NCBI GenBank assembly: GCA_030765065.1
Contig: CM060989.1
Location: 55,442,001-55,506,000, forward strand
Length of the DNA stretch: 64,000 nt
Reading direction: 5' to 3'
DNA from: Deroplatys truncata
Taxonomy: Eukaryota > Arthropoda > Insecta > Mantodea > Mantidae
Below are positions 1 through 64,000 of this stretch, piece after piece (within the stretch, counting starts at the first letter, position 1; the number at the start of each line of letters is the position of its first letter). The notes below the pieces were generated by a model. The model was not told the DNA's origin and did no database searches. It worked only from the letters and a program-made list of their open reading frames with translations. A program made the position numbers and the translations under genes.

Positions 1-339
1 TTATATAAGAAAAACCACAATGGTTTTATCTGCAAAACAATGTATTGTTTTTATCCCAGACCATTCTGTATTCCAAGAATAAATTATTTTTATGTAGCTT
101 TGTGCACATATAAGAAAAATGTTAAGTATGCTATAAATCCTAAAATAATTAGATTTTCCACAATGTGTTGATTTACTTTTTGTGTGGAACACGAAAACTA
201 AAATTCAGAGAAAGTGATGTTTTACATGTGTTTGGTTTGATGTGGAATGACTCATGTAGGAAGTACTGGAGCTTCTGAGAACATTGAAGAACTTTTAATG
301 CGGACATTTATTTGGATACTGACAGGGAACTTTCTAATT

Positions 340-690
340 TTTAAGCTGGTGTTAAGATGAAGTGAAGATGAAAGTGACTTATCCAGTTCGCAAGTGATAG
401 CCAACCAATTGATTTTTTTACTGAGACAAAAGTATATAAGCACAAAGTGCATGAAGATCAACCACAAAAAGCAAATTAAGATCTAAAAGTAGGATTCAGA
501 TGTGCTCAAATGTAACACAAAATGAGATTTATAGGCTACTTGGCATGATTATTCTCATGGTTGTTACTAAAAACTCTACATTAGACATGTACTGGTCTAC
601 AGATGACATGCTTTGAACTCCATTTTTTGGAAAGTGCGCATCAAACAACAGGTTTTCATCCATCTTACAGTTTCTTGCCAGATGTCTACA
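340..690 (+). pseudogene. piggyBac-type transposase relic
   Basis: A plus-strand frame at about 519-690 reads NEIYRLLGMIILMVVTKNST, then LDMYWSTDDML, a stop, and TPFFGK. This matches the start of the DDE_Tnp_1_7 domain of piggyBac transposases (EIYAFLGLLILMG..., ...YWSTDPLL.TPIF). Acidic residues and ESDLSSS upstream (about 365-390) fit the acidic N-terminal region of the family. The frame is broken by stops and the catalytic part is missing or unrecognisable. It is a dead fragment; no TTAA-flanked ends were located. Confidence 0.6.
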
Positions 691-817
691 CACATCCATA
701 TTGCTCAGGCCCATTTTATGTTGGACATCTATACTTACTATGCCAGGGTATGTCATCTCAAAATGAATTTGAGATCTCCTTGTGGATTACAGGAAAAATG
801 GGACTTGGAAAATTAAT

Positions 818-930
818 GTCATGCTGGCATGTTACCATGGTAACTCAAGTTGGTTAGAGTAACTGCCAGAAAGCCATGGTTCAAATCCTGGCTATGGCAT
901 TGAGTTTTTCAGTGTGATTCTACCTTTCTA
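818..930 (+). repeat. tRNA-like SINE head
   Basis: The segment has a box-A-like stretch (AACTCAAGTTGGTTAGAG) and a box-B-like stretch (GGTTCAAATCC). The T arm closes perfectly as AGCCA...TGGCT around a TTCAAAT loop. The acceptor stem is not convincing, so it is more likely the head of a tRNA-derived SINE or a tRNA pseudogene than a working tRNA gene. Confidence 0.45.
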
Positions 931-1595
931 AACTTGTCCTACACACTGCTTGTGTGAAAGAACAGTTAATTATTACTGATATGATATTGTTCCAAAAACA
1001 GTTTTTGTCATCAAGTAATTTGCTTATGCACGCTTGTGTTAGCTGAAAGTACAATAAAAGTTCTCACAAAATCATAAACATGTTATAAATGCTTTCATGT
1101 GCAAAAGGAAACACAATAATAAACTTTGCAGGTGTTTTATGTTGATTAGGCTGCCTAATAGTTTTAAGTAGCATGGAAGTTATTATAAATTGTTATTGCA
1201 AAATAGTAACATCCTTTTTGGAACAGTTTTAAGCTATTTGCTTGTCTTTGCAGAAGAACCTCTAAGGTTCACGAATGCAAAAACAAACATGTATCAAAAT
1301 CGTTGCTACATTATATTCAGTGGTTTCATACATAAAATTTAATTGTGTAGTTTCTGGTGTGTTACTGCCTTTCCAACCGTGTCAGTACAAACCCAAGTGC
1401 TTGTATTTGCTAAGAATTAGTTCTGGTACCTTTTAATTTATGAGCTGTTTTGTGTCTTAACTTTTGTATCTTTGTTTTGTCAATTCTTTCTGCTTCTGCA
1501 ATCTGAGTTGCTTAACTTGTACTAGTTTTGTTTTTATTGTGTTGCTGTACTGAATTGAATAAATTTATAGCCAGAGGGTGGCACTGATGACTGCT
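931..1595. other. no gene seen
   Basis: AT-rich sequence without a supported frame, tRNA or clear repeat. Bases 1-339 are likewise empty apart from chance open frames. Confidence 0.5.
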
Positions 1596-1599
1596 GCAG

Positions 1600-1800
1600 T
1601 TTTGTGCCACTCAAACTGCTATTACTTATTAAATAGAAGAAGAGCAGACAACACAACCAAGGATATGGGAAGCAACAAGCCTAAAAATGAAGTAAACTGA
1701 TCAGTTGATGTGGAGGATGCATCCTTGAAACATTGTCCTGTTTTAAACAAGTAGAGCAAATGTGTTCTTGGTTGACAGTTCTTAGTGTGTTAGAATGACA
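1600..1800 (+). repeat. dispersed repeat, copy 1
   Basis: About 200 bp sharing several blocks with 7890-8036 plus 9297-9335: a CTTGAAACATTGTCCTG block, then TTAAACAAGT, then TTCTTGGTTGACAG here against TTCTTAGTTGACAG there. At the second locus a LINE sits between the last two blocks. The class of the repeat is unknown. Confidence 0.5.
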
Positions 1801-2335
1801 CACTGTACAAAATACTTTATTTTATCATTTTATTTAGGACAGTGTTTATGAGTTCTACACTTTTGTGGACTGCTGAAGTGATGTTAGCATTATTTCTCAA
1901 TGCCACTGAAAATATTTGTATGCTCGACTCCTAAATACTTAGAAGAGCTCCATTATAAAAGTTAAAAAGTTATTCTACAAATGAAATCTAAATAGATCCA
2001 TATTTTGGCCTGCAACATCATTGAGTATAAATCCTCATGGTTAATTTCTGGTTATTTAAAAAACATTGTCTATACTTTTTGCCCAAAAATAGTAGAACAT
2101 GTGGCTTATAGAGTCATTCCACGTCAAGTCGCACAAATTTTCACAAAATTTGACCATCATATCTCTAATTCACTTCAAATTTTGTCCATGGATTACAAAA
2201 ACAAAGTGGATTATGTTTTAAATTGCAATATCTTAAAAAATATTGCACAATCCAACTTGTAAAACTGTACACCTCTCCACCTTTAAATCAAAATATCTTA
2301 CAGGCAATAAGTTCTTTCTGGAGTTTGGCGACAAA
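1801..2335. other. no gene seen
   Basis: AT-rich. Bases 2110-2310 have somewhat different composition and could be part of a repeat, but no second copy lies in this window. The open frames here show no family features. Confidence 0.4.
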
Positions 2336-2339
2336 GATG

Positions 2340-3867
2340 GTTTAGAAGGCTTCTGCTTGAAAGATTTATCCATAGCGCTGGCAGCAGTAGTGAACTTCAC
2401 AGCAACTTTGGACTTCTCTGAGACGGTAATTTAACACTGGTCAGCGCAGGTAAAACGTTTGCTACAGAAATGTTGGCGGTGGCCTGGGACAGATCCACAG
2501 AAGCAGCCGCACATGATTCCTTGAAAAAAAGAGACGGCACAATAGGAGGTGTGGAAGAAATGGCCCTATCCATACCACTAGTAGATGGAGAACAAATGCC
2601 CTCAATGCTGCCAGAGACAGTGGGGAGCGAAGGTACAGCAGAAAGCGCTGGTGGATGAGAAACATCCAACGTGTCTAAATTTCCAGAATTGCTGGACGTC
2701 GATGACAGAGTATCTAAGGTGGAACAGCGCAAAGCTGTGGCAGAAGGAGCACCCCTAACACACTGCTGCGTTTCCTGCTGTAGTAAGTGTGGTGAACAGG
2801 TAATTGAGGAAGCCAGGAACATGGTCGGAATCCATTGATGGGTTTGCAGGATTATCCAAGGGTACGGAACTAAAGCGATTACCCACTTGAAGTGACGGTC
2901 GAATTGTCGAAGGTTCCCAACGCTGATGAACTGGAGGAGAAGTAAAACGCTGACGGGGGGGCTTGGAAGATTTTAAAGGAGTAGAAAGGGGGGAGGGCCT
3001 GAAAAGGAAGGAAGGTAGGGATATAAAGAACTGCCATTATGGCTAGCTCACGGAGTACAGGTACAAATGCAAGTACAGTTCATCTTCAAAGACACAGGAG
3101 TAGTAGTAGCTGCAGACTGAAGAACCTGGCGGAAGGATCCGCGAGCTAACTTCGTGGAAAAGAACAAGCAAAGTTTCTCCTTCGCCTTCAATAGCCAAGT
3201 TTTTCCTTAACTCTCAGTTCTTGAATGGCGTATTCTTCTTCATACACAGGGCAGCTGCAAGAGTATGCAGGATGGGCACCCCAGAATTCATACATTTGGA
3301 AATGGAGGTGCAAGGAGAGCCGTTGTGTCGATGTGTTCCACACCAAGGACATAAAGGCTGCCGCTTACAGGATAATGCTGTATGTCCATATCCTTGACAG
3401 GAGAAACAATGTAGAGGGTTGGGAATATATTGATGAACACGCAGTATCTCATAACCAGCCTTAAGTGTGGGAGGAAGCCGCCTTAAGGCAAAGGTCAGAA
3501 AGACCATTCTGGTAGAGACCTGTTCTGCACCTTCCTGCCACAGGAGCCGTTTAGCTGCACTCACACCTTGACTGGAAAGGTAGGCAATAACTTCGTCTTC
3601 AGAGAGACCATCTAAGACGGAGGAAGTCACAACACCTTGGCAGGCATTCAAGGAAGCATGTGGCTCAACAATAACGTCTTGGGTTCCAAACTGATGTACC
3701 TGGAGTAAATCAAGAGACTGTGAATCATCCTTAGTCAATATCAACAAAGACCCATTGCGTTGCCGGGTACAGTTCTGAACTGGGCCAGCAATTTTGTCCA
3801 AGGTGGCCTGAACCATGAAGGGGTTTAAAGAGCTAAGCGGTGTTTGGTCTGGTATAGCGGAGCGCAT
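2340..3867 (-). mobile_element. jockey-like LINE, ORF1 (gag-like) region
   Basis: Two long minus-strand frames (3867-3214 and 2822-2397) form an interrupted ORF1 protein of a non-LTR retrotransposon. The upstream part ends in two canonical CX2CX4HX4C zinc knuckles (CFSCQGYGHTALSC and CPWCGTHRHNGSPC), as in jockey/I-type ORF1 nucleic-acid-binding proteins. The downstream part is Ser/Thr/Pro-rich. A frameshifted zone (about 2823-3213) separates them. No endonuclease or reverse transcriptase follows, so the copy is 3'-deleted or rearranged. Confidence 0.75.
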
Positions 3868-4330
3868 AATTAAATAACTGGAGTGTCAGATTTTCCTGGC
3901 ATAGAAATATTTCTTTCCGAGACAAGTTCCATCATATGTCTCTTTTTAGAGGTTACACGACAAAAATCTTTGGGAGTGTCCATAGCTCCAGTGAATACCA
4001 TGCACGGAGAGACGTCACTGGAGTCATCGATCTCCATGCCAGGTCAAACTTCATGGCGTTCCGAACAGGTTCAACCTGAGACCCCACGCCACCCCAGCTA
4101 TCCTCCAAGGGAGTGGCAACAGAGCTTTTTTATGGGCAGGATAGTTAACCCTAGCCCAACCCCCAAAAACTGGGAGGACCGGTGGCTCAGGACCCCGGGA
4201 GTGCCAATCCCGTACTTACAAAGTAAGCCCCTGGGGGCTCTTCTTCTACTGGTGAACTGAATGACATCATCCACAGATCCATTCAGATTTTCAAGGGTTA
4301 TAATATCAAAGTGGCTCCTCAAAACAGATG
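3868..4330 (-). mobile_element. probable 5' part of the same LINE
   Basis: This stretch lies directly upstream of the ORF1 frame on the minus strand and has a similar base composition, higher in GC than the flanks. A 74-codon minus frame (4322-4098) shows no recognisable domain. It is probably 5' UTR or the degenerate start of ORF1; this is inferred from position only. Confidence 0.35.
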
Positions 4331-5875
4331 AAATTTAAAAAACTTAATCATCCTTTGAAAAACACTTCTCCAGGCAATAAATTTACGGGAATATGTTGTG
4401 CTGATTGTCAGAAACTACATAAATTGGTAAAACAAAGAGAGAAACTTGGAGAAAAGAATAAATAAGATAACCAGATAGACTAATCAGCCATAGCCCACAG
4501 TTTTGGTCATTTAATCACGTAATGTAGTAGTAGTAATGATATCAAATACTAAGAAAAGTAGTGAATGTCAACTTTTAAGACACTTATAGCTTCACTTATT
4601 TTACTCTGGATGCATTTCCAAGATCGTCTTCAATGGTTCATCAATGATCAATGAAGACAAATTATCTTTGAAACATGTCCAAAGTAAAAAAAACTTGACT
4701 CGCAATACTTTTCCTATTATTAAGTTTTACTATTTATAATACTTTTCATATAATGGGTCTTCATATTTAAAACTGCAGTTGGTTTAAATGAATGTCATTA
4801 TTAGTTCGAGTCCCTTGTTTCAAAGGGGAGGTGCAGAATTGAACCTTGGACTGCATGCATTTCCAGCTTCTTAAACAGGTTGATGTACTGTGATGGTACA
4901 GAATTGCTTTTTACTAGCACATTTTGTGCATTCTTTGCACACGAGATGAAGTGACCATCCAGAATTTGCATGGTTGAGTGCTACTTATGAACTGGAAGGA
5001 TAGGAGGAGGGAGAGTCTATTGTTACAATATTGGCTGCTGTGTGAATGATTTTCTTCATTCTTGTCCACAATTTCATCAACTCCCAAGAAAACATGATAA
5101 AAAAAACACAGTTGTTTTTTAACAAAAAGAAAAGAGAAACTAATAAAATATTTACAAAGGCTACTTCACTTATTTTTTATTAAATAATTTAAAGTTGTGC
5201 CATTAAAGCCAAGACACACCATGCTACAAAAACTGTTCAATTATTAGTTACCTAACAGCATACATGCAAAGATTGCAACTTTAAGAAATCCAAGCAAAAG
5301 AAGTTCCAAATGTAACTACTAGAAAGGTACAATACAAGTCCCAGTTCACTAAGGTTAACTGTTGACATTCATCCCTTCCACTCATCTTTCACTAAACCTC
5401 TGCGAGAGGTACTGGTGATAAACTGCTTCAAAGCATTGATGTGCGCAGACAACTGACTGGCGGCAATGCCTGAATAAATCTGAAGACCACATATATTTTG
5501 TGTAATAAAGATATACTTTCAAATCCAGTTAGCAAATATGTCTGTTATCATAAAGAATTCAAGTTATGTCATGAAAGGCGAGAATTCCATGCAAATACAT
5601 GTTTTTATAGGAACATAGAATATAGCTCATAGTATTTATCCCTTTCATTATTTTCTGGTTCCAAATGTGTGCACTCTTTCCACACATATTTGCATGTTTT
5701 TGGCGATAAAAAGTCCAGTCATAAGTTCTGTCCTCTATGTTTGTAGCTCAACTTAAAAATAAATGATTTAATGATGTTACAAATTACCATGATAGCAGAG
5801 TTATTATTCTAAACACATTTGTTTTGTGTAGTTTTCTACATCAACCAATAAATATGGAATGGGGTGTAAATGAAA
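4331..5875. other. no gene seen
   Basis: AT-rich sequence with many stops on all strands. No splice-flanked frame, tRNA or inverted repeat could be recognised. Confidence 0.45.
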
Positions 5876-5879
5876 ATGA

Positions 5880-6844
5880 AAACAGAATTGCAGTGACATT
5901 ATAAGTTTGGTAAGAAACCTGCTGAAATTTACAAGTTGTTAAAACAACTGAAAACTTCAATAAAATTTGTTTACCGAACTGTCAAAGAGATTCTTCCTCT
6001 ATTGAAGACTTACCAAGATCCAGCAGGCCACGTACCATAAGGACTTCAGGAGTGGTCAAAGCAGAAAGAGAACGAATACATCGAATCCCACTCCAGAAGC
6101 AAAAAAATAATGGCTCGAGAGTTAAATGTATCCGCCAAATCCATGTCTTGGATTATCAGATATGAGAGCTTATCTTACGGTCGGTGGGACATTTGTTAAC
6201 CTCGAATCTAAAGAAGATCAGGTATGAAAGATCAAAGAGGCTCTTACAGTGGCATGCTCAGAATGGTCATTAAAATATCCTCTTCACAGATGAGAAAATT
6301 TTCACAGTGGAGAAGTACAATAAGCAAAATTATAAAATGTATTCACAGAGCTCAGAGGAAGCTAAAATATCAGTCCCTCATGTCCAGAGAGGGAACCACC
6401 CAGCATCAGTGATGGTTTGGTGGGGCATCACTCAAGGAGTAACATCTCTCCATTTCTGCAAACAAGGAGTAAAAACATGAGCCAGACAGTACCAAGAGGA
6501 CATCCTAGAGAGAGTTGTGAGACCCTTGAATGTCTTTCAGCAAGACTCAGCCCCAGCTCACAAGGCTAGAATAACTAAAGCATGGCTCAGGGACAATGTT
6601 CCAGAATTCATTGCAGCAGAAGACTGGCCCTCTGGCAGCCCAGAGCTGAACCCACTGGACTATAGGCTTTGGGACATCTTGGAGAGTAAAGCCTGTGCTA
6701 AACCTCACTCCAGTTTGGAATCTCTAAAGCAAGATCTCGTAAAGGCTGCGTAGGAAATTCCTCTAGATGTCATCCATGCTGCAGTAGCAGACTGGCCTAA
6801 TAGATTAAGGTCCTGTGTAAAGGCCAGAAGTGATCATTTTGAAT
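5880..6844 (+). pseudogene. Tc1/mariner transposase relic, DD37D type
   Basis: Reading across frameshifts and stops, nearly the whole transposase is present. There is an N-terminal helix-turn-helix region (about 5905-6010), then LFTDEKIFTVE (about 6280, first catalytic D), GNHPASVMVWWG, FQQDSAPAHKA (second D, about 6546) and SPELNPLDY (third D). Counting residues gives 37 between the second and third D, the spacing of the DD37D (maT-like) group. It ends at the conserved DHFE and a TGA at 6844. The only long intact piece is the catalytic C-terminal part (6517-6753). The copy is dead. Confidence 0.85.
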
Positions 6845-7880
6845 GACTTATAGTGTAAGAAATGTTCATTAGTCACTGAATTAAAATATATATGTTATAT
6901 CTTTTTGTGCCTTTTATATTTAATACACATCGCTTCTTAATTGTAGGATAGAACTTATGGCTGGACTGTGTACATTATATTCAGTTGGTTTTGAATCGAC
7001 ACCTAAGTTTCTCAATTTTGATGTATCTTATTTTAGCTTCAGAAATCAGAAGGGAAAAAGGGGAGGAACACCATAATAAAAATAAAAAGAGCTTTCCCCA
7101 GACAGAAGTTCACCTTTAGAACATTTTACTCACAACCCTCTATACTACAGACTGCATGTCACAGATTGATTTATTCAATTACATATTTTGAGAATAGTAG
7201 AGAGGAAATACAGAGGGTTCAGGGAAACTGCCAACAAATAATTTAGGTCAAGAGCATGCTATTTCAGGGAGGTGACCTGTTGTTGAATACAAAGCCGTTC
7301 AATTACAATTCCAAATAGGAAGACTGACACTTATACAATGCAAACTTCAGGCCCATTGTTTGAGCCCAACTTTCGGGGAGTTATAAATTCTCTCCTCTTT
7401 TCCACTACTAGTAAATACCAATTTAGATTCTTCTAAAATTGGAATCATTTACTAAACTGTCTTTGCAGTGGACCCCTTAAATGGTTAACATGGTTCTAAT
7501 ACGCCTCCAATTAAAGTTTTAAAAAATGCACCTACTCTTTGCACAGTGGATTAAAGAAAAGGTAGGATCAATGTGGATGCTGTATTCTGCGACTGTTGCA
7601 GTAAACAGGTAAGCATTACTATTCTATTTCAAGTATTTTCTATGGCAGTTGTTTTTAGTAAAATTACAAAGCTTCTGTTAAATAATTAAATTATGTCTGG
7701 TCAACAGTAAGGTATACCATAATTTCAGGTAAAATGTACTAAACAATTTCAAGTTGACCAGAATGTTGCATTTGCTTCACATACTGCAACAAACTTAAAC
7801 AAAAATGAAAGTACATGAATGCATGCATATTTTGGGATTTTATAGTGTATGAGATTCTAGTTTTTAGTCATGAATGTTGA
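6845..7880. other. no gene seen
   Basis: The first ~100 bp probably contain the 3' end of the Tc1-like element. The rest is AT-rich, without a supported feature. Confidence 0.4.
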
Positions 7881-7889
7881 AATAGCACT

Positions 7890-8036
7890 CTGAATGTCAC
7901 AGGACCTGCTATAGAAGAGCTGACAGTACAATGATGGATAGGGGAAGCAATTAACCTACAAATAGAGGTCAACCGATCAGCTAATAATGGGGGAGATGAT
8001 TTCTTGAAACATTGTCCTGTCTTAAACAAGTGGAAT
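7890..8036 (+). repeat. dispersed repeat, copy 2 (left part)
   Basis: Matches 1600-1760 over the CTTGAAACATTGTCCTG block and the following TTAAACAAGT. The rest of the repeat resumes at about 9297 (TTCTTAGTTGACAG), after the LINE at 8037-9296. Confidence 0.5.
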
Positions 8037-9296
8037 AAAGTTATTCCATAGATCATCAGCTTTTGTTAACGAAAATAGAGGCTCTAGGCATAAGAGGGTT
8101 GGCCAATAAATGGTTAGAATCATATCTATGTGGTCGTATGCAAATAGTGGAAATAAAGGATAAATCAAATAATCAGATAAATTATTATCACTCCAGTCCA
8201 CTCCAAATAAGCTACTGTGTGCCACAAGGTTCTATACTAGGTCCTGTCCTATTTCTTTTCATAAATGATTTCCACATAAATGATCCATGTACTAAAACCA
8301 TTTTACATGCTGATGATACAAATATCCTGGTTAAGGCAACCCAAAAAGAAACCTTTCTAACCTCTATTCACCAAGTCTCAGAGAAAATCTCAAACTATTT
8401 TACATTGAATAATCTTATTATAAATACAAATAAAACTGTAGCAATGGATATACACACAAATATGAACAAAAATTATCTTGCCCCTCAAATACAACTCTCT
8501 AATCAGACACTTAAAAAAGTAGAATCTATAAAATTCCTCGGGGTCAGCGTACAAAGAAATCTGAAATGGGATGCCCACACTAGCTTCATAAATAATAAAC
8601 TCAGCTCTCTATGTTATATGCTAAGAATATTGACAACATGCACAAGTAAAGAAACAGTTAGAGCAGCATATTTTGCACATGTGCACTCACTCCTAAGTTA
8701 TGGAGTAGTCTTCTGGGGTGAGTCTCCAACAAGCAAGTCAATCTTTATCAGAACTATTGAAGGAGTCAGCCCAAAGTCGTCATGTAAACCTCTCTTTAAA
8801 AAACTGGGGATCCTCCCACTTCCCTGCATTTACATATGTGCAGTTATTCTGCTTATAGTCAAGAACATTAATGCTTCTGATTCACTATTCATAACTAATA
8901 ATGTGGTGCATGAACACAATACTAGGGAAAATACACAAATACATGTGACCAGCTGCAACACCTCGCTCTACCAAAAAAGTATCTTATTCTCCGGCATTAA
9001 ACTTTATAATAATTTACCAAGTAATATTAAGGCAATTAAAAATGTAAACCAGCTGAAATCCAGTCCCAAGGCACATCTAGTTAACCACTCCTTTTATTCT
9101 ATTAATGATTTCCTTGAACACAAATGTATATCATGAACCATAGTATTTAGCATGTAAATACCTATTGTATATAATGTAAAAACATATTATATATATATTG
9201 CAAAAACCTATTATTGTTTATGTTGATAGCTTGACGTGTCCAATAGTGAATGTACATTGTAGTAAACCACTTTAACGGATGAATAAACTAACTAAC
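8037..9296 (+). mobile_element. 5'-truncated jockey/CR1-like LINE (RT)
   Basis: A frame from about 8052 to 9136 encodes the reverse transcriptase of a non-LTR retrotransposon. It begins inside the domain (DHQLLLTKIEALGIRG), then shows the fingers/palm motif VPQGSILGPVLFLFINDF, the catalytic HADDTNIL box (YADD in active enzymes), FLGV.....LKWDAH and the C-terminal LLSYGVVFWG. A short untranslated tail ends in TAACTAACTAA, typical of tandem-tailed LINEs. The Tyr-to-His change next to the catalytic Asp pair and the missing 5' half make activity unlikely. Confidence 0.85.
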
Positions 9297-9374
9297 TAAT
9301 TCTTAGTTGACAGCTTTTGTGTTACTGTCCATTAAGTTGGGAATACGTATCAGGATCTTGTGATGTATAGAGTT

Positions 9375-9508
9375 CTAGAACACTGATACCATTTATAGTT
9401 TGTATTGAAACCATTAGTAATATTATTCGCCCAGGAACTCTTGCTATCCATTTAGCAGCAAATATAATTGCTGGACATCTTTTAATAACCTTATTAGGTA
9501 ATACAGGA
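9375..9508 (+). pseudogene. atp6: nuclear mitochondrial insertion: part of atp6
   Basis: About 130 bp translate as [20 protein letters not shown] and [20 protein letters not shown]. This is the highly conserved membrane region of insect mitochondrial ATP synthase subunit a, including the Arg of the proton channel in the IRPGTLA motif. The rest of the gene and its mitochondrial neighbours (atp8, cox3) are absent, and the segment lies between a LINE and a MITE. It is therefore a NUMT, not a gene. The right edge coincides with the start of the MITE. Confidence 0.8.
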
Positions 9509-9998
9509 AGAACAATTCAAAAAGAAGGAACAGACTTTAAATATTTATTTCTAATCAGTGACAATGGATGGTAACACATGCGATACATCACTGAATAGAG
9601 AAAAGTTCAAAGTTTTATTTATGTGTTCAAAATGAGCACTATTTGTTACGCGAGGAGCACCAGTGCTTTTCCGTTTGCATGCGCAACCATCTTCTACGAA
9701 TTTATTGTGTCAATTGTAAATTTTTTATGACGAGGCGGCTCGTTGTACTTACAACGAAATGCATGCTGCAATGAAACAATGGATTCACTCTTTGCATAAT
9801 GCAGCACACAAAACGACTTTTCCTGTGGCGTCGTCATTTTGTCGTAAACAAACCCAGCACCGCTGTAGGCACTAAATGGAACTAATAGGTGGGGCTTAAA
9901 ACTTTGAACTTTCCTCTATTCAATGATGTGTCGCTTATCTATTGTCGTTCATTAAAAATGAATATTTAAAATATGTTCCTTCTTTTTGAATAATCCTG
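9504..9998. mobile_element. MITE with ~105-bp terminal inverted repeats
   Basis: The left end (CAGGAAGAACAATTC...) and the reverse complement of the right end (CAGGATTATTC...) match for about 105 bp, up to the block AAGTTCAAAGTTTTA near both inner borders. Both ends are flanked by TA, the target duplication of Tc1/mariner-like transposons. The middle (about 9620-9890) is GC-richer and has no transposase frame, so the element is non-autonomous. Confidence 0.75.
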
Positions 9999-10000
9999 TA

Positions 10001-10600
10001 TTATAACTAGTCCCTTGAGACAGTTCAACTACCACATGGGTAGAATGAAGTGTTGGGGAGCTGCATTGCAACCTTTTACACGTTGGGTAACGAGAGGGCC
10101 AAATGCTACTTTACAGGCTCAGTTGACAATGCTAACAATTGATTCATTATTGTATTCATTACTGTACATACATGACTAAATAAATAGTCTTTCTCACACT
10201 GTTAACGAAGGAAGAAATTATAAGTTAACATTTATAGTTACTGGAAATTACTAATTCTATTATCAGAAGCCATATTAATTACCGCTATTATAACAGAAAG
10301 AAATAATGTTATAAAGAAAGTAATATAAAACACAACAGAAGCAGCACAGTTATTTTGCATGAAGACACTCTGAGTATGATGTTTATATTGCACTCAAGCT
10401 ATTAATCATTTGCAACAATACATACGACAAAACTATTACCGTGAGGTAACAAAAACTTTTATTCTTGTGTACTGGCTTCATGGGCATTGGTAGGCGAGAT
10501 AGCGGGAACAGGAAGACTACATGTTATTTGTGAAAAGCATCTGATAACAGAATAAATCAATGCAAAAGAAACATTGTATATAAAATGCGCTCCATAAGAC
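10001..10600. other. no gene seen
   Basis: AT-rich, without supported features. Mitochondrial coding sequence does not resume after the MITE. Confidence 0.4.
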
Positions 10601-10604
10601 AGCA

Positions 10605-11500
10605 GTATGTGAGAGTAAAACAAAAAGATGAAAAGGGTATGGTAAATAAGATAAAATCTGGATTCAAACCGATTGAGCAAGGAGTCCCGCAAGGCTCAAA
10701 ACTGGGCCTTTTTTTTATTTTTAATATATATAAATGGTGTTTTTGAATTAATAGAAAGAAATGGAGGAAACGCAATTGGTTACGCAGATAACATAACAAT
10801 AATAATCACAGATCAAAAAAAAAAAGAAGCCCAGCATGAATTGACTTCATATTGAAAGAGCAAATCATGGAACCAATTAATCTTAAAGTAGATGGAGAAA
10901 TTATTCCTGAAGTACAGGTCACAAATTTCTTGGGAGTTGTTATAGATAAATATTTAAACTGGAAAATGCATATTACAAAACAAATAAACAGGAGTTTATA
11001 CATAATGCGACAGGTTAAAAATACTTTGGATAGTAAAACATTGAAACAGGTATATTATGCCCTCATATTTTCACACATAAAATACGATATATCTAGGGAA
11101 GTAAATAAAATATTTAAACTACAGAAAAAGTCAATCAGGATGATTGTGAATTTGGAAAGCAGGCATACTTGTAGGTAGATTTTCAAAACATATGGATGTT
11201 GTATATATGTATATGAAAGTATAAAATATGTGATAGCACAAAAGTAGCCAAAAATAGCCATATGCATACTCATAATGTAAGAACCAGGCATGATTTCTAC
11301 AGGATGGCGCTCAGAGGAACACTAAACAATCGTTCAATAAGAAGTAAGGGCAAAGAGAACTACACTGCACTACCTAAAGAAATAAAAGACTTGGAGCAAC
11401 GAGAAGTGTGTCTAAAAGACATAAAAAAATACTTAGTAGAAAATGCATTTAAATTAAACACGCTATATATATCCATAATGATTAATGTATAAGATATGTA
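10605..11500 (+). mobile_element. degenerate jockey-like LINE (RT fragment)
   Basis: Broken frames read GVPQGSKLGP, then YINGVFELIERNGGNAIGYA ending in a YADN box (active enzymes have YADD), VTNFLGVVIDKYLNWKMHIT, QVYYALIFSHIKYDI and a C-terminal KLQKKSIRMIVNL region. The order and spacing match the palm to C-terminal part of jockey-like reverse transcriptases. A stop and a deletion follow the YADN box and further stops occur later, so it is a relic. Confidence 0.75.
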
Positions 11501-12544
11501 AATAATGTTTATGAATGAAAAGTAATCTTGTTATTTCGGACAATGTACTGTAAATCTTAGGGTAGTTTTTAAAAATGTAAGTAACTTTGACGATACCTAT
11601 GTAACATATACCACATGCTATATTCACTAAGTGCTCAAAATCAGTGACAGAACTCAGTGCTGAAAACTAAAGCTTTGTTTCATCCTTACATACTTGTGCA
11701 TATTTCACTTTATTATTTCTAATAGCACCTGACTACTGTTTATTTTATATTACGTCAAGGCTTTGTCTACTTTTTTTTATACCTGTATGCATTCCTTCCA
11801 GGGTTCACAAGACCAAAATACAACATGCCAGCAATATAAATAAATGCATCAACAGTGGGAATGGAAGTGTTACATCATGCTGGAGGTTTTATGTGGAGGG
11901 TTCAAAGGGGTGTTGGATGGTATTGACGGTGAATGGCTGGTATATATGTAGCAGCAGTGATGTGGTCCTGGGTGAGCTGTCCAAAGGAACAAGTTATAAT
12001 ATGGCTAAAGTACTCTTCTGAACAGCTAGCTGCCAACAGACACTATAACTTAAAAATCCAGTTTGATTCAAATAAGAAATGTAAGGAATACGAGGGATTG
12101 CACATATTAAGGCAAAATCAAAAAGATAAGTTTTTGAGAGAGTCCTGGTGTAAACAAATGCAAGTGTCCTTGCCACAGAACACTTTACAAGCAAATAAAA
12201 ATAGTTTGTTACTGCACTATGTCGCGGTAACTTTCGTGTTATCTTATTTGCTGAGCGCCAGTTATTGTTTTATTATTTTGAATTTTGAGTTCTTTGTCCT
12301 ACAGCTAGCTATTATTACTCAGTCAAGCAAATCTCTTGAACAGGGTGTGTAAACGGAAAGGAGTTGTTACTAAAAGATAACACTGATAAAATAATTTGTT
12401 TTTACACTTTTATTGCCATCACACTTCTTTAATTTCTCATATTTACTCTTGATACATGCCTGACTGAAACTGTTATATTTTCAAATGTAACTATAATCAC
12501 TTATTTGCCGCACATTATTAATTCGCGTATTTCACATTTTTGTA
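11501..12544. other. no recognised gene
   Basis: A 139-codon open frame at 11933-12352 (+) has hydrophobic stretches in its last third but no motif I recognise and no splice or codon-use support. I treat it as chance. Confidence 0.35.
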
Positions 12545-12561
12545 ACTAACTTTACGACGCG

Positions 12562-12662
12562 AGAGATTCTGTAGAATTGCACGACGTGTAACCCGTGGAT
12601 GATTCTATTAAACTGCGCGACGTATAACCCGCGAATGATTCTGTTGGACTGAGCATTACCCG
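12562..12662 (+). repeat. 36-bp tandem repeat, ~2.8 units
   Basis: Three consecutive units begin GATTCTGTAGAATTGC, GATTCTATTAAACTGC and GATTCTGTTGGACTG. Each has a CpG-rich core (ACGACGTGTAACCCG, GCGACGTATAACCCG, GAGCATTACCCG). Unit length is 36 bp and the last unit is partial. The following 250 bp are also CpG-richer than average; this could be a fragment of an LTR or other element, which cannot be decided here. Confidence 0.6.
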
Positions 12663-13800
12663 TCTCTGGCTTCATAATTTATACTCCCTCACCCCGATAT
12701 GCCTAAACATTATAACAGAGCTGCTATTGGTTAATAAAGCGCGCCAACATTAGCGTCTATTTTTATATCCAATCAAAATTACGAACACATATGATCTAGG
12801 GAAGATATTCCCTCCATTTCTAAAGAAAAGCGCGCTACTCTGGCGTCATTTGTTTGTGTCTTCTAATTGATAAACAGCTCACCCCCTCGCTACATTGTTA
12901 TCCGCTCCTATTGTCAGTTTCAGTGAGGTCGTGTAAACTTATTTCCTAACAATGCTTATAATTAACAAACATCTAAAATCATAGTCATACAATAATGTTA
13001 ATTTACACTACAATCACTCTGGCATTCACAGTGTTGTGATATAAAATACTGCCTCAACTAGATATATTATCATCCTTTTTATAATTCAAATAATAAGGAT
13101 GGTAAATAAGCATAGTATTTTAATAATGGTTTCATTTAAATACAACTTAAATAATTAGCTTCTACAGTGTTTTTCCCCTCACACTGCTGATATGTCAGCA
13201 GCTCGGTCTACCACTGAAAGAGGCATACTATCCCCGTAACTGCTTCATGTACTCATAGTTATAGTTACAATTGAGTAGGTAATTTCCAGAATTCAACATA
13301 TCTACCATGAACATTGAGTTAAGGCTTGTTTCGCAATCCTTCTTATAGCCACTATAACATATCGAAGCAAGGAGTTCCAAATCTGAACAGATTCCACTGT
13401 AATGAGATTTAGAAGGCGATGCATTCCTAAACTTAATATCTCCACGGACCTGTGTGTACCCTTAACTCAGCATATCCCAGATTCTTTATAGAACTTGTAG
13501 GGAATTTGTTATTTATGGTTATCCATGTTGGCAATATTACTGCACAAAAATGTGGCAAGGTACTTGAACCCTTATTATTATCATCATTCTGTAAGCTGTT
13601 TTTTTTTTTTTGAGAATAGATACAAAACTAAGTGTGTGCAGCAGTGAAATAAAAATCACTGAAGCTACTAAGTGATGTGCAGGAAAACAAACAAGGGGTG
13701 AAAGGTTGTGGTAAAAAGCCCAAGAAAGTTTAAAAGGTTAGTATTTTTGTTTTAATAATTTTATTAAACCTATTTCATTTATGACAGTGAATCTAATGCA
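12663..13800. other. no gene seen
   Basis: Mixed-composition sequence up to about 12950, then AT-rich. No supported frame or repeat. Confidence 0.4.
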
Positions 13801-13810
13801 TACTAAAAAA

Positions 13811-14683
13811 TCTGATGTGTTACACTCACATGACTTTCTCTACTCTTGTACAAACTATTTTTACAAACGCTTATTCTCCATATCCTTCATGTTAATCGAG
13901 ATATCAAGATGTTAATCTTATTGCTAATTTTCTTGTAGGTGTAAGGGGAATATATATTTACAAGGGCAAATTTGGAAATACAGTAGCCTTTAAGCATATA
14001 CATATCTCTTAATAGCTGGTTGCTATGTGAAGCACTATTCCCTTTCCCACAGATTAATACTCTTTGCATATCCAAGACAAAAAAATGAATAACGAATTCC
14101 CATTTGAGAAAATAAGTATTGAAAAATTTAAGGGAATAACAAGTAATATCTCGAAAATGGTTCACTCAACAAAAAAAATGTATATGACATAAATTGTGTA
14201 TTTTAACGCGATCTACATTTTTTGTGTAGTAAAATTTTGTTTATCTCTTATGGTTTACCAGTTATGCAAAAGTCGTTCACAATGAATACTTTTGGAGACA
14301 TTCCCAGGAAATTCAAGATATACATTTTATTTGTCATAAAAATATCTTAAACATATGCTATTTTAATCAACATCATTAGACCCATTTTTGAGAAAATTAA
14401 AATTTTCGAAAGGGTAATCTGGGGTGGGGGGATTTTCTTGAAAACCTTCGTGTTGCATCCTTGGAAGATATTGAACCTAAATACCAAGTTTGGTGTTTAT
14501 CCGACTGTTCGTTTCTGAGTTATGCTGCTCACAGACAGACACACACACGGACATGTTTCCAAAAATGCTTTTTTTGGATTCAGGGGGTCTCAAAACATGT
14601 ATTTCCGGTGAAATCTCAGTATCAAATTTTTGGGTGGAATACAATACTTCCCCTACCTACTATACGTAGTAGAGAAAGTAAAA
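13811..14683 (+). mobile_element. TCTGATG-family element, copy A
   Basis: First of more than ten copies of a ~0.87-kb repeat. It starts TCTGATGTGTTACACTCACA after an A-run. Sub-terminal inverted repeats, ACTTTCTCTACT near the left end and AGTAGAGAAAGT at the right end, match over 12 bp. A 3' hairpin can form from CTACCTACTATACGTAGTAG. Short CA repeats lie about 140 bp from the right end. Open frames within it are not consistently intact between copies, so it is probably non-coding and non-autonomous. Confidence 0.85.
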
Positions 14684-15755
14684 TGAATTCAAGTAAACTT
14701 AAAAATATGCTAGTTTTAATTTCAGGCACTCTTTCAAAGTTTCCGCGTAAACCCACTTGTATGCATGCACCAAGATTTTCAAATTCCAGGGGGAGATCTT
14801 TAGTCTTCACGATGTGCACCAATTACATTTTATGCATCACACAACAAAATATGTCAGGATGCTTTGCTTTTGTGGCATGTGATAGTCCAGACACCTCAGG
14901 TTCTAAAGAAACAGGAGGTAATAGTAGAGTTAGAGAATATTTTAATATCTGCAACACTTTTGGTACTGACATCACCCAGAGTAGTTTTTTGATTGCAAGA
15001 AATTAACAGCGGATATCTTCATGTTTCCTGCTTTATGGCATTTCAAATTCTCCAAAGCAAAGAGATTCATACTGCAAAAGACCCAGACAACAGTCACTCT
15101 ACAAGGTGGAAGTGGCCTACTTTACTGATGTTGGGGCAGCTAAATTACTTTGCATTAGGTAGAGGTCTTATTAGTCAGCCAGAAATTTTAGAACTTGGAG
15201 GTTTCAGCCTAAACCAGCCAAAAGTCAGATGTCAACAATCTTTTGGAAAGACATTACGGCAAAGAATGGCGTTCCCTGTCAAAACATTTGTTCCACCAAA
15301 ATGCAGCAGATCAAGAAACAAGGGAAAATCATGATGTAGTAGATATGAACATGTCAGTATTGCAATGCTTTTGTAAGAGCTGATACTGAGAAACATGATC
15401 TCCTGTAATGGAGATGCAATAGTGTTAAAGCTATATCTACATTTCAGGTTGTATATCAAAATATTGGTCTTATTTTCTGTTCTATTTCCAAGAAAGTCTA
15501 TAAATTATGGTGTTAATAAGGTTTTCTTATGTTAATTTAAGTTCAAAGAATGCTTATTAAATACTGCAGATTTTGTTTTCAGAAAACAAATTAAATTAAA
15601 TTAAAAGAAATAGTGCGAATCTTATCTGTTTAATAAATGTTGACACACAGAACCAAGTCAAATTGAAATATTTGTGATTGAATTACTCATTTGATAAATA
15701 TCCATTGCAATATTTTAACATATTCATTAAAATGCACTCCAAAACTGAATCTACA
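14684..15755. other. unassigned; weak open frames
   Basis: Plus-strand frames run from copy A into 15006, and then 14993-15334. They show no domain I recognise and overlap in different frames. A degraded transposon or processed pseudogene is possible. Confidence 0.3.
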
Positions 15756-15760
15756 TAGTT

Positions 15761-16030
15761 GTCCTCTGTGGTCTAGGGGAACCATGCTAGCCTCTGGTTC
15801 CTGCGGTTGCAGGTTCAAACCTGGCAGAGGGCGATGGATTTTTGGGGTGTAAAAATCATTAGCATGGCTTCCTTCAGAAGGGAAGTAAAGCCAGTGGTCG
15901 CGTGTTGTAGATTTACAGGACATTAAAGAATCTCAAGCCTGATAGAGGTGCCTCTGAGCAAACTTTCCGGCCTTTCATGCCCAATATAGAAAAGGCGCTA
16001 CGAACCATAGCTGTTAAATATCTAAATATC
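15761..16030 (+). mobile_element. tRNA-derived SINE, copy 1
   Basis: The head resembles a tRNA, with box A near GTGGTCTAGGGGAACCATG and box B GGTTGCAGGTTCAAACC. A body shared with four other copies follows: GGCGATGGATTTT, CTTCAGAAGGGAAG, CCTCAAGCCTGATAGAGG, TTTCATGCCCAATATAGAA. No target duplication was identified for this copy. Confidence 0.8.
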
Positions 16031-16139
16031 CCCATTCCAAAACTCAACATGTTCAAAGAACTTTATTTATTTTACCCATTACTCTATGGATGTAATTTTC
16101 ATCACTATTCCACTTGATTTCACATATGACTGACTTTTA

Positions 16140-16560
16140 AATTATTTCTTTTCAGGTGTCTTATTCCTTAAACACACAAGAGAAACGTTTTTGAATTTAT
16201 CTCGAAACACGCTGTAGTGGATATGTTAGGTCTTCCTCTATCCACACATTTTTGGCATCATCTTGGGAAATTTGCATTCACACTCGAGAGTTGGATATCA
16301 AAAAATGAGTGAATTTCTAGCCTTATGTTTTCTTTTAGTTCTTCCAATGTATGGGGGGTTTGTTATATACACTTGTTTTAAAGTTCCACCATAGATAAAA
16401 GTTGCATACAGTTAAATCAGGGCATCACGAGGGCATAACCCCTTTACTAGATACCCTATGTTAAAAATTTTCCTCAATTAAATTTAACAACTCATCAGCA
16501 GTATGTGCAGTAGCACAGTCTTGTTTCCAGACTGATATTCAAGCTGTTTAAAAGATAGTG
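16140..16560 (-). pseudogene. Tc1/mariner-superfamily transposase relic
   Basis: On the minus strand I read WKQDCATAHTADELLNLIEE (second catalytic Asp), then after a frameshift PDLTVCNFYLWWNFKTSVY (the usual CDF reads CNF, so the third acidic residue is lost), and finally a RVNANF...CQKCVD tail. The order matches the family with QDxATAHTA and RRVMDSFLKRCQKCID motifs seen at 47.5-48.5 kb, but this is a separate, more diverged copy. Confidence 0.65.
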
Positions 16561-17221
16561 GAGTATGACTTCCTGCATCATTTTGAATTTACCTTTTATT
16601 AAAAAAAAACAAGTCCTATTACTCTGTATGCATTTACTGCACACCAATTTTCAATTCATGCAAGGGAAACTCAAACGTTAACTCAGATTTCTCTGTACTC
16701 CAATGTTATTTTGCGATGAAACAGAAGAATATTAAGCAGGGGTCAATTACTCTATAACTGACATTTAACAAAATCCAATTACAGAAATGTACTCACTCTG
16801 ATAATCATGTGAAAAATAAAGTATATGCAACAAACACCCATACATTGGAAGAACTAAAAAGAATACATCAAGCGAGAAATTCACTTGGTTTCGGATATTG
16901 AACTCTGAGAGAGAATGAAAATTTCCTGAGGAAATGCTAGAAATATGTGAATAGTTTGTGGAGATATTATAACTGTTTTGGTAAGAGTCCAAGCTGTAGC
17001 AACACGTGAACAGCCATGCGGTGGCCACAGTGTTAAGGAAAAGCATATACTTGCATATTTTCATGGCCTGTAGCCATGAGTATTCCTGTGCTGTTTGCTG
17101 GAGCAAAGCAAGTAATGCAAATTCAGTACTGTTTATGTCCTGATCATGGCCAAGTGAATAACAGTTCAGAGCAGTAAAATTAAACACAGAAATGGCAATG
17201 TCTTAAAATGGTAAAAGAGGA
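16561..17221. other. no recognised gene
   Basis: A 140-codon minus frame (17187-16765) has some hydrophobic segments and starts with ATG. No family is recognisable and splice signals are lacking. Low probability of being a gene. Confidence 0.3.
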
Positions 17222-17232
17222 TAGTTTTGAAT

Positions 17233-18091
17233 AAGGATGAAACCTTGATAATCGAGGGTATCGAAGTATGCCTAATACTTTGAGATAAACCCTCGATACT
17301 TTTAAATGTTTAAGTTTTGCATTACTGAAAGTTATGTTTAACTTTATGCTAGATAAAGAATGAAAGGAGTCAAGACTTCACATATGTCCCCAAAGCATTG
17401 CTGGACTATAGTTCTTGATAGACCTTGAGTGATTTTCCTGTGGGTGAATGAATGCAACATTCCATAGACTCGTGAGTCTAACAATGGGAAGGAGTAGAGG
17501 TATTCGTGTAAATGCAGCCTTAACTGAGTTGTGAATGAAGCTGATTTAGCTAACGTACTAAATCACGTTTCTGCAACAGCCTGGCTTGGTGACTCACTCT
17601 CAGCCATTACATTTACCTACTCTGGTGACCAAAACTTGTGCATCCAGACAGAACAAATCAGAACTTAAGACGTGGGATAATATAGATCATGGAAATATAT
17701 TTTGTTATTTTTATGTTTGAGTTTCACGAACATTATATATTAGTTTATATTTTCAAGATTGCAGAATAAAGAATAATTTGCTGGTATTTATTTTTCTACG
17801 GGTAGAAAATCGTTTAAAAGAAAGTTTTCAGCACAAAATATAGTTACATGAAGAGGGAAGTAAAGGAATTATTATTATCCTTGACTAACAACAGGGGATA
17901 TATAACCTGTGGAATTATCAAGATAAAAAGTCTGCCAATTACAGAAGGTCAAACAGGAAGTGTTTCAGAATTATAATTCAGTGAACAAGCTATCGCATTT
18001 ACAGTTTTTTTATAAAGTACATATCGAGTATTGGTGCTCAAAAATTAATATCGGTATCGAGTATCAAGAAATAGTGGTATCATCCCCTCAC
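17233..18091. mobile_element. possible hAT-like non-autonomous element
   Basis: The sequence is bracketed by an 11-bp direct repeat, TAGTTTTGAAT, at 17222-17232 and 18092-18102. The ends are imperfectly inverted: left AAGGATGAAACC, right reverse complement GGGGATGATACC. Both ends contain repeated TATCGA/CGATAC words, a look common at hAT termini. No transposase frame was found. hAT elements make 8-bp duplications, so 8 of the 11 bp may be the true duplication. Confidence 0.5.
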
Positions 18092-18220
18092 TAGTTTTGA
18101 ATGTATTCCGTTATTCGAGTATTATAGAAGCAACCGACGTGTCTGAATGCTGTTTCCAATGCAAGGAAAAACATGAATGGGGCAGGAAATGCACAACAAG
18201 CGAGGGGAGAGAAAAAAAAA

Positions 18221-18916
18221 TCTGATGTGTTACACTCACATGACTTTCTCTACTCCTGTACAAACTATTTTTACAAACGCTTATTCTCCATATGCTTCAT
18301 GTTAATCGAGATATCGATATGTCAATATTATTGCTAATTTTCTTGTAGATGCAAGGGGAATATGGTAAGTTTTAAGCGATAGTCAAATATTTAAGCGCTG
18401 GTTGCTATGTGGCACATTCCATTCTCTTTGCATGTCCAGGACATAAAAAAAAATGAGTAACGAATTTGAGAAAAAGTATAAGTATTGGAAAATTTAAGGA
18501 AATAACGAGCAATACCTCGAAAACGGTTCACTCAACAAAAAAAATGTATATGACATAAATTGTGTATTGTAACGCGATCTACATCTTTTGTGCAGTAAAA
18601 TTTTGTCTATCTCTTATGGTTTACCAGTTATGCAAAAGTCGTTCAGAATGAAGAACACTTTTGGAGACATTCCCAGAAAATTCGAGATATACATTTCATT
18701 TGTCATAAAAATACCTTAAACATATGATATTTTAATCAAAATCATTAGCCATTTTTGAGAAAATTAAAATTTTCGAAAAATGTTCCATGTAAAGGGTAGT
18801 CTGGGGTGGGGGAATTTTCTTGAAAACCTTCGTGTCGCATCTCTGGAAGATACTGAACCTAAATACCAATTTTGGTGTTTATCCGACTGTTCGTTTCTGA
18901 GTTATGCTGTTCACAG

Positions 18917-18949
<33 letters not shown>

Positions 18950-19076
18950 TGTTTCCAAAAATGCTTTTTTTGGATTCAGGGAGTCTCAAAACATGTATTT
19001 CCGGTGAAATCTTGGTATTGAATTTTTGGGTCGAATGCAATACTTCCCCTACTTACTATACGTAGTACAGAAAGTA
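18221..19076 (+). mobile_element. TCTGATG-family element, copy B
   Basis: Full-length copy in the same orientation as copy A. It begins after an A-run and ends CGTAGTACAGAAAGTAAAAA, so the right sub-terminal repeat has one change. It holds a pure CA microsatellite at 18916-18947 at the position of the short CA tract in copy A. Confidence 0.85.
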
Positions 19077-19640
19077 AAAAAAGAAGAAAGAAATTGATGT
19101 GCAACATTTTAGCTAAACTGGATGACTGTGCAAAGTGCCATATGCTTCATGGTGCAAGTTTTTACTTTAACAATGAACCTGCTACCATAGATAACATGAT
19201 ATGTACAGTAAACAGTAATAAAATATATTTATATATATAAAATATATTACATGTAGTTTATGTACCTAATATGGTAGTTGGTATCTAATGTTGGGCAGTT
19301 GACAATGAAGCCATCCTCACTTGCACTCCAGTATTTTGACGAGAGCTTGATATGTTGATCAAAAGCTGGGCAGTGGTGTAAGTAATTTCTCTCCAAGTTC
19401 ACAGAAAGAGCATATAAGAAATTCTGCTATACCAATTCTGTGTAATGCTAATTGGCATGTTAATAATCTAAAAACTTCTGAGGATTTACTTAGTAGTGTA
19501 GTCATTCTAGTGGTGTCATGTAGCCATTACCAAATATAAAGGCTGCCATGTTATTAACAGGGAGGAGACGCTTCTGATAATATAAGACTTAAAGGAACCA
19601 ACCTGGACAAAAGCCTATGTCCAACTCCTCACCTTCTCAA
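19077..19640. other. no gene seen
   Basis: AT-rich spacer with a short AT-repeat near 19220-19250. No supported frame. Confidence 0.4.
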
Positions 19641-19649
19641 GGTGCAGCT

Positions 19650-20860
19650 GTTAGTAATCATATGTACTAATAATCTTTTACCAGTAATAAATAATATACA
19701 GATACCTGGTCTCCTCTTTGCAGATGACTTAGTAGTGGCATCCATTACAGTAAATGGATTAAAATTGTCCTTACAAGAAATAGATAAATACTGTATAAAA
19801 TGGGGACTAAATGTAAATGAAATTGTAGTGTTTAAAAAAGGAGGGAAATTGGGTAAGCAAATTGGGAGAAATGAATATAAAAGTGGTGTGAGACTGTACC
19901 TACTTAGGGATAAATATAGATGCAGGAGGTAAATGGGAGAAACAGAAGAGATCAGCTCTGGCAAAGGGGAGAGCAGCAATGGCAGCTGTTAGACAATGTT
20001 TATTTAAAATGCCAGAGTTGGAGATGAAATGGTTGGAAAGATTATATAATTCGGTGGTTGAGGCACGAATGTTGTATGGGATTGAAATTTGGGGGCTTGA
20101 AAATGGGTGGGAAGTGGTGGACATGGTCCACAGAATATTTTGTAAGGAAATACTAGGGTTGCCAACAGCTACAGCAAATGAAGTGGCTCAAATTGAAATG
20201 GGACGAGTAACAAGAAAAGGAATGGTTATGGAGAGAGCCTTGAAATATTGGCACAGGATCTTGAATTTTGATGACGATAATTTATTACAACAATGTCTAA
20301 AATACCAAGAAACTAGCTTAAAAGATATGGGCTGGGTAAATGAACTAAGAAATAACCCTGAGAATAATGGCATGGGAGATGTTTGGAGGAAAAGAGATGC
20401 AAATCACAAAGGCTTTTGGAAGAGTATTAAAAGAAGATTTGAGGACATCGAGATACAACAATTATTTAGTCAGATAACTGAGAAGAGATCTTTGATTTTT
20501 TGTTAATAAAAAAACACTGGGAAAGAGAGAAATATGTTGACAACACAAATAAAGAAAGAGGAGGTATAGCATGGTTAAGGGCAGGAATATGGAGGTTAAA
20601 AGGGAAGCAAAACGGCTATGCACAAGGTGAATGTCCATTATGCAGAGGGAAGAGAAGATATACAATATATTATATTTGAATGCAAAGAAACAGAGATTTG
20701 GAGAAAAGAAAGTTTATGGTATGGAATGAATAGGAACAAAGATATACATAAAATTCTAGATAAAAACTGTAAAAATATGGGTAAATACTTAACGAAAGTA
20801 AGAAATAAATGGATATGGATGGTTAAAAGAGGAAAAATAATGTAAATAAATATAAGAACT
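19650..20860 (+). mobile_element. non-LTR retrotransposon fragment (family A)
   Basis: A broken reading frame starts in the palm of a reverse transcriptase, with the catalytic FADDL box (about 19720), and runs through FKKGGKLGK, NSVVEARMLYGIEIWGLENG, REILGLP-like and WKSIKRRFEDIEIQQLF segments. It ends with an FECKETEIWRKE tail, part of a C-terminal Cys/His cluster. One clear frame change lies near 19900-19980 and a stop at 20504. A second copy of this family lies at 32272-34200. Confidence 0.8.
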
Positions 20861-21400
20861 ACTAAATGTATCAACATGTAACTGTAATCCACAATGACTG
20901 CTCATCTTAGTGGGCAGGGGCAAATAGAGAAGGCAGACTAAATATGTACTAACTTAGTGCTCAAATAAAAAAAAAATTATTAGCAGTAATCACATGATAA
21001 TCTTAGTATTATCAGAAAGGACAGCCTTTAATTCCTTCTGAAATTTGCAGGTTTAAAGAAACCATGTGGACAAAATTATGTAATGAACTAAAGGGAAGGG
21101 CTGCTCACCAATAGGCCTGGTCAGCTTGGAGAGTTGCAGACCTGGACTCATATGCCTTCCTTTCCATATAACAGATCCTCTCTAACCTTTCCTATCCAGT
21201 CTTCCTTGAATCAAATCTTTGACCCCGATGGTATTAGATTTAATTTTCTTTCTTAATACTGCGAGATCGGCATGGACCAAAATTCTTAGGCCCAGCCCGA
21301 TCTCCGACATCAAGAATAGATTATACTGTATTACCCACCTCGGACCCAAATGTCTAATTTGCTTTTAAATAAAATGATTTTGCAGTTATTTACATTATTA
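20861..21400. other. no gene seen
   Basis: No coding features. The first ~90 bp may be the 3' tail of the preceding LINE. Confidence 0.4.
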
Positions 21401-21410
21401 TTATCCCACG

Positions 21411-21560
21411 AAATGCTTCCGCCTGTGGTGCAAAGGGACTAAAGTTTGATTTCCAGTACTGGCATAGGGATTTTTTTCCACTGCTGGGAAGTGTGTAAGG
21501 ATGCACTTAGGTCCTTGGAACCAATTGAGAAGCAGTGTTACAGAAATAGTGGTGGCCGAG
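21411..21560 (+). repeat. possible tRNA-derived SINE fragment
   Basis: GGTGCAAAGGGACTA followed by AGTTTGATTTCCAG has the spacing and words of RNA polymerase III boxes A and B, with a body behind them. There is no second copy in the window, so the call rests on the promoter-like words alone. Confidence 0.3.
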
Positions 21561-22470
21561 GTCCTGGAACTCCCATATGCCGTATTACTGCACTATGTCC
21601 AAGATGTCCTGTGTTTGGGTGGATGGAGGAGTCAGTTTGCAACTGCCGTGCTATTGTAATGTTATTTGCAACTGGCGGAAGTGAGCATTTATTTATTGCT
21701 ACTACTATAGATGTGTGGCTTCTGAGATAATTGTGCTATTCCGGACTTAACATCGCAGGCCAAAAACTGTGATAAATTAATCTTTTTGGTCTTTCTCTTT
21801 ACATGGAAAGGGTTTTTGTTATTTGATTTTGTAAAACATGGCACTAATGATCTTATGAAATACAGGTTAAGAATATTTACACGACATACGAACGACCATA
21901 CCTTCTCCTTAGAGTGATGTAACTGCCAAACATGGTGCCCATTTTTAAATGGTTACAATATATTTGATAGTCCCCTTTCAGATTTCCAAGCAGGGACCTC
22001 TTTTCGAGGAAAACAACAGAATATCCATAGTTTTTCAAATATAGGGGCATGCATTTCTTTAACACTCATAGCAGAGTGCATCAAACCCATTAAATATCAG
22101 CTGTTACAATAACACAGTTAAACTACTAGCATGGTAAAGTTGTAAAACCTGTGCACCAGGGCCATATTTAGAGGGGGGGTTTTTAGGGTTCAAAACCCCC
22201 CCAAAAGTTCTGAGTTTTATTTATTTAAATTCATAGCAAACCAATATGGGAAAATGTCGTTGCGTAACAGTAGGTCTATTGCTAGTAGCACATTTACAAG
22301 ACAAAGGGAAACTTAATATCGTCGCCTTACATAGATAAGGTGACCATACATTTCGGGTTTCGAAGCAGTCTCCATGTTTTGTGCTGTAAGGTGGAATATC
22401 CTCATTATTGAGAGTTTGTCTTGTCTATATAATGTCTCCATGCAATTTTCTTATCCATATAACGTCTATA
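21561..22470. other. no gene seen
   Basis: Unassigned. An imperfect palindrome of G- and C-runs at about 22160-22205 (GGGGGGGTTTTTAGGG ... AAAACCCCCCC) may be the edge of an unknown repeat. Confidence 0.35.
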
Positions 22471-22474
22471 TATA

Positions 22475-23169
22475 GGGAGAGCCAAAAAACTACAAACCGG
22501 CTGCGCTGTGTTTTTCCTGTCCGCGTCCTCGCCGCTCGTTGCAGTCTGCTGCTATCATAGAAAGGCGTGGATGAAACCACACAACATTTTTAAAACTACT
22601 TTTAAAGCCTTTACTTACCATCTTTATGAAAAGAGATCCTGAGACTAGCCACCGTTGTCCATACATTTTTGGCAGTTCTTTAGGAAACTATCCATCACTC
22701 GCCGTAGTTCACATTGAGAAATGCTGGCAATTTCCCGGCGGATATTTTGCTTTAATTCTTCCAGGGTGTGTGGGTTTGTCTTGTACACTTTATGTTTTCA
22801 GTTATCCCAGAGATAGAAATCACAGGGGGTTAGGTCAGGGGACCGAGGGGGACACAAATCTCTACTAATAATTCTGTCCTCAAACACACTTTCAATTGTT
22901 TTCATTGAAATATTGGCCTACGAGCTGTTGCAGTGTCTTGTTGAAAAAAGGCAAAATCACACTCTGTGTGTTTATTCTCTAAAAACAGGGGGCAAAATTG
23001 TATTCCAATTTTTTTTCTACTTACCAACAATACAGCTGGTAGGTAAAACCTTTAAAAGTGGTTTTATAAAAAGGTTGTATGGTTTCATCCATGCCTTTCT
23101 ATGATAGCGGCAAGGACGTGGACGGGAAAAACACTGTGCAGCCTGTTCATAGTCGTTTGGCTCTCTCTG
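22475..23169 (-). mobile_element. CAG-TIR mariner-like element, copy 1
   Basis: The termini are long inverted repeats of roughly 150 bp: left GGGAGAGCCAAAAAACTAC, right CTCTCTCTGTA read inverted as CAGAGAGAGCC. The shared inner words are GTCCGCGTCC, CTATCATAGAAAGGC and GGATGAAACCA. TA flanks the right end. The left half carries, on the minus strand, the 3' part of a transposase gene (motifs ending near the left TIR); the 5' half is deleted. Related copies lie at 47.5, 55-56, 56.9 and 60.8 kb. Confidence 0.75.
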
Positions 23170-23493
23170 TACTACAGAGTAGGTACATGGTAAATGTGTG
23201 GGGTAGTGTTAAGTTTAGATCTACTTGCAGAAAACCCTCCCCGAAATATTTTTCTGGGTACAGGCATGCTGTGCACCATTGCTAACCCTTGGTTTGAATA
23301 CTGCAGTTTCTTAGCGCCTGGTTTTCTCGCCATTTTTCTTCTTCGAAGATTTTCATGGTAGTATTCAAAACGCAGTGAGTAATTTCGACAGTCACTTGTG
23401 TTTATGCTATGGCTAGTGTTAGTAGCCTACATTTAACCTGTATTTCATCCATTTGCAGACAGTTTTGTCTTTAAATACATTCGCAACAGCCCA

Positions 23494-23643
23494 ATGAAGA
23501 ATATACGCGATAAGCCTTCAAGAGCACCAAATTTTAGTGCTAAGAAGAGTTCTGTGTTGCTAGATTTTGTAGATAAATACAAATCCACAATTGAAAACAA
23601 AAAGATGATTGATGTTACTATTAAAGACAAAGTGAAAACTTAG
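23494..23643 (+). pseudogene. Myb/SANT-like DNA-binding domain, N-terminal fragment
   Basis: A 49-codon frame from ATG to TAG contains RAPNFSAKKSSVLLDFVDKY and KSTIENKKMIDVTIKDKVK. This closely resembles the start of the Myb/SANT-like domain found in Harbinger-associated and Myb-related regulatory proteins (R.PNF...E...LL..V.KYK..IENK..D..S...K). The domain normally continues with a Trp-containing helix. Here it stops about 12 bp before an old TCTGATG copy that probably truncated it. A CTTTTGCAG-like acceptor (CCATTTGCAG) lies 36 bp upstream. Confidence 0.6.
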
Positions 23644-23654
23644 CATAAATTCTG

Positions 23655-24170
23655 GAGTGTTACATACACTTTACTTTCTTTACCCACTAGTGTTTATATT
23701 TATATAAACTCTACACGCCGTTTTTACGAAAGCTTATTTTTCTACCTACTTCATGTTAATCAAGATAAACTTTCACAGAAATAGTTATATTATTGTAGGT
23801 ACAATGGGAATACAGAAGACTAATTGGTAGTAATATGTTTAAAAGCATGTGGCTATATGTGGGCCTTGAAATTCCATATTCTTTTTATATTGTGAGAAAC
23901 AACTAAATAGTACTGTGGCGATAAATTCAATCTAATATTGGAAATGGCTGATGCCACAAAAATATTATCTGAAATAAATTTTCTGTTTTAAAGAGTTCTA
24001 CAGTTTTTGTGTGGTACATTTTTTACTCTTAAAATTTAATAGTTAAATCCTTTCTGAATGAAGAGGACTTCACAACAGGCTATTCCCAGATAATTCAAGA
24101 TATATTTAGCACATAAATATCTCAAATAGATGGTATTTTAATTAAAATCTTCGTGCAGCATCTTTCTCAT
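23655..24170 (+). mobile_element. old, diverged TCTGATG-family copy C
   Basis: The order of words matches the family: GTGTTACATACACTTTACTTTC, CTTCATGTTAATCAAGATAAA, TTTTTGTGTGGTACATTTT, CTATTCCCAGATAATTCAAGATAT, TATTTTAATTAAAATC. Many substitutions separate it from the young copies and the 3' end is missing. It shows that the family is old as well as recently active. Confidence 0.65.
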
Positions 24171-24189
24171 TATGTGAGAGGCAGTTTTA

Positions 24190-24860
24190 CTCCTTGAAAT
24201 GTTCGTCATAAAATAGCAGAGCTACCAAAACGACAGTTTCTGGGAACACTGGTGGCCTTAGGACTCTCCCTGACATGTGTACAAAATTTCATGCCGCTGT
24301 GGTGGTTAGTCTGGTTGTGAGGCTTCTTAGAAATGGGCCGTGTATCTGAGCTCCGTGGAATTATGCTATGCTCTAAAGTAGAACGTGTTAACATCAAATT
24401 CCTCACAAAACCTGGGAAACCCGCCACAGAAACTTGCTATTTGTTGAAACAAGTTTATGGTGATCAGCGTGTCGTACGCAAGTTTTCGAGTGGGTTAAGA
24501 GGTTCAAGGATGGTAGGGAAGACGTCGAAGATGATCCAAAATTCTTCCACTATGAAAATTGAAGAAAATGTGGGAAAGGATAGTAGAATTGTTTGAGAAA
24601 ACCGTCTGAAGGGTGCCTGAAGGTCAGACTGTCAATCAAGTTTATTATACAACTGTTCTGAAGTACCTCTGTGAACGTGAGCAACGAAGGAGACTAGATC
24701 TGTGGAAGAATCGCTCTTGGATTCATCAGGATAACGTGCCAGCTGATAACACAATGACTGTGAAAAGGTTTTTGGCAAAAAACAACATTCCAGTGATGGA
24801 ACTTCCATGTATTCGCCTGAACTATAGTGGTTTCACTTTAAGTTTAAAGGAGTTGTAAAT
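24190..24860 (+). pseudogene. mariner transposase relic, internally deleted
   Basis: The N-terminal helix-turn-helix region is readable (NIKFLTKPGKPATETCYLLK, QVYGDQRVVRKF...) to about 24600. It then joins directly to a late catalytic region: VLKYLCEREQRRRLDLWKNR, SWIHQDNVPADNTMTVKRFL, AKNNIPVMELP. HQDN carries the second catalytic Asp. The region with the first Asp is missing, so this is a deletion derivative. Stops and a frameshift follow the SPDL position. Confidence 0.8.
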
Positions 24861-26120
24861 AAAACCACATAACAAGAGAGCCCCTCATTGGCTAGTGGGC
24901 AAACTACAACTTCCTCTGCATAAAACAGGTTTGATTCAGATCATAACATTTTGTGGATATTCTCGTGCAGAGAAATTTAAAAAACCCATTATTGTAACAG
25001 TTCAATTTATGAAAGAAAGTGTGTTTGTTCAGATTACCTATAACTAGATGAATCGTTATAACAGATGGTTTAAGAGGCTATGCACAGGTGCTGCAGCTCA
25101 TTTCCGGTTTCCGGATAAGCCATCAGTGTACTTTTGCAATGTGTTGAGAAAATGTTACGGTTGAATGTGTCATGGCTGAGAATCCTCTGCCACTGTGGAA
25201 AACAAATGCGGAGAAAAAAAGAGAATTGTATTAAATGCTTTTAATATATTCTATGAAAAATACCCTCCTTTAATCGACAATGAATATGGTTGACCATTAA
25301 GTAGCAATAATTGAACTTCTTTGTTAGTGGCGCAGAATTGTTGCTCGAACTGCTTGGGTCGTGTTTGTTTTCTAACCTATAGTGCTAATCATTTTCTTAA
25401 TTGTTGACTCATATGAGATTAAAGCAAAGTTGGTATACCGATACTGGTCATTAAATGAATGATTTTTAAACCTGAAGTTAAGAACAGTTTAAACACAGAT
25501 GCGAACTGTTCAGGTACCACTTTTATTTGTCTATTCTTCGTATTACGTGTTAGAAGTTTAGGATGCAAGGCAAAATATAGGAATAGGGCATACAATGTTT
25601 AAATGCTATGATCCCCAAGCTGCGCAATATACTGTATTCACATTCTGTCTTAAGAATTTCCTCTCTCAGGTACTTAGTTCCCGTGATTTTCCACGTGATG
25701 CTGCCATGTGCTCGGTGGAGTGATACATTTAAGTTTTGTTTACTTCTCCTTTCAACTTATAGTGAAAAAGGTAGCACCATGCAACTTTTTTCTCTTCCAA
25801 AAAGTGAAGTCTGTGCTCAAAGGAACTAGGTTCGAGTACATGGATGCAGTGAAGGAAAAGTGATGAGACTCAACAGCATAACAGAAAGAGACTTGCAGCA
25901 CTGCTACCAACAGTGGAAAATTTGCATGGAGCAATGCAGGGATCGGGGAGGGAACTACATTGAAGGGGACAACATTTCAATTAAAGTTTTTTCAATAAAG
26001 AGTCACAGTAGCAGTCCCGTTTCTTTATTGCCAAACCTCTTACACTTCACCGCAGTATTCTCTTAGCCAGGAATGATGCACTTCATCAGTGCTGATCCAG
26101 TGAAAGATAGAGCATGGTTA
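24861..26120. other. no gene seen
   Basis: No motif-bearing frame. Some moderately long open stretches (25608-25829, 25860-26066) are unsupported. Confidence 0.4.
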
Positions 26121-26123
26121 ATA

Positions 26124-27226
26124 CAGTACAATCTTGTTAGTACGTTTTTGCAGGGACCTAAAGATTTGGAAGTCATAGGTGGGAAAAGGTGTTAACGAAA
26201 ATACAAAATCTGGAATTTAAGAACATAGTTATGTAATAAAATCTAATAATTACTACATCTCCATGGGTAGTTGAAATAGATTTCAAGTACAATTTTATAC
26301 CGAATACGATCCATGTTTCCATGTTAAATTCAAGCTTTTATGTTGGTCAACTTGGGTTTTTGAGGTTATGAATATTTTTGAGAAAATAAATTGTGAATTA
26401 TGGAAGCAACAATAGTGGGTTTGCTGTGTGTTTTATTACACATATAACAATTTCAACTAAAAAAAGAAGACAAAATTATGTGCATGCATCGTGTTACGAG
26501 TACAATAGACAATAGTAACTCTGGCGTATTCAATACGATTTGAATACGGTAGGTGTTTCCATGCAACAAATTCCTTTCCTGATCCTATTTTCCAAAGGGA
26601 AGTTTTGTTTTAGCATTTTTCCCTTCTTTAAAAGCAGTTTCAATCAATTTAGGTCTGCTAACAATCGTGTTTAAGGTTGATGGAGGAATGTTTAACTTCC
26701 GCATTATATCCACATGTTTCATATTTGCATTGTGGTATACTTCAAGGATTTTCATTTTTTCAGTGTTGGTTATTTACTACACTTCTTTTTTTCATTGCAA
26801 ATGAAAAGTTAAAATACAATTTACATATGTTTGGTTAACACTCAACAGTAGAAACTATCGTTGGCATTTACCACGCCAGGTAAAGCATTCTCTATCCCAC
26901 CCACATAAATCGTGTCACACAAATATTTACATACATGCATGTGATTGGCTGCCGGTATCCACCCCGTGACCAAGGATTGACCAAAGTAGCAAATGGAGGA
27001 CATCAAACTTTGAACGTGTTAAGCGCCTGCTCCCACAGGACTGACCAAGGATTGGCCAAAACAGCGAATGAGGGCGTCAAACTTCAAACATAGTAAGCGG
27101 GATCGGGAAAATGCACTAAGCAAATGTTATTTATTACATTTGGTGATTTTGTACCGGGACCTTTATAATTCAACGTAATAAATGGGAAAATGTGTTAATG
27201 AGGAACGTGCTAACGAGATTCCACTG
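26124..27226 (-). mobile_element. pogo/Tigger-like DNA transposon relic
   Basis: Ends are inverted: left CAGTACAATCTTGTTAGTAC, right read inverted CAGTGGAATCTCGTTAGCAC. Both are flanked by TA (26122-26123, 27227-27228). Inside, the minus strand encodes KMKILEVYHNANMKHVDIMR and KLNIPPSTLNTIVS (about 26750-26640), the CENP-B-type helix-turn-helix found at the N terminus of pogo/Tigger transposases. The DDE domain is absent, so the 1.1-kb element is an internal-deletion derivative. Confidence 0.8.
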
Positions 27227-27228
27227 TA

Positions 27229-28500
27229 TAACACTGGAAGGTAGGCAGTTTTTTTGAGCTCCTAAAAGTAAAGAGCTGCAGAGAGGAAAGCAGCTCCTCC
27301 AGTTATTCAGGAGATGTCAAGTACAGAGTGATACTGTGAGCATTGTTTATGTATGGACCCATTCTTGGGCCAAAAAGGCTATAGGTTCTGGAATATGTAA
27401 CAGGATAGGCTTTTAAATTTCAGCATATTAAATATGACATCATAAAAACTTTATTACATTATCTTCCATTTGCAGTGGTAAGGAAATTCACATAAAAAAG
27501 TGCTGTACAGTTATCTTTTTCCTTCAAGCTTATAGAACTCCTGCACATTTTCCATAGAGAAAAAAAAATAGTTGCAAAGCAAGTGAATCACAAGAGCAAA
27601 GTTATAATATTCTGTTTCTGCTTAGATCAACAAATAATATGCAACTTCTGCAAGGCACCTGGCATTTATTAACTAAACATACCTTATCCCCCCCACATAT
27701 AGTTCTTTTTGTTACATTTTTCTTGTTTTGCTTCCTTTTGCCAAGTGCTGCATTTTATTGACGGGTGATGGTTCATGTCCATAGCACATCTTATAAAACA
27801 AGATACACACAAAGTAAACAATCACAACACTACCGTATGTTCCTCCACATTTCTTCCTTTTCAATGTTGGCAGACCTGCAGGATTATAATGTGCTTGTAA
27901 TCTAAATAGGGCTAATATTTATGCATGGAATTCAAAATCATTTTCTGTATTTGGACTTTTGTGTAAATATTCTTGCATTATTATAAAAGTTTTTTTTTTT
28001 CCTTTTTTTGTTTTCGACAACATTTGGTGTTCTTTTTAAGTGGTGTCTTTCAAGATTTATTTGGTCCCACCGGAGTCAATTTAAATGGAAACAGCTATGA
28101 GCTTTGTTCATATAGCCCCATTCCACAGTTATGCCTATGTTTGATATTTAACTTTGTCTTTCAATAAATATTCTTTGCAAAATATACTTTATAGCATGCA
28201 TTAGCACCTCTTTAACCAACTAAAATAACAATATTAATAAAATATAATGTTAATAAGTAAGTTTTATGTTACAGAAACGGCTTATAGATTTGGCTGAAGC
28301 TAAAGAGTTAAAGAAGAACATGGCAATATGAATATGAATACAAAGTACTATTAACTCATGTCAGTCACCCATAATGGATCAAAATTGTTTTATAGTAATA
28401 AACACACAAAAGAGTTTCACTGAACAAAATTTCTGTTATATATATATTTCTCTCCATGTAAAGGATGGACGCATTTTCCTAGCATCTAAAATCTGCTTGA
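27229..28500. other. flank downstream of the host gene
   Basis: AT-rich, without a supported frame. It lies 3' of the minus-strand host gene; part may be 3' UTR if a more distal polyadenylation site is used. Confidence 0.4.
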
Positions 28501-28501
28501 A

Positions 28502-28507
28502 TTTATT
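28502..28507 (-). terminator. candidate polyadenylation signal of the host gene
   Basis: TTTATT on the plus strand is AATAAA on the minus strand, about 320 bp past the stop codon. This is a plausible 3' UTR length, but AATAAA is frequent in AT-rich DNA, so the assignment is tentative. Confidence 0.3.
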
Positions 28508-28827
28508 CTTGAATAATAATTAAGTCTTATTTCTCAACAAATTCTTTACAAACCCTGCACTGATTATTACTACATGCAAATGAGACCAATAATGCATTTC
28601 TCTCCAAAATGAATAACTGGACTTTTATGTAGAACAATTAATGTTAATGCAGTCATAGTTAAAATGAATTCTAACAATATTTTTCAAACATTAGTTGTTC
28701 TACAGCTGGAAAGAGCAATAGCAGAAAAAATAAATAATTCCAAGTGAAACTCAGTCTTAAAGACACCATTTAAAAATGCAATTTTTTTTTACTTTTTTTT
28801 TTAAATCTACTCTTTTAAAATTGTCTC

Positions 28828-31800
28828 TCAGTCCTTAGCCTCAGTTACAATTTGTTGCAGTTTTATCACTTCGCTAACTGTGGATGTTACAGAAGCTGCA
28901 GTCTTGTTTACAGATTTTGTTGCTGTGACACGAGTAGTGGTGGTGCTCCCGGCTTTCTTAACCCCCACCTTCCCAGTTGCATTCATTTTTGTGGTGGTCG
29001 TGCTGGTCACCGTGGATTTCACAGGTCCAGCAGTCTTCTTTGTAGCTGTGGCAGTGATGGTGCGTGAAGATGCCAATGTATTAGCAGTCTTGGTGGCATT
29101 GGTTGTGGTAGTGGTGCGATTCGATATTTGCTTGTTTGCAGTCTCCTTTACTTGTTTGTCTAGAGTCTTTGCTCTCGCTGTGGTTGTAGCCAGTGTTCCA
29201 GCAGGGCGTGGCTTGTTTGCAGTACCATTCATGGTAGTTGCTGGTTTTGGTTTAGGAGCTGTGGTAGTGGTGGTCTTAGTACCAATTTTCGTTGTGGTAG
29301 TGGTAGTTCTGGCAGCAACAGGGGCAGATGAAGGCCTCGATGGCTTTGCTGTGCTTGTTGTTGCTGGCTTCTTCGTTGCAAGCGGTTCAGAGCGTTTTGC
29401 TGCAGGTTTTACCTCGCCATTTGTAAGAGGCTTGCTTGCAGCTGAAGCAGGTCTAGGGCGAGGGGCTGGAGTTGCTGTCTTTGTTACAGCGGACAGAGGT
29501 TTGCTTGCTGGTGTAGTCGATTTAGGTTTGCTTGCTGCAGCAACGGCTGTCTTCGGGGTAGCTCGTATAGGAGTGGTGGTGGCGGTAGGGGTAGCTGATT
29601 TTCTTGGAGTTGCTGTACGAGCAGGCGGTTTCGTTGGAGAAGTCGCAGGTTTTGGAGGTCCCTTTGCTGTGGTAGTTTTAGTGGCTGGACTGGCTTTAGC
29701 AGGTGGCTTACCAGCTGGAGTTTTCTTGTCTTTTATTGTTGAAGTAGTTTTCTTTATCTCTGCTATAGGTTCTTTCTTTACTTCAACTTCTGATTTGATC
29801 TCTTCTGTTTGCTTTATCTCGGAGGCCAACACTGCTGCACCAATCGCTGCTACTCCAATTGCAGCAGCAGCAGTGGGTGCTACGATAGAAGCATCTTCTA
29901 CCTTTTCGGACTCCATCTCTACTACCTTCTCTGCCAATTTTTCAGCTGCTTCCGACAACTGCTGAGGTTCTGGGGAAACTGCGGCTAATGATTCCTGCAG
30001 TGCTTCCTCAGAAATATGTGCGGGAGTTGGTGGAGGGGTGTGCGTAAGAGCGATATCCTCTTCCAATGGGGATGTTTCACTCACAGCTGCTTCTGGTTCC
30101 AGCACCGGTACCTCTTCCAATGGTTCAGGAGATTTCATCTCGCTCGGTACAGGGCAAGGAGATTCAGACTTGATGTCAGGAACATTATCTTCAATTGGAA
30201 TAAACTCTTCCACAATTCTCTGAGGTTCTGTTGCTTCCACCTCTTCCAGAATTTTTTCTGACACCTGTGATGAACTAAAGAACTCCATAACAGCTGAAGG
30301 ACCCTCTCTGATTATCATTTCATCTTCCAATGATACTGGGGAGCTTGCTTCTCGATTTGGTTCTATGACCTCTGGTTGTGCAGATGACATGTCTAGAATG
30401 GGCAACTGTGATTCTTCAGCAAGTGGTGATATTTCTTTCTCAATGGGAACAGTCTCTGGTGTAGAGGTGGCTGTGTACAAGTCAGGTATTGGAGAACCAA
30501 CTTTTAGCGATGGAGACAAAGGAGATGACAATTTCTCATCAAGAATAAACTCTTCCTCAAGTCTGGATGTGGTTGTTTCATGTTCCAGCTCTGAGACTTT
30601 ATTTTGTTCACATTTATCTTCAACAATTCCAAATTCATCTGTACTAGGTTTTGGTTCAAAGGCCTCAAATTCATCTGTCCTAGATTTTTGTTCAAAGGCC
30701 TCAAATTCATCTGTCCTAGATTTTTGTTCAAAGGCCTCAAATTCATCTGTTCTAGATTTTTGTTCAAATTCATCTGTATGTTTTTCTTCTACAGCTTCAA
30801 ATTCAGTTACATCTACTTTCTCTTTCATTACTTCAAAGTCTGTGCTCTCCAAAGCAACTTTCTCATCCATAGCTTCAGTTTCCTTGCTTTCCTCAAAGAT
30901 ATTTTCATTTATAAGTTCAGTTTTCTTGATATCTGCGAAGTTATCACTTTCAATTTCAAATTCTTTGTTCTCCGTTTCAACACTCTTGGTTATAAATTCC
31001 AATTCATCCTGTTGTATGTTCATGTCATTCTGAACATCTAGGTTTTGTTCCCCATACTCATGTGAGGGAATATCTTCATTTTTCTCTTGGACAGGTTCTG
31101 AATCCAGCACATGGTTTAACTCAGTAGGATCAAATTCTTTAGCACTCACAGAAAGTGTCTTGATTATTTCTTCGTATGCCTGGTTTTCTTCACATAAGTT
31201 TTGTTCAAACTGTTCAGTTTCGGAAACTGCTAATGGTTTATGATCAGTCTCAAAGGTCATAGGCGGTAATGCATTGTCATCAAACTTTGTCTCTTCTGGT
31301 ATAAGTGGTGAGCTTGTTTCATCCTGTTCAAAAGATGATGTACCTTCACTCAGCTGAACCCTTTCAGGTTGTGCCTCCATCTCGGGAACCATTTCCTTGT
31401 GAACCTCAAATGACATTGGTGGCACTTCTTCCAAATTCTTCATAATGTCATTTTGTATATCATTCTCAATTAGATTAGAAAATTCTTTATCTTCAATACC
31501 AGTTTGGTCATTTTTGGAAACACTTAGAGACAAATCACTATTTGCAAATTCTTGTTCTGTGAAAGATTTGTTCATTATTGAAAATGTAGAAGCATTTTCA
31601 GTCACAGTCTTTTGCATTTCTGATCCAGAGGTCATGAGGCTGACCGAAGAGTCATCCCCAAATTCTGCTTTAGTGGACGAGAGTTCAGACAAAGTATCCA
31701 TCATTTCTTTCAAATTCTGCTGCTGCTGCTCTGTTCGCAACACATCCTTTTCTGCTTGGTAGCTAATTTCCTCTTGATCCAGGAATTCTTTGAATTCAAG

Positions 31801-32151
31801 ATTGTGAATGTTTTTCTCGGCAACATCAGATTCTTTGTAATTAGAAACCTCTTTGTTCACTAAATCTGGGAGAAAACCATCAGCCTTTGCGTTAGGAGAT
31901 GTGGGCGAGTCAGTCTCAAGGTCCATTTCACTCGGACGCAATCTCACTTCTTCCTGGAATTCATTTTGACTGGGAATACGAATGTCCTCCATAGGAACTC
32001 CTCCCTTTCGTGGGGATTCTGCCAAAAGAATGTCGTTCATTGTTGGCATCATCTGAGTGGGTGAGGGGACAAACTCTGCTGCATTGGGATTCAACTGCGA
32101 CATGCTGTCATCCACTTCTTCACCTTCTGGCTGAGCAGGTTTCTGGCAAAT
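28828..32151 (-). CDS. terminal exon of a PAM2-containing, MAP-like protein
   Basis: An uninterrupted 1107-codon frame ends at TGA (28830-28828). It begins at a splice acceptor (TTTTTGTGTGTTTGCAG, AG at 32153-32152) in phase 0. Exon residues 18-29, SQLNPNAAEFVP, are a perfect PAM2 motif, the short ligand for the MLLE domain of poly(A)-binding protein. A long acidic, Glu/Ser-rich, probably disordered region follows, with 12-residue repeats of TDEFEAFEQKSR (30630-30785). After an Ala-rich stretch (APTAAAAIGVAAIGAAVLA), the last ~300 residues are strongly basic and rich in Thr, Pro, Ala and Lys, like microtubule-binding tails. A relative of the insect 205-kDa microtubule-associated protein is a reasonable guess, not proven. 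No catalytic domain is visible. Confidence 0.85.
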   Translation of the reverse strand: MCQKPAQPEGEEVDDSMSQLNPNAAEFVPSPTQMMPTMNDILLAESPRKGGVPMEDIRIPSQNEFQEEVRLRPSEMDLETDSPTSPNAKADGFLPDLVNKEVSNYKESDVAEKNIHNLEFKEFLDQEEISYQAEKDVLRTEQQQQNLKEMMDTLSELSSTKAEFGDDSSVSLMTSGSEMQKTVTENASTFSIMNKSFTEQEFANSDLSLSVSKNDQTGIEDKEFSNLIENDIQNDIMKNLEEVPPMSFEVHKEMVPEMEAQPERVQLSEGTSSFEQDETSSPLIPEETKFDDNALPPMTFETDHKPLAVSETEQFEQNLCEENQAYEEIIKTLSVSAKEFDPTELNHVLDSEPVQEKNEDIPSHEYGEQNLDVQNDMNIQQDELEFITKSVETENKEFEIESDNFADIKKTELINENIFEESKETEAMDEKVALESTDFEVMKEKVDVTEFEAVEEKHTDEFEQKSRTDEFEAFEQKSRTDEFEAFEQKSRTDEFEAFEPKPSTDEFGIVEDKCEQNKVSELEHETTTSRLEEEFILDEKLSSPLSPSLKVGSPIPDLYTATSTPETVPIEKEISPLAEESQLPILDMSSAQPEVIEPNREASSPVSLEDEMIIREGPSAVMEFFSSSQVSEKILEEVEATEPQRIVEEFIPIEDNVPDIKSESPCPVPSEMKSPEPLEEVPVLEPEAAVSETSPLEEDIALTHTPPPTPAHISEEALQESLAAVSPEPQQLSEAAEKLAEKVVEMESEKVEDASIVAPTAAAAIGVAAIGAAVLASEIKQTEEIKSEVEVKKEPIAEIKKTTSTIKDKKTPAGKPPAKASPATKTTTAKGPPKPATSPTKPPARTATPRKSATPTATTTPIRATPKTAVAAASKPKSTTPASKPLSAVTKTATPAPRPRPASAASKPLTNGEVKPAAKRSEPLATKKPATTSTAKPSRPSSAPVAARTTTTTTKIGTKTTTTTAPKPKPATTMNGTANKPRPAGTLATTTARAKTLDKQVKETANKQISNRTTTTTNATKTANTLASSRTITATATKKTAGPVKSTVTSTTTTKMNATGKVGVKKAGSTTTTRVTATKSVNKTAASVTSTVSEVIKLQQIVTEAKD
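30625..30785 (-). repeat. 36-bp in-frame coding repeat
   Basis: Three to four near-identical 36-bp units encode TDEFEAFEQKSR and variants (the last reads FEPKPSTDEFG). The flanking sequence has looser versions of the same acidic FE words. This suggests recent expansion by replication slippage within the acidic region of the host protein. Confidence 0.85.
32065..32100 (-). other. PAM2 motif coding segment
   Basis: Encodes SQLNPNAAEFVP. The PAM2 consensus is a Leu-Asn-x-x-Ala-x-x-Phe-x-Pro core, and every key position is present, including the Phe that enters the MLLE pocket. The family role is docking to cytoplasmic poly(A)-binding protein (as in PAIP2, Ataxin-2, Tob). Binding by this protein is inferred. 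Confidence 0.85.
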
Positions 32152-32271
32152 CTGCAAACACACAAAAACATACTATATAGACTGTAATAAAAGAAGCTAT
32201 TTCAAAAGTTTCAGTTAACTCAACAGAAACTTTATAACTAGAACTTAAATAAATCAAACAAAGGGGTTAAG

Positions 32272-34200
32272 ACAAGGGTGTAAATTAAGTCCTGTGCTTT
32301 TTATCTGTTCATAGATGATATACTCACTGAGATAGGGAAAAATAGTCTGTCAGCAATTAATAATTTAAGAATCCCAGGGCTATTATTTGCACATGATTTA
32401 GTAGTAGAATCCATCTCGATAATTGGGCTAAAGCAATCTTTGCAGTAAATAGATAACTATTGTGAAGAATGGAACTTGAGAGTTAACCAGAAGAAGACTC
32501 AAATTATAGTTTTTAAAAAAGGGACAAAATTGAGCAAGTATGAGGAAAGGAGATGTGTTACACTCACATGAATTTCTCTACTCTTGTACAAACTATTTTT
32601 ACAAATGCTTATTCTCCATCTACTTCATGATAATCGAGATAAACATTTGCAGACTATCTAATTGCTAATTTTCTTGTAGATGTAAGAGGAATATATATTT
32701 ACAAGGGCAATATAGAAATACAGTAGCCTTTAAGCACATCTCTTAATAGCTGGTTACTAGGTGCAGCACCATTCTCTTTGCCACAGATTAATACTCTTTT
32801 CATATCCAAGACAAAAAAATGAATAATGAATTGTGTATTTTAACGCAATCTACATTTTTTGTGTAGTAAAATTTTGTCTATCTTTTATGGTTTACCAGTT
32901 ATGCAAAAGTCGTTTACAATGAAAAGTACTTTTGGAGACATTCCCAGAAAATTCAAGATATACATTTTATTTGTCATGAAAATATCTTAAATATATGATA
33001 TTTTAATCAAAATTGAGAGCCATTTTTGAGAAAAATAAAATTTTCGAAAAATGTTCCATGTAAAGGGTAATCTGGGGTGGGGGGATTTTCTTGAAAACCT
33101 TCGTGTCGCATCTCTGGAAGATGGTGTTTATCCGACTGTTCATTTATGAGTTATGCTGTTCAGACACACACGGACATGTTTCCAAAAATGCTTTTTTGGA
33201 TTCAGGGGCTCTCAAAACATGTATTTCCGGTGAAATCTCGGTATCAAATTTTTGGGTGGAATACAATACTTCCCCTACTTACTATACGTAGTAGAGAAAG
33301 TAAAAATAGGTGGTTAGTGAATGTGTATATTTAGGGTTTAAAATTGATGGGGGTGGGAAATGGGAGAAACAGAAGAAATTGACTGTAGCAAAAGGGAAGG
33401 GAGCATTGGCAGCGGTTAAGGATATAAATACAAGTTACCGGACATAAATGTAAATTGGATGGAAAAAATACATAATATGGTAGTTGGAGCTGAAATATGG
33501 GGACTGGATGGTGGATGGGAAGTGGTGGATAAAGTACACAGGATGTTTTGTAGAGAATTGCTAGGTTTACCAAATGCAACTAAAGGAAGTTGCTCAAATT
33601 GAATTAGGAAGAGTGGGAAGGAAAGGTATGATTATGGAGAGAGTCAAATACTGCCATAGATGAAAGCAATTTAAGACAATGCCTGGATTTCCAGGAAAAG
33701 AATTTAAGGAATATTGGATGGAGTTACAGTATACAAACTATATTAAAGAAAAATGGGCTGGGCGATATCTGGAGAATGAGAGAAAATAATGTAAATAGGT
33801 TATGGAAAGAAGTTAGGAGATTCGAAGATATACAAATACAAGAGTTGTTTAGGAATATAGGGGATAAAAGATCACTAAAATCATATGTACAAATAAAAAA
33901 TACATGGGAAAGAGAAGGATATGTGGATAAACTGAATAAAGAACAAAGAGAGTATTGCTTGGGTTCAAGCGGGCATATGGAGGTAAGGGATGAGAAAAGG
34001 TTTCCAACAGAATGTGGTTCAATATGTGGAGGGAAGGAAGATTTGGAACATATAGTGTTTGAATGTAAAGGGGCAGAGCTTTGGAGGAAAGAGTGTTTAA
34101 GTGAGAAATTCTTTAAATTAGACAGAAAAGTAGCTTTAAGCTTTTTAGTAAAGAGAGGAAGAAGACAGGTGGGTATTTAACTAAAGTTAGGAAGAAACGG
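32272..34200 (+). mobile_element. non-LTR retrotransposon (family A), copy 2, interrupted
   Basis: The reverse transcriptase remnant begins before the catalytic box (LFYLFIDDILTEIGKNSLSA, GLLFAHDLVVESIS; FADD altered to FAHD) and runs to FKKGTKLSKYE at about 32545. It resumes after a TCTGATG insertion at about 33307 (KWEKQKK, EIWGLDGGWEV, RRFEDIQIQELF) and ends with CGGKEDLEHIVFECKGAELW, a Cys/His cluster. It aligns along its length with 19650-20860. It lies in the large intron of the host gene, in antisense orientation. Not active. Confidence 0.8.
32551..33306 (+). mobile_element. TCTGATG-family element, copy D, inside a LINE
   Basis: Begins AGATGTGTTACACTCACATG (first bases altered) and ends GTAGTAGAGAAAGTAAAAA. 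It lacks about 130 bp internally compared with copy A (the region around 32828-32830) and some of the CA region. It splits the family-A LINE at 32272-34200, so it is younger than that LINE. Confidence 0.85.
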
Positions 34201-34394
34201 TTGTAGTCCTTAAGAAGAGAAGAAAATGAGACAATTTGCGATGTGTGTGAAAATAAAAGTTTAGTAGCACTAATCGAACATTGCACACGTTTAAACCCTC
34301 ATCATTATAGGTATATAAATAACACTAGCAACATTGTATCATTGTTATTATAATTATTACTATTATCTTTGTAGTAGTAGTTGTAGTACTAGAT

Positions 34395-34690
34395 GCGAGG
34401 AAAATTGGATTCGGAGTATAGTTATGATAACAGCCTGGTTCCCGAGGTCATGGGTTCAAACCCAGCAGAGGGCAATGGATTTTTTTCAGGTGTAAAAATC
34501 CTTAGCATGGTTTCTACGGAAAGGAAGTTAAGTCGGTGGTTCCATGCCATAGTTTTACAGCACGTAAAAGAACCTCAAGCCTGATAAGAGGGGCGCCTCT
34601 GAGCAAAATTACCGGTCTTTCACGCCGAATATAGAATGGGGCGCTAAGGACTACAGCAGTTAAAGCGCATCCATAAGTAAAACTCAATTT
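34395..34690 (+). mobile_element. tRNA-derived SINE, copy 2
   Basis: The tRNA-like head is partly degraded (box B GGTCATGGGTTCAAACC is clear). The body has GGCAATGGATTTTTTTCAGG, CCTCAAGCCTGATAAGAGG and GTCTTTCACGCCGAATATAG, and the 3' end is AAAACTCAATTTA. It shares this organisation with copies at 15.8, 37.2, 53.6 and 57.3 kb. It lies in the host-gene intron. Confidence 0.8.
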
Positions 34691-36030
34691 AATATATAGC
34701 TTTTCATGAGATGAAGTAATAGTAACAAGGTAGTAGAATAAGAGGGAATTCATCTTGAGCACTATACACACTGAATAAGAGCAGTGAAGATAAAATGAAA
34801 CCTACAGCAGTCATGACAAAACTATGACATAATGGGGGCAAACAGACAATGTGGACCAGCATGCTCTTGAAACCCAATAACAGGTAAAACAGGAAAAAAT
34901 ATTATAGAAATACTTTTTCCATTTGGTGGAATTTGCACTCTGGAATGTATTTGTCTTATTTAAGAATGTCCTTGACTTTTGTGTTGCAGTTGCCAAAATG
35001 ACGTCCACATATTAAAGGATTTCTTTCCAAAACGAGCAGCCCGTCATTCATCCACAAGTACAAATCCTTATGGGTTCATAGGTTGACATTTTTCAGCAAT
35101 GATTTCACCCACTGCAAAGAAATCTGCAAGAAAGCTGTGTTCAAAATGCAAAGGGAAAGAAGTCAGGAGAAAGCTGAAGTACCTATATACCTCTAAGCTT
35201 CAAGGTATTTCATAAGGCAACACACTTTGAAAAATCTATTAAAAGTATAACCGCTTCATAATCTAATACAATGTTATCTGATGCTAAGTTATTTACTGTT
35301 ACAGTAAAAATATTATATTTATGTGCAATTTACTGATGATTGGGGAAAATATTTCCAAATTAAAGAAATTCCACTTCTCGTTATGTTTCATGAACTTCAT
35401 TCCACATGCTACTCTCAAAAAGCGGTTTAACCCTTTGTAGTCCATTGATGAGGTAAACGTAAGTTACCAACTGAACGTTTCGTGGCTGGATATTTAATGC
35501 CTTGTTGTCACATTTGTCAATTGTTAATTTATTGTCAGTATGTAAGGATGCTTTTTGAACCCAGTTGAAACTTATTTAACAGTCCGATCCTTTTCTTTTG
35601 GTGTGTTTTTGCACGATATACAAAGCTAGTAGAGAAACAAACACTAACAGATAGTTAAATGATGTCAATATTCAATTAATTCAGTGACGGTTCTTCAGTT
35701 ATTTTATTCAAAAAAAGAAGAAAGCTGTGTGGAAGCCACTCCATAGCAAGTTCAATGCAATAATGGTTCAAGTGATGTGTGATGTCTGATTTGCACACAT
35801 TCCATACTCTAACCAAAAACTGTACTTCCATAACTAATTCTGCATGGGAAGGGTTAAGTTTATGTGCATTACAAACACACCAACATTCATACACGGTGAT
35901 TTACATAAAGCAAGTGATTTTTGTAACCGTTCTGTTGCTTTTAGGTCATAGCTACAGATGCGCATTTCCTTACTATGTAATAAGAGGTAGGTTCCAAAAG
36001 TTTCAGGCCAAACTACTTTTTTAATGTTAT
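34691..36030. other. intron sequence, no feature seen
   Basis: AT-rich intronic DNA of the minus-strand host gene without a recognisable element or frame. Confidence 0.4.
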
Positions 36031-36041
36031 AGAAAAAAAAA

Positions 36042-36930
36042 TCTGATGTGTTACACTCACATGACTTTCTCTACTCTTGTACAATCTATTTTTACAAATG
36101 CCTATTCTCCATATGCTTCATGTTAATCGAGATATCGAGATGTCAATCTTATTGGTAATTTTCTTGTAGATGCAAGGGGAATATGGTAGCTTTTAAGCGA
36201 TAGTCAAATATTTTAACGCTGGTTGCTATGTGGCGCATTCCATTCTCTTTGCATGTCCAGGACAAAAAAAATGAATAACGAATTTGAGAAAAAGTATAAG
36301 TATTGGAAAATTTAAGGAAATAACAAGCAATATCTCGAAAACGGTTCACTCTACAAAAGAAATGTATATGACATAAGTTGTATATTTTAACGCGATCTAC
36401 ATTTTTTGTGTAGTAACATTTTGTCTATCTCTTATGGTTTAACAGTTATGCAAAAGTCGTTCACAGTGAAGGATACTTTTGGAGACATTCCCAGAAAATT
36501 CGAGATATACATTTCATTTCACATGACATTATCTTAAACATATGATATTTTCATCAAAATTGTTAAGAGCCATTTTTGAGAAAATTAAAATTTTCGAAAA
36601 ATCTTCCATGTAAAGGGTAGTCTGGGGTGGGGGGATTTTCTTGAAAACCTTCGTGTCGCATCTCTGGAAGATACTGAACCTAAATACCAAGTTTGGTGCT
36701 TATCCGACTGTTCGTTTTTGAGTTATGCTGTTCACACACAAACACACCACACACACCCACACCCACACCCACACCCACACCCACACACCCACACGGACGG
36801 ACGGACGTGTTTCCAAAAATGCTTTTTTTGGATTCAGGTCTCAAAACATGTATTTCCGGTGAAATCTCGGTATCAAATTTTTGGGTGGAATGCAATACTT
36901 CCCCTACTTACTATACGTAGTAGAGAAAGT
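36042..36930 (+). mobile_element. TCTGATG-family element, copy E
   Basis: Full-length copy after an A-run, ending GTAGTAGAGAAAGTAAAAA. Its microsatellite has changed from pure CA to a CACCCA-type repeat (36733-36793). It lies in the host-gene intron, antisense to it. Confidence 0.85.
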
Positions 36931-37024
36931 AAAAATGATGCTATTTTTCAACACAAACAACCTTTATTTCAATATGCTTTTCACATCTGGAGATTAACAA
37001 TTCTATGCTTTTCAAAAAGTATAT

Positions 37025-38370
37025 CTGGTTCTAATCGGTAAAGTGTCCCATTATAGCAGCTTTCACTTCATCAAATTTCCTTCCCCGAAGATCTTTCTGC
37101 AGTTTGGAGGAGAAGGCAGTAATCACTTGGGGCTAGATCTGGACCGTAGAGTGGGTGGTCAATCTCTTGGAAGCCATATACCTTTATTGCAGCCATGTGC
37201 ATTGGCGCATTGTCGTGGAGAAGAGCACCACTTAACAACCCAAATTAAATTGAGTTTTATTTATGGACGCTCAACTACTATGGTCCTTAGCATCCCATTC
37301 CATATTGGGTGTGAAAGACCGGAAATTTTGTTCAGAGTCCTTTATCAGGTTTGAGGTTCTTTTATGTGCCATAAATTTACAAAACTGGACCACCGGAAGC
37401 CATGCTAAGGATTTTTATGCCTGAAAAAAATCCATCGCCCTCTGCCAGGTTTGAATCCTCGACCTCAGGAACTAGAGGCTAGCATGGTAACCACTACACC
37501 ACGGAGGGCAACGTAACAACCTTCCTCGCCTCTTTTGTTTGATGGAGTCGTGCAATTTGTACAAAAGTGAAACATAATATTGTGTGTTCACAGTGATATT
37601 CCTTTCTTTGAAATCAACAATGGGAATTCCTCTAGAATCCCAGAAGATTGCTGCCTGACCTTTTGTGGAATGAATGACCATCTTCTTTGGTGGACCTTCA
37701 CCTGGTTTATGCCATTCAAGAGATTCTCTTTTGGACAGATCATAAAGAACCATAGTTTCATCCCATGTAACAATAGATTCCAGTACTTCTTTCTGGTTGC
37801 CACAGCAAAGCTCCAAAAACTTGGTGCAAGAAGCCACACACTGCTCCTTCCGAACTGCAGAGAGAAGTCTGGATACCCATCTTGCACTGACTTTTATCAT
37901 GTGCAAAGTGATCATGAATGATCTGGAAAACAGTTGAAAACATTGCTGAAATTTTCTTGAATTTCAGCACCCTGTCACTCAGCACCTCACCTTAAACGAT
38001 AGCAATGGTTTCCTCAAGTCACCAGCTCAACCAACATGTGGATCATCATCGATACTGTCTCTGCCCAGACCATTCCCTTCGCTGCGCAACATGAAGGGGA
38101 AGCATCACCATAACCACTATCCAAGCAGCATTTTATTTCAGCTGGTGCAAGCCCTTCTTTTGTCAGGAGCTTAATCACTGCTGATACTCAATTTTATCCA
38201 TTTTAGCAGCACGGTATGCAACATCTTACTCATACGGGAACTACCACTCAACTGAGGCTAGTAGCAGGCTGAAATGCATCCTGACAGATGTTGCTAGCAC
38301 CTCCCCAATTCATTTAAGTTTTGCGCTAATTTTCAGGGTCAGGTCAAAAACTTATGGAACCACCCTCGTA
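37025..38370 (-). pseudogene. near full-length mariner relic, split by a SINE
   Basis: The minus-strand transposase starts at an ATG at 38201 (MDKIEYQ), with a degraded helix-turn-helix region. It then shows KVSARWVSRLLSAV, VTWDETMVLYD (first catalytic Asp, about 37765), IKQKRRGRLL, and beyond the SINE HDNAPMH (second Asp) and PDLAPSDYCL (third Asp, about 37115). The right end GTTCCATAAGTTTTTGACCT resembles a mariner terminal repeat. Several frameshifts and stops are present. It lies in the host-gene intron. Confidence 0.85.
37241..37513 (-). mobile_element. tRNA-derived SINE, copy 3, with 8-bp target duplication
   Basis: A 273-bp minus-strand SINE. The head is at the right (GTAACCACTACACCACGGAG is the inverted tRNA-like start) and the tail AAAACTCAATTT at the left. 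It is flanked by TAACAACC at 37233-37240 and 37514-37521. Removing the SINE and one duplicate makes the mariner frame continuous (GRLL-SGALLHDNAPMH), which fixes both boundaries. Confidence 0.9.
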
Positions 38371-38710
38371 TCTCTGGAATAATGGCTTACCCCAAACTAG
38401 TGGCATAAAAGACTTTGTTCTTTAGAAGACATTTGTACACTTCTGACAGTTACTGCATGAACTCCTAAGTCAATTTTGATTACAATAACAAATGCCTTCT
38501 TGGCTGATACAACAATCTCTAACACTGGTGGCATGTAGTAGGTGATATGGAAGTCATTCTTTTGTAATAAAATAAAGTTTCAAACAGTGTGAGATACTTG
38601 CAATGACTTGTGATAAGTTGCACCATCTTGTTGAAAATAATCCTGAATGAGCTCTGTCATTTGGTAGTTCATCAAATTCTTGACAGTGCCCTCATCTCAA
38701 AATAAAAAAA

Positions 38711-38989
38711 TCTGATGTGTTACACTCACATGACTTTCTCTACTCTTGTACAAACTATTTTTACAAATGCTTATTCTCCATCTACTTCATCTTAATCAAG
38801 ATAAACATTTGCAGAGTCTATCTTATTGCTAATTTTCTTGTAGATGTAAGGGGAATATATACTTACAAGGGCAATATAGAAATACAGTAGCCTTTAAGCA
38901 CATACATATCTCTTAATAGCTGGTTGCTAGGTGCAGCACCATTCCCTTTCCCACAGATTAATACTCTTTGCATATCCAAGACAAAAAAA
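38711..38989 (+). mobile_element. TCTGATG copy F (outer), 5' part
   Basis: The first ~280 bp of a copy of the same subtype as copy A (TAATAGCTGGTTGCTAGG, CCCACAGATTAATACTC). It breaks off in the A-run at CCAAGACAAAAAAA, where copy F-inner begins. Its continuation is at 39878-40485. Confidence 0.85.
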
Positions 38990-39685
38990 TCTGATGTGTT
39001 ACACTCACATGACTTTCTCTACTCTTGTACAATCTATTTTTACAAACGCCTATTCCCCATATGCTTTATGTTAATCGAGATATCGAGATGTCAATCTTAT
39101 TGCTAATTTTCTTGTAGATGCAAGGGGAATATGGTAGCTTTTAAGCGATGGTCAAATATTTTAACGCTGGTTGCTATGCGGCGCATTCCTTTCTCTTTGC
39201 AAGTCCAGGACATAAAAAAATGAATAACGAATTTGAGAAAAAGTATAAGTATTGGAAAATTTAAGGGAATAACAAGCAATATCTCGAAAACGGTTCACTC
39301 AACAAAAGAAATGTATATGACATAAGTTGTGTATTTTAACGAGATCTACATTTTTTGTGTAGTAAAATTTTGTCTATCTCTTATGGTTTACCAGTTACGC
39401 AAAAGTCGTTCACAATGAAGAATACTTTTGGAGACATTCCCAGAGAATTCGAGATATACATTTCATTTCTCATGACATTATCTTAAACATATGATATTTT
39501 AATCAAAATCGTTAGAGCCATTTTTGAGAAAATTAAAATTTTCGAAAAATGCTCCATGTAAAGGGTAGTCTGGGGTGGGGGCATTTTCTTGAAAACCTTC
39601 ATGTCGCATCTCTGGAAGATACTGAACCTAAATACCAAGTTTGGTGTTTATCCGACTGTTCGTTTTTGAGTTATGCTGTTCACAG

Positions 39686-39719
<34 letters not shown>

Positions 39720-39872
39720 ACACACACACAGACACACACACGGACATGTTTCCAAAAATGCTTTTTTTGGATTCAGGAGGTCTCAAAACATGTATTTCCG
39801 GTGAAATCTCGGTATCGAATTTTTGGGTGGAATGCAATACTTCCCCTACTTACTATACGTAGTAGAGAAAGT
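38990..39872 (+). mobile_element. TCTGATG copy F (inner), nested in F outer
   Basis: Complete copy with both sub-terminal repeats and a CA microsatellite at about 39683-39747. It sits exactly in an A-run of the outer copy: outer sequence GACAAAAAAA lies to its left and TGAGTAACGAATTCCGATTTG to its right. This is the continuous order seen in copy A at 14080-14110. Confidence 0.9.
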
Positions 39873-39877
39873 AAAAA

Positions 39878-40485
39878 TGAGTAACGAATTCCGATTTGAG
39901 AAAATAAGTATTGAAAAATTTAAGGGAATAACAAGCAATATCTCGAAAATGGTTCATTCAACAAAACAAATTGACATGACATAAATTGTGTATTTTAATG
40001 CGATCTACATTTTTTGTGTAGTAAAATTTTGTCAATCTCTTATGGTTTACTAGTTATGCAAAAGTCGTTCACAATGAAGAATACTTTTGGAGACATTCCC
40101 AGAAAATTCAAGATATACATTTTATTTGTCATGAAAATATCTTAAACATATGATATTTTAATCAATATCGTTACAGCCATTTTTGAGAAAATTAAAATTT
40201 TCGAAAAATGTTCCAGGTAAAGGGTAATCTGGGGTGGGGGGATTTTCTTGAAAACCTTGGTGTCGCATCTCTGGAAGATACTGAACCTAAATACCAAGTT
40301 TGGTGTTTATCCGACTGTTCGTTTCTGAGTTATGCTGTACACAGACACACACACAGACATGTTTCCAAAAATTCTTTTTTTGGGTTCAGGGGGTCTTTAA
40401 ACATGTATTTCCGGTGAAATCTCGGTATCGAATTTTTGGGTGGAATACAATACTTCCCCTACTTACTATACATAGTAGAGAAAGT
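39878..40485 (+). mobile_element. TCTGATG copy F (outer), 3' part
   Basis: Continues from 38989 with TGAGTAACGAATTCCGATTTG and runs to ACATAGTAGAGAAAGTGAAAA. Together with 38711-38989 it makes one complete element of about 0.89 kb. Confidence 0.85.
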
Positions 40486-41076
40486 GAAAATTAGCCCTAA
40501 CATTTGGTTTTCAAAACCACTAACATAATTTTGTTCTTTTTAGTGGAAGAAAATTTTGTAAATAGTAAAGGTTATGGAGGATGAAACCCACAAACTTTGG
40601 GAATTCAAGTGCCTGAGAATGTCAGCCATTTGGACCAAAGAACCACATGTAGTTATGAACTTAAAAGTTTAGTTATCTGGTGCTGGTATATTTTCTTTTT
40701 CTTTCTGGGTTACCTTAAAATAGAGCTCAGTGCAATCAGTCAACAGACTGAAGATTAGAAGGGGAACATTATCACAAAAGTGACACTATCAGAGGTGTTG
40801 CAATGAACAACCAGAAACATTCACTTGCACTTAAGAATTTGACAAGTGGAAAGAAGTTTTCAGTATCTATATGTGGGTAAGCAGCAATTCACCCAAAAAT
40901 GCTGTACATTTAAAAGTACTTTCATGTTTATAACTGTCATCAAAAAGCAGTAGATAAAGTCTACACCCAACTTGCATTAATCACTCTGTATAAATGGGCT
41001 TCGGAAAAACTTTAAACAAAAGATGGTTTGACAATGTCAAGAGTGAATGTACAATTCTAGCTTATATTTTACATAC

Positions 41077-41225
41077 CGGCTCTTCACTTTGCTTTTGTTG
41101 TTCTGCTCCGGCTCCACTATGATCCTTTGGGTCTACACGGAAATAATCCCACTCGTCTTCTTCAGAATCGTCTCCACTCTCAGCTACATTGTCTGCTTCA
41201 GGCACCAGGTTGCCAACGCCAGGAA
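41077..41225 (-). CDS. internal exon of the PAM2/MAP-like gene
   Basis: A 149-bp exon between a good acceptor (GTATTATTTCAG, AG at 41227-41226) and a good donor (GTATGT from 41076). The frame reads PGVGNLVPEADNVAESGDDS and EEDEWDYFRVDPKDHSGAG, ending QSEEP in phase 0. This matches the phase-0 start of the 28828-32151 exon. The start needs one base from an upstream exon. The acidic EEDEWDYF segment looks like a conserved short motif. Exons further 5' were not identified. Confidence 0.75.
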
Positions 41226-41598
41226 CTGAAATAATACAGTACAATAAAATCAACATGCTATGCATATGATTGCCTTTTATGAGCTTCACATACATATTTA
41301 ATATAAAGTATAATTTAGGCAAAGTTAACTTCACAATTGCCACTATTAATTTTCATTTACAACTTCGTATAGCTCGAGACATTTCCTTTTCTTACCAATA
41401 ATAATCACAGCATCATTTTCTCTATTTTCTGTATATATTCTTGTAGTAGTTATAATGGGGAACACAACTATAAGCACAAAGTCTTGCAAGAAAATAATTC
41501 ATATTCGAGATTTCAAACAGACAGATATAGTTGTAACTAAAACACACTTTATTGATTTATGGTTCATAAGTGGAGTAATACAATGCCACACTTACTGT

Positions 41599-41676
41599 AG
41601 CACTCTTAGCTCAGTGGTAGAGAGTTAAATGTACTATTCCTGAGGTTGCAAGTTCAAATCTCTGTGGAGCTACTTA
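41599..41676 (+). repeat. tRNA-like pseudogene or SINE head
   Basis: CTTAGCTCAGTGGTAGAG and GGTTGCAAGTTCAAATC are good box A and box B words. GTAGCAC can pair with GAGCTAC at the ends, with one mismatch. The T stem pairs poorly and there are extra bases before the D arm. A working tRNA is therefore unlikely. Confidence 0.45.
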
Positions 41677-41679
41677 ACT

Positions 41680-42485
41680 GTTTCCTCCCCTTTCATTTTA
41701 AATACATAAATAAAACTATAACAGGTTTTCTTCATTTTTTATACTTAAGCTTTATTTTGGCTCCCATATTTGAACATAAAACCAAAAGGAAGAGGACACA
41801 TGATTTGTTGCAATCCTATATTTTTGGCAAAAAATATTTAACTTCTAAAATAAAAAACAAAAATCCCACATTCTCAATATCCACTCCAGTAGCCTTCTGC
41901 ATTTATAACATTCCTGAGTCTGTTACCCATGGAGTTCACTATTCGTAGGAAATAGTTTAGTGCAAATCAGTGCCTTGTGGTTTGTATTATAGTGTTAGCC
42001 AGAGCAGAGCACAGAAGTTGTTGGTTGTGAACTGTATGCTCACTCGAAGGGACTTTGAACAAATTTAACTGCTCGAGAGACCAGGCAATTGTAGTTTGAC
42101 CGAGTGTACAGATCTGTTTAGGAGATTAAAGATACAAATCCTTTTTTGTGGACAAGTAACTGAAGTATCTTCAGTAAAATATAAAAATTTTACACTACCC
42201 ACCATCAGAAAGGCATTTTCTTAGAAATCATTCAAATACTTATGGTTCTTCTAACTAAATCATAATGATAAATTATTTTTCTTAAAATCCATGTTCTCAT
42301 TGGCTTAGAGGGAGCCGAGAAATTTTTGCATAAAATTATGTCGAAATGCTTTAAAGCTTGTACTCTTGACTCTATATGACTTATTCAAAAGAAATCTTAA
42401 GTATGAACAATCCTGCAGCTACAAGGAGTTGGGGCATTGAACATCAACCTGTTAAGTGTAAATGAAATCCAGGTAGTGCTCTCAA
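41680..42485. other. no gene seen
   Basis: AT-rich. A 100-codon plus frame (41646-41948) overlaps the tRNA-like sequence and has no support. Confidence 0.4.
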
Positions 42486-42489
42486 TTAT

Positions 42490-43060
42490 TTTTACTTTCT
42501 CTATTGCATACCTATAGTAATGATGTATTCCACCCAAACATCTGATAGGTTTTATTGCAAAATACATGTTTTGAGTTTCCCTGAAATCCAAAGAGTATTT
42601 TCTGTGTGAGAGAAGAGCATAAATAAAAAATGAAATGCCTGGTAAATACTGAACTTGGTATTTAAGCTCAGCATCTTCAAAGAAGAGAACGATTTTCTTC
42701 TAACACCGAACTATGTTTAACAAAAAAAAACATGTTTATTTTTTATTTTCTTAAAAATGGCTCTAACCATTTTGATTAAAATACAATGCATATTTAGAGT
42801 TTTTGGTAAATAGCCTGTGAAGTCCCCTTACTTTGAATGAATTTGGTATACTGATAACTTTTGAATGTAACACATAAGATACAAAAAATTTAGATCTCTG
42901 GGAAACACAGAATTTACTTAAAATAAACGGCTCCAACCATTTCCCGGATATCCAATATTATTGGTTTGAGTTTTTCAATACTTTTGTAATTTTTAAAGTG
43001 CTGTCACAATTCAGTTGTTTCTTACATCATGCAGAGTATGGAATTTGAGGTTAGCATAAA
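42490..43060 (-). mobile_element. old TCTGATG-family copy, minus strand
   Basis: Starts TTTACTTTCTCTATTGCATAC (inverted 3' end). It then follows the family order inverted: ATACATGTTTTGAG, AAATACTGAACTTGGTATTTA, AAAATGGCTCTAACCATTTTG, GTGAAGTCCCC, with many changes. The 5' end is missing. Confidence 0.65.
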
Positions 43061-43124
43061 GCGAACTAAAACACTTTACTATGGAACACATAGGCATACC
43101 TTTATTTTTTTTTTTTTTTTTAAT

Positions 43125-43225
43125 TCAAGGAGACCCATAGCATGCACCTTCAATGAGTATAATGTTTTTGGGTGAAATACAATATTTCCTCTACCTACTA
43201 GGTATGTGATAAAGAAAGTAGAGAG
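43125..43225 (+). mobile_element. old TCTGATG-family 3' fragment
   Basis: TTTTGGGTGAAATACAATATTTCC, CTACCTACTAGGTATG and AAGAAAGTAGAGAGG resemble the last 100 bp of the family. It is short and diverged. Confidence 0.45.
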
Positions 43226-43229
43226 GAAG

Positions 43230-44690
43230 GTCCCAAATAAATTATACACATAAAATAATGTCAACTAAACCTTTAAGGTCAAGATCAATAAATTGATTAT
43301 TTAAACGACAATCTTCCCAATGACTACACTTTAATAGATATGCATGGAATAATTTGACTCTGTTGAACACAAATTAAGGGGAATTTTACAAAATAAATGT
43401 ACTGGCTGTAAATAGCAAGTATACTGTAAACTAAATGTCATGTATGATTGAGTTCATTTCTGACCATGCTGAATAAATTGCAACTGCTCCCAAAACAGAA
43501 AGGAAAAAAAGGCCCTATGCACATTAACTTTATTGATGTTGCATAATTTTGTATAATAAGATTCTTATATCCATCTTACTTTAATCACTGCTTTTCTAGA
43601 AATAATTTAAAATTACATTATATCAACAATTCCGACTCACCTTTAAATAAATACATTATATCAACTTGTTTACATTTATTCTTCCATAGTTACATGCAAG
43701 ATACAGATGTAATCAGCTGTTTCACATACTAATGACTTTGAGGTTTAAACATTCAGAGATGGTGACCAATCTAAAGGGCTAGTACTACAAATTCCAAATT
43801 TTAACGAGTCTACATTTTTGTTGTAACAGGTTTTGGTATCCCTTGTGGTTTTCCTGGTACTTTAAGAACATTTTAAGATTTTTGGCAGATCCTACAGTAA
43901 TTTTATAATATAGGTCCATATCGGTTAAATATTTCAGATTTCTACATAATTAAAAACCATACAAAAATTATTGAACTAAATTGCGGAAATTCCATTTTAT
44001 AAACATGGTATAAACTTCCTCCCTGATAATCCAAATTTAAAGATTTTAAGTCTCTCCTTTTAGCTTTTTGGGCTGATTTATCATTAAAATCCATAATGCT
44101 TGCAATCAAGGACCAAAATATATAGTCTGATACTTGCATTCAATTAAACAGGATTGAAATTGTGCAATATGAATAAGAAAACCCAAAAAAGATCCTCTCA
44201 CAAAAAAATCTTAACACAGTTGGAAATATCTTGTTCATCGGGAAGAAGGGCTCTTTAGAATTACCAAAATCAATTGAGTGATTTTTAAGATTACTCTGTG
44301 CGCTCGCACCACCGGGCTCTTTTCATTATATTAGTATATACTCGTTTCGAAGCATATGTTCTTTTAAAACCAAAATGTATTTTGTATAAATAAGAAATGT
44401 GTTTAATTACACAATTTGATTCTCACTAAAAGAAAAGGCTCAAACATTACAAATTCCTTTTGCATGTTGAGTTATTTAAGAGAACAAGGTACTCTGAAAT
44501 GGTCAAAAATCACATTATTTGTTTTAGGCACTAATAAAATCTTTTCTTATTTCCAGTTTCAGAAAATATATACTTTTTGGGGGGTTAAGAGGTTTTTAAG
44601 ACTTTTAAATACTATTTAAATGCTAGTCTGCATTCCTTTAAAGCTGTCGTGCAATGCCCCCTTTTAGAACATTTTTATATCTTTCAACAG
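43230..44690. other. no gene seen
   Basis: AT-rich. About 43800-43950 has a few words resembling the middle of the TCTGATG family (ACGAGTCTACATTTTTGTTG), too weak to call firmly. Confidence 0.35.
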
Positions 44691-44819
44691 CGAACAACTA
44701 TCATGCCCTGCCCAGCGAGCAGTTTAGAAACAAACGAGGCCAGGACCAAGAGAAGGCAATCAGAAAAGCTGAAGCAATCCAGGAATGAAGGTGCAGATGA
44801 TTATGACCCTGACACTGAA
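44691..44819 (+). CDS. candidate internal exon of an unknown gene
   Basis: A 129-bp segment (43 codons, phase-neutral) lies between ATATCTTTCAACAG and GAAGTATGT. Both are good splice signals. The open frame reads RTTIMPCPASSLETNEARTK, then RRQSEKLKQSRNEG and ADDYDPDTE: polar, with a basic and then an acidic stretch. Base composition is GC-richer than the AT-rich surroundings. No family is recognised. A second frame (NYHALPSEQFRNKRGQ...) is also open over most of it, which weakens the frame choice. Confidence 0.4.
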
Positions 44820-46240
44820 GTATGTCAGAATTTTAATGTTAAAACTTTAAACTCAGTTTTCGCAAAACAACATTTTTGGATACTTATGTAACTTCTCAAA
44901 GTATGAGAGGTAGAGAGCTGAAATTTTCAGTACATGTATACAATACATAGTTAAACTTTCTGAACCACAATCATAATTTTATAATGTACATATATTAGTG
45001 ATATTAAGAAAGCAACAACATTGCAAATTTTCCACATTTTTACTTTTTTGACTTTTTAATTTCTAATGAACTGATATACGTAACTAAATAATTGATTTTC
45101 AGAAGATAGCTAATTATACTAAGAAGCAGCATGCGAAATTGTGATTCTGAATTGCTGGTATCAGAGAAAGGTACATGAATTCACCTGTTTAAAGAGTCAA
45201 TTTTATTATTTTTCTTCTGGATGAAATAATTTTTATGGACTCAACTACATTAGTTATCAGTGCAAACCACCACTTTAAATAATTGTCATGATTTATAGAA
45301 TAATTCATAAAAATTTCAGAAAACCATTGAGAACTTTAAGAGCAGTGGTAACGTCATACTTAAGGTGTACTTTCCATGTGTTCAGATTACCTTGTCCCCC
45401 TTAAGAAATGATTTTAAAGTCAAGCTCTTAGGTACGTACAACGCTCAGACGCAGCAATCAAATGTACAGTTGAGGCAATGCCTTTGTACTACTATTGCAT
45501 TTAACACACTGCCTCTGATACCAACCAATCATGGTCATTTATCTTATTACATGCTTGCAAGGATGTAATTTTACGAGATAAAATGCAGCTCATTATTGCA
45601 CCTTAACAGCACAGCCAACTCATTCAATTGCATTTTTAATCAAGCACATTCAAACAATGCCAATTTTCAAATAACTAATGTTTTTTTTTAAAAAAAAGTT
45701 CTTATGTTCTGACTTTTGCTCACTTTAGCTTAACTATTTTCTCATTCTCACAGTTGTTCATTAATTAGTATGTTGATCGTGATCTGACATTGGACACAAT
45801 GGTGATTTGATCTTAAATAACAATTATTTATATAATTTGTTACGCTTTATTCATAGAATTGTCTTACTAAAACCCATAAGGCTTCTAGTTTCATTAGACA
45901 AATCTACTCGTGCTTCGCACTCGCGAATCTATCGATAAACTCGCAACCGCTCGTAGAATCCTCTATAACAGAAGACAGTGGTCGCGGTAACGAGTCCTCG
46001 TGACCAGATAAAATATGATTCGTAAATTTTTCAAACATGTTCTCCGGTTAACGCAACAATGCAGCGCAGTTTACGAAATGTTTATCTAGTATTTTATTCA
46101 GGTTATACATTTTACCTAGCGTAAATGTTTGTCCTATTGCGAAAATATTGCTATTTCGTAGTTAATTGAAAATTCTATCAATATCAACAGTACCCCACAA
46201 GCTATTCGAGAACAGGAAAAGAACGAACTTTTTTCCGTGC
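44820..46240. other. no gene seen
   Basis: AT-rich, without supported features. Confidence 0.4.
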
Positions 46241-46249
46241 GTTTTTCTA

Positions 46250-46360
46250 GAAAATCCTCAGCTGAAAAATACTTTGTGTTCGATTGAGCTCGGTGAAATA
46301 TCGATATCGAATTTTTGAGTGGAAATCTACTATACGCAAACGGAGATAGTATTTAAAAAA
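46250..46360 (+). mobile_element. old TCTGATG-family 3' fragment
   Basis: CGGTGAAATATCGATATCGA, ATTTTTGAGTGGAAATCTAC and TATACGCAAACGGAGATAGTA correspond to the last ~100 bp of the family, with many substitutions. Confidence 0.45.
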
Positions 46361-47470
46361 AAACTGCTGCGCTCAATTCTGTTAGTCCCCGTATTTTTAC
46401 AAAAGTTAAAATGGAAAGTTGTACGAGACGTACTTTTGTAATAAAATACATGCTTATAAATATAAACTGACATTTTTAAATAAGAGACTCAAATTCTGAA
46501 ATATATTTAGATTCCGAATCAAGACCACAGTCAGTTTTAAATAAAACAGGAAATCTTAACTTCCATACACATACGATACGTTAAAATAATTCATATCTAC
46601 ATTCCGAAATAAAGCGCGTTTAATATTACATAGTTCACAGAAATGCAATTTGGAATGAATAAATACTACACACTGAATAAGAATGCAGTGATTTACGGAA
46701 TATAGTACCAACTCGTAGAGAAGAGATATAATTCAAACGTTAGTTTGTGAATTTAAATATAAACAACATTTCGAACACTAGAAAGTTTTTAAATACACAG
46801 AACTGAAACAATAGGATAAAATACTGAACATTTTGTGAAGTATGATATCATGGTTAGAGGAGCTTAAAACAAGTACCCTTAAAAATTTCAATCCGAAGCT
46901 CTTGCGAATTTCAAACTACATACGTTTTCAAAAATGCAAAACACTTCTCTTTGCTTTTTCCGCTGTGTTCTTTAGCTCTTCATCCTGTCAGGTAACCAAA
47001 CGGAAACAAAAGAAATCTACTCACTTTTCATCATTTAACTGCCACTTGCTATACGCACCCGGAGCACCAGAGTACAACCTGCAGGGAGCAAGGACCTCGA
47101 AGCCCAGTATGATCGATAATCCGGGACAAATCTCCGCCGCCCCTCCCCCCACCAGTAACAGGTAGTTGAGCTTAGCACGCATGAGAGCAAAATTAAATAT
47201 CTCATTTAAATCCAAAATATTCAATTATGAGAGAGGGAGGGGGAGGGAGAGTGTTTGCTTTGCCTGGGAGCAAAGTGAAAAATTTAAATGCTGTTTGCAT
47301 TTCGTTTTACTGGTGCAAAGACCAAAGGGTTACACAAACTTATTGTGGGGAAATGCCAAATGTTAACCCCATATGGCTGAATTCCTACATTTATAAGCCT
47401 TTGAATTATATGATGCTTGAAATACAAATAATAGAATTAATTATGCAACGGTGCATAAAGTGAACACGTG
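46361..47470. other. unassigned; CpG-richer patch at 46980-47170
   Basis: Mostly AT-rich. The patch at 47040-47165 is markedly richer in GC and CpG, with open frames on both strands but no recognisable domain. It could be a promoter or first-exon region or a transposon fragment; I cannot tell which. Confidence 0.3.
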
Positions 47471-47473
47471 TAG

Positions 47474-48487
47474 ACTACGAACCGGCTGCGCGGTGTTTTT
47501 CCTGTCCGCGTCCTCGACGCTCGTTGCCATCTGCCGCTATCATAGAAAAGCGCGGATGAAACCATACATTTTTAAAACTACTTTTAAAGGCTTTACTTGC
47601 CATCTTTATGAAAGGAGATGCTGAAACTGGCCACCGTCGTTGTCTATACATTTTTGGCACCTCTTTAGGAAACTATCCATCACTCGCCGTAGTTCACGTT
47701 GAGAAATGCTGGCAATTTCCTGGCGGATATTTTGTTTCAATTTTTCCAGGGTGTGTACACTTATACACTTTGTTTTAAGATACCCCAGAGATAGAAATCG
47801 CAGGGGGTTAGGTCGGGGGACCGAGGGGGTCATAAATCTCTACTAATAATTCTGTCCTCAAAGGCACTTTCAATTCTCATCGAAATATTGGCCGTATGAG
47901 CTGTTGCAGAGTCTTGTTGAAAAAAGGCAAAATCACGCTCCCTGTTTGTTAATTCTCTAAAAAAGGGGGGTATCAACGGTTGACTCGAAAAAATTGACAG
48001 GGAGCGTGATTTTGCCTTTTTTCAACAAGACTCTGCAACAGCTCATAGGCCAATATTTCGATGAGAATTGAAAGTGCCTATGAGGACAGAATTATTAGTA
48101 GAGATTTGTGGCCTCCTCGGTCCCCCGACCTAAGCCCCTGCTATTTCTATCTCTGGGGTAGCTTAAAACAAAGTGCACAAGACAAACCCACACGCCCTGG
48201 AAGAATTAAAACAAAATATCTGGCAGGAAATTGCCAGCATTTCTCAACGTGAACTACGGCGAGTGATGGATAGTTTTCTAAAGAGGTGTCAAAAATGTAT
48301 GGACAACGACGGTGGCCAGTTTCAGCATCTCCTTTCATAAAGTTGGTAACTAAAGCCTTTAAAAGTAGTTATAAAAATGTTCTATGGTTTCATGCGCGCC
48401 TTTCTACGACAGCGGCCGACGCAACGAGCGCCGAGGACGCGGACAGGAAAACAGCGCGCAGCCGGTTCGTAGTTTTTTGGCTCTCCG
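47474..48487. mobile_element. palindromic CAG-TIR mariner-like element
   Basis: The two ~0.5-kb halves are inverted copies of each other. The left half encodes on the minus strand, and the right half on the plus strand, the same 3' part of a Tc1/mariner-superfamily transposase: FAFFQQDSATAH, RSPDLSPCYFYLWG (Asp replaced by Tyr), then QREL and SFLKRCQKCIDND, ending HLLS. The motif GGGAGCGTGATTTTGCC near the centre occurs on both sides of ~47985. TA follows the right end; the left terminal ~16 bp are missing. It has two transposase tails and no head. Confidence 0.85.
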
Positions 48488-48672
48488 TAGTAACTGCTGT
48501 ATTAAATTATTTTTGTATAAATATTCATATTCATTATTCACTTCGTCGCAGTCATACAAATTTCTTCTGGTTATTAGCCTTGGCTTTTGTCAATAAGACT
48601 TCGACCTCCGCACTGAAGTAGTCTCATTTGTGAACTAAAATGGATCGGCATGAATCCAGCTGACTACTGCTT

Positions 48673-48750
48673 CTCAACCGGAAATATGCTTTTGGTGTTC
48701 ACTGTCCGCTTTTCAGGCGGAAATATGCTTTCAGTGTTCACTGCCCACTA
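48673..48750 (+). repeat. 39-bp tandem duplication
   Basis: GGAAATATGCTTTTGGTGTT and GGAAATATGCTTTCAGTGTT start two adjacent units of about 39 bp. No further units. Confidence 0.6.
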
Positions 48751-49295
48751 TCTTTTCTTTGTATTATTTAGAAAGATTGACAGGAAGCAAGGATGACTAG
48801 CCAAAGTGGTGTGGGTGTGCGTGTGTCATATGGCTGTGTTAAAGATCCCCCCCCACACACACACACAACAAAAATCTTATATCCATTACAGATCCACGTA
48901 ATCCGTTAACTATAGATGATTCTCTATCTTTATTGGTACATATTTCGGTGTTATAATTAAATGTCTTAATTATCATTGCTTAAAATAAATAAAAACGAAA
49001 AAGTCTTTATTTTAACATAAATGCAACATCTCTTACAGCTCCAACAAATTCCGGTAAGCATCCGAGCATGTCAATTACTACTTATTTTACGTGGGACCAC
49101 CCCATTCTTTACCAGAGATTTGGTAACACGCAGCGATGTTCAACATTTCAGCTAACTGCGCCACGATACAGAGATGAGGTAGGGTAAGCTTCCAAGGCCA
49201 CAACTAACCATTGGAATAACTCTGGTTTCAACTGAAAATAAATCGACCTGGAAAGGGTTAAGTGTCAATAGTATTCCTATAAAACGCGAAATTTC
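48751..49295. other. no gene seen
   Basis: Mixed sequence with a short CA/C tract near 48850; no frame or repeat recognised. Confidence 0.4.
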
Positions 49296-49299
49296 GCAA

Positions 49300-50645
49300 A
49301 CCTTAACTCACTTTTTGTTATTAATGATATCATGCTTTTTAAAAAAAAAAGAAGCCTCGATTATGATTGAACCCATTTGCAAGTTGATCATGAGAAAACT
49401 TAAAAAAAGATGTAAACAAGAATATTTCAAAAACGGACAAAGCTACAAAACATTTGACATTTCGATGAGCTCTACATTTCTCTACGGTATGTTTTTGCAT
49501 AATTCTTGCAGTTTACCAGTTATACAAAATTATACAACATTCATTCAGAATGATAAGTACTTAACAGGCTATTCAGAAGAAATTTTAAGACACATTTTAT
49601 GCTCACGCGAATCTCTATGGTATTTCAATAAAAAAATCTGATGTGTTACACTCACATGACTCTCTCTACTCTTGTACAAACTATTTTTACAACGCTTATT
49701 CTCCATATGCTTCATGTTAATCGAGATATCAATCCTATAGCTAATTTTCTTGTAGATACAAGGGGAATTTGGTAGCTTATAAGCGATAGTCAAATCTTTT
49801 AAGCGCTGGTTGCTATGTGGCGCATTCCATTCTCTTTGCATGTCCAGGACATAAAAAAATGAATAACGAATTTGAGAAAAAGTATAAGTATTGGAAAATT
49901 TAAGGGAATAACAAGCAATATCTCGAAAATGGTTCACTCAACAAAAAAAAATGTATATGACAAATTGTGTTATCTTAACGCGATCTACATTTTTTGTGTA
50001 GTAAAATTTTGTCTATCTCTTATGGTTTACCAGTTATGCAAAAGTCGTTCACAATGAATACTTTTGGAGACATTCCCAGAAAATTCGACATACACATTTC
50101 ATTTGTCATGAAAATATCTTAAACATATATTTTAATCAAAATCGTTAGACATTCTTGAGAAAATTAAAATTTTCGAAAAATGTTCCATGTAAAGAGTAAT
50201 CTGGGATCGGGGGGGATTTTCTTGAAAACCTTTGTGCCGCATCTCTGGAAGATACTGAACCTAAATACCAAGTTTGGTGTTTATCCGACTGTTCGTTTCT
50301 GAGTTATGCTGTTCACAGACACAGACATGTTTCTAAAAAGGCTTTTTTTTGGATTCAGGGGGTCTCAAAACATATATTTCCGGTGAAATCTCGGTATCGA
50401 ATTTTTGGGTGGAATACAATACTTCCCCTACTTTCTATACGTAGTGGAGAAAGTAATACTTTAAGAGCTATTTTTGAGAAAACACAAAAATAACTTACTT
50501 AATGTCAGTATGAAATTTGGGCTAAACATTTTGGGTTCAGAAGACCTCAAGACATGTTTCAGTTTAGATCTCGATTTTACACAATTTTTGGGTGGAATAC
50601 AATGCTGCTTCTGCACACTATGCCTAGGTAGGAGAAAATAATGCT
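49300..50645 (+). mobile_element. old TCTGATG copy H (outer), split by a young copy
   Basis: 49300-49636 and 50455-50645 together follow the family order with many changes. To the left are CTCTACATTTCTCTACGGTA, GTTTACCAGTTATACAAAAT and CAGGCTATTCAGAAG. To the right are GAGCTATTTTTGAGAAAA, GTTCAGAAGACCTCAAGACA and TTTTTGGGTGGAATACAATG. A much less diverged copy (49637-50454) separates them. Confidence 0.75.
49637..50454 (+). mobile_element. TCTGATG copy H (inner)
   Basis: Young copy beginning after AATAAAAAAA and ending GTAGTGGAGAAAGTAA. The CA tract is reduced to a few units. It is inserted in the older family member at 49300-50645. Confidence 0.85.
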
Positions 50646-51284
50646 ACGCTGTAGCATAACAATTTCCTAGTACATTCTGGAAGAATGGGAGTTTTCTCAA
50701 ATTATACTAAGTGCGTATTACCGATTCATTTCTCCCATGTGGGGTCAAACATTAACGGCGGTGAAAATATTCTATCTTACTTGACACCTGGGGAATTTGG
50801 AGGCTAGATATTTGATCCACTCGACAGCACTAAAAAATTCGGTATTATTGGCTTTAATTTCTCCTTCAAAGCCTATACTGCACGTGACTATCATTTCTTA
50901 GACCAACTTTACGAATATAATTTTATACGAGGGGATGTTAAGTGTCCAGAGGTATCTGCTATTTTCTTTGGGGTTACTGGCGAAAAAAAACTATTACGCA
51001 AAACGTCCAATGACAACAAAACAGCTGAGATATATGCACTTTGGATGTAATCACAGGATATATACTTAGTTTATTCACTTATTTTATTTTATTTGTATAA
51101 AATAATACCTACACAGAAGACAAAACATTCACCGACATGTCTCCAAAACAGTAAATAAATGGTTATGCTATTTAACAATGGCTAGCAAACCCGCAATGTT
51201 CTGCGGTTCTAGCTCTTATGGGATGTACTGGACATTGTTTTTCCTAGTGAATACAGAATGGACCAAATCAGGTTACATGGGAAC
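50646..51284. other. no gene seen
   Basis: No supported frame or repeat. Confidence 0.4.
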
Positions 51285-51286
51285 GT

Positions 51287-51500
51287 TATGTGACGGCTCC
51301 GCGGTAATGTGTGAGGCACGCATCTGGGAGATTCCGGGTTCAATACCCGTCGACTGGCCACTGACCTTGTTTTTCGTGGTTCCTGGTCGGTAGGCGAATG
51401 CTGTGGTGGTTTCTCTACCATGATTTCATTTCCCTTTCATTCCGTTTTCTTATGTTTCGGGCGTGCTTCCTGATTTCGTGACGTGGGACTGATTTTTGAA
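51287..51500 (+). mobile_element. second tRNA-derived SINE family
   Basis: The head has box A-like GCGGTAATGTGTGAGG and box B GGGTTCAATACCC, whose stem pairs as CGGG/CCCG. The body has GACCTTGTTTTTCGTGGTTC and pyrimidine-rich CATTTCCCTTTCATTCCG. Its body differs from the GTCCTCYGYGG-type SINE copies, so it is a separate family represented once here. Confidence 0.55.
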
Positions 51501-51935
51501 ACCGAGTCGGCGACCCTTTGTTTGAGGTAGTCCACAATAATCCTTTTTTGGCATACACCATGGCCTTAAAAAGCTCCCACCGATACAAATCTAGGTGTAA
51601 TCATGAATTAAAAGCAAGAAATATGTGGGGAAAACAAGACAAATGTTACAAATGTCCACCTGTAGAATGACCCTTAACAGCTCAATTTGAATGGATTTTA
51701 ATGACATACACTTTGAGGAATGGCGAGTACGCCTGGTGCCATTGTAGGTAGGTAGCATAATGACACGGAATATAACAAAGCCCTATATCAATTATATGTG
51801 GATCTAAAACAAGGTTTGACAGAACTGATAGATCATACGTACTGAAAAACATGGCAGAATTTGGAATATCATGTAAACCAATAAGACTCACTAAAATGAC
51901 CCCAATACAGTGAGTAAAGAGAAAATCCAGAACAA
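51501..51935. other. no gene seen
   Basis: Unassigned. The end may include the degraded 5' continuation of the following LINE. Confidence 0.35.
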
Positions 51936-51939
51936 TTAC

Positions 51940-53040
51940 CAGAAGAATTTAGTATATTCACAGGCACAAGAGAAGGGGATGCTCTGTTAATTTGTTATTT
52001 AATATTGGTCTGGAGAAAATAAGATACTGATATAAACCTGGATCAATTCTTAATCGAACCACACAATTATTTGGCGTATGCAGATGATACTGTACTGTTG
52101 ATAGAAATTTAACTGCAATGAAGGAAGTCTGGATTCAAATGCAATTAGAAGCGAGCATAATGGGTAACCTTTGTCCATATGCCCTTAATATAATGAAAGC
52201 TAGATACTGTGTTTGACTCAGGAGTTTAGCTATGACCTTGTAGTTGACGTAAGCGAACTTGAGCCAGAGTTTTGTTCTTCCCTCTCGCTCTATTGTTTTA
52301 CAACCTGTTCCAAAGGAACTTATCCCTTCCTTCCTGGGACAATAAATATTATGCGAAATAGCGCCAATAATACATTACCGCATCAAACAATACAATTATG
52401 ACCATACACATGTGAAACTGCACCTGTTGACAATACTTTTTAACTGCTAGTGGTACGCTATTTGCATTGTAGGTAAGCAGCTCTCTAGTCCACTGCATGC
52501 TTGCAGTTCAAGTGCAAAGCCATTCTCCTGAGTCAACCACAGTGCACAGGAAGCAAAGTAAAAAATAGAATACATAAAAGTTATCAAACCAGTAACTATC
52601 TATGGCAGTGAGACATGGACATTAGCAGAACAGGCTAAATCCACTATAGTAGTATGGGAAAGGAACATACTGAGAAATACACTGGGTCATTTGAAAGATA
52701 ATGGTGTTTGGCGCATACGAACGTAGAAATAACAGAATTACATCAAGATAGAGATATAGTACTTACAACCGTGTCTAGGGGCAGAGCTTTAGAGATATAG
52801 TAACGATATAAAAACCATAAGATTAAATTGGATAGGACATGTAGTTAGGAGGAAAACAGAATCACTAAATTAGTTACGAATGCAAAATTGGAAAAAAGGA
52901 AGACCAAAGTTAAGATGGATAGATGAAGTATCAGAACCCTTAAGGACATCAGTGAAAACATGGAGAAGGAAAGCAGAAGATCGACTGGAATAGTGGCATA
53001 TCCTTCAGGAGGCCAAGCTCAAATTACAAGGACTTGAGCA
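51940..53040 (+). mobile_element. degenerate non-LTR retrotransposon (RTE/CR1-like), interrupted
   Basis: The left part has the catalytic box NYLAYADDTVLLIE (about 52070-52110). The right part (52560-53000) reads, across frames, IKPVTIYGSETWTLAEQA, WERNILRNTLG, then WIGHVVRRK, RPKLRWIDEV and WRRKAEDRLE. These are the conserved C-terminal words of a common arthropod LINE group. Many stops are present. A 338-bp inverted-repeat element (52206-52543) lies between the parts. Confidence 0.75.
52206..52543. mobile_element. MITE with 19-bp terminal inverted repeats
   Basis: The left end ACTGTGTTTGACTCAGGAG and the inverted right end ACTGTGGTTGACTCAGGAG match at 18 of 19 positions. The interior has no transposase. 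It interrupts the LINE at 51940-53040. A clear target duplication was not found, so the superfamily is open. Confidence 0.65.
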
Positions 53041-53405
53041 CCACAGAAGCAGCAAAATAAGTAATTTAATTTCTTTAAATCAAGCTGCAAGACACCTTGG
53101 ATGATGTCTTCAGCCCGCTTCGTAGCATCAAGCATCGCTGCCGCTGGTGTTTCAAATCGCAGTGAAAATTGGTTTGTGCGGCTCTTTTGTCATCGAGCGA
53201 TTTACGCGCTAGCAGTTTCAACTGCCGTCTCCCCCTCCACCATCCATCATGATCCACGACAGGGAAATGGAAGGTCAGATGGCGAAGTTCAGACGCGAGG
53301 TTCAACAAGCTTGATAAACCCCAGTGTCTGATCAACTGCAACTAGATTGCATCCATCACTGGACTACGTGCTAATGGTTGTTACCTGTCGTCCGAATGAG
53401 CATAC
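53041..53405. other. no recognised gene
   Basis: Somewhat GC-richer. An 88-codon minus frame (53341-53075) has no recognisable domain; this may be part of an unidentified transposon. Confidence 0.35.
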
Positions 53406-53409
53406 GAAA

Positions 53410-54235
53410 CAAGACCTTAACTTTTTTGCTTCCTCTGCATAGTTCATAGTCGGCAGAAAAGATATTGCATTCCCAAAAACTCGATACCGATATTTCAACG
53501 GAAATACACGTTTGAGGCACCTCCAATCCAAAATTATTTTTAGAAAAATTCCCATGTGTGTCTTTGAACAGCATGTCGTCCTCCGCGGTGTAGTGGTTAT
53601 CATGCTAGCCTCTAGTTCCCGAGGTCGCGGGTTCAAACCCCGTGGAGGGCGATGGATTTTTTCGGCGTAAAAATCCTTAGCATTGCTTCCTTTGGAAGGG
53701 AAGAAAAGCCGATGGCCCCCCACATTTACGGCACGTAAAAGAGCCTCAAGCTTGATAGAGGCATCTGAGCAAATTTCCGGTCTTTCACGCCCAATATAGA
53801 ATAGTACGCCAAGGACCAAAGTAGTTTAAGAGCATCTATAAATAATTTTTTTTAACAGCATAAGTAGCTCAAGATTTAAGGAAATTTCCATACCCAAACT
53901 ATTCGTTACACGGAAAACGTTTACAAAATGTTGATTTTCTCGATAGTGCCTCTAATGATGTATGTTAAGATATTGTCATGACAAATGAAATGTACATATG
54001 TCATTTTCTTGGGGTAGCCTCTGAAGTACTTCATTCTGAATAACATTCTGTAATTGGTAAACCGTAAGAAATGCACACAATCTTACTACGCAACAAATGT
54101 AGATCTCGTTGAAGTGCACAATTTTTTTTTGGGGGGGGGGGGAGGTTACCATTTCCAATGTTCCTTGTTATTCGTTTTGAATTTTCAAACTCTCATACTT
54201 CTCAACAGGCAAGCCATTCGTTTTTTACTTTCTCT
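53410..54235 (-). mobile_element. old TCTGATG copy I (minus), split by a SINE
   Basis: Inverted family order on both sides of the SINE. To the left: TTTTTGCTTCCTCTGCATAG, CTCGATACCGATATTTCAAC, GGAAATACACGTTTGAGG. To the right: AAATGTTGATTTTCTCGATA, GTAATTGGTAAACCGTAAGA, ACAAATGTAGATCTCGTTGA. Strongly diverged from young copies. Confidence 0.7.
53575..53853 (+). mobile_element. tRNA-derived SINE, copy 4, best-preserved head
   Basis: A 279-bp element with the clearest tRNA-like head: GTAGTGGTTATCATG (box A zone), GGTCGCGGGTTCAAACCCC (box B). The body has GGCGATGGATTTTTTCGG, CCTCAAGCTTGATAGAGG and TCTTTCACGCCCAATATAG. It is flanked by AACAGCAT at 53567-53574 and 53854-53861, an 8-bp target duplication inside the old TCTGATG copy I. 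Confidence 0.9.
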
Positions 54236-54285
54236 ACTACGGATAGTAAGTAGGGGAAGCATTATATTCCACCCAAAAAATTCTG
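54222..54285 (-). mobile_element. TCTGATG 3'-end fragment, minus strand
   Basis: TTTTTACTTTCTCTACTACG and AGTAGGGGAAGCATTATATT are the inverted last ~60 bp of the family. The fragment stops in CACCCAAAAAAT, where copy J begins in plus orientation: a further self-insertion at an A-run. Confidence 0.75.
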
Positions 54286-54985
54286 TGTTACACTCACATG
54301 ACTTTCTCTACTCTTGTACAAACTATTTTTACAAACGCTTATTCTCCATCTACTTCATGTTAATCGAGATGTTAATCTTATTGCTAATTTTCTTGTAGGT
54401 GCAAGGGGAATTGCTAGGCTTTAAGCGATAGTCAAATATTTTAAGAGCTGGTGGCTATGTGGAGTATTCCATTCTCTTTGCATTACCAAGACAAAAAAAA
54501 AAAAAAATTAATAACGAATTTGAGAAAAAGTATAAGTATTGGAAAATTTAAGGGAATAGCAAGCAATATCTCGAAAATGGTTCACTAAAAAAAAATGTAT
54601 ACGACATAAATTTTATATTTTAACGCGATCTACATTTATTGTGTAGTAAAATTTTATCTATCTCTTATGGTTTACCAGTTATGCAAAAGCCGTTCACAAT
54701 GAAGAATACTTTTGGAGACATTCCCAGAAAATTCGAGATAATTCATTTGTCATGAAAATATCTTAAACATATGGTATTTTTATTCAAAATCGTTAGCCAT
54801 TTTGAGAAAATTAAAGTTTTCGAAAAATGTTCCATGTAAAGGGTAATCTGGGGTGGGGGGATTTTCTTGAAAACTTTCGTGTCGCATCTCTGGAAGATAC
54901 TGAACCTAAATATCAAGTTTGGTGTTTATCCGACTGTTCGTTTCTGAGTTATGCTGTTCACAGACACACACACATGTTTCCATGT
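54286..54985 (+). mobile_element. TCTGATG copy J, 3'-truncated
   Basis: Starts TTCTGTGTTACACTCACATG and follows the family to CACACACACATGTTTCCATG. It then jumps into mariner-like sequence at about 54986. The last ~130 bp of the element are lost. Confidence 0.8.
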
Positions 54986-55885
54986 AACTTAAAACACGAC
55001 AAACCCACTAACCCTGGAAGAATTAAAACAAAATATACGCCAGGGAATTGCCAGCATTTCTCAACGTGAACTACGAGTGATGGATAGTTTCTTAAAGAGG
55101 TGCCAAAAATGTATGGACAACAACGGTGGCCAGTTTCAGCATCTCCTTTCATAAAGTTGGTAAGTAAAGCCTTTAAAAGTAGCTTTAAAAATCTGATGTG
55201 TTACACTCACATGACTTTCTCTACTCTTGTACAAACTATTTTTACAAACGCTTATTCTCCATATGCTTCATGTTAATCGAGATATCGAGATGTCAATCTT
55301 ATTGCTAATTTTCTTGTAGATGCAAGGGGAATATGGTAGGTTTTAAGCGATAGTCAAATCTTTTAACGCTGGTTGCTATGTGGCGCATTCCATTCTCTTT
55401 GCATGTCCAGGACATAAAAAAAATGAAAAACGAATTTGAGAAAGAGTATAAGTATTGGAAAATTTAAGGAAATAACAAGCAATATCTCGAAAACGGTTCA
55501 CTCAACAAAAGAAATGTATATGACATAAGTTGTGTATTTTAACGCGATCTACATTTTTTGTGTAGTAACATTTTGTCTATCTCTTATGGTTTACCAGTTA
55601 TGCAAAAGTCGTTCACAATGAAGAATACTTTTGGAGACATTCCCGGAAAATTCAAGATATACATTTCATTTCTCATGACATTATCTTAAACATATGATAT
55701 TTTAATCAAAATCGTTAGCCATTTTTGAGAAAATTAAAATTTTCGAAAAATGTTCCATGTAAAGGGTAGTCTGGGGTGGGGGGATTTTCTTGAAAACCTT
55801 CGTGTCGCATCTCTGGAAGATACTGAACCTAAATACCAAGTTTGGTGTTTATCCGACTGTTCGTTTTTGAGTTATACTGTTCACA

Positions 55886-55928
<43 letters not shown>

Positions 55929-56198
55929 ACACACACGGACACACACACACGGACATGTTTCCAAAAATGCTTTTTTTGGATTCAGGAGGTCTCAAAACAT
56001 GTATTTCCGGCGAAATCTCGGTATCGAATTTTTGGGTGGAATGCAATACTTCCCCTACTTACTATACGTAGTAGAGAAAGTAAAAATGTATGGTTTCATC
56101 CGCGCGTTTCTATGATAGCGGCAGACGGCAACGTGCGCCGAGGACGCGGACAGGAAAAACACCGCGCATCCGGTTCGTAGTTTTTTAGCTCTCTCTGT
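54986..56198 (+). mobile_element. CAG-TIR mariner-like copy, split by TCTGATG copy K
   Basis: 54986-55191 encodes the C-terminal transposase tail (words CATTTCTCAACGTGAACTAC, AAGAGGTGCCAAAAATGTAT, CAGTTTCAGCATCTCCTTTC) and enters the terminal repeat. After copy K, 56087-56198 carries the rest of the terminal repeat (GGTTTCATCC..., GAGGACGCGGACAGGAAAAA, AGCTCTCTCTG) with TA following. The 5' part is missing. Confidence 0.85.
55192..56081 (+). mobile_element. TCTGATG copy K, with AAAAA on both sides
   Basis: Complete 890-bp copy with both sub-terminal repeats and CA microsatellites around 55886-55950. AAAAA occurs at 55187-55191 and 56082-56086. Removing the copy and one A-run restores CTTTAAAAATGTATGGTTTC, the order found in the uninterrupted mariner-like element at about 61205-61232. 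This makes it the best locus for defining the element's ends. Confidence 0.9.
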
Positions 56199-56206
56199 AT
56201 ATTCAT

Positions 56207-56585
56207 ATGTAAATAATCTAGAATTGTGCACGTAGAACAGGATGCCACTGCATGCGCGGAAAGGTAAGTAGATGCATAGCTCCTTTCTACAGATACATAC
56301 GCCACCTGTGAAGGCCAGTAGAATGCCTCCCAAAGCTACTGTGACGCATAAATGGAAGCGAGTGTACTACGCAGTGAGAGCAAAGGAACACAACTGCGCA
56401 CTGCCAGAAAAATTGTCACGTTTGAGATACCGATCGATGCTAACATAATCATCGTTACCATAATACATTCTATACTCATGTTTGCTACAGACGCTGCCGG
56501 CACGTGAAGTTAACCGAGTGGCTTTGTTGGGCAGCCTTGATGAGAGCTCTTCAGCTAAGGATTTTGAAAAGAAGTGTTTCCGCAA
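56207..56585 (-). other. open minus-strand frame with one stop, unidentified
   Basis: On the minus strand one frame runs about 125 codons with a single TAG near 56366. It includes RMYYGNDDYVSIDRYLKR before the stop and VTVALGGILLAFTGGVCICR after it, the latter a hydrophobic membrane-like stretch. GC and CpG content are above the surroundings. No family was recognised; a decayed gene or transposon exon is possible, as is chance. Confidence 0.3.
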
Positions 56586-56885
56586 TTCATATGAAAAGGA
56601 CTCTCTGGTCTAGCTACTGTTTCGTTAAAAGCCATTCAGCAAAAGACTTCGCCCCTCGCTGGATGGCCACTTCAGCTCTCCACCACCGCTAATTGCAGCA
56701 AAATCTGCTCCTCTGACAAAGCATCGTAGGAAGTACAGCCGAGTAAACTGCCTTAGTTATTCCTTGCATCTCAGAGGACCCTGCAAGTTTTTCAAGAGAA
56801 GTCTGCTCAGTGGCGGCTGCTGTATAAGAGCACGTGAACACCTTAAGTTGACACCATGTGGATTTATTGATTATTTGTCTTCAAT
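56586..56885. other. no gene seen
   Basis: Moderately GC-rich, with no motif-bearing frame. Confidence 0.35.
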
Positions 56886-57480
56886 TTAAATTTAGTTTTA
56901 TTTTAGACGCTCTTTAACTGCTGTGGTCTAGCATTCCATTCTACAGTTGAGCCAAAAATCTACGAACCGCCTGCGCGGTGTGTTTTCCTGTCCGCGTCCT
57001 CGGCGGTCATTGCCGTCTGCCACTATCATAGAAAGGCGCGGATGAAACCATACAGCATTTTAAAACTACTTTTAAAGACTTTACTTATCAACTTTATGAA
57101 AGGAGATGCTGAAACTGGCCACCGTCGTTGTGCACACATTTTTGGCACCTCTTCAGGAAACTATCCACCATGGATAGCGCCTTTCTATGATAGCGGCAGA
57201 CGGCAACGAACACCGAGGACGCGGACAGGAAAACCGCCGCGCAGGCGGTTCGTAGTTTTTTGGCTCGCCTGTATATTGGGCGTGAAAGACCGCAAATTTT
57301 GCTCAGAGGCCCCGTTATTAGGCTTGAGGTTCTTTTACGTGCCGTAAATCGACACGGAACCACGGCTTTACTTCCCTTCCGAAGGAAGCCACATTAAGGG
57401 TTTTTATGCTAGAAAAAAGTCATCACCCTCCGCCGGGTTTAAACCCGAAACCTAGGGGGTAACCACTGCACCACGGGGAA
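56886..57480 (-). mobile_element. tRNA-derived SINE, copy 5, interrupted
   Basis: 56886-56943 is the inverted SINE tail (TTTAGTTTTATTTTAGACGC, CATTCTA). 57272-57480 is the inverted body and head (TATTGGGCGTGAAAGACC, GGCTTGAGGTTCTTTTACGT, AACCACTGCACCACGGGG). A 328-bp mariner-like element sits between them. Confidence 0.85.
56944..57271. mobile_element. CAG-TIR MITE (328 bp) inside a SINE
   Basis: Starts CAGTTGAGCCAAAAATCTAC and ends TTTTTTGGCTCGCCTG, i.e. inverted CAGGCGAGCCAAAAAACTAC. TA lies at both sides (56942-56943, 57272-57273). Excision leaves ATTCTATATTGGGCG, the usual SINE sequence. Almost all of the element is terminal repeat (GTCCGCGTCC, CTATCATAGAAAGGC). It is the smallest derivative of this family in the window. 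Confidence 0.9.
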
Positions 57481-58435
57481 CGATGGATATTTATCTTTGA
57501 ATGTATTAAACGTAACGTATATGCGGTAATTTAAAATCTAAAACCGCCGCGATTTTCAATGAAAAGTGGCAACAGGGTCGGTAGCACTTCCAGACTTGTG
57601 CGCATGCGCAAAAGGTATGAGTGATTACGTTATGGGGGCCAAATACATACGGGCCGTGCACACTTGAAAAGGTGTACACACGGGGGAAGCTTTTCTTGCA
57701 TGTTACCTTATTTAGACTACAATTTTACGTCAATGCCACAAGGTGATAGCACACTACAAGAGACAATGTAGCAGAAGCAGATAACGTACACAAGCGCCGA
57801 GACATCTCCCGTTTCTCCATAGCATCCACAATCTCAACTACAATTTAATTTACACATTCCTTCATTCTTGCCATGACACAATGTACTTATGTGCACAATA
57901 ACATTCACAAAAACAATCCTTTCGTCAGACAAGCTATTATTATTAGCGGCTGCACTTTTTGTTCATAACAAGCTATTATGCAGAAGATAACTATTTTGCG
58001 AACACTCAAAATTTACAATCACCAGCCTACTGGATCTGCTAGTGACTGCTGCACGTGTGTTATGCATTTAGAATATTCCATGTGAAATAAAAGCGTCGCA
58101 CGTTTTGGTTTTTAATTGCAATTTCTCCTATGGATACAGGTTGCTAAGCGAAGCATATTTATAAAATATTAACTTCTAAAACCCAAAGATTGTTGGGGAC
58201 TTAGCGCAATCATTCACTGTGTGTATTTTAACTTTACCCAACTCCGGAAGATACCATTTCAGAATATTATAGGACCAAATCTCATTTATTTATTGGCCAT
58301 TTTCAGGTTAAATTCCATTTTCCATTTAGCACATATCTTATCTACTATATTTGTCTGCCATTTCATTTAACTTACCCTCTCGTAAATCTCTTAATTGCCT
58401 TTATCTTTAAACACCTTATTTAATCCTACTTTGTC
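57481..58435. other. no gene seen
   Basis: No supported frame or repeat. Confidence 0.4.
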
Positions 58436-58469
58436 TTTAACCATTTCCTTTTTATAAGCTCATTTCTCC

Positions 58470-58690
58470 AGTTTTATTTAATCAATTTATTGATGACGTT
58501 TCGGAAAAGGTAAACTCAGATACGTCAGTAAATTAATAATGTAGATATTCCCGGTCTATTGTATGCAGACAATTTGATGGTGGATCAATATCGGTAATTT
58601 AAAACTGAACCAGAACTAAAATAATGCCGTTTAAAAAGGACCGAAACTGGGCAAAAACGAAAAGTTGTTTGTTGAAAGGAAATTCAAATA
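58470..58690 (+). mobile_element. LINE fragment (family A-like)
   Basis: Reads FIDDVSEKVNSDTSVN, LLYADNLMVDQ-like around the catalytic box (GTCTATTGTATGCAGACAATTTG) and MPFKKDRNWAKT across frames. This corresponds to the palm segment of the LINE at 19650. A short, decayed piece. Confidence 0.55.
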
Positions 58691-58694
58691 CTCA

Positions 58695-59845
58695 CTTGAG
58701 AGCAAATTACGTATATCAAGCAAGTTGATTTTGGAAGTGCCTCCCCTAATTCTTCAAGCCTTCTCTCCCTAGTTTTCAAGCATTTCTGGCACCTGCTTAG
58801 GAAATTGCCCATTAAACTACCGTTCCCCCTCTGTAGGTAAAAATCGCATGAGATTAAATCAGGGAACGAGGGGAGGGCATTAAAAGATAAAGGTTACACA
58901 ATTCTACACTCTTTCGATAAACTTAAAAATAAAATTCATCAAGAAACCGCCCTCATTTCCCAGAAAGAAAACTGCAGTGTGTAGCGGGGTTTGGTGAATA
59001 AAGGGAACGTTTTCTGGTTGGTAAGGTCTTGGTGTTGGGTTTCAGGTGATTGCCGGCTGCTCAGGTAGAGGATGATGGGTGACGAGAATCTTACCTCAGG
59101 GATTGTGTGGATGGGAGCAAAGTTTTACATCCTCCTCCTAGCGTTTCTCGACACGAAGTGTTCCATCTTTCGCGTGTCGAAAACGCGCTCCTGCTCCTAG
59201 ACCAAAATCTATTTCACGCCTCTTTTCTAGTTTTGTTCCCTGGTTTTACTATTCACGTGACATTTAATCTTCCTTATTGGTTCTCTAGCTCCTCTGCGCT
59301 TTCTCTCTCATTGGTTCAATTTCAACACCCTTAGGCTCAGCTAGCGTTTCTACTGTTTCTCGTTATTCACGGCTGATTTAATTTTCTGTTCGCATGCGTG
59401 ACTAGCACATCCGTTTCTTTGTTTCGCACGCCGGTGAGCTCTCGGCGATTTCAATAGAACCTAACTGTTTCTCCTGCTAGCCTTTCCTGTATTTATTAAG
59501 GGTTTTGCCCTCTGTTTCCTTTCACATTCTTTTCCTTTCTGATTTATTTTATACGTGTCTCTACTTTATTTTATTTCATCCGTAATAATATTTTATTTCA
59601 TCCATAATAATGTTTCTTCCCCCCTTTACTTAATCTTTAATATTCTCTTTTATCTCCTTCTTATTTTGTTTGATTCGCGCATTAGTCTTAACTTTTCTTC
59701 TGGCTATGGTTATTATTGTACTCGCGGAGTACTTGCGGATCTTATCACTTCAAGTGTAATACGTAATTTACTAAGCAGATACCAGAAATGCTTTTACAAC
59801 GAAGGCAGGCAGTTCCAACGTCTCCTTGCTTGATATATGTAATTT
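58695..59845. mobile_element. second palindromic mariner-like relic
   Basis: The ends are inverted: CAAATTACGTATATCAAGCAAG at the left, CTTGCTTGATATATGTAATTTG at the right. The minus strand of the left arm encodes FPDLISCDFYLQ and MGNFLSRCQKCLKT. The plus strand of the right arm encodes LKNKIHQETALISQKENCS and, after a solo LTR, VIRNLLSRYQKCFYNEGRQF. Both are the C-terminal tail of a transposase related to, but clearly different from, the 47.5-kb one. It has the same tail-to-tail architecture. Confidence 0.7.
58980..59752. mobile_element. solo LTR (773 bp) with 4-bp target duplication
   Basis: Starts TGTAGCGGGG and ends ATCACTTCA, with TG...CA termini and a short imperfect inverted repeat (TGTAGCG/TGAAGTG). 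It is flanked by AGTG at 58976-58979 and 59753-59756. Removing it makes the transposase frame continuous (KENC-SVIRNLLSRYQKC, matching the LRRVMDSFLKRCQKC order of the relative). No internal retroelement genes adjoin it. Pyrimidine-rich interior. A 4-bp duplication suggests a Gypsy- or Bel-type parent, unproven. Confidence 0.8.
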
Positions 59846-60170
59846 GCTTTTCTTTTCCGGCCGCGAAACCGGTCCCGTCAAAGATTGCTCACACGATAGC
59901 TCCCACAATGAGTGCAGAGTGGTTTGAATTTATTGTGCCTTGGTTGAGTCAAGATGGATATGGACCAGAAATTTGGGAGACTGAAGGATGAGAAAGATTG
60001 GACCTAGTGGAACGAGTATTTTGTAAGATTATTTTGGTAGTCCCACAATATAACGTTAATACAGCAGTTCTGGCTGTTAGTATGAGAGGACAAGTAATAC
60101 AAAGAAAATTAATTCATTTCGAATCATTTTGTAGATACGTACGAGCATGTTTTTAAAGCAAGCACCCTAA
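59846..60170. other. no gene seen
   Basis: No supported frame. Confidence 0.4.
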
Positions 60171-60175
60171 TTATT

Positions 60176-60545
60176 TTAAAAATAACATTTTCCAAATACT
60201 TCATCAAAGCACTTGTAACGCGAAACCAGTTTTTTTATGCCTTCGTCAAGGAATGATGCCGCCTGTGATGAAAGCCAAGTCTGTACTTCCTGTTTCACAC
60301 AATCATCGTTGAAATATTTTCCATCAAGGCATTTCTTCAGATGAAGAAACAGACGAAAACAATTTGGTGCCAAATCCGGACTGCAGGGAGGGTGGTCGAA
60401 TTGTTCCCAAATGATGCGAGCAGGTCTCGAGTTTGTTTGGCTGTGTGTAGCCGTGCATTGCCACTCGTTTCCCCATAAACCTCACACAATTGGAATTGAA
60501 GTTTTGTTGACGTAACCATTTCTCGCATTCAAAAAACGAATTACT
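60176..60545 (-). pseudogene. mariner transposase C-terminal fragment
   Basis: The minus strand reads NARLHTAKQTRDLLASFG, then in another frame WEQFDHPPCSPDLAPNCF, RLFLHLKKCLDGKYF, and VQTWLSSQAASFLDEGIKKL ending VSRYKCFDEVFG. This is the end of a mariner transposase from just after the second catalytic Asp. The third Asp (PSD) is replaced in PNC, and at least one frameshift is present. A different subfamily from the 37-kb copy. Confidence 0.8.
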
Positions 60546-60755
60546 GACCTGAATTCAGTCATTCGATTGTTTTGAACATTTCGAAACGCCCTAACAACAG
60601 GAAAACACAAAGTGACGATCCCTTACGGCTACGCCTAGCTTCCTAATGAATGGAGGTCGTCGCGCATACTCAAAATCGCGACTGCAGCGGCAAAGTATTA
60701 AAACCTTACTTTAAGCGTCAGGATAACCCATAGTTATCAAGAGACGCCGGTAATA

Positions 60756-61330
60756 CAGGGAGAGCCAAAAGATTACGAACCGGCTGCGCGGTGTTTTTCC
60801 TGTCCGCGTCCTCTGCGCTAGTTTCCGTCTGCCGCTATCATAAAAAGGCGTGGATGAAACCATACAACATTTTTAAAATTACTTTTACAGGCTTTGCTTG
60901 ACTTTATGAAAGTCTGTTTGAGGACAGAATTATTATTAGAGATTTGTGAACCCCTCGGTCCCCCGATCTAACCTCCTACAATTCCTTTCTCTGGGGTAAC
61001 TTAAAACAAAGTATACAAGAACAAACCCCCACACCCTGGAAGAATTAAAACAAAATATTCGCTAGGAAACTGGCAGCATTTCTCAACGTGAACTACAGCG
61101 AGTGATGGATAGTTTCCTAAAGAGGTGCCAAAAATGTATGGACAACGACGGTGGCCAGTTTCAGCATCTCCTTTCATAAAGTTGGTAAGTATAGGCTTTA
61201 AAGGTAGTTTTAAAAATGTTGTATGCTTTCATCCGCGTCTTTCTATGATAGCGGCAAACAGTAACGAGCGCCGAGGGCGCAGACAGGAAAAACACCGCGT
61301 AGCCCGTCCGTGGCTTTTTGGTTCTTCCTG
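60756..61330 (+). mobile_element. CAG-TIR mariner-like copy, internally deleted
   Basis: Starts CAGGGAGAGCCAAAAG after TA and ends GGCTTTTTGGTTCTTCCTG; the following bases are CA rather than TA. A left terminal repeat is followed directly by the 3' part of the transposase (GGTCCCCCGATCTAA for SPDL, then CAGCATTTCTCAACGTGAAC, and AAGAGGTGCCAAAAATGTAT) and the right terminal repeat. It serves as the uninterrupted reference for the split copy at 54986-56198. Confidence 0.85.
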
Positions 61331-61585
61331 CATTAGCGAAGCGGTATCAATGTTCGGCAGCGATGTACGTGGTTTATGAACGATGTTTGCCAGCTCTACA
61401 GCAGCACTCGCGAGCAGTGGATGTTTGCTGCAATGAAGGCAGGCAGATTCAATAACGTGACAATTCAATCTCTTACTTCATCCTATTTCCGTTCAATTCA
61501 ACAATTCCACGAGTTAGCAAGCTCAACATATTTCTTTTATAGAATTCATATCGAAAAGAGATTGTGACCCCGAACATGAACGTTT
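61331..61585. other. no recognised gene
   Basis: Short GC-balanced stretch with open frames on both strands, unidentified. Confidence 0.3.
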
Positions 61586-61589
61586 TTTT

Positions 61590-62401
61590 ACTTTCTCTAC
61601 TACGTATAGTAAGTAGGGGAAGTATTGTATTCCAATCAAAAATTCAATACCGAGATTTCACCGGAAATACATGTTTTGAGGCCCCCTGAATACAAAAAAA
61701 AAAATCATTTTTGGAAACATGTCCGTGTGTGTCTGAACAGCAAAACTCGGAAACTAACAGTCGGATGGAACACCAAACTTGGTATTTAGGTTCAGTATCT
61801 TTCAGAGATGCGACACGAAGGTTTTCAAGAAAATCCCTCCACCCCAGATTACCCTTTACATGGAACTTTTCGAAAATTTTAATTTTCTCAGAAATGGCTA
61901 ATGATTTTGATTAAAATATCACATGTTTAAGATATTTTCATGACAAATAAAATGTATATCTGAATTTTCTGGGAATGTCTCCTAAAGTATTCTTCATTGT
62001 GAACGACTTTTCCATAACTGGTAAACCATAAGAGATAGACAAAATTTTACTACACAAAAAATGTAGATCGCCCTAAAATGCACAATTTGTCATTTTTGTT
62101 GTTGAGTGAACCATTTTCGAGATATTGCTTGTTATTCTCTTAAATTTTCCAATGCTTATCCTTTTCTCAAATTCGTTATTCATTTTTTTTGTCCTGGTAA
62201 TGCAAGGAGAATGGAATACTCCACATAGCAACCAGTTCTTAAAATATTTGACTATCGCTTAAAGTCTACCAATTCCCCTTGCACCTACAAGAAAATTAGC
62301 AATAAGATTAACATCTCGATTAACATGAAGCATATGGAGAATAAGCGTTTATAAAAATAGTTTGTACAAGAGTAGAGAGTCATGTGAGTGTGGAACACAT
62401 A
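61590..62401 (-). mobile_element. TCTGATG copy L, minus strand
   Basis: The inverted family sequence runs from ACTTTCTCTACTACGTATAG to GAGTCATGTGAGTGTGGAAC. Nearly full length, with a short CA tract (TGTCCGTGTGTGTCTG). The only well-preserved copy in minus orientation. Confidence 0.85.
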
Positions 62402-62940
62402 CTTTATTTGCTTGTAATATTGAGAGTATTGTGAGTGAATTGAGTACAAGAGATTATTCAGTTTTTTAAAGGATTTGTTGGCGAATCTTTCCAAGTTAAA
62501 GAATTAAATTTAAAAGAATTTTTATCTGTACGCATTATGATCAAGAGAAGTTGTTACTAATAATCCGAAGCAATGCACAAGGGAAGCTATTAAAATCTCT
62601 CTCAATTCCATGGTTTTCAAGCGACGCATTCTGACTGACGTATGTCATGTTCCCTCGCTCATGAAGCTTTGGATTTCATCCAGCTTTTAATAACTCGTTG
62701 CAGGCTTACTGGAAAACGTTGGCAAACACCCACATTGTGAAAAATATGCCATAAGTGACATACTCACTGTTTAGTGCTGCCCTCAACTATATTGGATACT
62801 GCACACTACTGAATATTTTCTCCTTGGCAAAGATGTAATAATTAGAGCTGTCGAACAAATGGCACTTGCCATTTTTCTCCAGTAGGCCAATGTGTAAATG
62901 TAATATGTTATTGCGTAACTCTTTAACAGAGAAAAAAAAA
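62402..62940. other. no gene seen
   Basis: No supported frame or repeat. Confidence 0.4.
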
Positions 62941-63298
62941 TCTGATGTGTTGTACTCGCATGACCTTCTCTACTCTTGTACAAACGCTTATTTTCCATCT
63001 GCTAAACATTTGCAGAAACATCTTATTGCTAATTTTCTTGTAGATGCAAGGGGAATATGGTAGGCTTTAAGCGATAGTCAAATCTTTTAAGAGCTGGTTG
63101 CTATGTGGAGCATTCCATTCTCTTTGCATTACCAGGACATAAAAAACGAATAACGAATTCTCATTTGAGAAAAAGTATAAGTATTGGTAAATTCAAACAA
63201 ATAACAAGGAGTATCTCTGAAATGGCCCACTCGACCAAAAGAGGTGACAATTTGTGTATTTTAACGAGATCTACATTTTTTGTGTAGTAAAATTGTAC

Positions 63299-63335
<37 letters not shown>

Positions 63336-63772
63336 CAGTTATGCAAAAGTCATTCAGAATGAAGAGGATTGCTGGGAACATCCCCAGAAAATTCAAGATA
63401 TACATTTCATTTGTCATGAAAATATCTTAAACGTATGATATTTTAATCAAAATCGTTAACCATTTTTGAAAAAATTAAAATTTTCGAAAAATGTTCCATG
63501 TAGTAAAGGGTAATGTGGGGTGGGGGGATTTTCTTGAAAACCTTCGTGTCGCATCTCTGGAAGATCCTGAACGTAAGTACCAAGTTTGGTATGTATCCAA
63601 CTGTTCGTTTCTGAGTTATGCTGTTCGCACACACACGGACATGTTTCCAAAAATGCTTTTTTTTGGATTCAGGGGGTCTCAAAACATGTATTTCCGGTGA
63701 AATCTCTGTATCGAATTTTTGGGTGGAATGCAATGCTTCCCCTACTTACCTACTATACGTAGTAGAGAAAGT
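62941..63772 (+). mobile_element. TCTGATG copy M, with CT microsatellite
   Basis: Starts TCTGATGTGTTGTACTCGCA and ends ACGTAGTAGAGAAAGT. It has a pure CT tract at about 63299-63333 where other copies have TATCTCTTATGGTTT, and only a short CA tract. It carries subtype words (AACAAGGAGTATCTCTGAAA, GAAGAGGATTGCTGGGA) shared with the next copy. Confidence 0.85.
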
Positions 63773-63785
63773 AAAAAAAAGAAGA

Positions 63786-64000
63786 AAAAGGAATAACGAA
63801 TTCCCAATTTGAGAAAAAGTATAAGCATTGGAAAATTCAAACAAATAACAAGGAGTATCTCTGAAATGGCCCACTCGACAAAAAGAGGTGACAAATTGTG
63901 TATTTTAACGAGATCTACATTTTTTGTGTAGTAAAATTTTATTCTCTCTCTTACGGTTTACCAGTTATGCAAAAGTCATTCAGAATGATGAGGATTGCTG
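63786..64000 (+). mobile_element. TCTGATG copy N, partial, runs off the window
   Basis: Begins in the middle of the family (GAATAACGAATTCCCAATTTG) right after copy M. It shares M's private words (AACAAGGAGTATCTCTGAAA), so M and N look like products of a local tandem duplication. Confidence 0.8.

Follow-up and report, generated by a model that had tools for sequence, protein, structure and literature searches.

The question raised by this locus is to which kind of mobile element copy K belongs, an 890-bp repeat in the window (the whole 64,000-base stretch of Deroplatys truncata DNA analysed here), and which enzyme may move it. We concluded, with a probability of roughly 0.96, that K is a non-autonomous element of the Helitron2/Helentron group (the HINE, DINE-1 kind) for which a Rep/helicase partner is the likely enzyme. 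Within this known kind its copies probably make up a new family, the literature having been compared by words and not by sequence. The features of a HINE that were found are the lack of coding capacity, asymmetric 12-bp repeats, a 5' hairpin, T-rich targets and a longer partner. The initial annotation, made from the sequence alone, had guessed a Helentron-associated (DINE-1-like) element, which was right as to kind, with the orientation of the element reversed. What was an unclassified repeat is now a family whose ends and strand are known and for which a likely enzyme can be named.

The ends of K (55192-56081) are exact, and K recurs in the window, as first described: with K as query against the window, BLAST returned 24 pieces, K itself counted, and a profile built from nine copies gave 23 matches, old relatives among them (Table 1). 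The K family accounts for 11,528 of the 64,000 bases (18%). The proposal that excision of K together with five A restores an uninterrupted repeat was also borne out, 170 of 196 columns being identical to 61105-61300 after this removal; the same alignment without removing the five A gave 170 identities in 198 columns. The repeat that K interrupts also occurs intact in the window, in six copies, and there the site reads A5 in five cases and A4 in one. Since the empty site is A5 in five of six copies and A5 stands on both sides of K, about five A/T were added by the insertion. Exactly recurring ends, a T-run target and some five additional T are thus shown by the sequence itself.

Table 1. Positions in the window of copy K with its parts, and of the other family copies and relatives.
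Feature	Position	Strand	Method or remark
Copy K, complete, very probably a non-autonomous Helentron-type element	55192-56081	-	5' end 56081, 3' end 55192
A5 flank at the 5' end of K (T5 immediately upstream on the element strand)	56082-56086	.
5' asymmetric terminal inverted repeat ACTTTCTCTACT	56070-56081	-	0 bp to 5' end
Downstream arm AGTAGGGGAAGT of the 5' hairpin	56048-56059	-	pairs 12/12 (two G-T) with 5' repeat
(CA)n-type microsatellite	55884-55957	.	about 125-200 bases from the 5' end of K
Internal A8/T8 run	55416-55423	.	commonest self-insertion site in other copies; model position about 605-612
3' repeat AGTAGAGAAAGT	55214-55225	-	22 bp short of 3' end
3' hairpin ATGTG-AGTGTAA-CACAT	55196-55212	-	adjoins 3' repeat; weak as fold
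A5 flank on the 3' side of K (T5 on the element strand)	55187-55191	.
Copy A, complete	13811-14679	-	BLAST, profile
Copy B, complete	18221-19075	-	BLAST, profile
Older diverged relative, 3' hairpin with a different stem sequence	23652-24151	-
Copy C, internal deletion	32552-33301	-	BLAST, profile
Copy D, complete	36042-36930	-	BLAST, profile
Copy E, split at the internal T-run by complete copy E2 (38990-39872)	38711-40485	-
Older diverged relative; inverted 5' end of another at 43114-43219	42494-43082	+
Copy F, flanked by older-relative pieces 49391-49632 and 50529-50635	49637-50454	-
Copy J, without 5' end	54284-54982	-	BLAST, profile
Copy L, without the last few bases of the 3' end	61590-62400	+	BLAST, profile
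Copy M, fragment of another copy (63784-63999) on one side	62941-63772	-

On the basis of family anatomy, K runs on the minus strand. Read on that strand, it starts with ACTTTCTCTACT-ACGTATAGTA-AGTAGGGGAAGT and finishes with AGTAGAGAAAGT-C-ATGTG-AGTGTAA-CACAT-CAGA, and every one of its first 12 bases has a pairing partner among positions 23-34. The two 12-bp repeats, which had been described as sub-terminal, are exact and asymmetric in position: the left-hand one is indeed sub-terminal, 22 bp inside the 3' end, and the right-hand one is terminal, 0 bp from the 5' end. Because the strand had been reversed, the hairpin and the microsatellite placed by the initial annotation at the 3' end are actually at the 5' end; both are present, the hairpin beside the right-hand repeat being the 5' hairpin, and the candidate hairpin of the true 3' end adjoins the other repeat. 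The reported absence of a transposase from K agrees with our results, as the sole stop-to-stop frame of at least 120 aa is one of 125 aa (55738-56115), without a Pfam match.

To follow the constancy of this anatomy we took 45 near-complete copies, of which seven lie in the window itself and 38 elsewhere in its genome (G000); as these were the best matches to K, with motifs located allowing up to three changes, their constancy characterises the family and does not speak for selection. The two 12-bp repeats pair at 12/12 in 36 of the 45 copies, at 11/12 in eight and at 10/12 in one, the 5' hairpin pairs at 12/12 in 39 and at 11/12 in six, and the 3' stem has 5/5 pairs in 43, four in one and one in one. 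When 200,000 segments of 890 bases were drawn at random from the window, a 12/12 repeat in the layout of K occurred in 38 and a 12/12 5' hairpin in 118, rates that overstate chance because the window contains the family itself and simple repeats. As a DNA fold, the 5' hairpin of K had a z of -2.35 (5 of 200 shuffles equally good) and the 3' hairpin a z of -0.19 (81 of 200); the full 5' hairpin was the best fold in none of the four diverged 5' ends that were folded (z -0.50 to +0.64). Pairs in the 5' helix were counted over 15 5' ends, 12 of them distinct and older relatives included. In the distinct ends 85.6% of cells were paired, against 43-55% with the partner slid, a percentage near that of shuffles (49 of 500 as high), and three pairs had changed on both sides, against a shuffle mean of 0.9 (7 of 500 as high), with a slide of -3 likewise giving three. 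These pair counts mildly favour the 5' helix. For the 3' helix (12 3' ends, eight distinct), 90% of cells were paired, against 2.5-60% when slid, a percentage matched by 62 of 500 shuffles. A single pair had both of its bases replaced (T-A became A-T, in the relative at 23652-24151), a count that 117 of 500 shuffles reached.

According to the description in PMC4067079, HINE elements carry microsatellites, a palindrome at the 3' end and subterminal repeats of 12-15 bp, and they insert in T-rich targets with a variable T number, the variable flanking Ts being counted as part of the element. K resembles the HINE/DINE-1 elements of that account in being non-coding, in its putative 3' palindrome, in its microsatellite, T-rich target and variable flanking Ts, and in sharing inverted repeats of the 12-15 bp size with a longer Helentron partner; it differs in that its 5' repeat stands at the terminus, and the likeness is one of description, not of sequence. 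For Helitron2, PMC3627910 describes asymmetric repeats of 8-15 bp, of which the 5' one lies 0-2 bp from the end and forms a 5' hairpin, and the 3' one lies 20-30 bp from the end with a 3' hairpin immediately after it. K agrees with this account in repeat sizes, in 5' and 3' spacing, in the 5' hairpin and in the place of the putative 3' hairpin; it differs in that its partner matches an endonuclease, a domain that marks the Helentron subgroup.

The ends also bear on whether K could be a canonical Helitron (Helitron1) whose plus strand begins with TC. The plus strand of K does start with TCTGATG, and many copies of the family lie immediately after an A and before Ts; however, the plus strand ends in AAGT and the minus strand in CAGA, neither of which is CTRR, the minus strand begins with ACTTTC after a T-run and not with TC, and a 5'-end hairpin and inverted repeats are present. 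With a Helentron-type GSP motif and an endonuclease match in the partner also speaking against it, a Helitron1 identity appears extremely improbable.

In the genome search, the best 40 of 1767 candidates were scored and the 39 loci besides K were fetched with flanks, both ends being placed in 38 of them (the exception was L015). Insertion in A-runs, as first noted at the A5 site of K, holds for the family, T coming first on the element strand in 55 of 58 3' flanks, with five to nine T in 51 of those 55. On the other side, the number of T before the 5' repeat among 54 distinct 5' ends (loci and window) was five in 28, two in seven, six in seven, seven in four, eight in three, four in three, one in one and zero in one; at least TT was present in 52, and T3 was absent among the 54. 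Seven ends belong to the TT class, those of copy F in the window and of L009, L010, L013, L026, L030 and L041, and in each of them the bases ahead of ACTTTC are TATT or TAATT; an A precedes every one of them as well as 22 of the 28 T5 ends. The TT and T5 classes are intermixed on a tree built from 45 copies, TT needing seven changes for seven rows. An inherited T number was rejected because the two classes do not cluster, and the number appears to have been fixed at insertion or lost at the tips.

These flanks bear on the alternative raised in the initial annotation, a TIR transposon with A-run duplication, which we took in the form of a cut-and-paste element (a MITE) with about 5 bp of its A/T-run target duplicated. 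In most copies the five or so added T look like a 5-bp duplication, which weighs against our reading of K since rolling-circle models do not predict one; the frequency of T5 ahead of the 5' repeat and the change of the K site from A5 to A5+A5 both fit such a duplication. The internal T-run fits it as well. Self-insertion is frequent, copies lying inside other copies mostly at this run, which is T7 or T8 in 43 of 50 uninterrupted cases; once interrupted, its left side is T5 in 9 of 11 and its right side T6 or T7 in 9 of 12, from which it follows that about five T were added per insertion, as at K. The five added T may be either element-borne, the view taken in PMC4067079, or a duplication of the T-run, the two looking alike in pure T-runs. 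The TT class speaks against a duplication fixed at 5 bp, which would not leave only TT after an A, and its seven ends form no clade. Moreover, the repeats of K are not both terminal, and what the longer element with almost identical ends codes for is a Rep/helicase and not a DDE transposase. On this asymmetry and on the partner's enzyme the TIR alternative loses, and we regard it as very improbable. A fixed duplication of anything other than an A-run, which according to the initial annotation would speak against the Helentron assignment, was absent among the copies seen.

Family sequence lies on both flanks in 18 of 38 copies, on one flank in seven and on neither in 13. A preference of the family for itself beyond the target motif is not needed, because 127 of 325 sites of the form A followed by T5+ (39%) in 40 sampled stretches already lie inside the family, so that the target motif alone explains family-flanked copies. 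Seven tail-to-head junctions of the form CAGA-spacer-ACTTTC were seen (L010, L014, L021, L027, L044 twice and L045). Rolling-circle concatemers were considered and rejected for such arrangements, as in five adjacent pairs (L010, L014, L027, the right side of L044, and L045) the neighbour ranked only 18th-31st of 38 by identity; in L039, a sixth tail-to-head pair with a 30-bp spacer, it ranked 6th of 38. With these low identity ranks, adjacent pairs look like separate insertions. Pieces of the family that face each other were also observed, in the window at 42494-43219 and 54227-54982, one of which ends in an inverted 5' end, and at L016, L032, L042 and L073. They fit opposite-strand insertion into an A-run near element position 110.

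The initial annotation had recommended a search for a longer relative with the same ends, and in the genome of the window (G000; 4,289,915,091 bases in 818 contigs) such a relative, its ends almost those of K, was found to encode Rep, a PIF1 helicase and an endonuclease domain. At least 152 matches to PF14214 (Helitron_like_N) are present in this genome (150 scored of 291 candidates), many of them in open frames of 1,000-2,500 codons, and one partner locus on C5 was read across 17 kb (L068, L069). Its 2345-codon frame (L068 2064-9098) matches Herpes_teg_N, DUF6570, Helitron_like_N (E 1.2e-27) and PIF1 (E 1.9e-28). The Rep motif reads GSPHEH, and the S between G and P of this motif is given in PMC4067079 as a mark of Helentrons. 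The helicase part is matched by 19 solved sequences, mostly PIF1-type helicases, Helraiser among them. The scan of the whole protein, at E 0.01, listed no endonuclease; the last 257 residues scanned alone matched Exo_endo_phos_2 (E 2.1e-6, 28.0 bits, just above the cut-off of 27.4), and by sequence no solved relative of this C-terminal part was found. A deubiquitinase domain of herpes-tegument type has been described in other Helentrons (PMC9741609), and these resemble the partner in an N-terminal Herpes_teg_N match and a C-terminal endonuclease match, in both cases sequence matches only. Between its deubiquitinase-like and Rep parts the L068 protein contains a lengthy array of KRNKEYMEQAREDEEYK-type repeats that are nearly identical to one another, and the length of the open frame varies among partner copies.

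The L068 frame is bounded by the 5' end ACTTTCTCTACTACG... and the 3' end GTGTAGAGAAAGT-TATGTGAATGTAACACATCAGA, with T-runs outside. Of its first 110 bases 106 are identical to K, of its last 34 bases 31 and of its last 60 bases 38, and about 690 bp of its 5' part are K-like (87%). By the rules given in PMC4067079, 11 bp of identical repeats for a family and 80% identity for a subfamily, the agreement of the partner and K in 11 bp of both repeats places them in one family, and the last 60 bases, falling below 80%, place the partner in another subfamily than K. Ten more partner copies, with frames of 1,218-2,408 codons around the Rep match, were studied by fetching their ends as 20 stretches. 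All ten share the 3' end of L068, with one base different in L089, and the exact 3' end of K was found in none of the eleven partner copies examined. End patterns of 20-34 bases, scanned against viral contigs and genome contigs, gave no match.

In nine of the eleven partner copies a truncated K-type element, cut at the internal T-run, is fused in front of the partner. The junction, ctcaaatgcgttattcatttt then ACTTTC, is identical in all nine; the outer flanks vary from copy to copy, several of them being the family's own T-run, and L082 and L074 are arranged differently. Across the junction region (550-990 bp), L070, L072, L078 and L088 are 99.8-99.9% identical to L068, followed by L086 (99.5%), L084 (99.3%), L080 (97.7%) and L076 (96.5%). 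Of the outer K-type piece of L068, 185 bp were read, and a partner starting at L068 position 186 had been considered; the composite reading replaced it after the junction comparison. The loci show an enzyme-bearing relative with nearly the ends of K, near-identical relatives elsewhere and composite units. Most simply, a partner would have landed inside a K-type copy, after which the two would have been mobilised together, as a unit reaching from the outer 5' end to the 3' end of the partner. The near identity of the partner copies suggests recent or present activity. The FoHeli composites of Fusarium oxysporum, as reported in PMC5148889, resemble the partner in self-insertion and in having two 5' ends and one 3' end, and are explained there by a start at the outer 5' end and a stop at the first 3' end; the extra 5' piece of FoHeli is typically shorter than 200 bp, whereas here it is about 660 bp long and K-type.

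Rep/helicase elements might also sit near K-type ends for no other reason than having inserted into K copies, with something else moving K, and several partner copies do lie inside K copies at the T-run, hence the K sequence that flanks them. Their ends speak differently, since all eleven partner copies looked at carry their own 3' end, slightly unlike that of K, the similarity stops at the T-run just past this end in L071, L073, L079 and L083, and in nine copies, L068 among them, the partner body is preceded by an inner 5' end ACTTTCTCTACTACG, which in L084 deviates at one base. We consider simple nesting a very unlikely explanation and retain the reading in which the partner probably serves K.

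A plausible course of transposition can then be outlined. A full-length Helentron of this genome would supply the Rep/helicase/endonuclease protein, which would recognise the shared ends and nick the T-run ahead of the 5' repeat; one strand would be peeled off toward the 3' end, the peeling would halt at the 3' repeat and hairpin, and the peeled strand would go into a T-run, usually immediately after A. In this outline it is the partner protein that would move K, the strand and the order of steps are presumed, and the intermediate may be single-stranded or circular. We further put forward, as a tentative suggestion somewhat short of even odds, that the family supplies the landing sites for its further copies and thereby sustains its expansion, an estimated two fifths of all sites of A followed by T5+ in this genome being inside its copies, and that the partner now spreads mainly as a fusion using the 5' end of its own non-autonomous parasite, host and parasite sharing one start signal. 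In PMC4067079 the reason why the number of flanking Ts varies was left to biochemistry; the T5 and TT flank states and the composite partner offer testable material on start choice in Helentrons and on T-number variation.

The abundance of the family was estimated from 40 stretches of 2 kb (80,000 bases), 20 at round and 20 at random coordinates. Family sequence made up 16,751 bases or 21% (bootstrap 13-30%; round set 24%, random set 17%), with a family match in 19 of the 40 stretches, and a shuffled copy of the first 20 stretches contained no family sequence. When only sequence at least 85% identical to any of 38 copies was counted, the share was 10.7%. The 19 5' ends in the 80 kb, those of old relatives among them, would correspond to about one million 5' ends genome-wide, with counting error giving a range of about 0.6-1.6 million. 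BLAST gave no match to the partner body in the 80-kb sample or the window. At about a fifth of a 4.3-Gb genome, this is a large case of Helentron expansion. Helitrons are reported to make up 28% of the house fly genome (PMC6327564) and 7-20% of grasshopper repeatomes (PMC7486953), and by these published figures the share of the K family is high, not without parallel.

Several minor observations were made alongside. On the minus strand at 53565-53655, a stretch that looks tRNA-derived by eye (GGTTTGAACCCGCGACC) lies inside an old family relative and is perhaps a SINE; ARAGORN reported no tRNA in the window. A minus-strand fragment at 37472-37960, away from K, matches Transposase_1 (mariner DDE). 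COX1-like matches occur on many chromosomes of the genome (C1-C16), some of them in rows on C16, and are probably nuclear mitochondrial inserts. A 1114-codon open frame on the minus strand at 28828-32172, with a PAM2 motif (Pfam PF07145) and repetitive stretches, is likely part of a large host gene.
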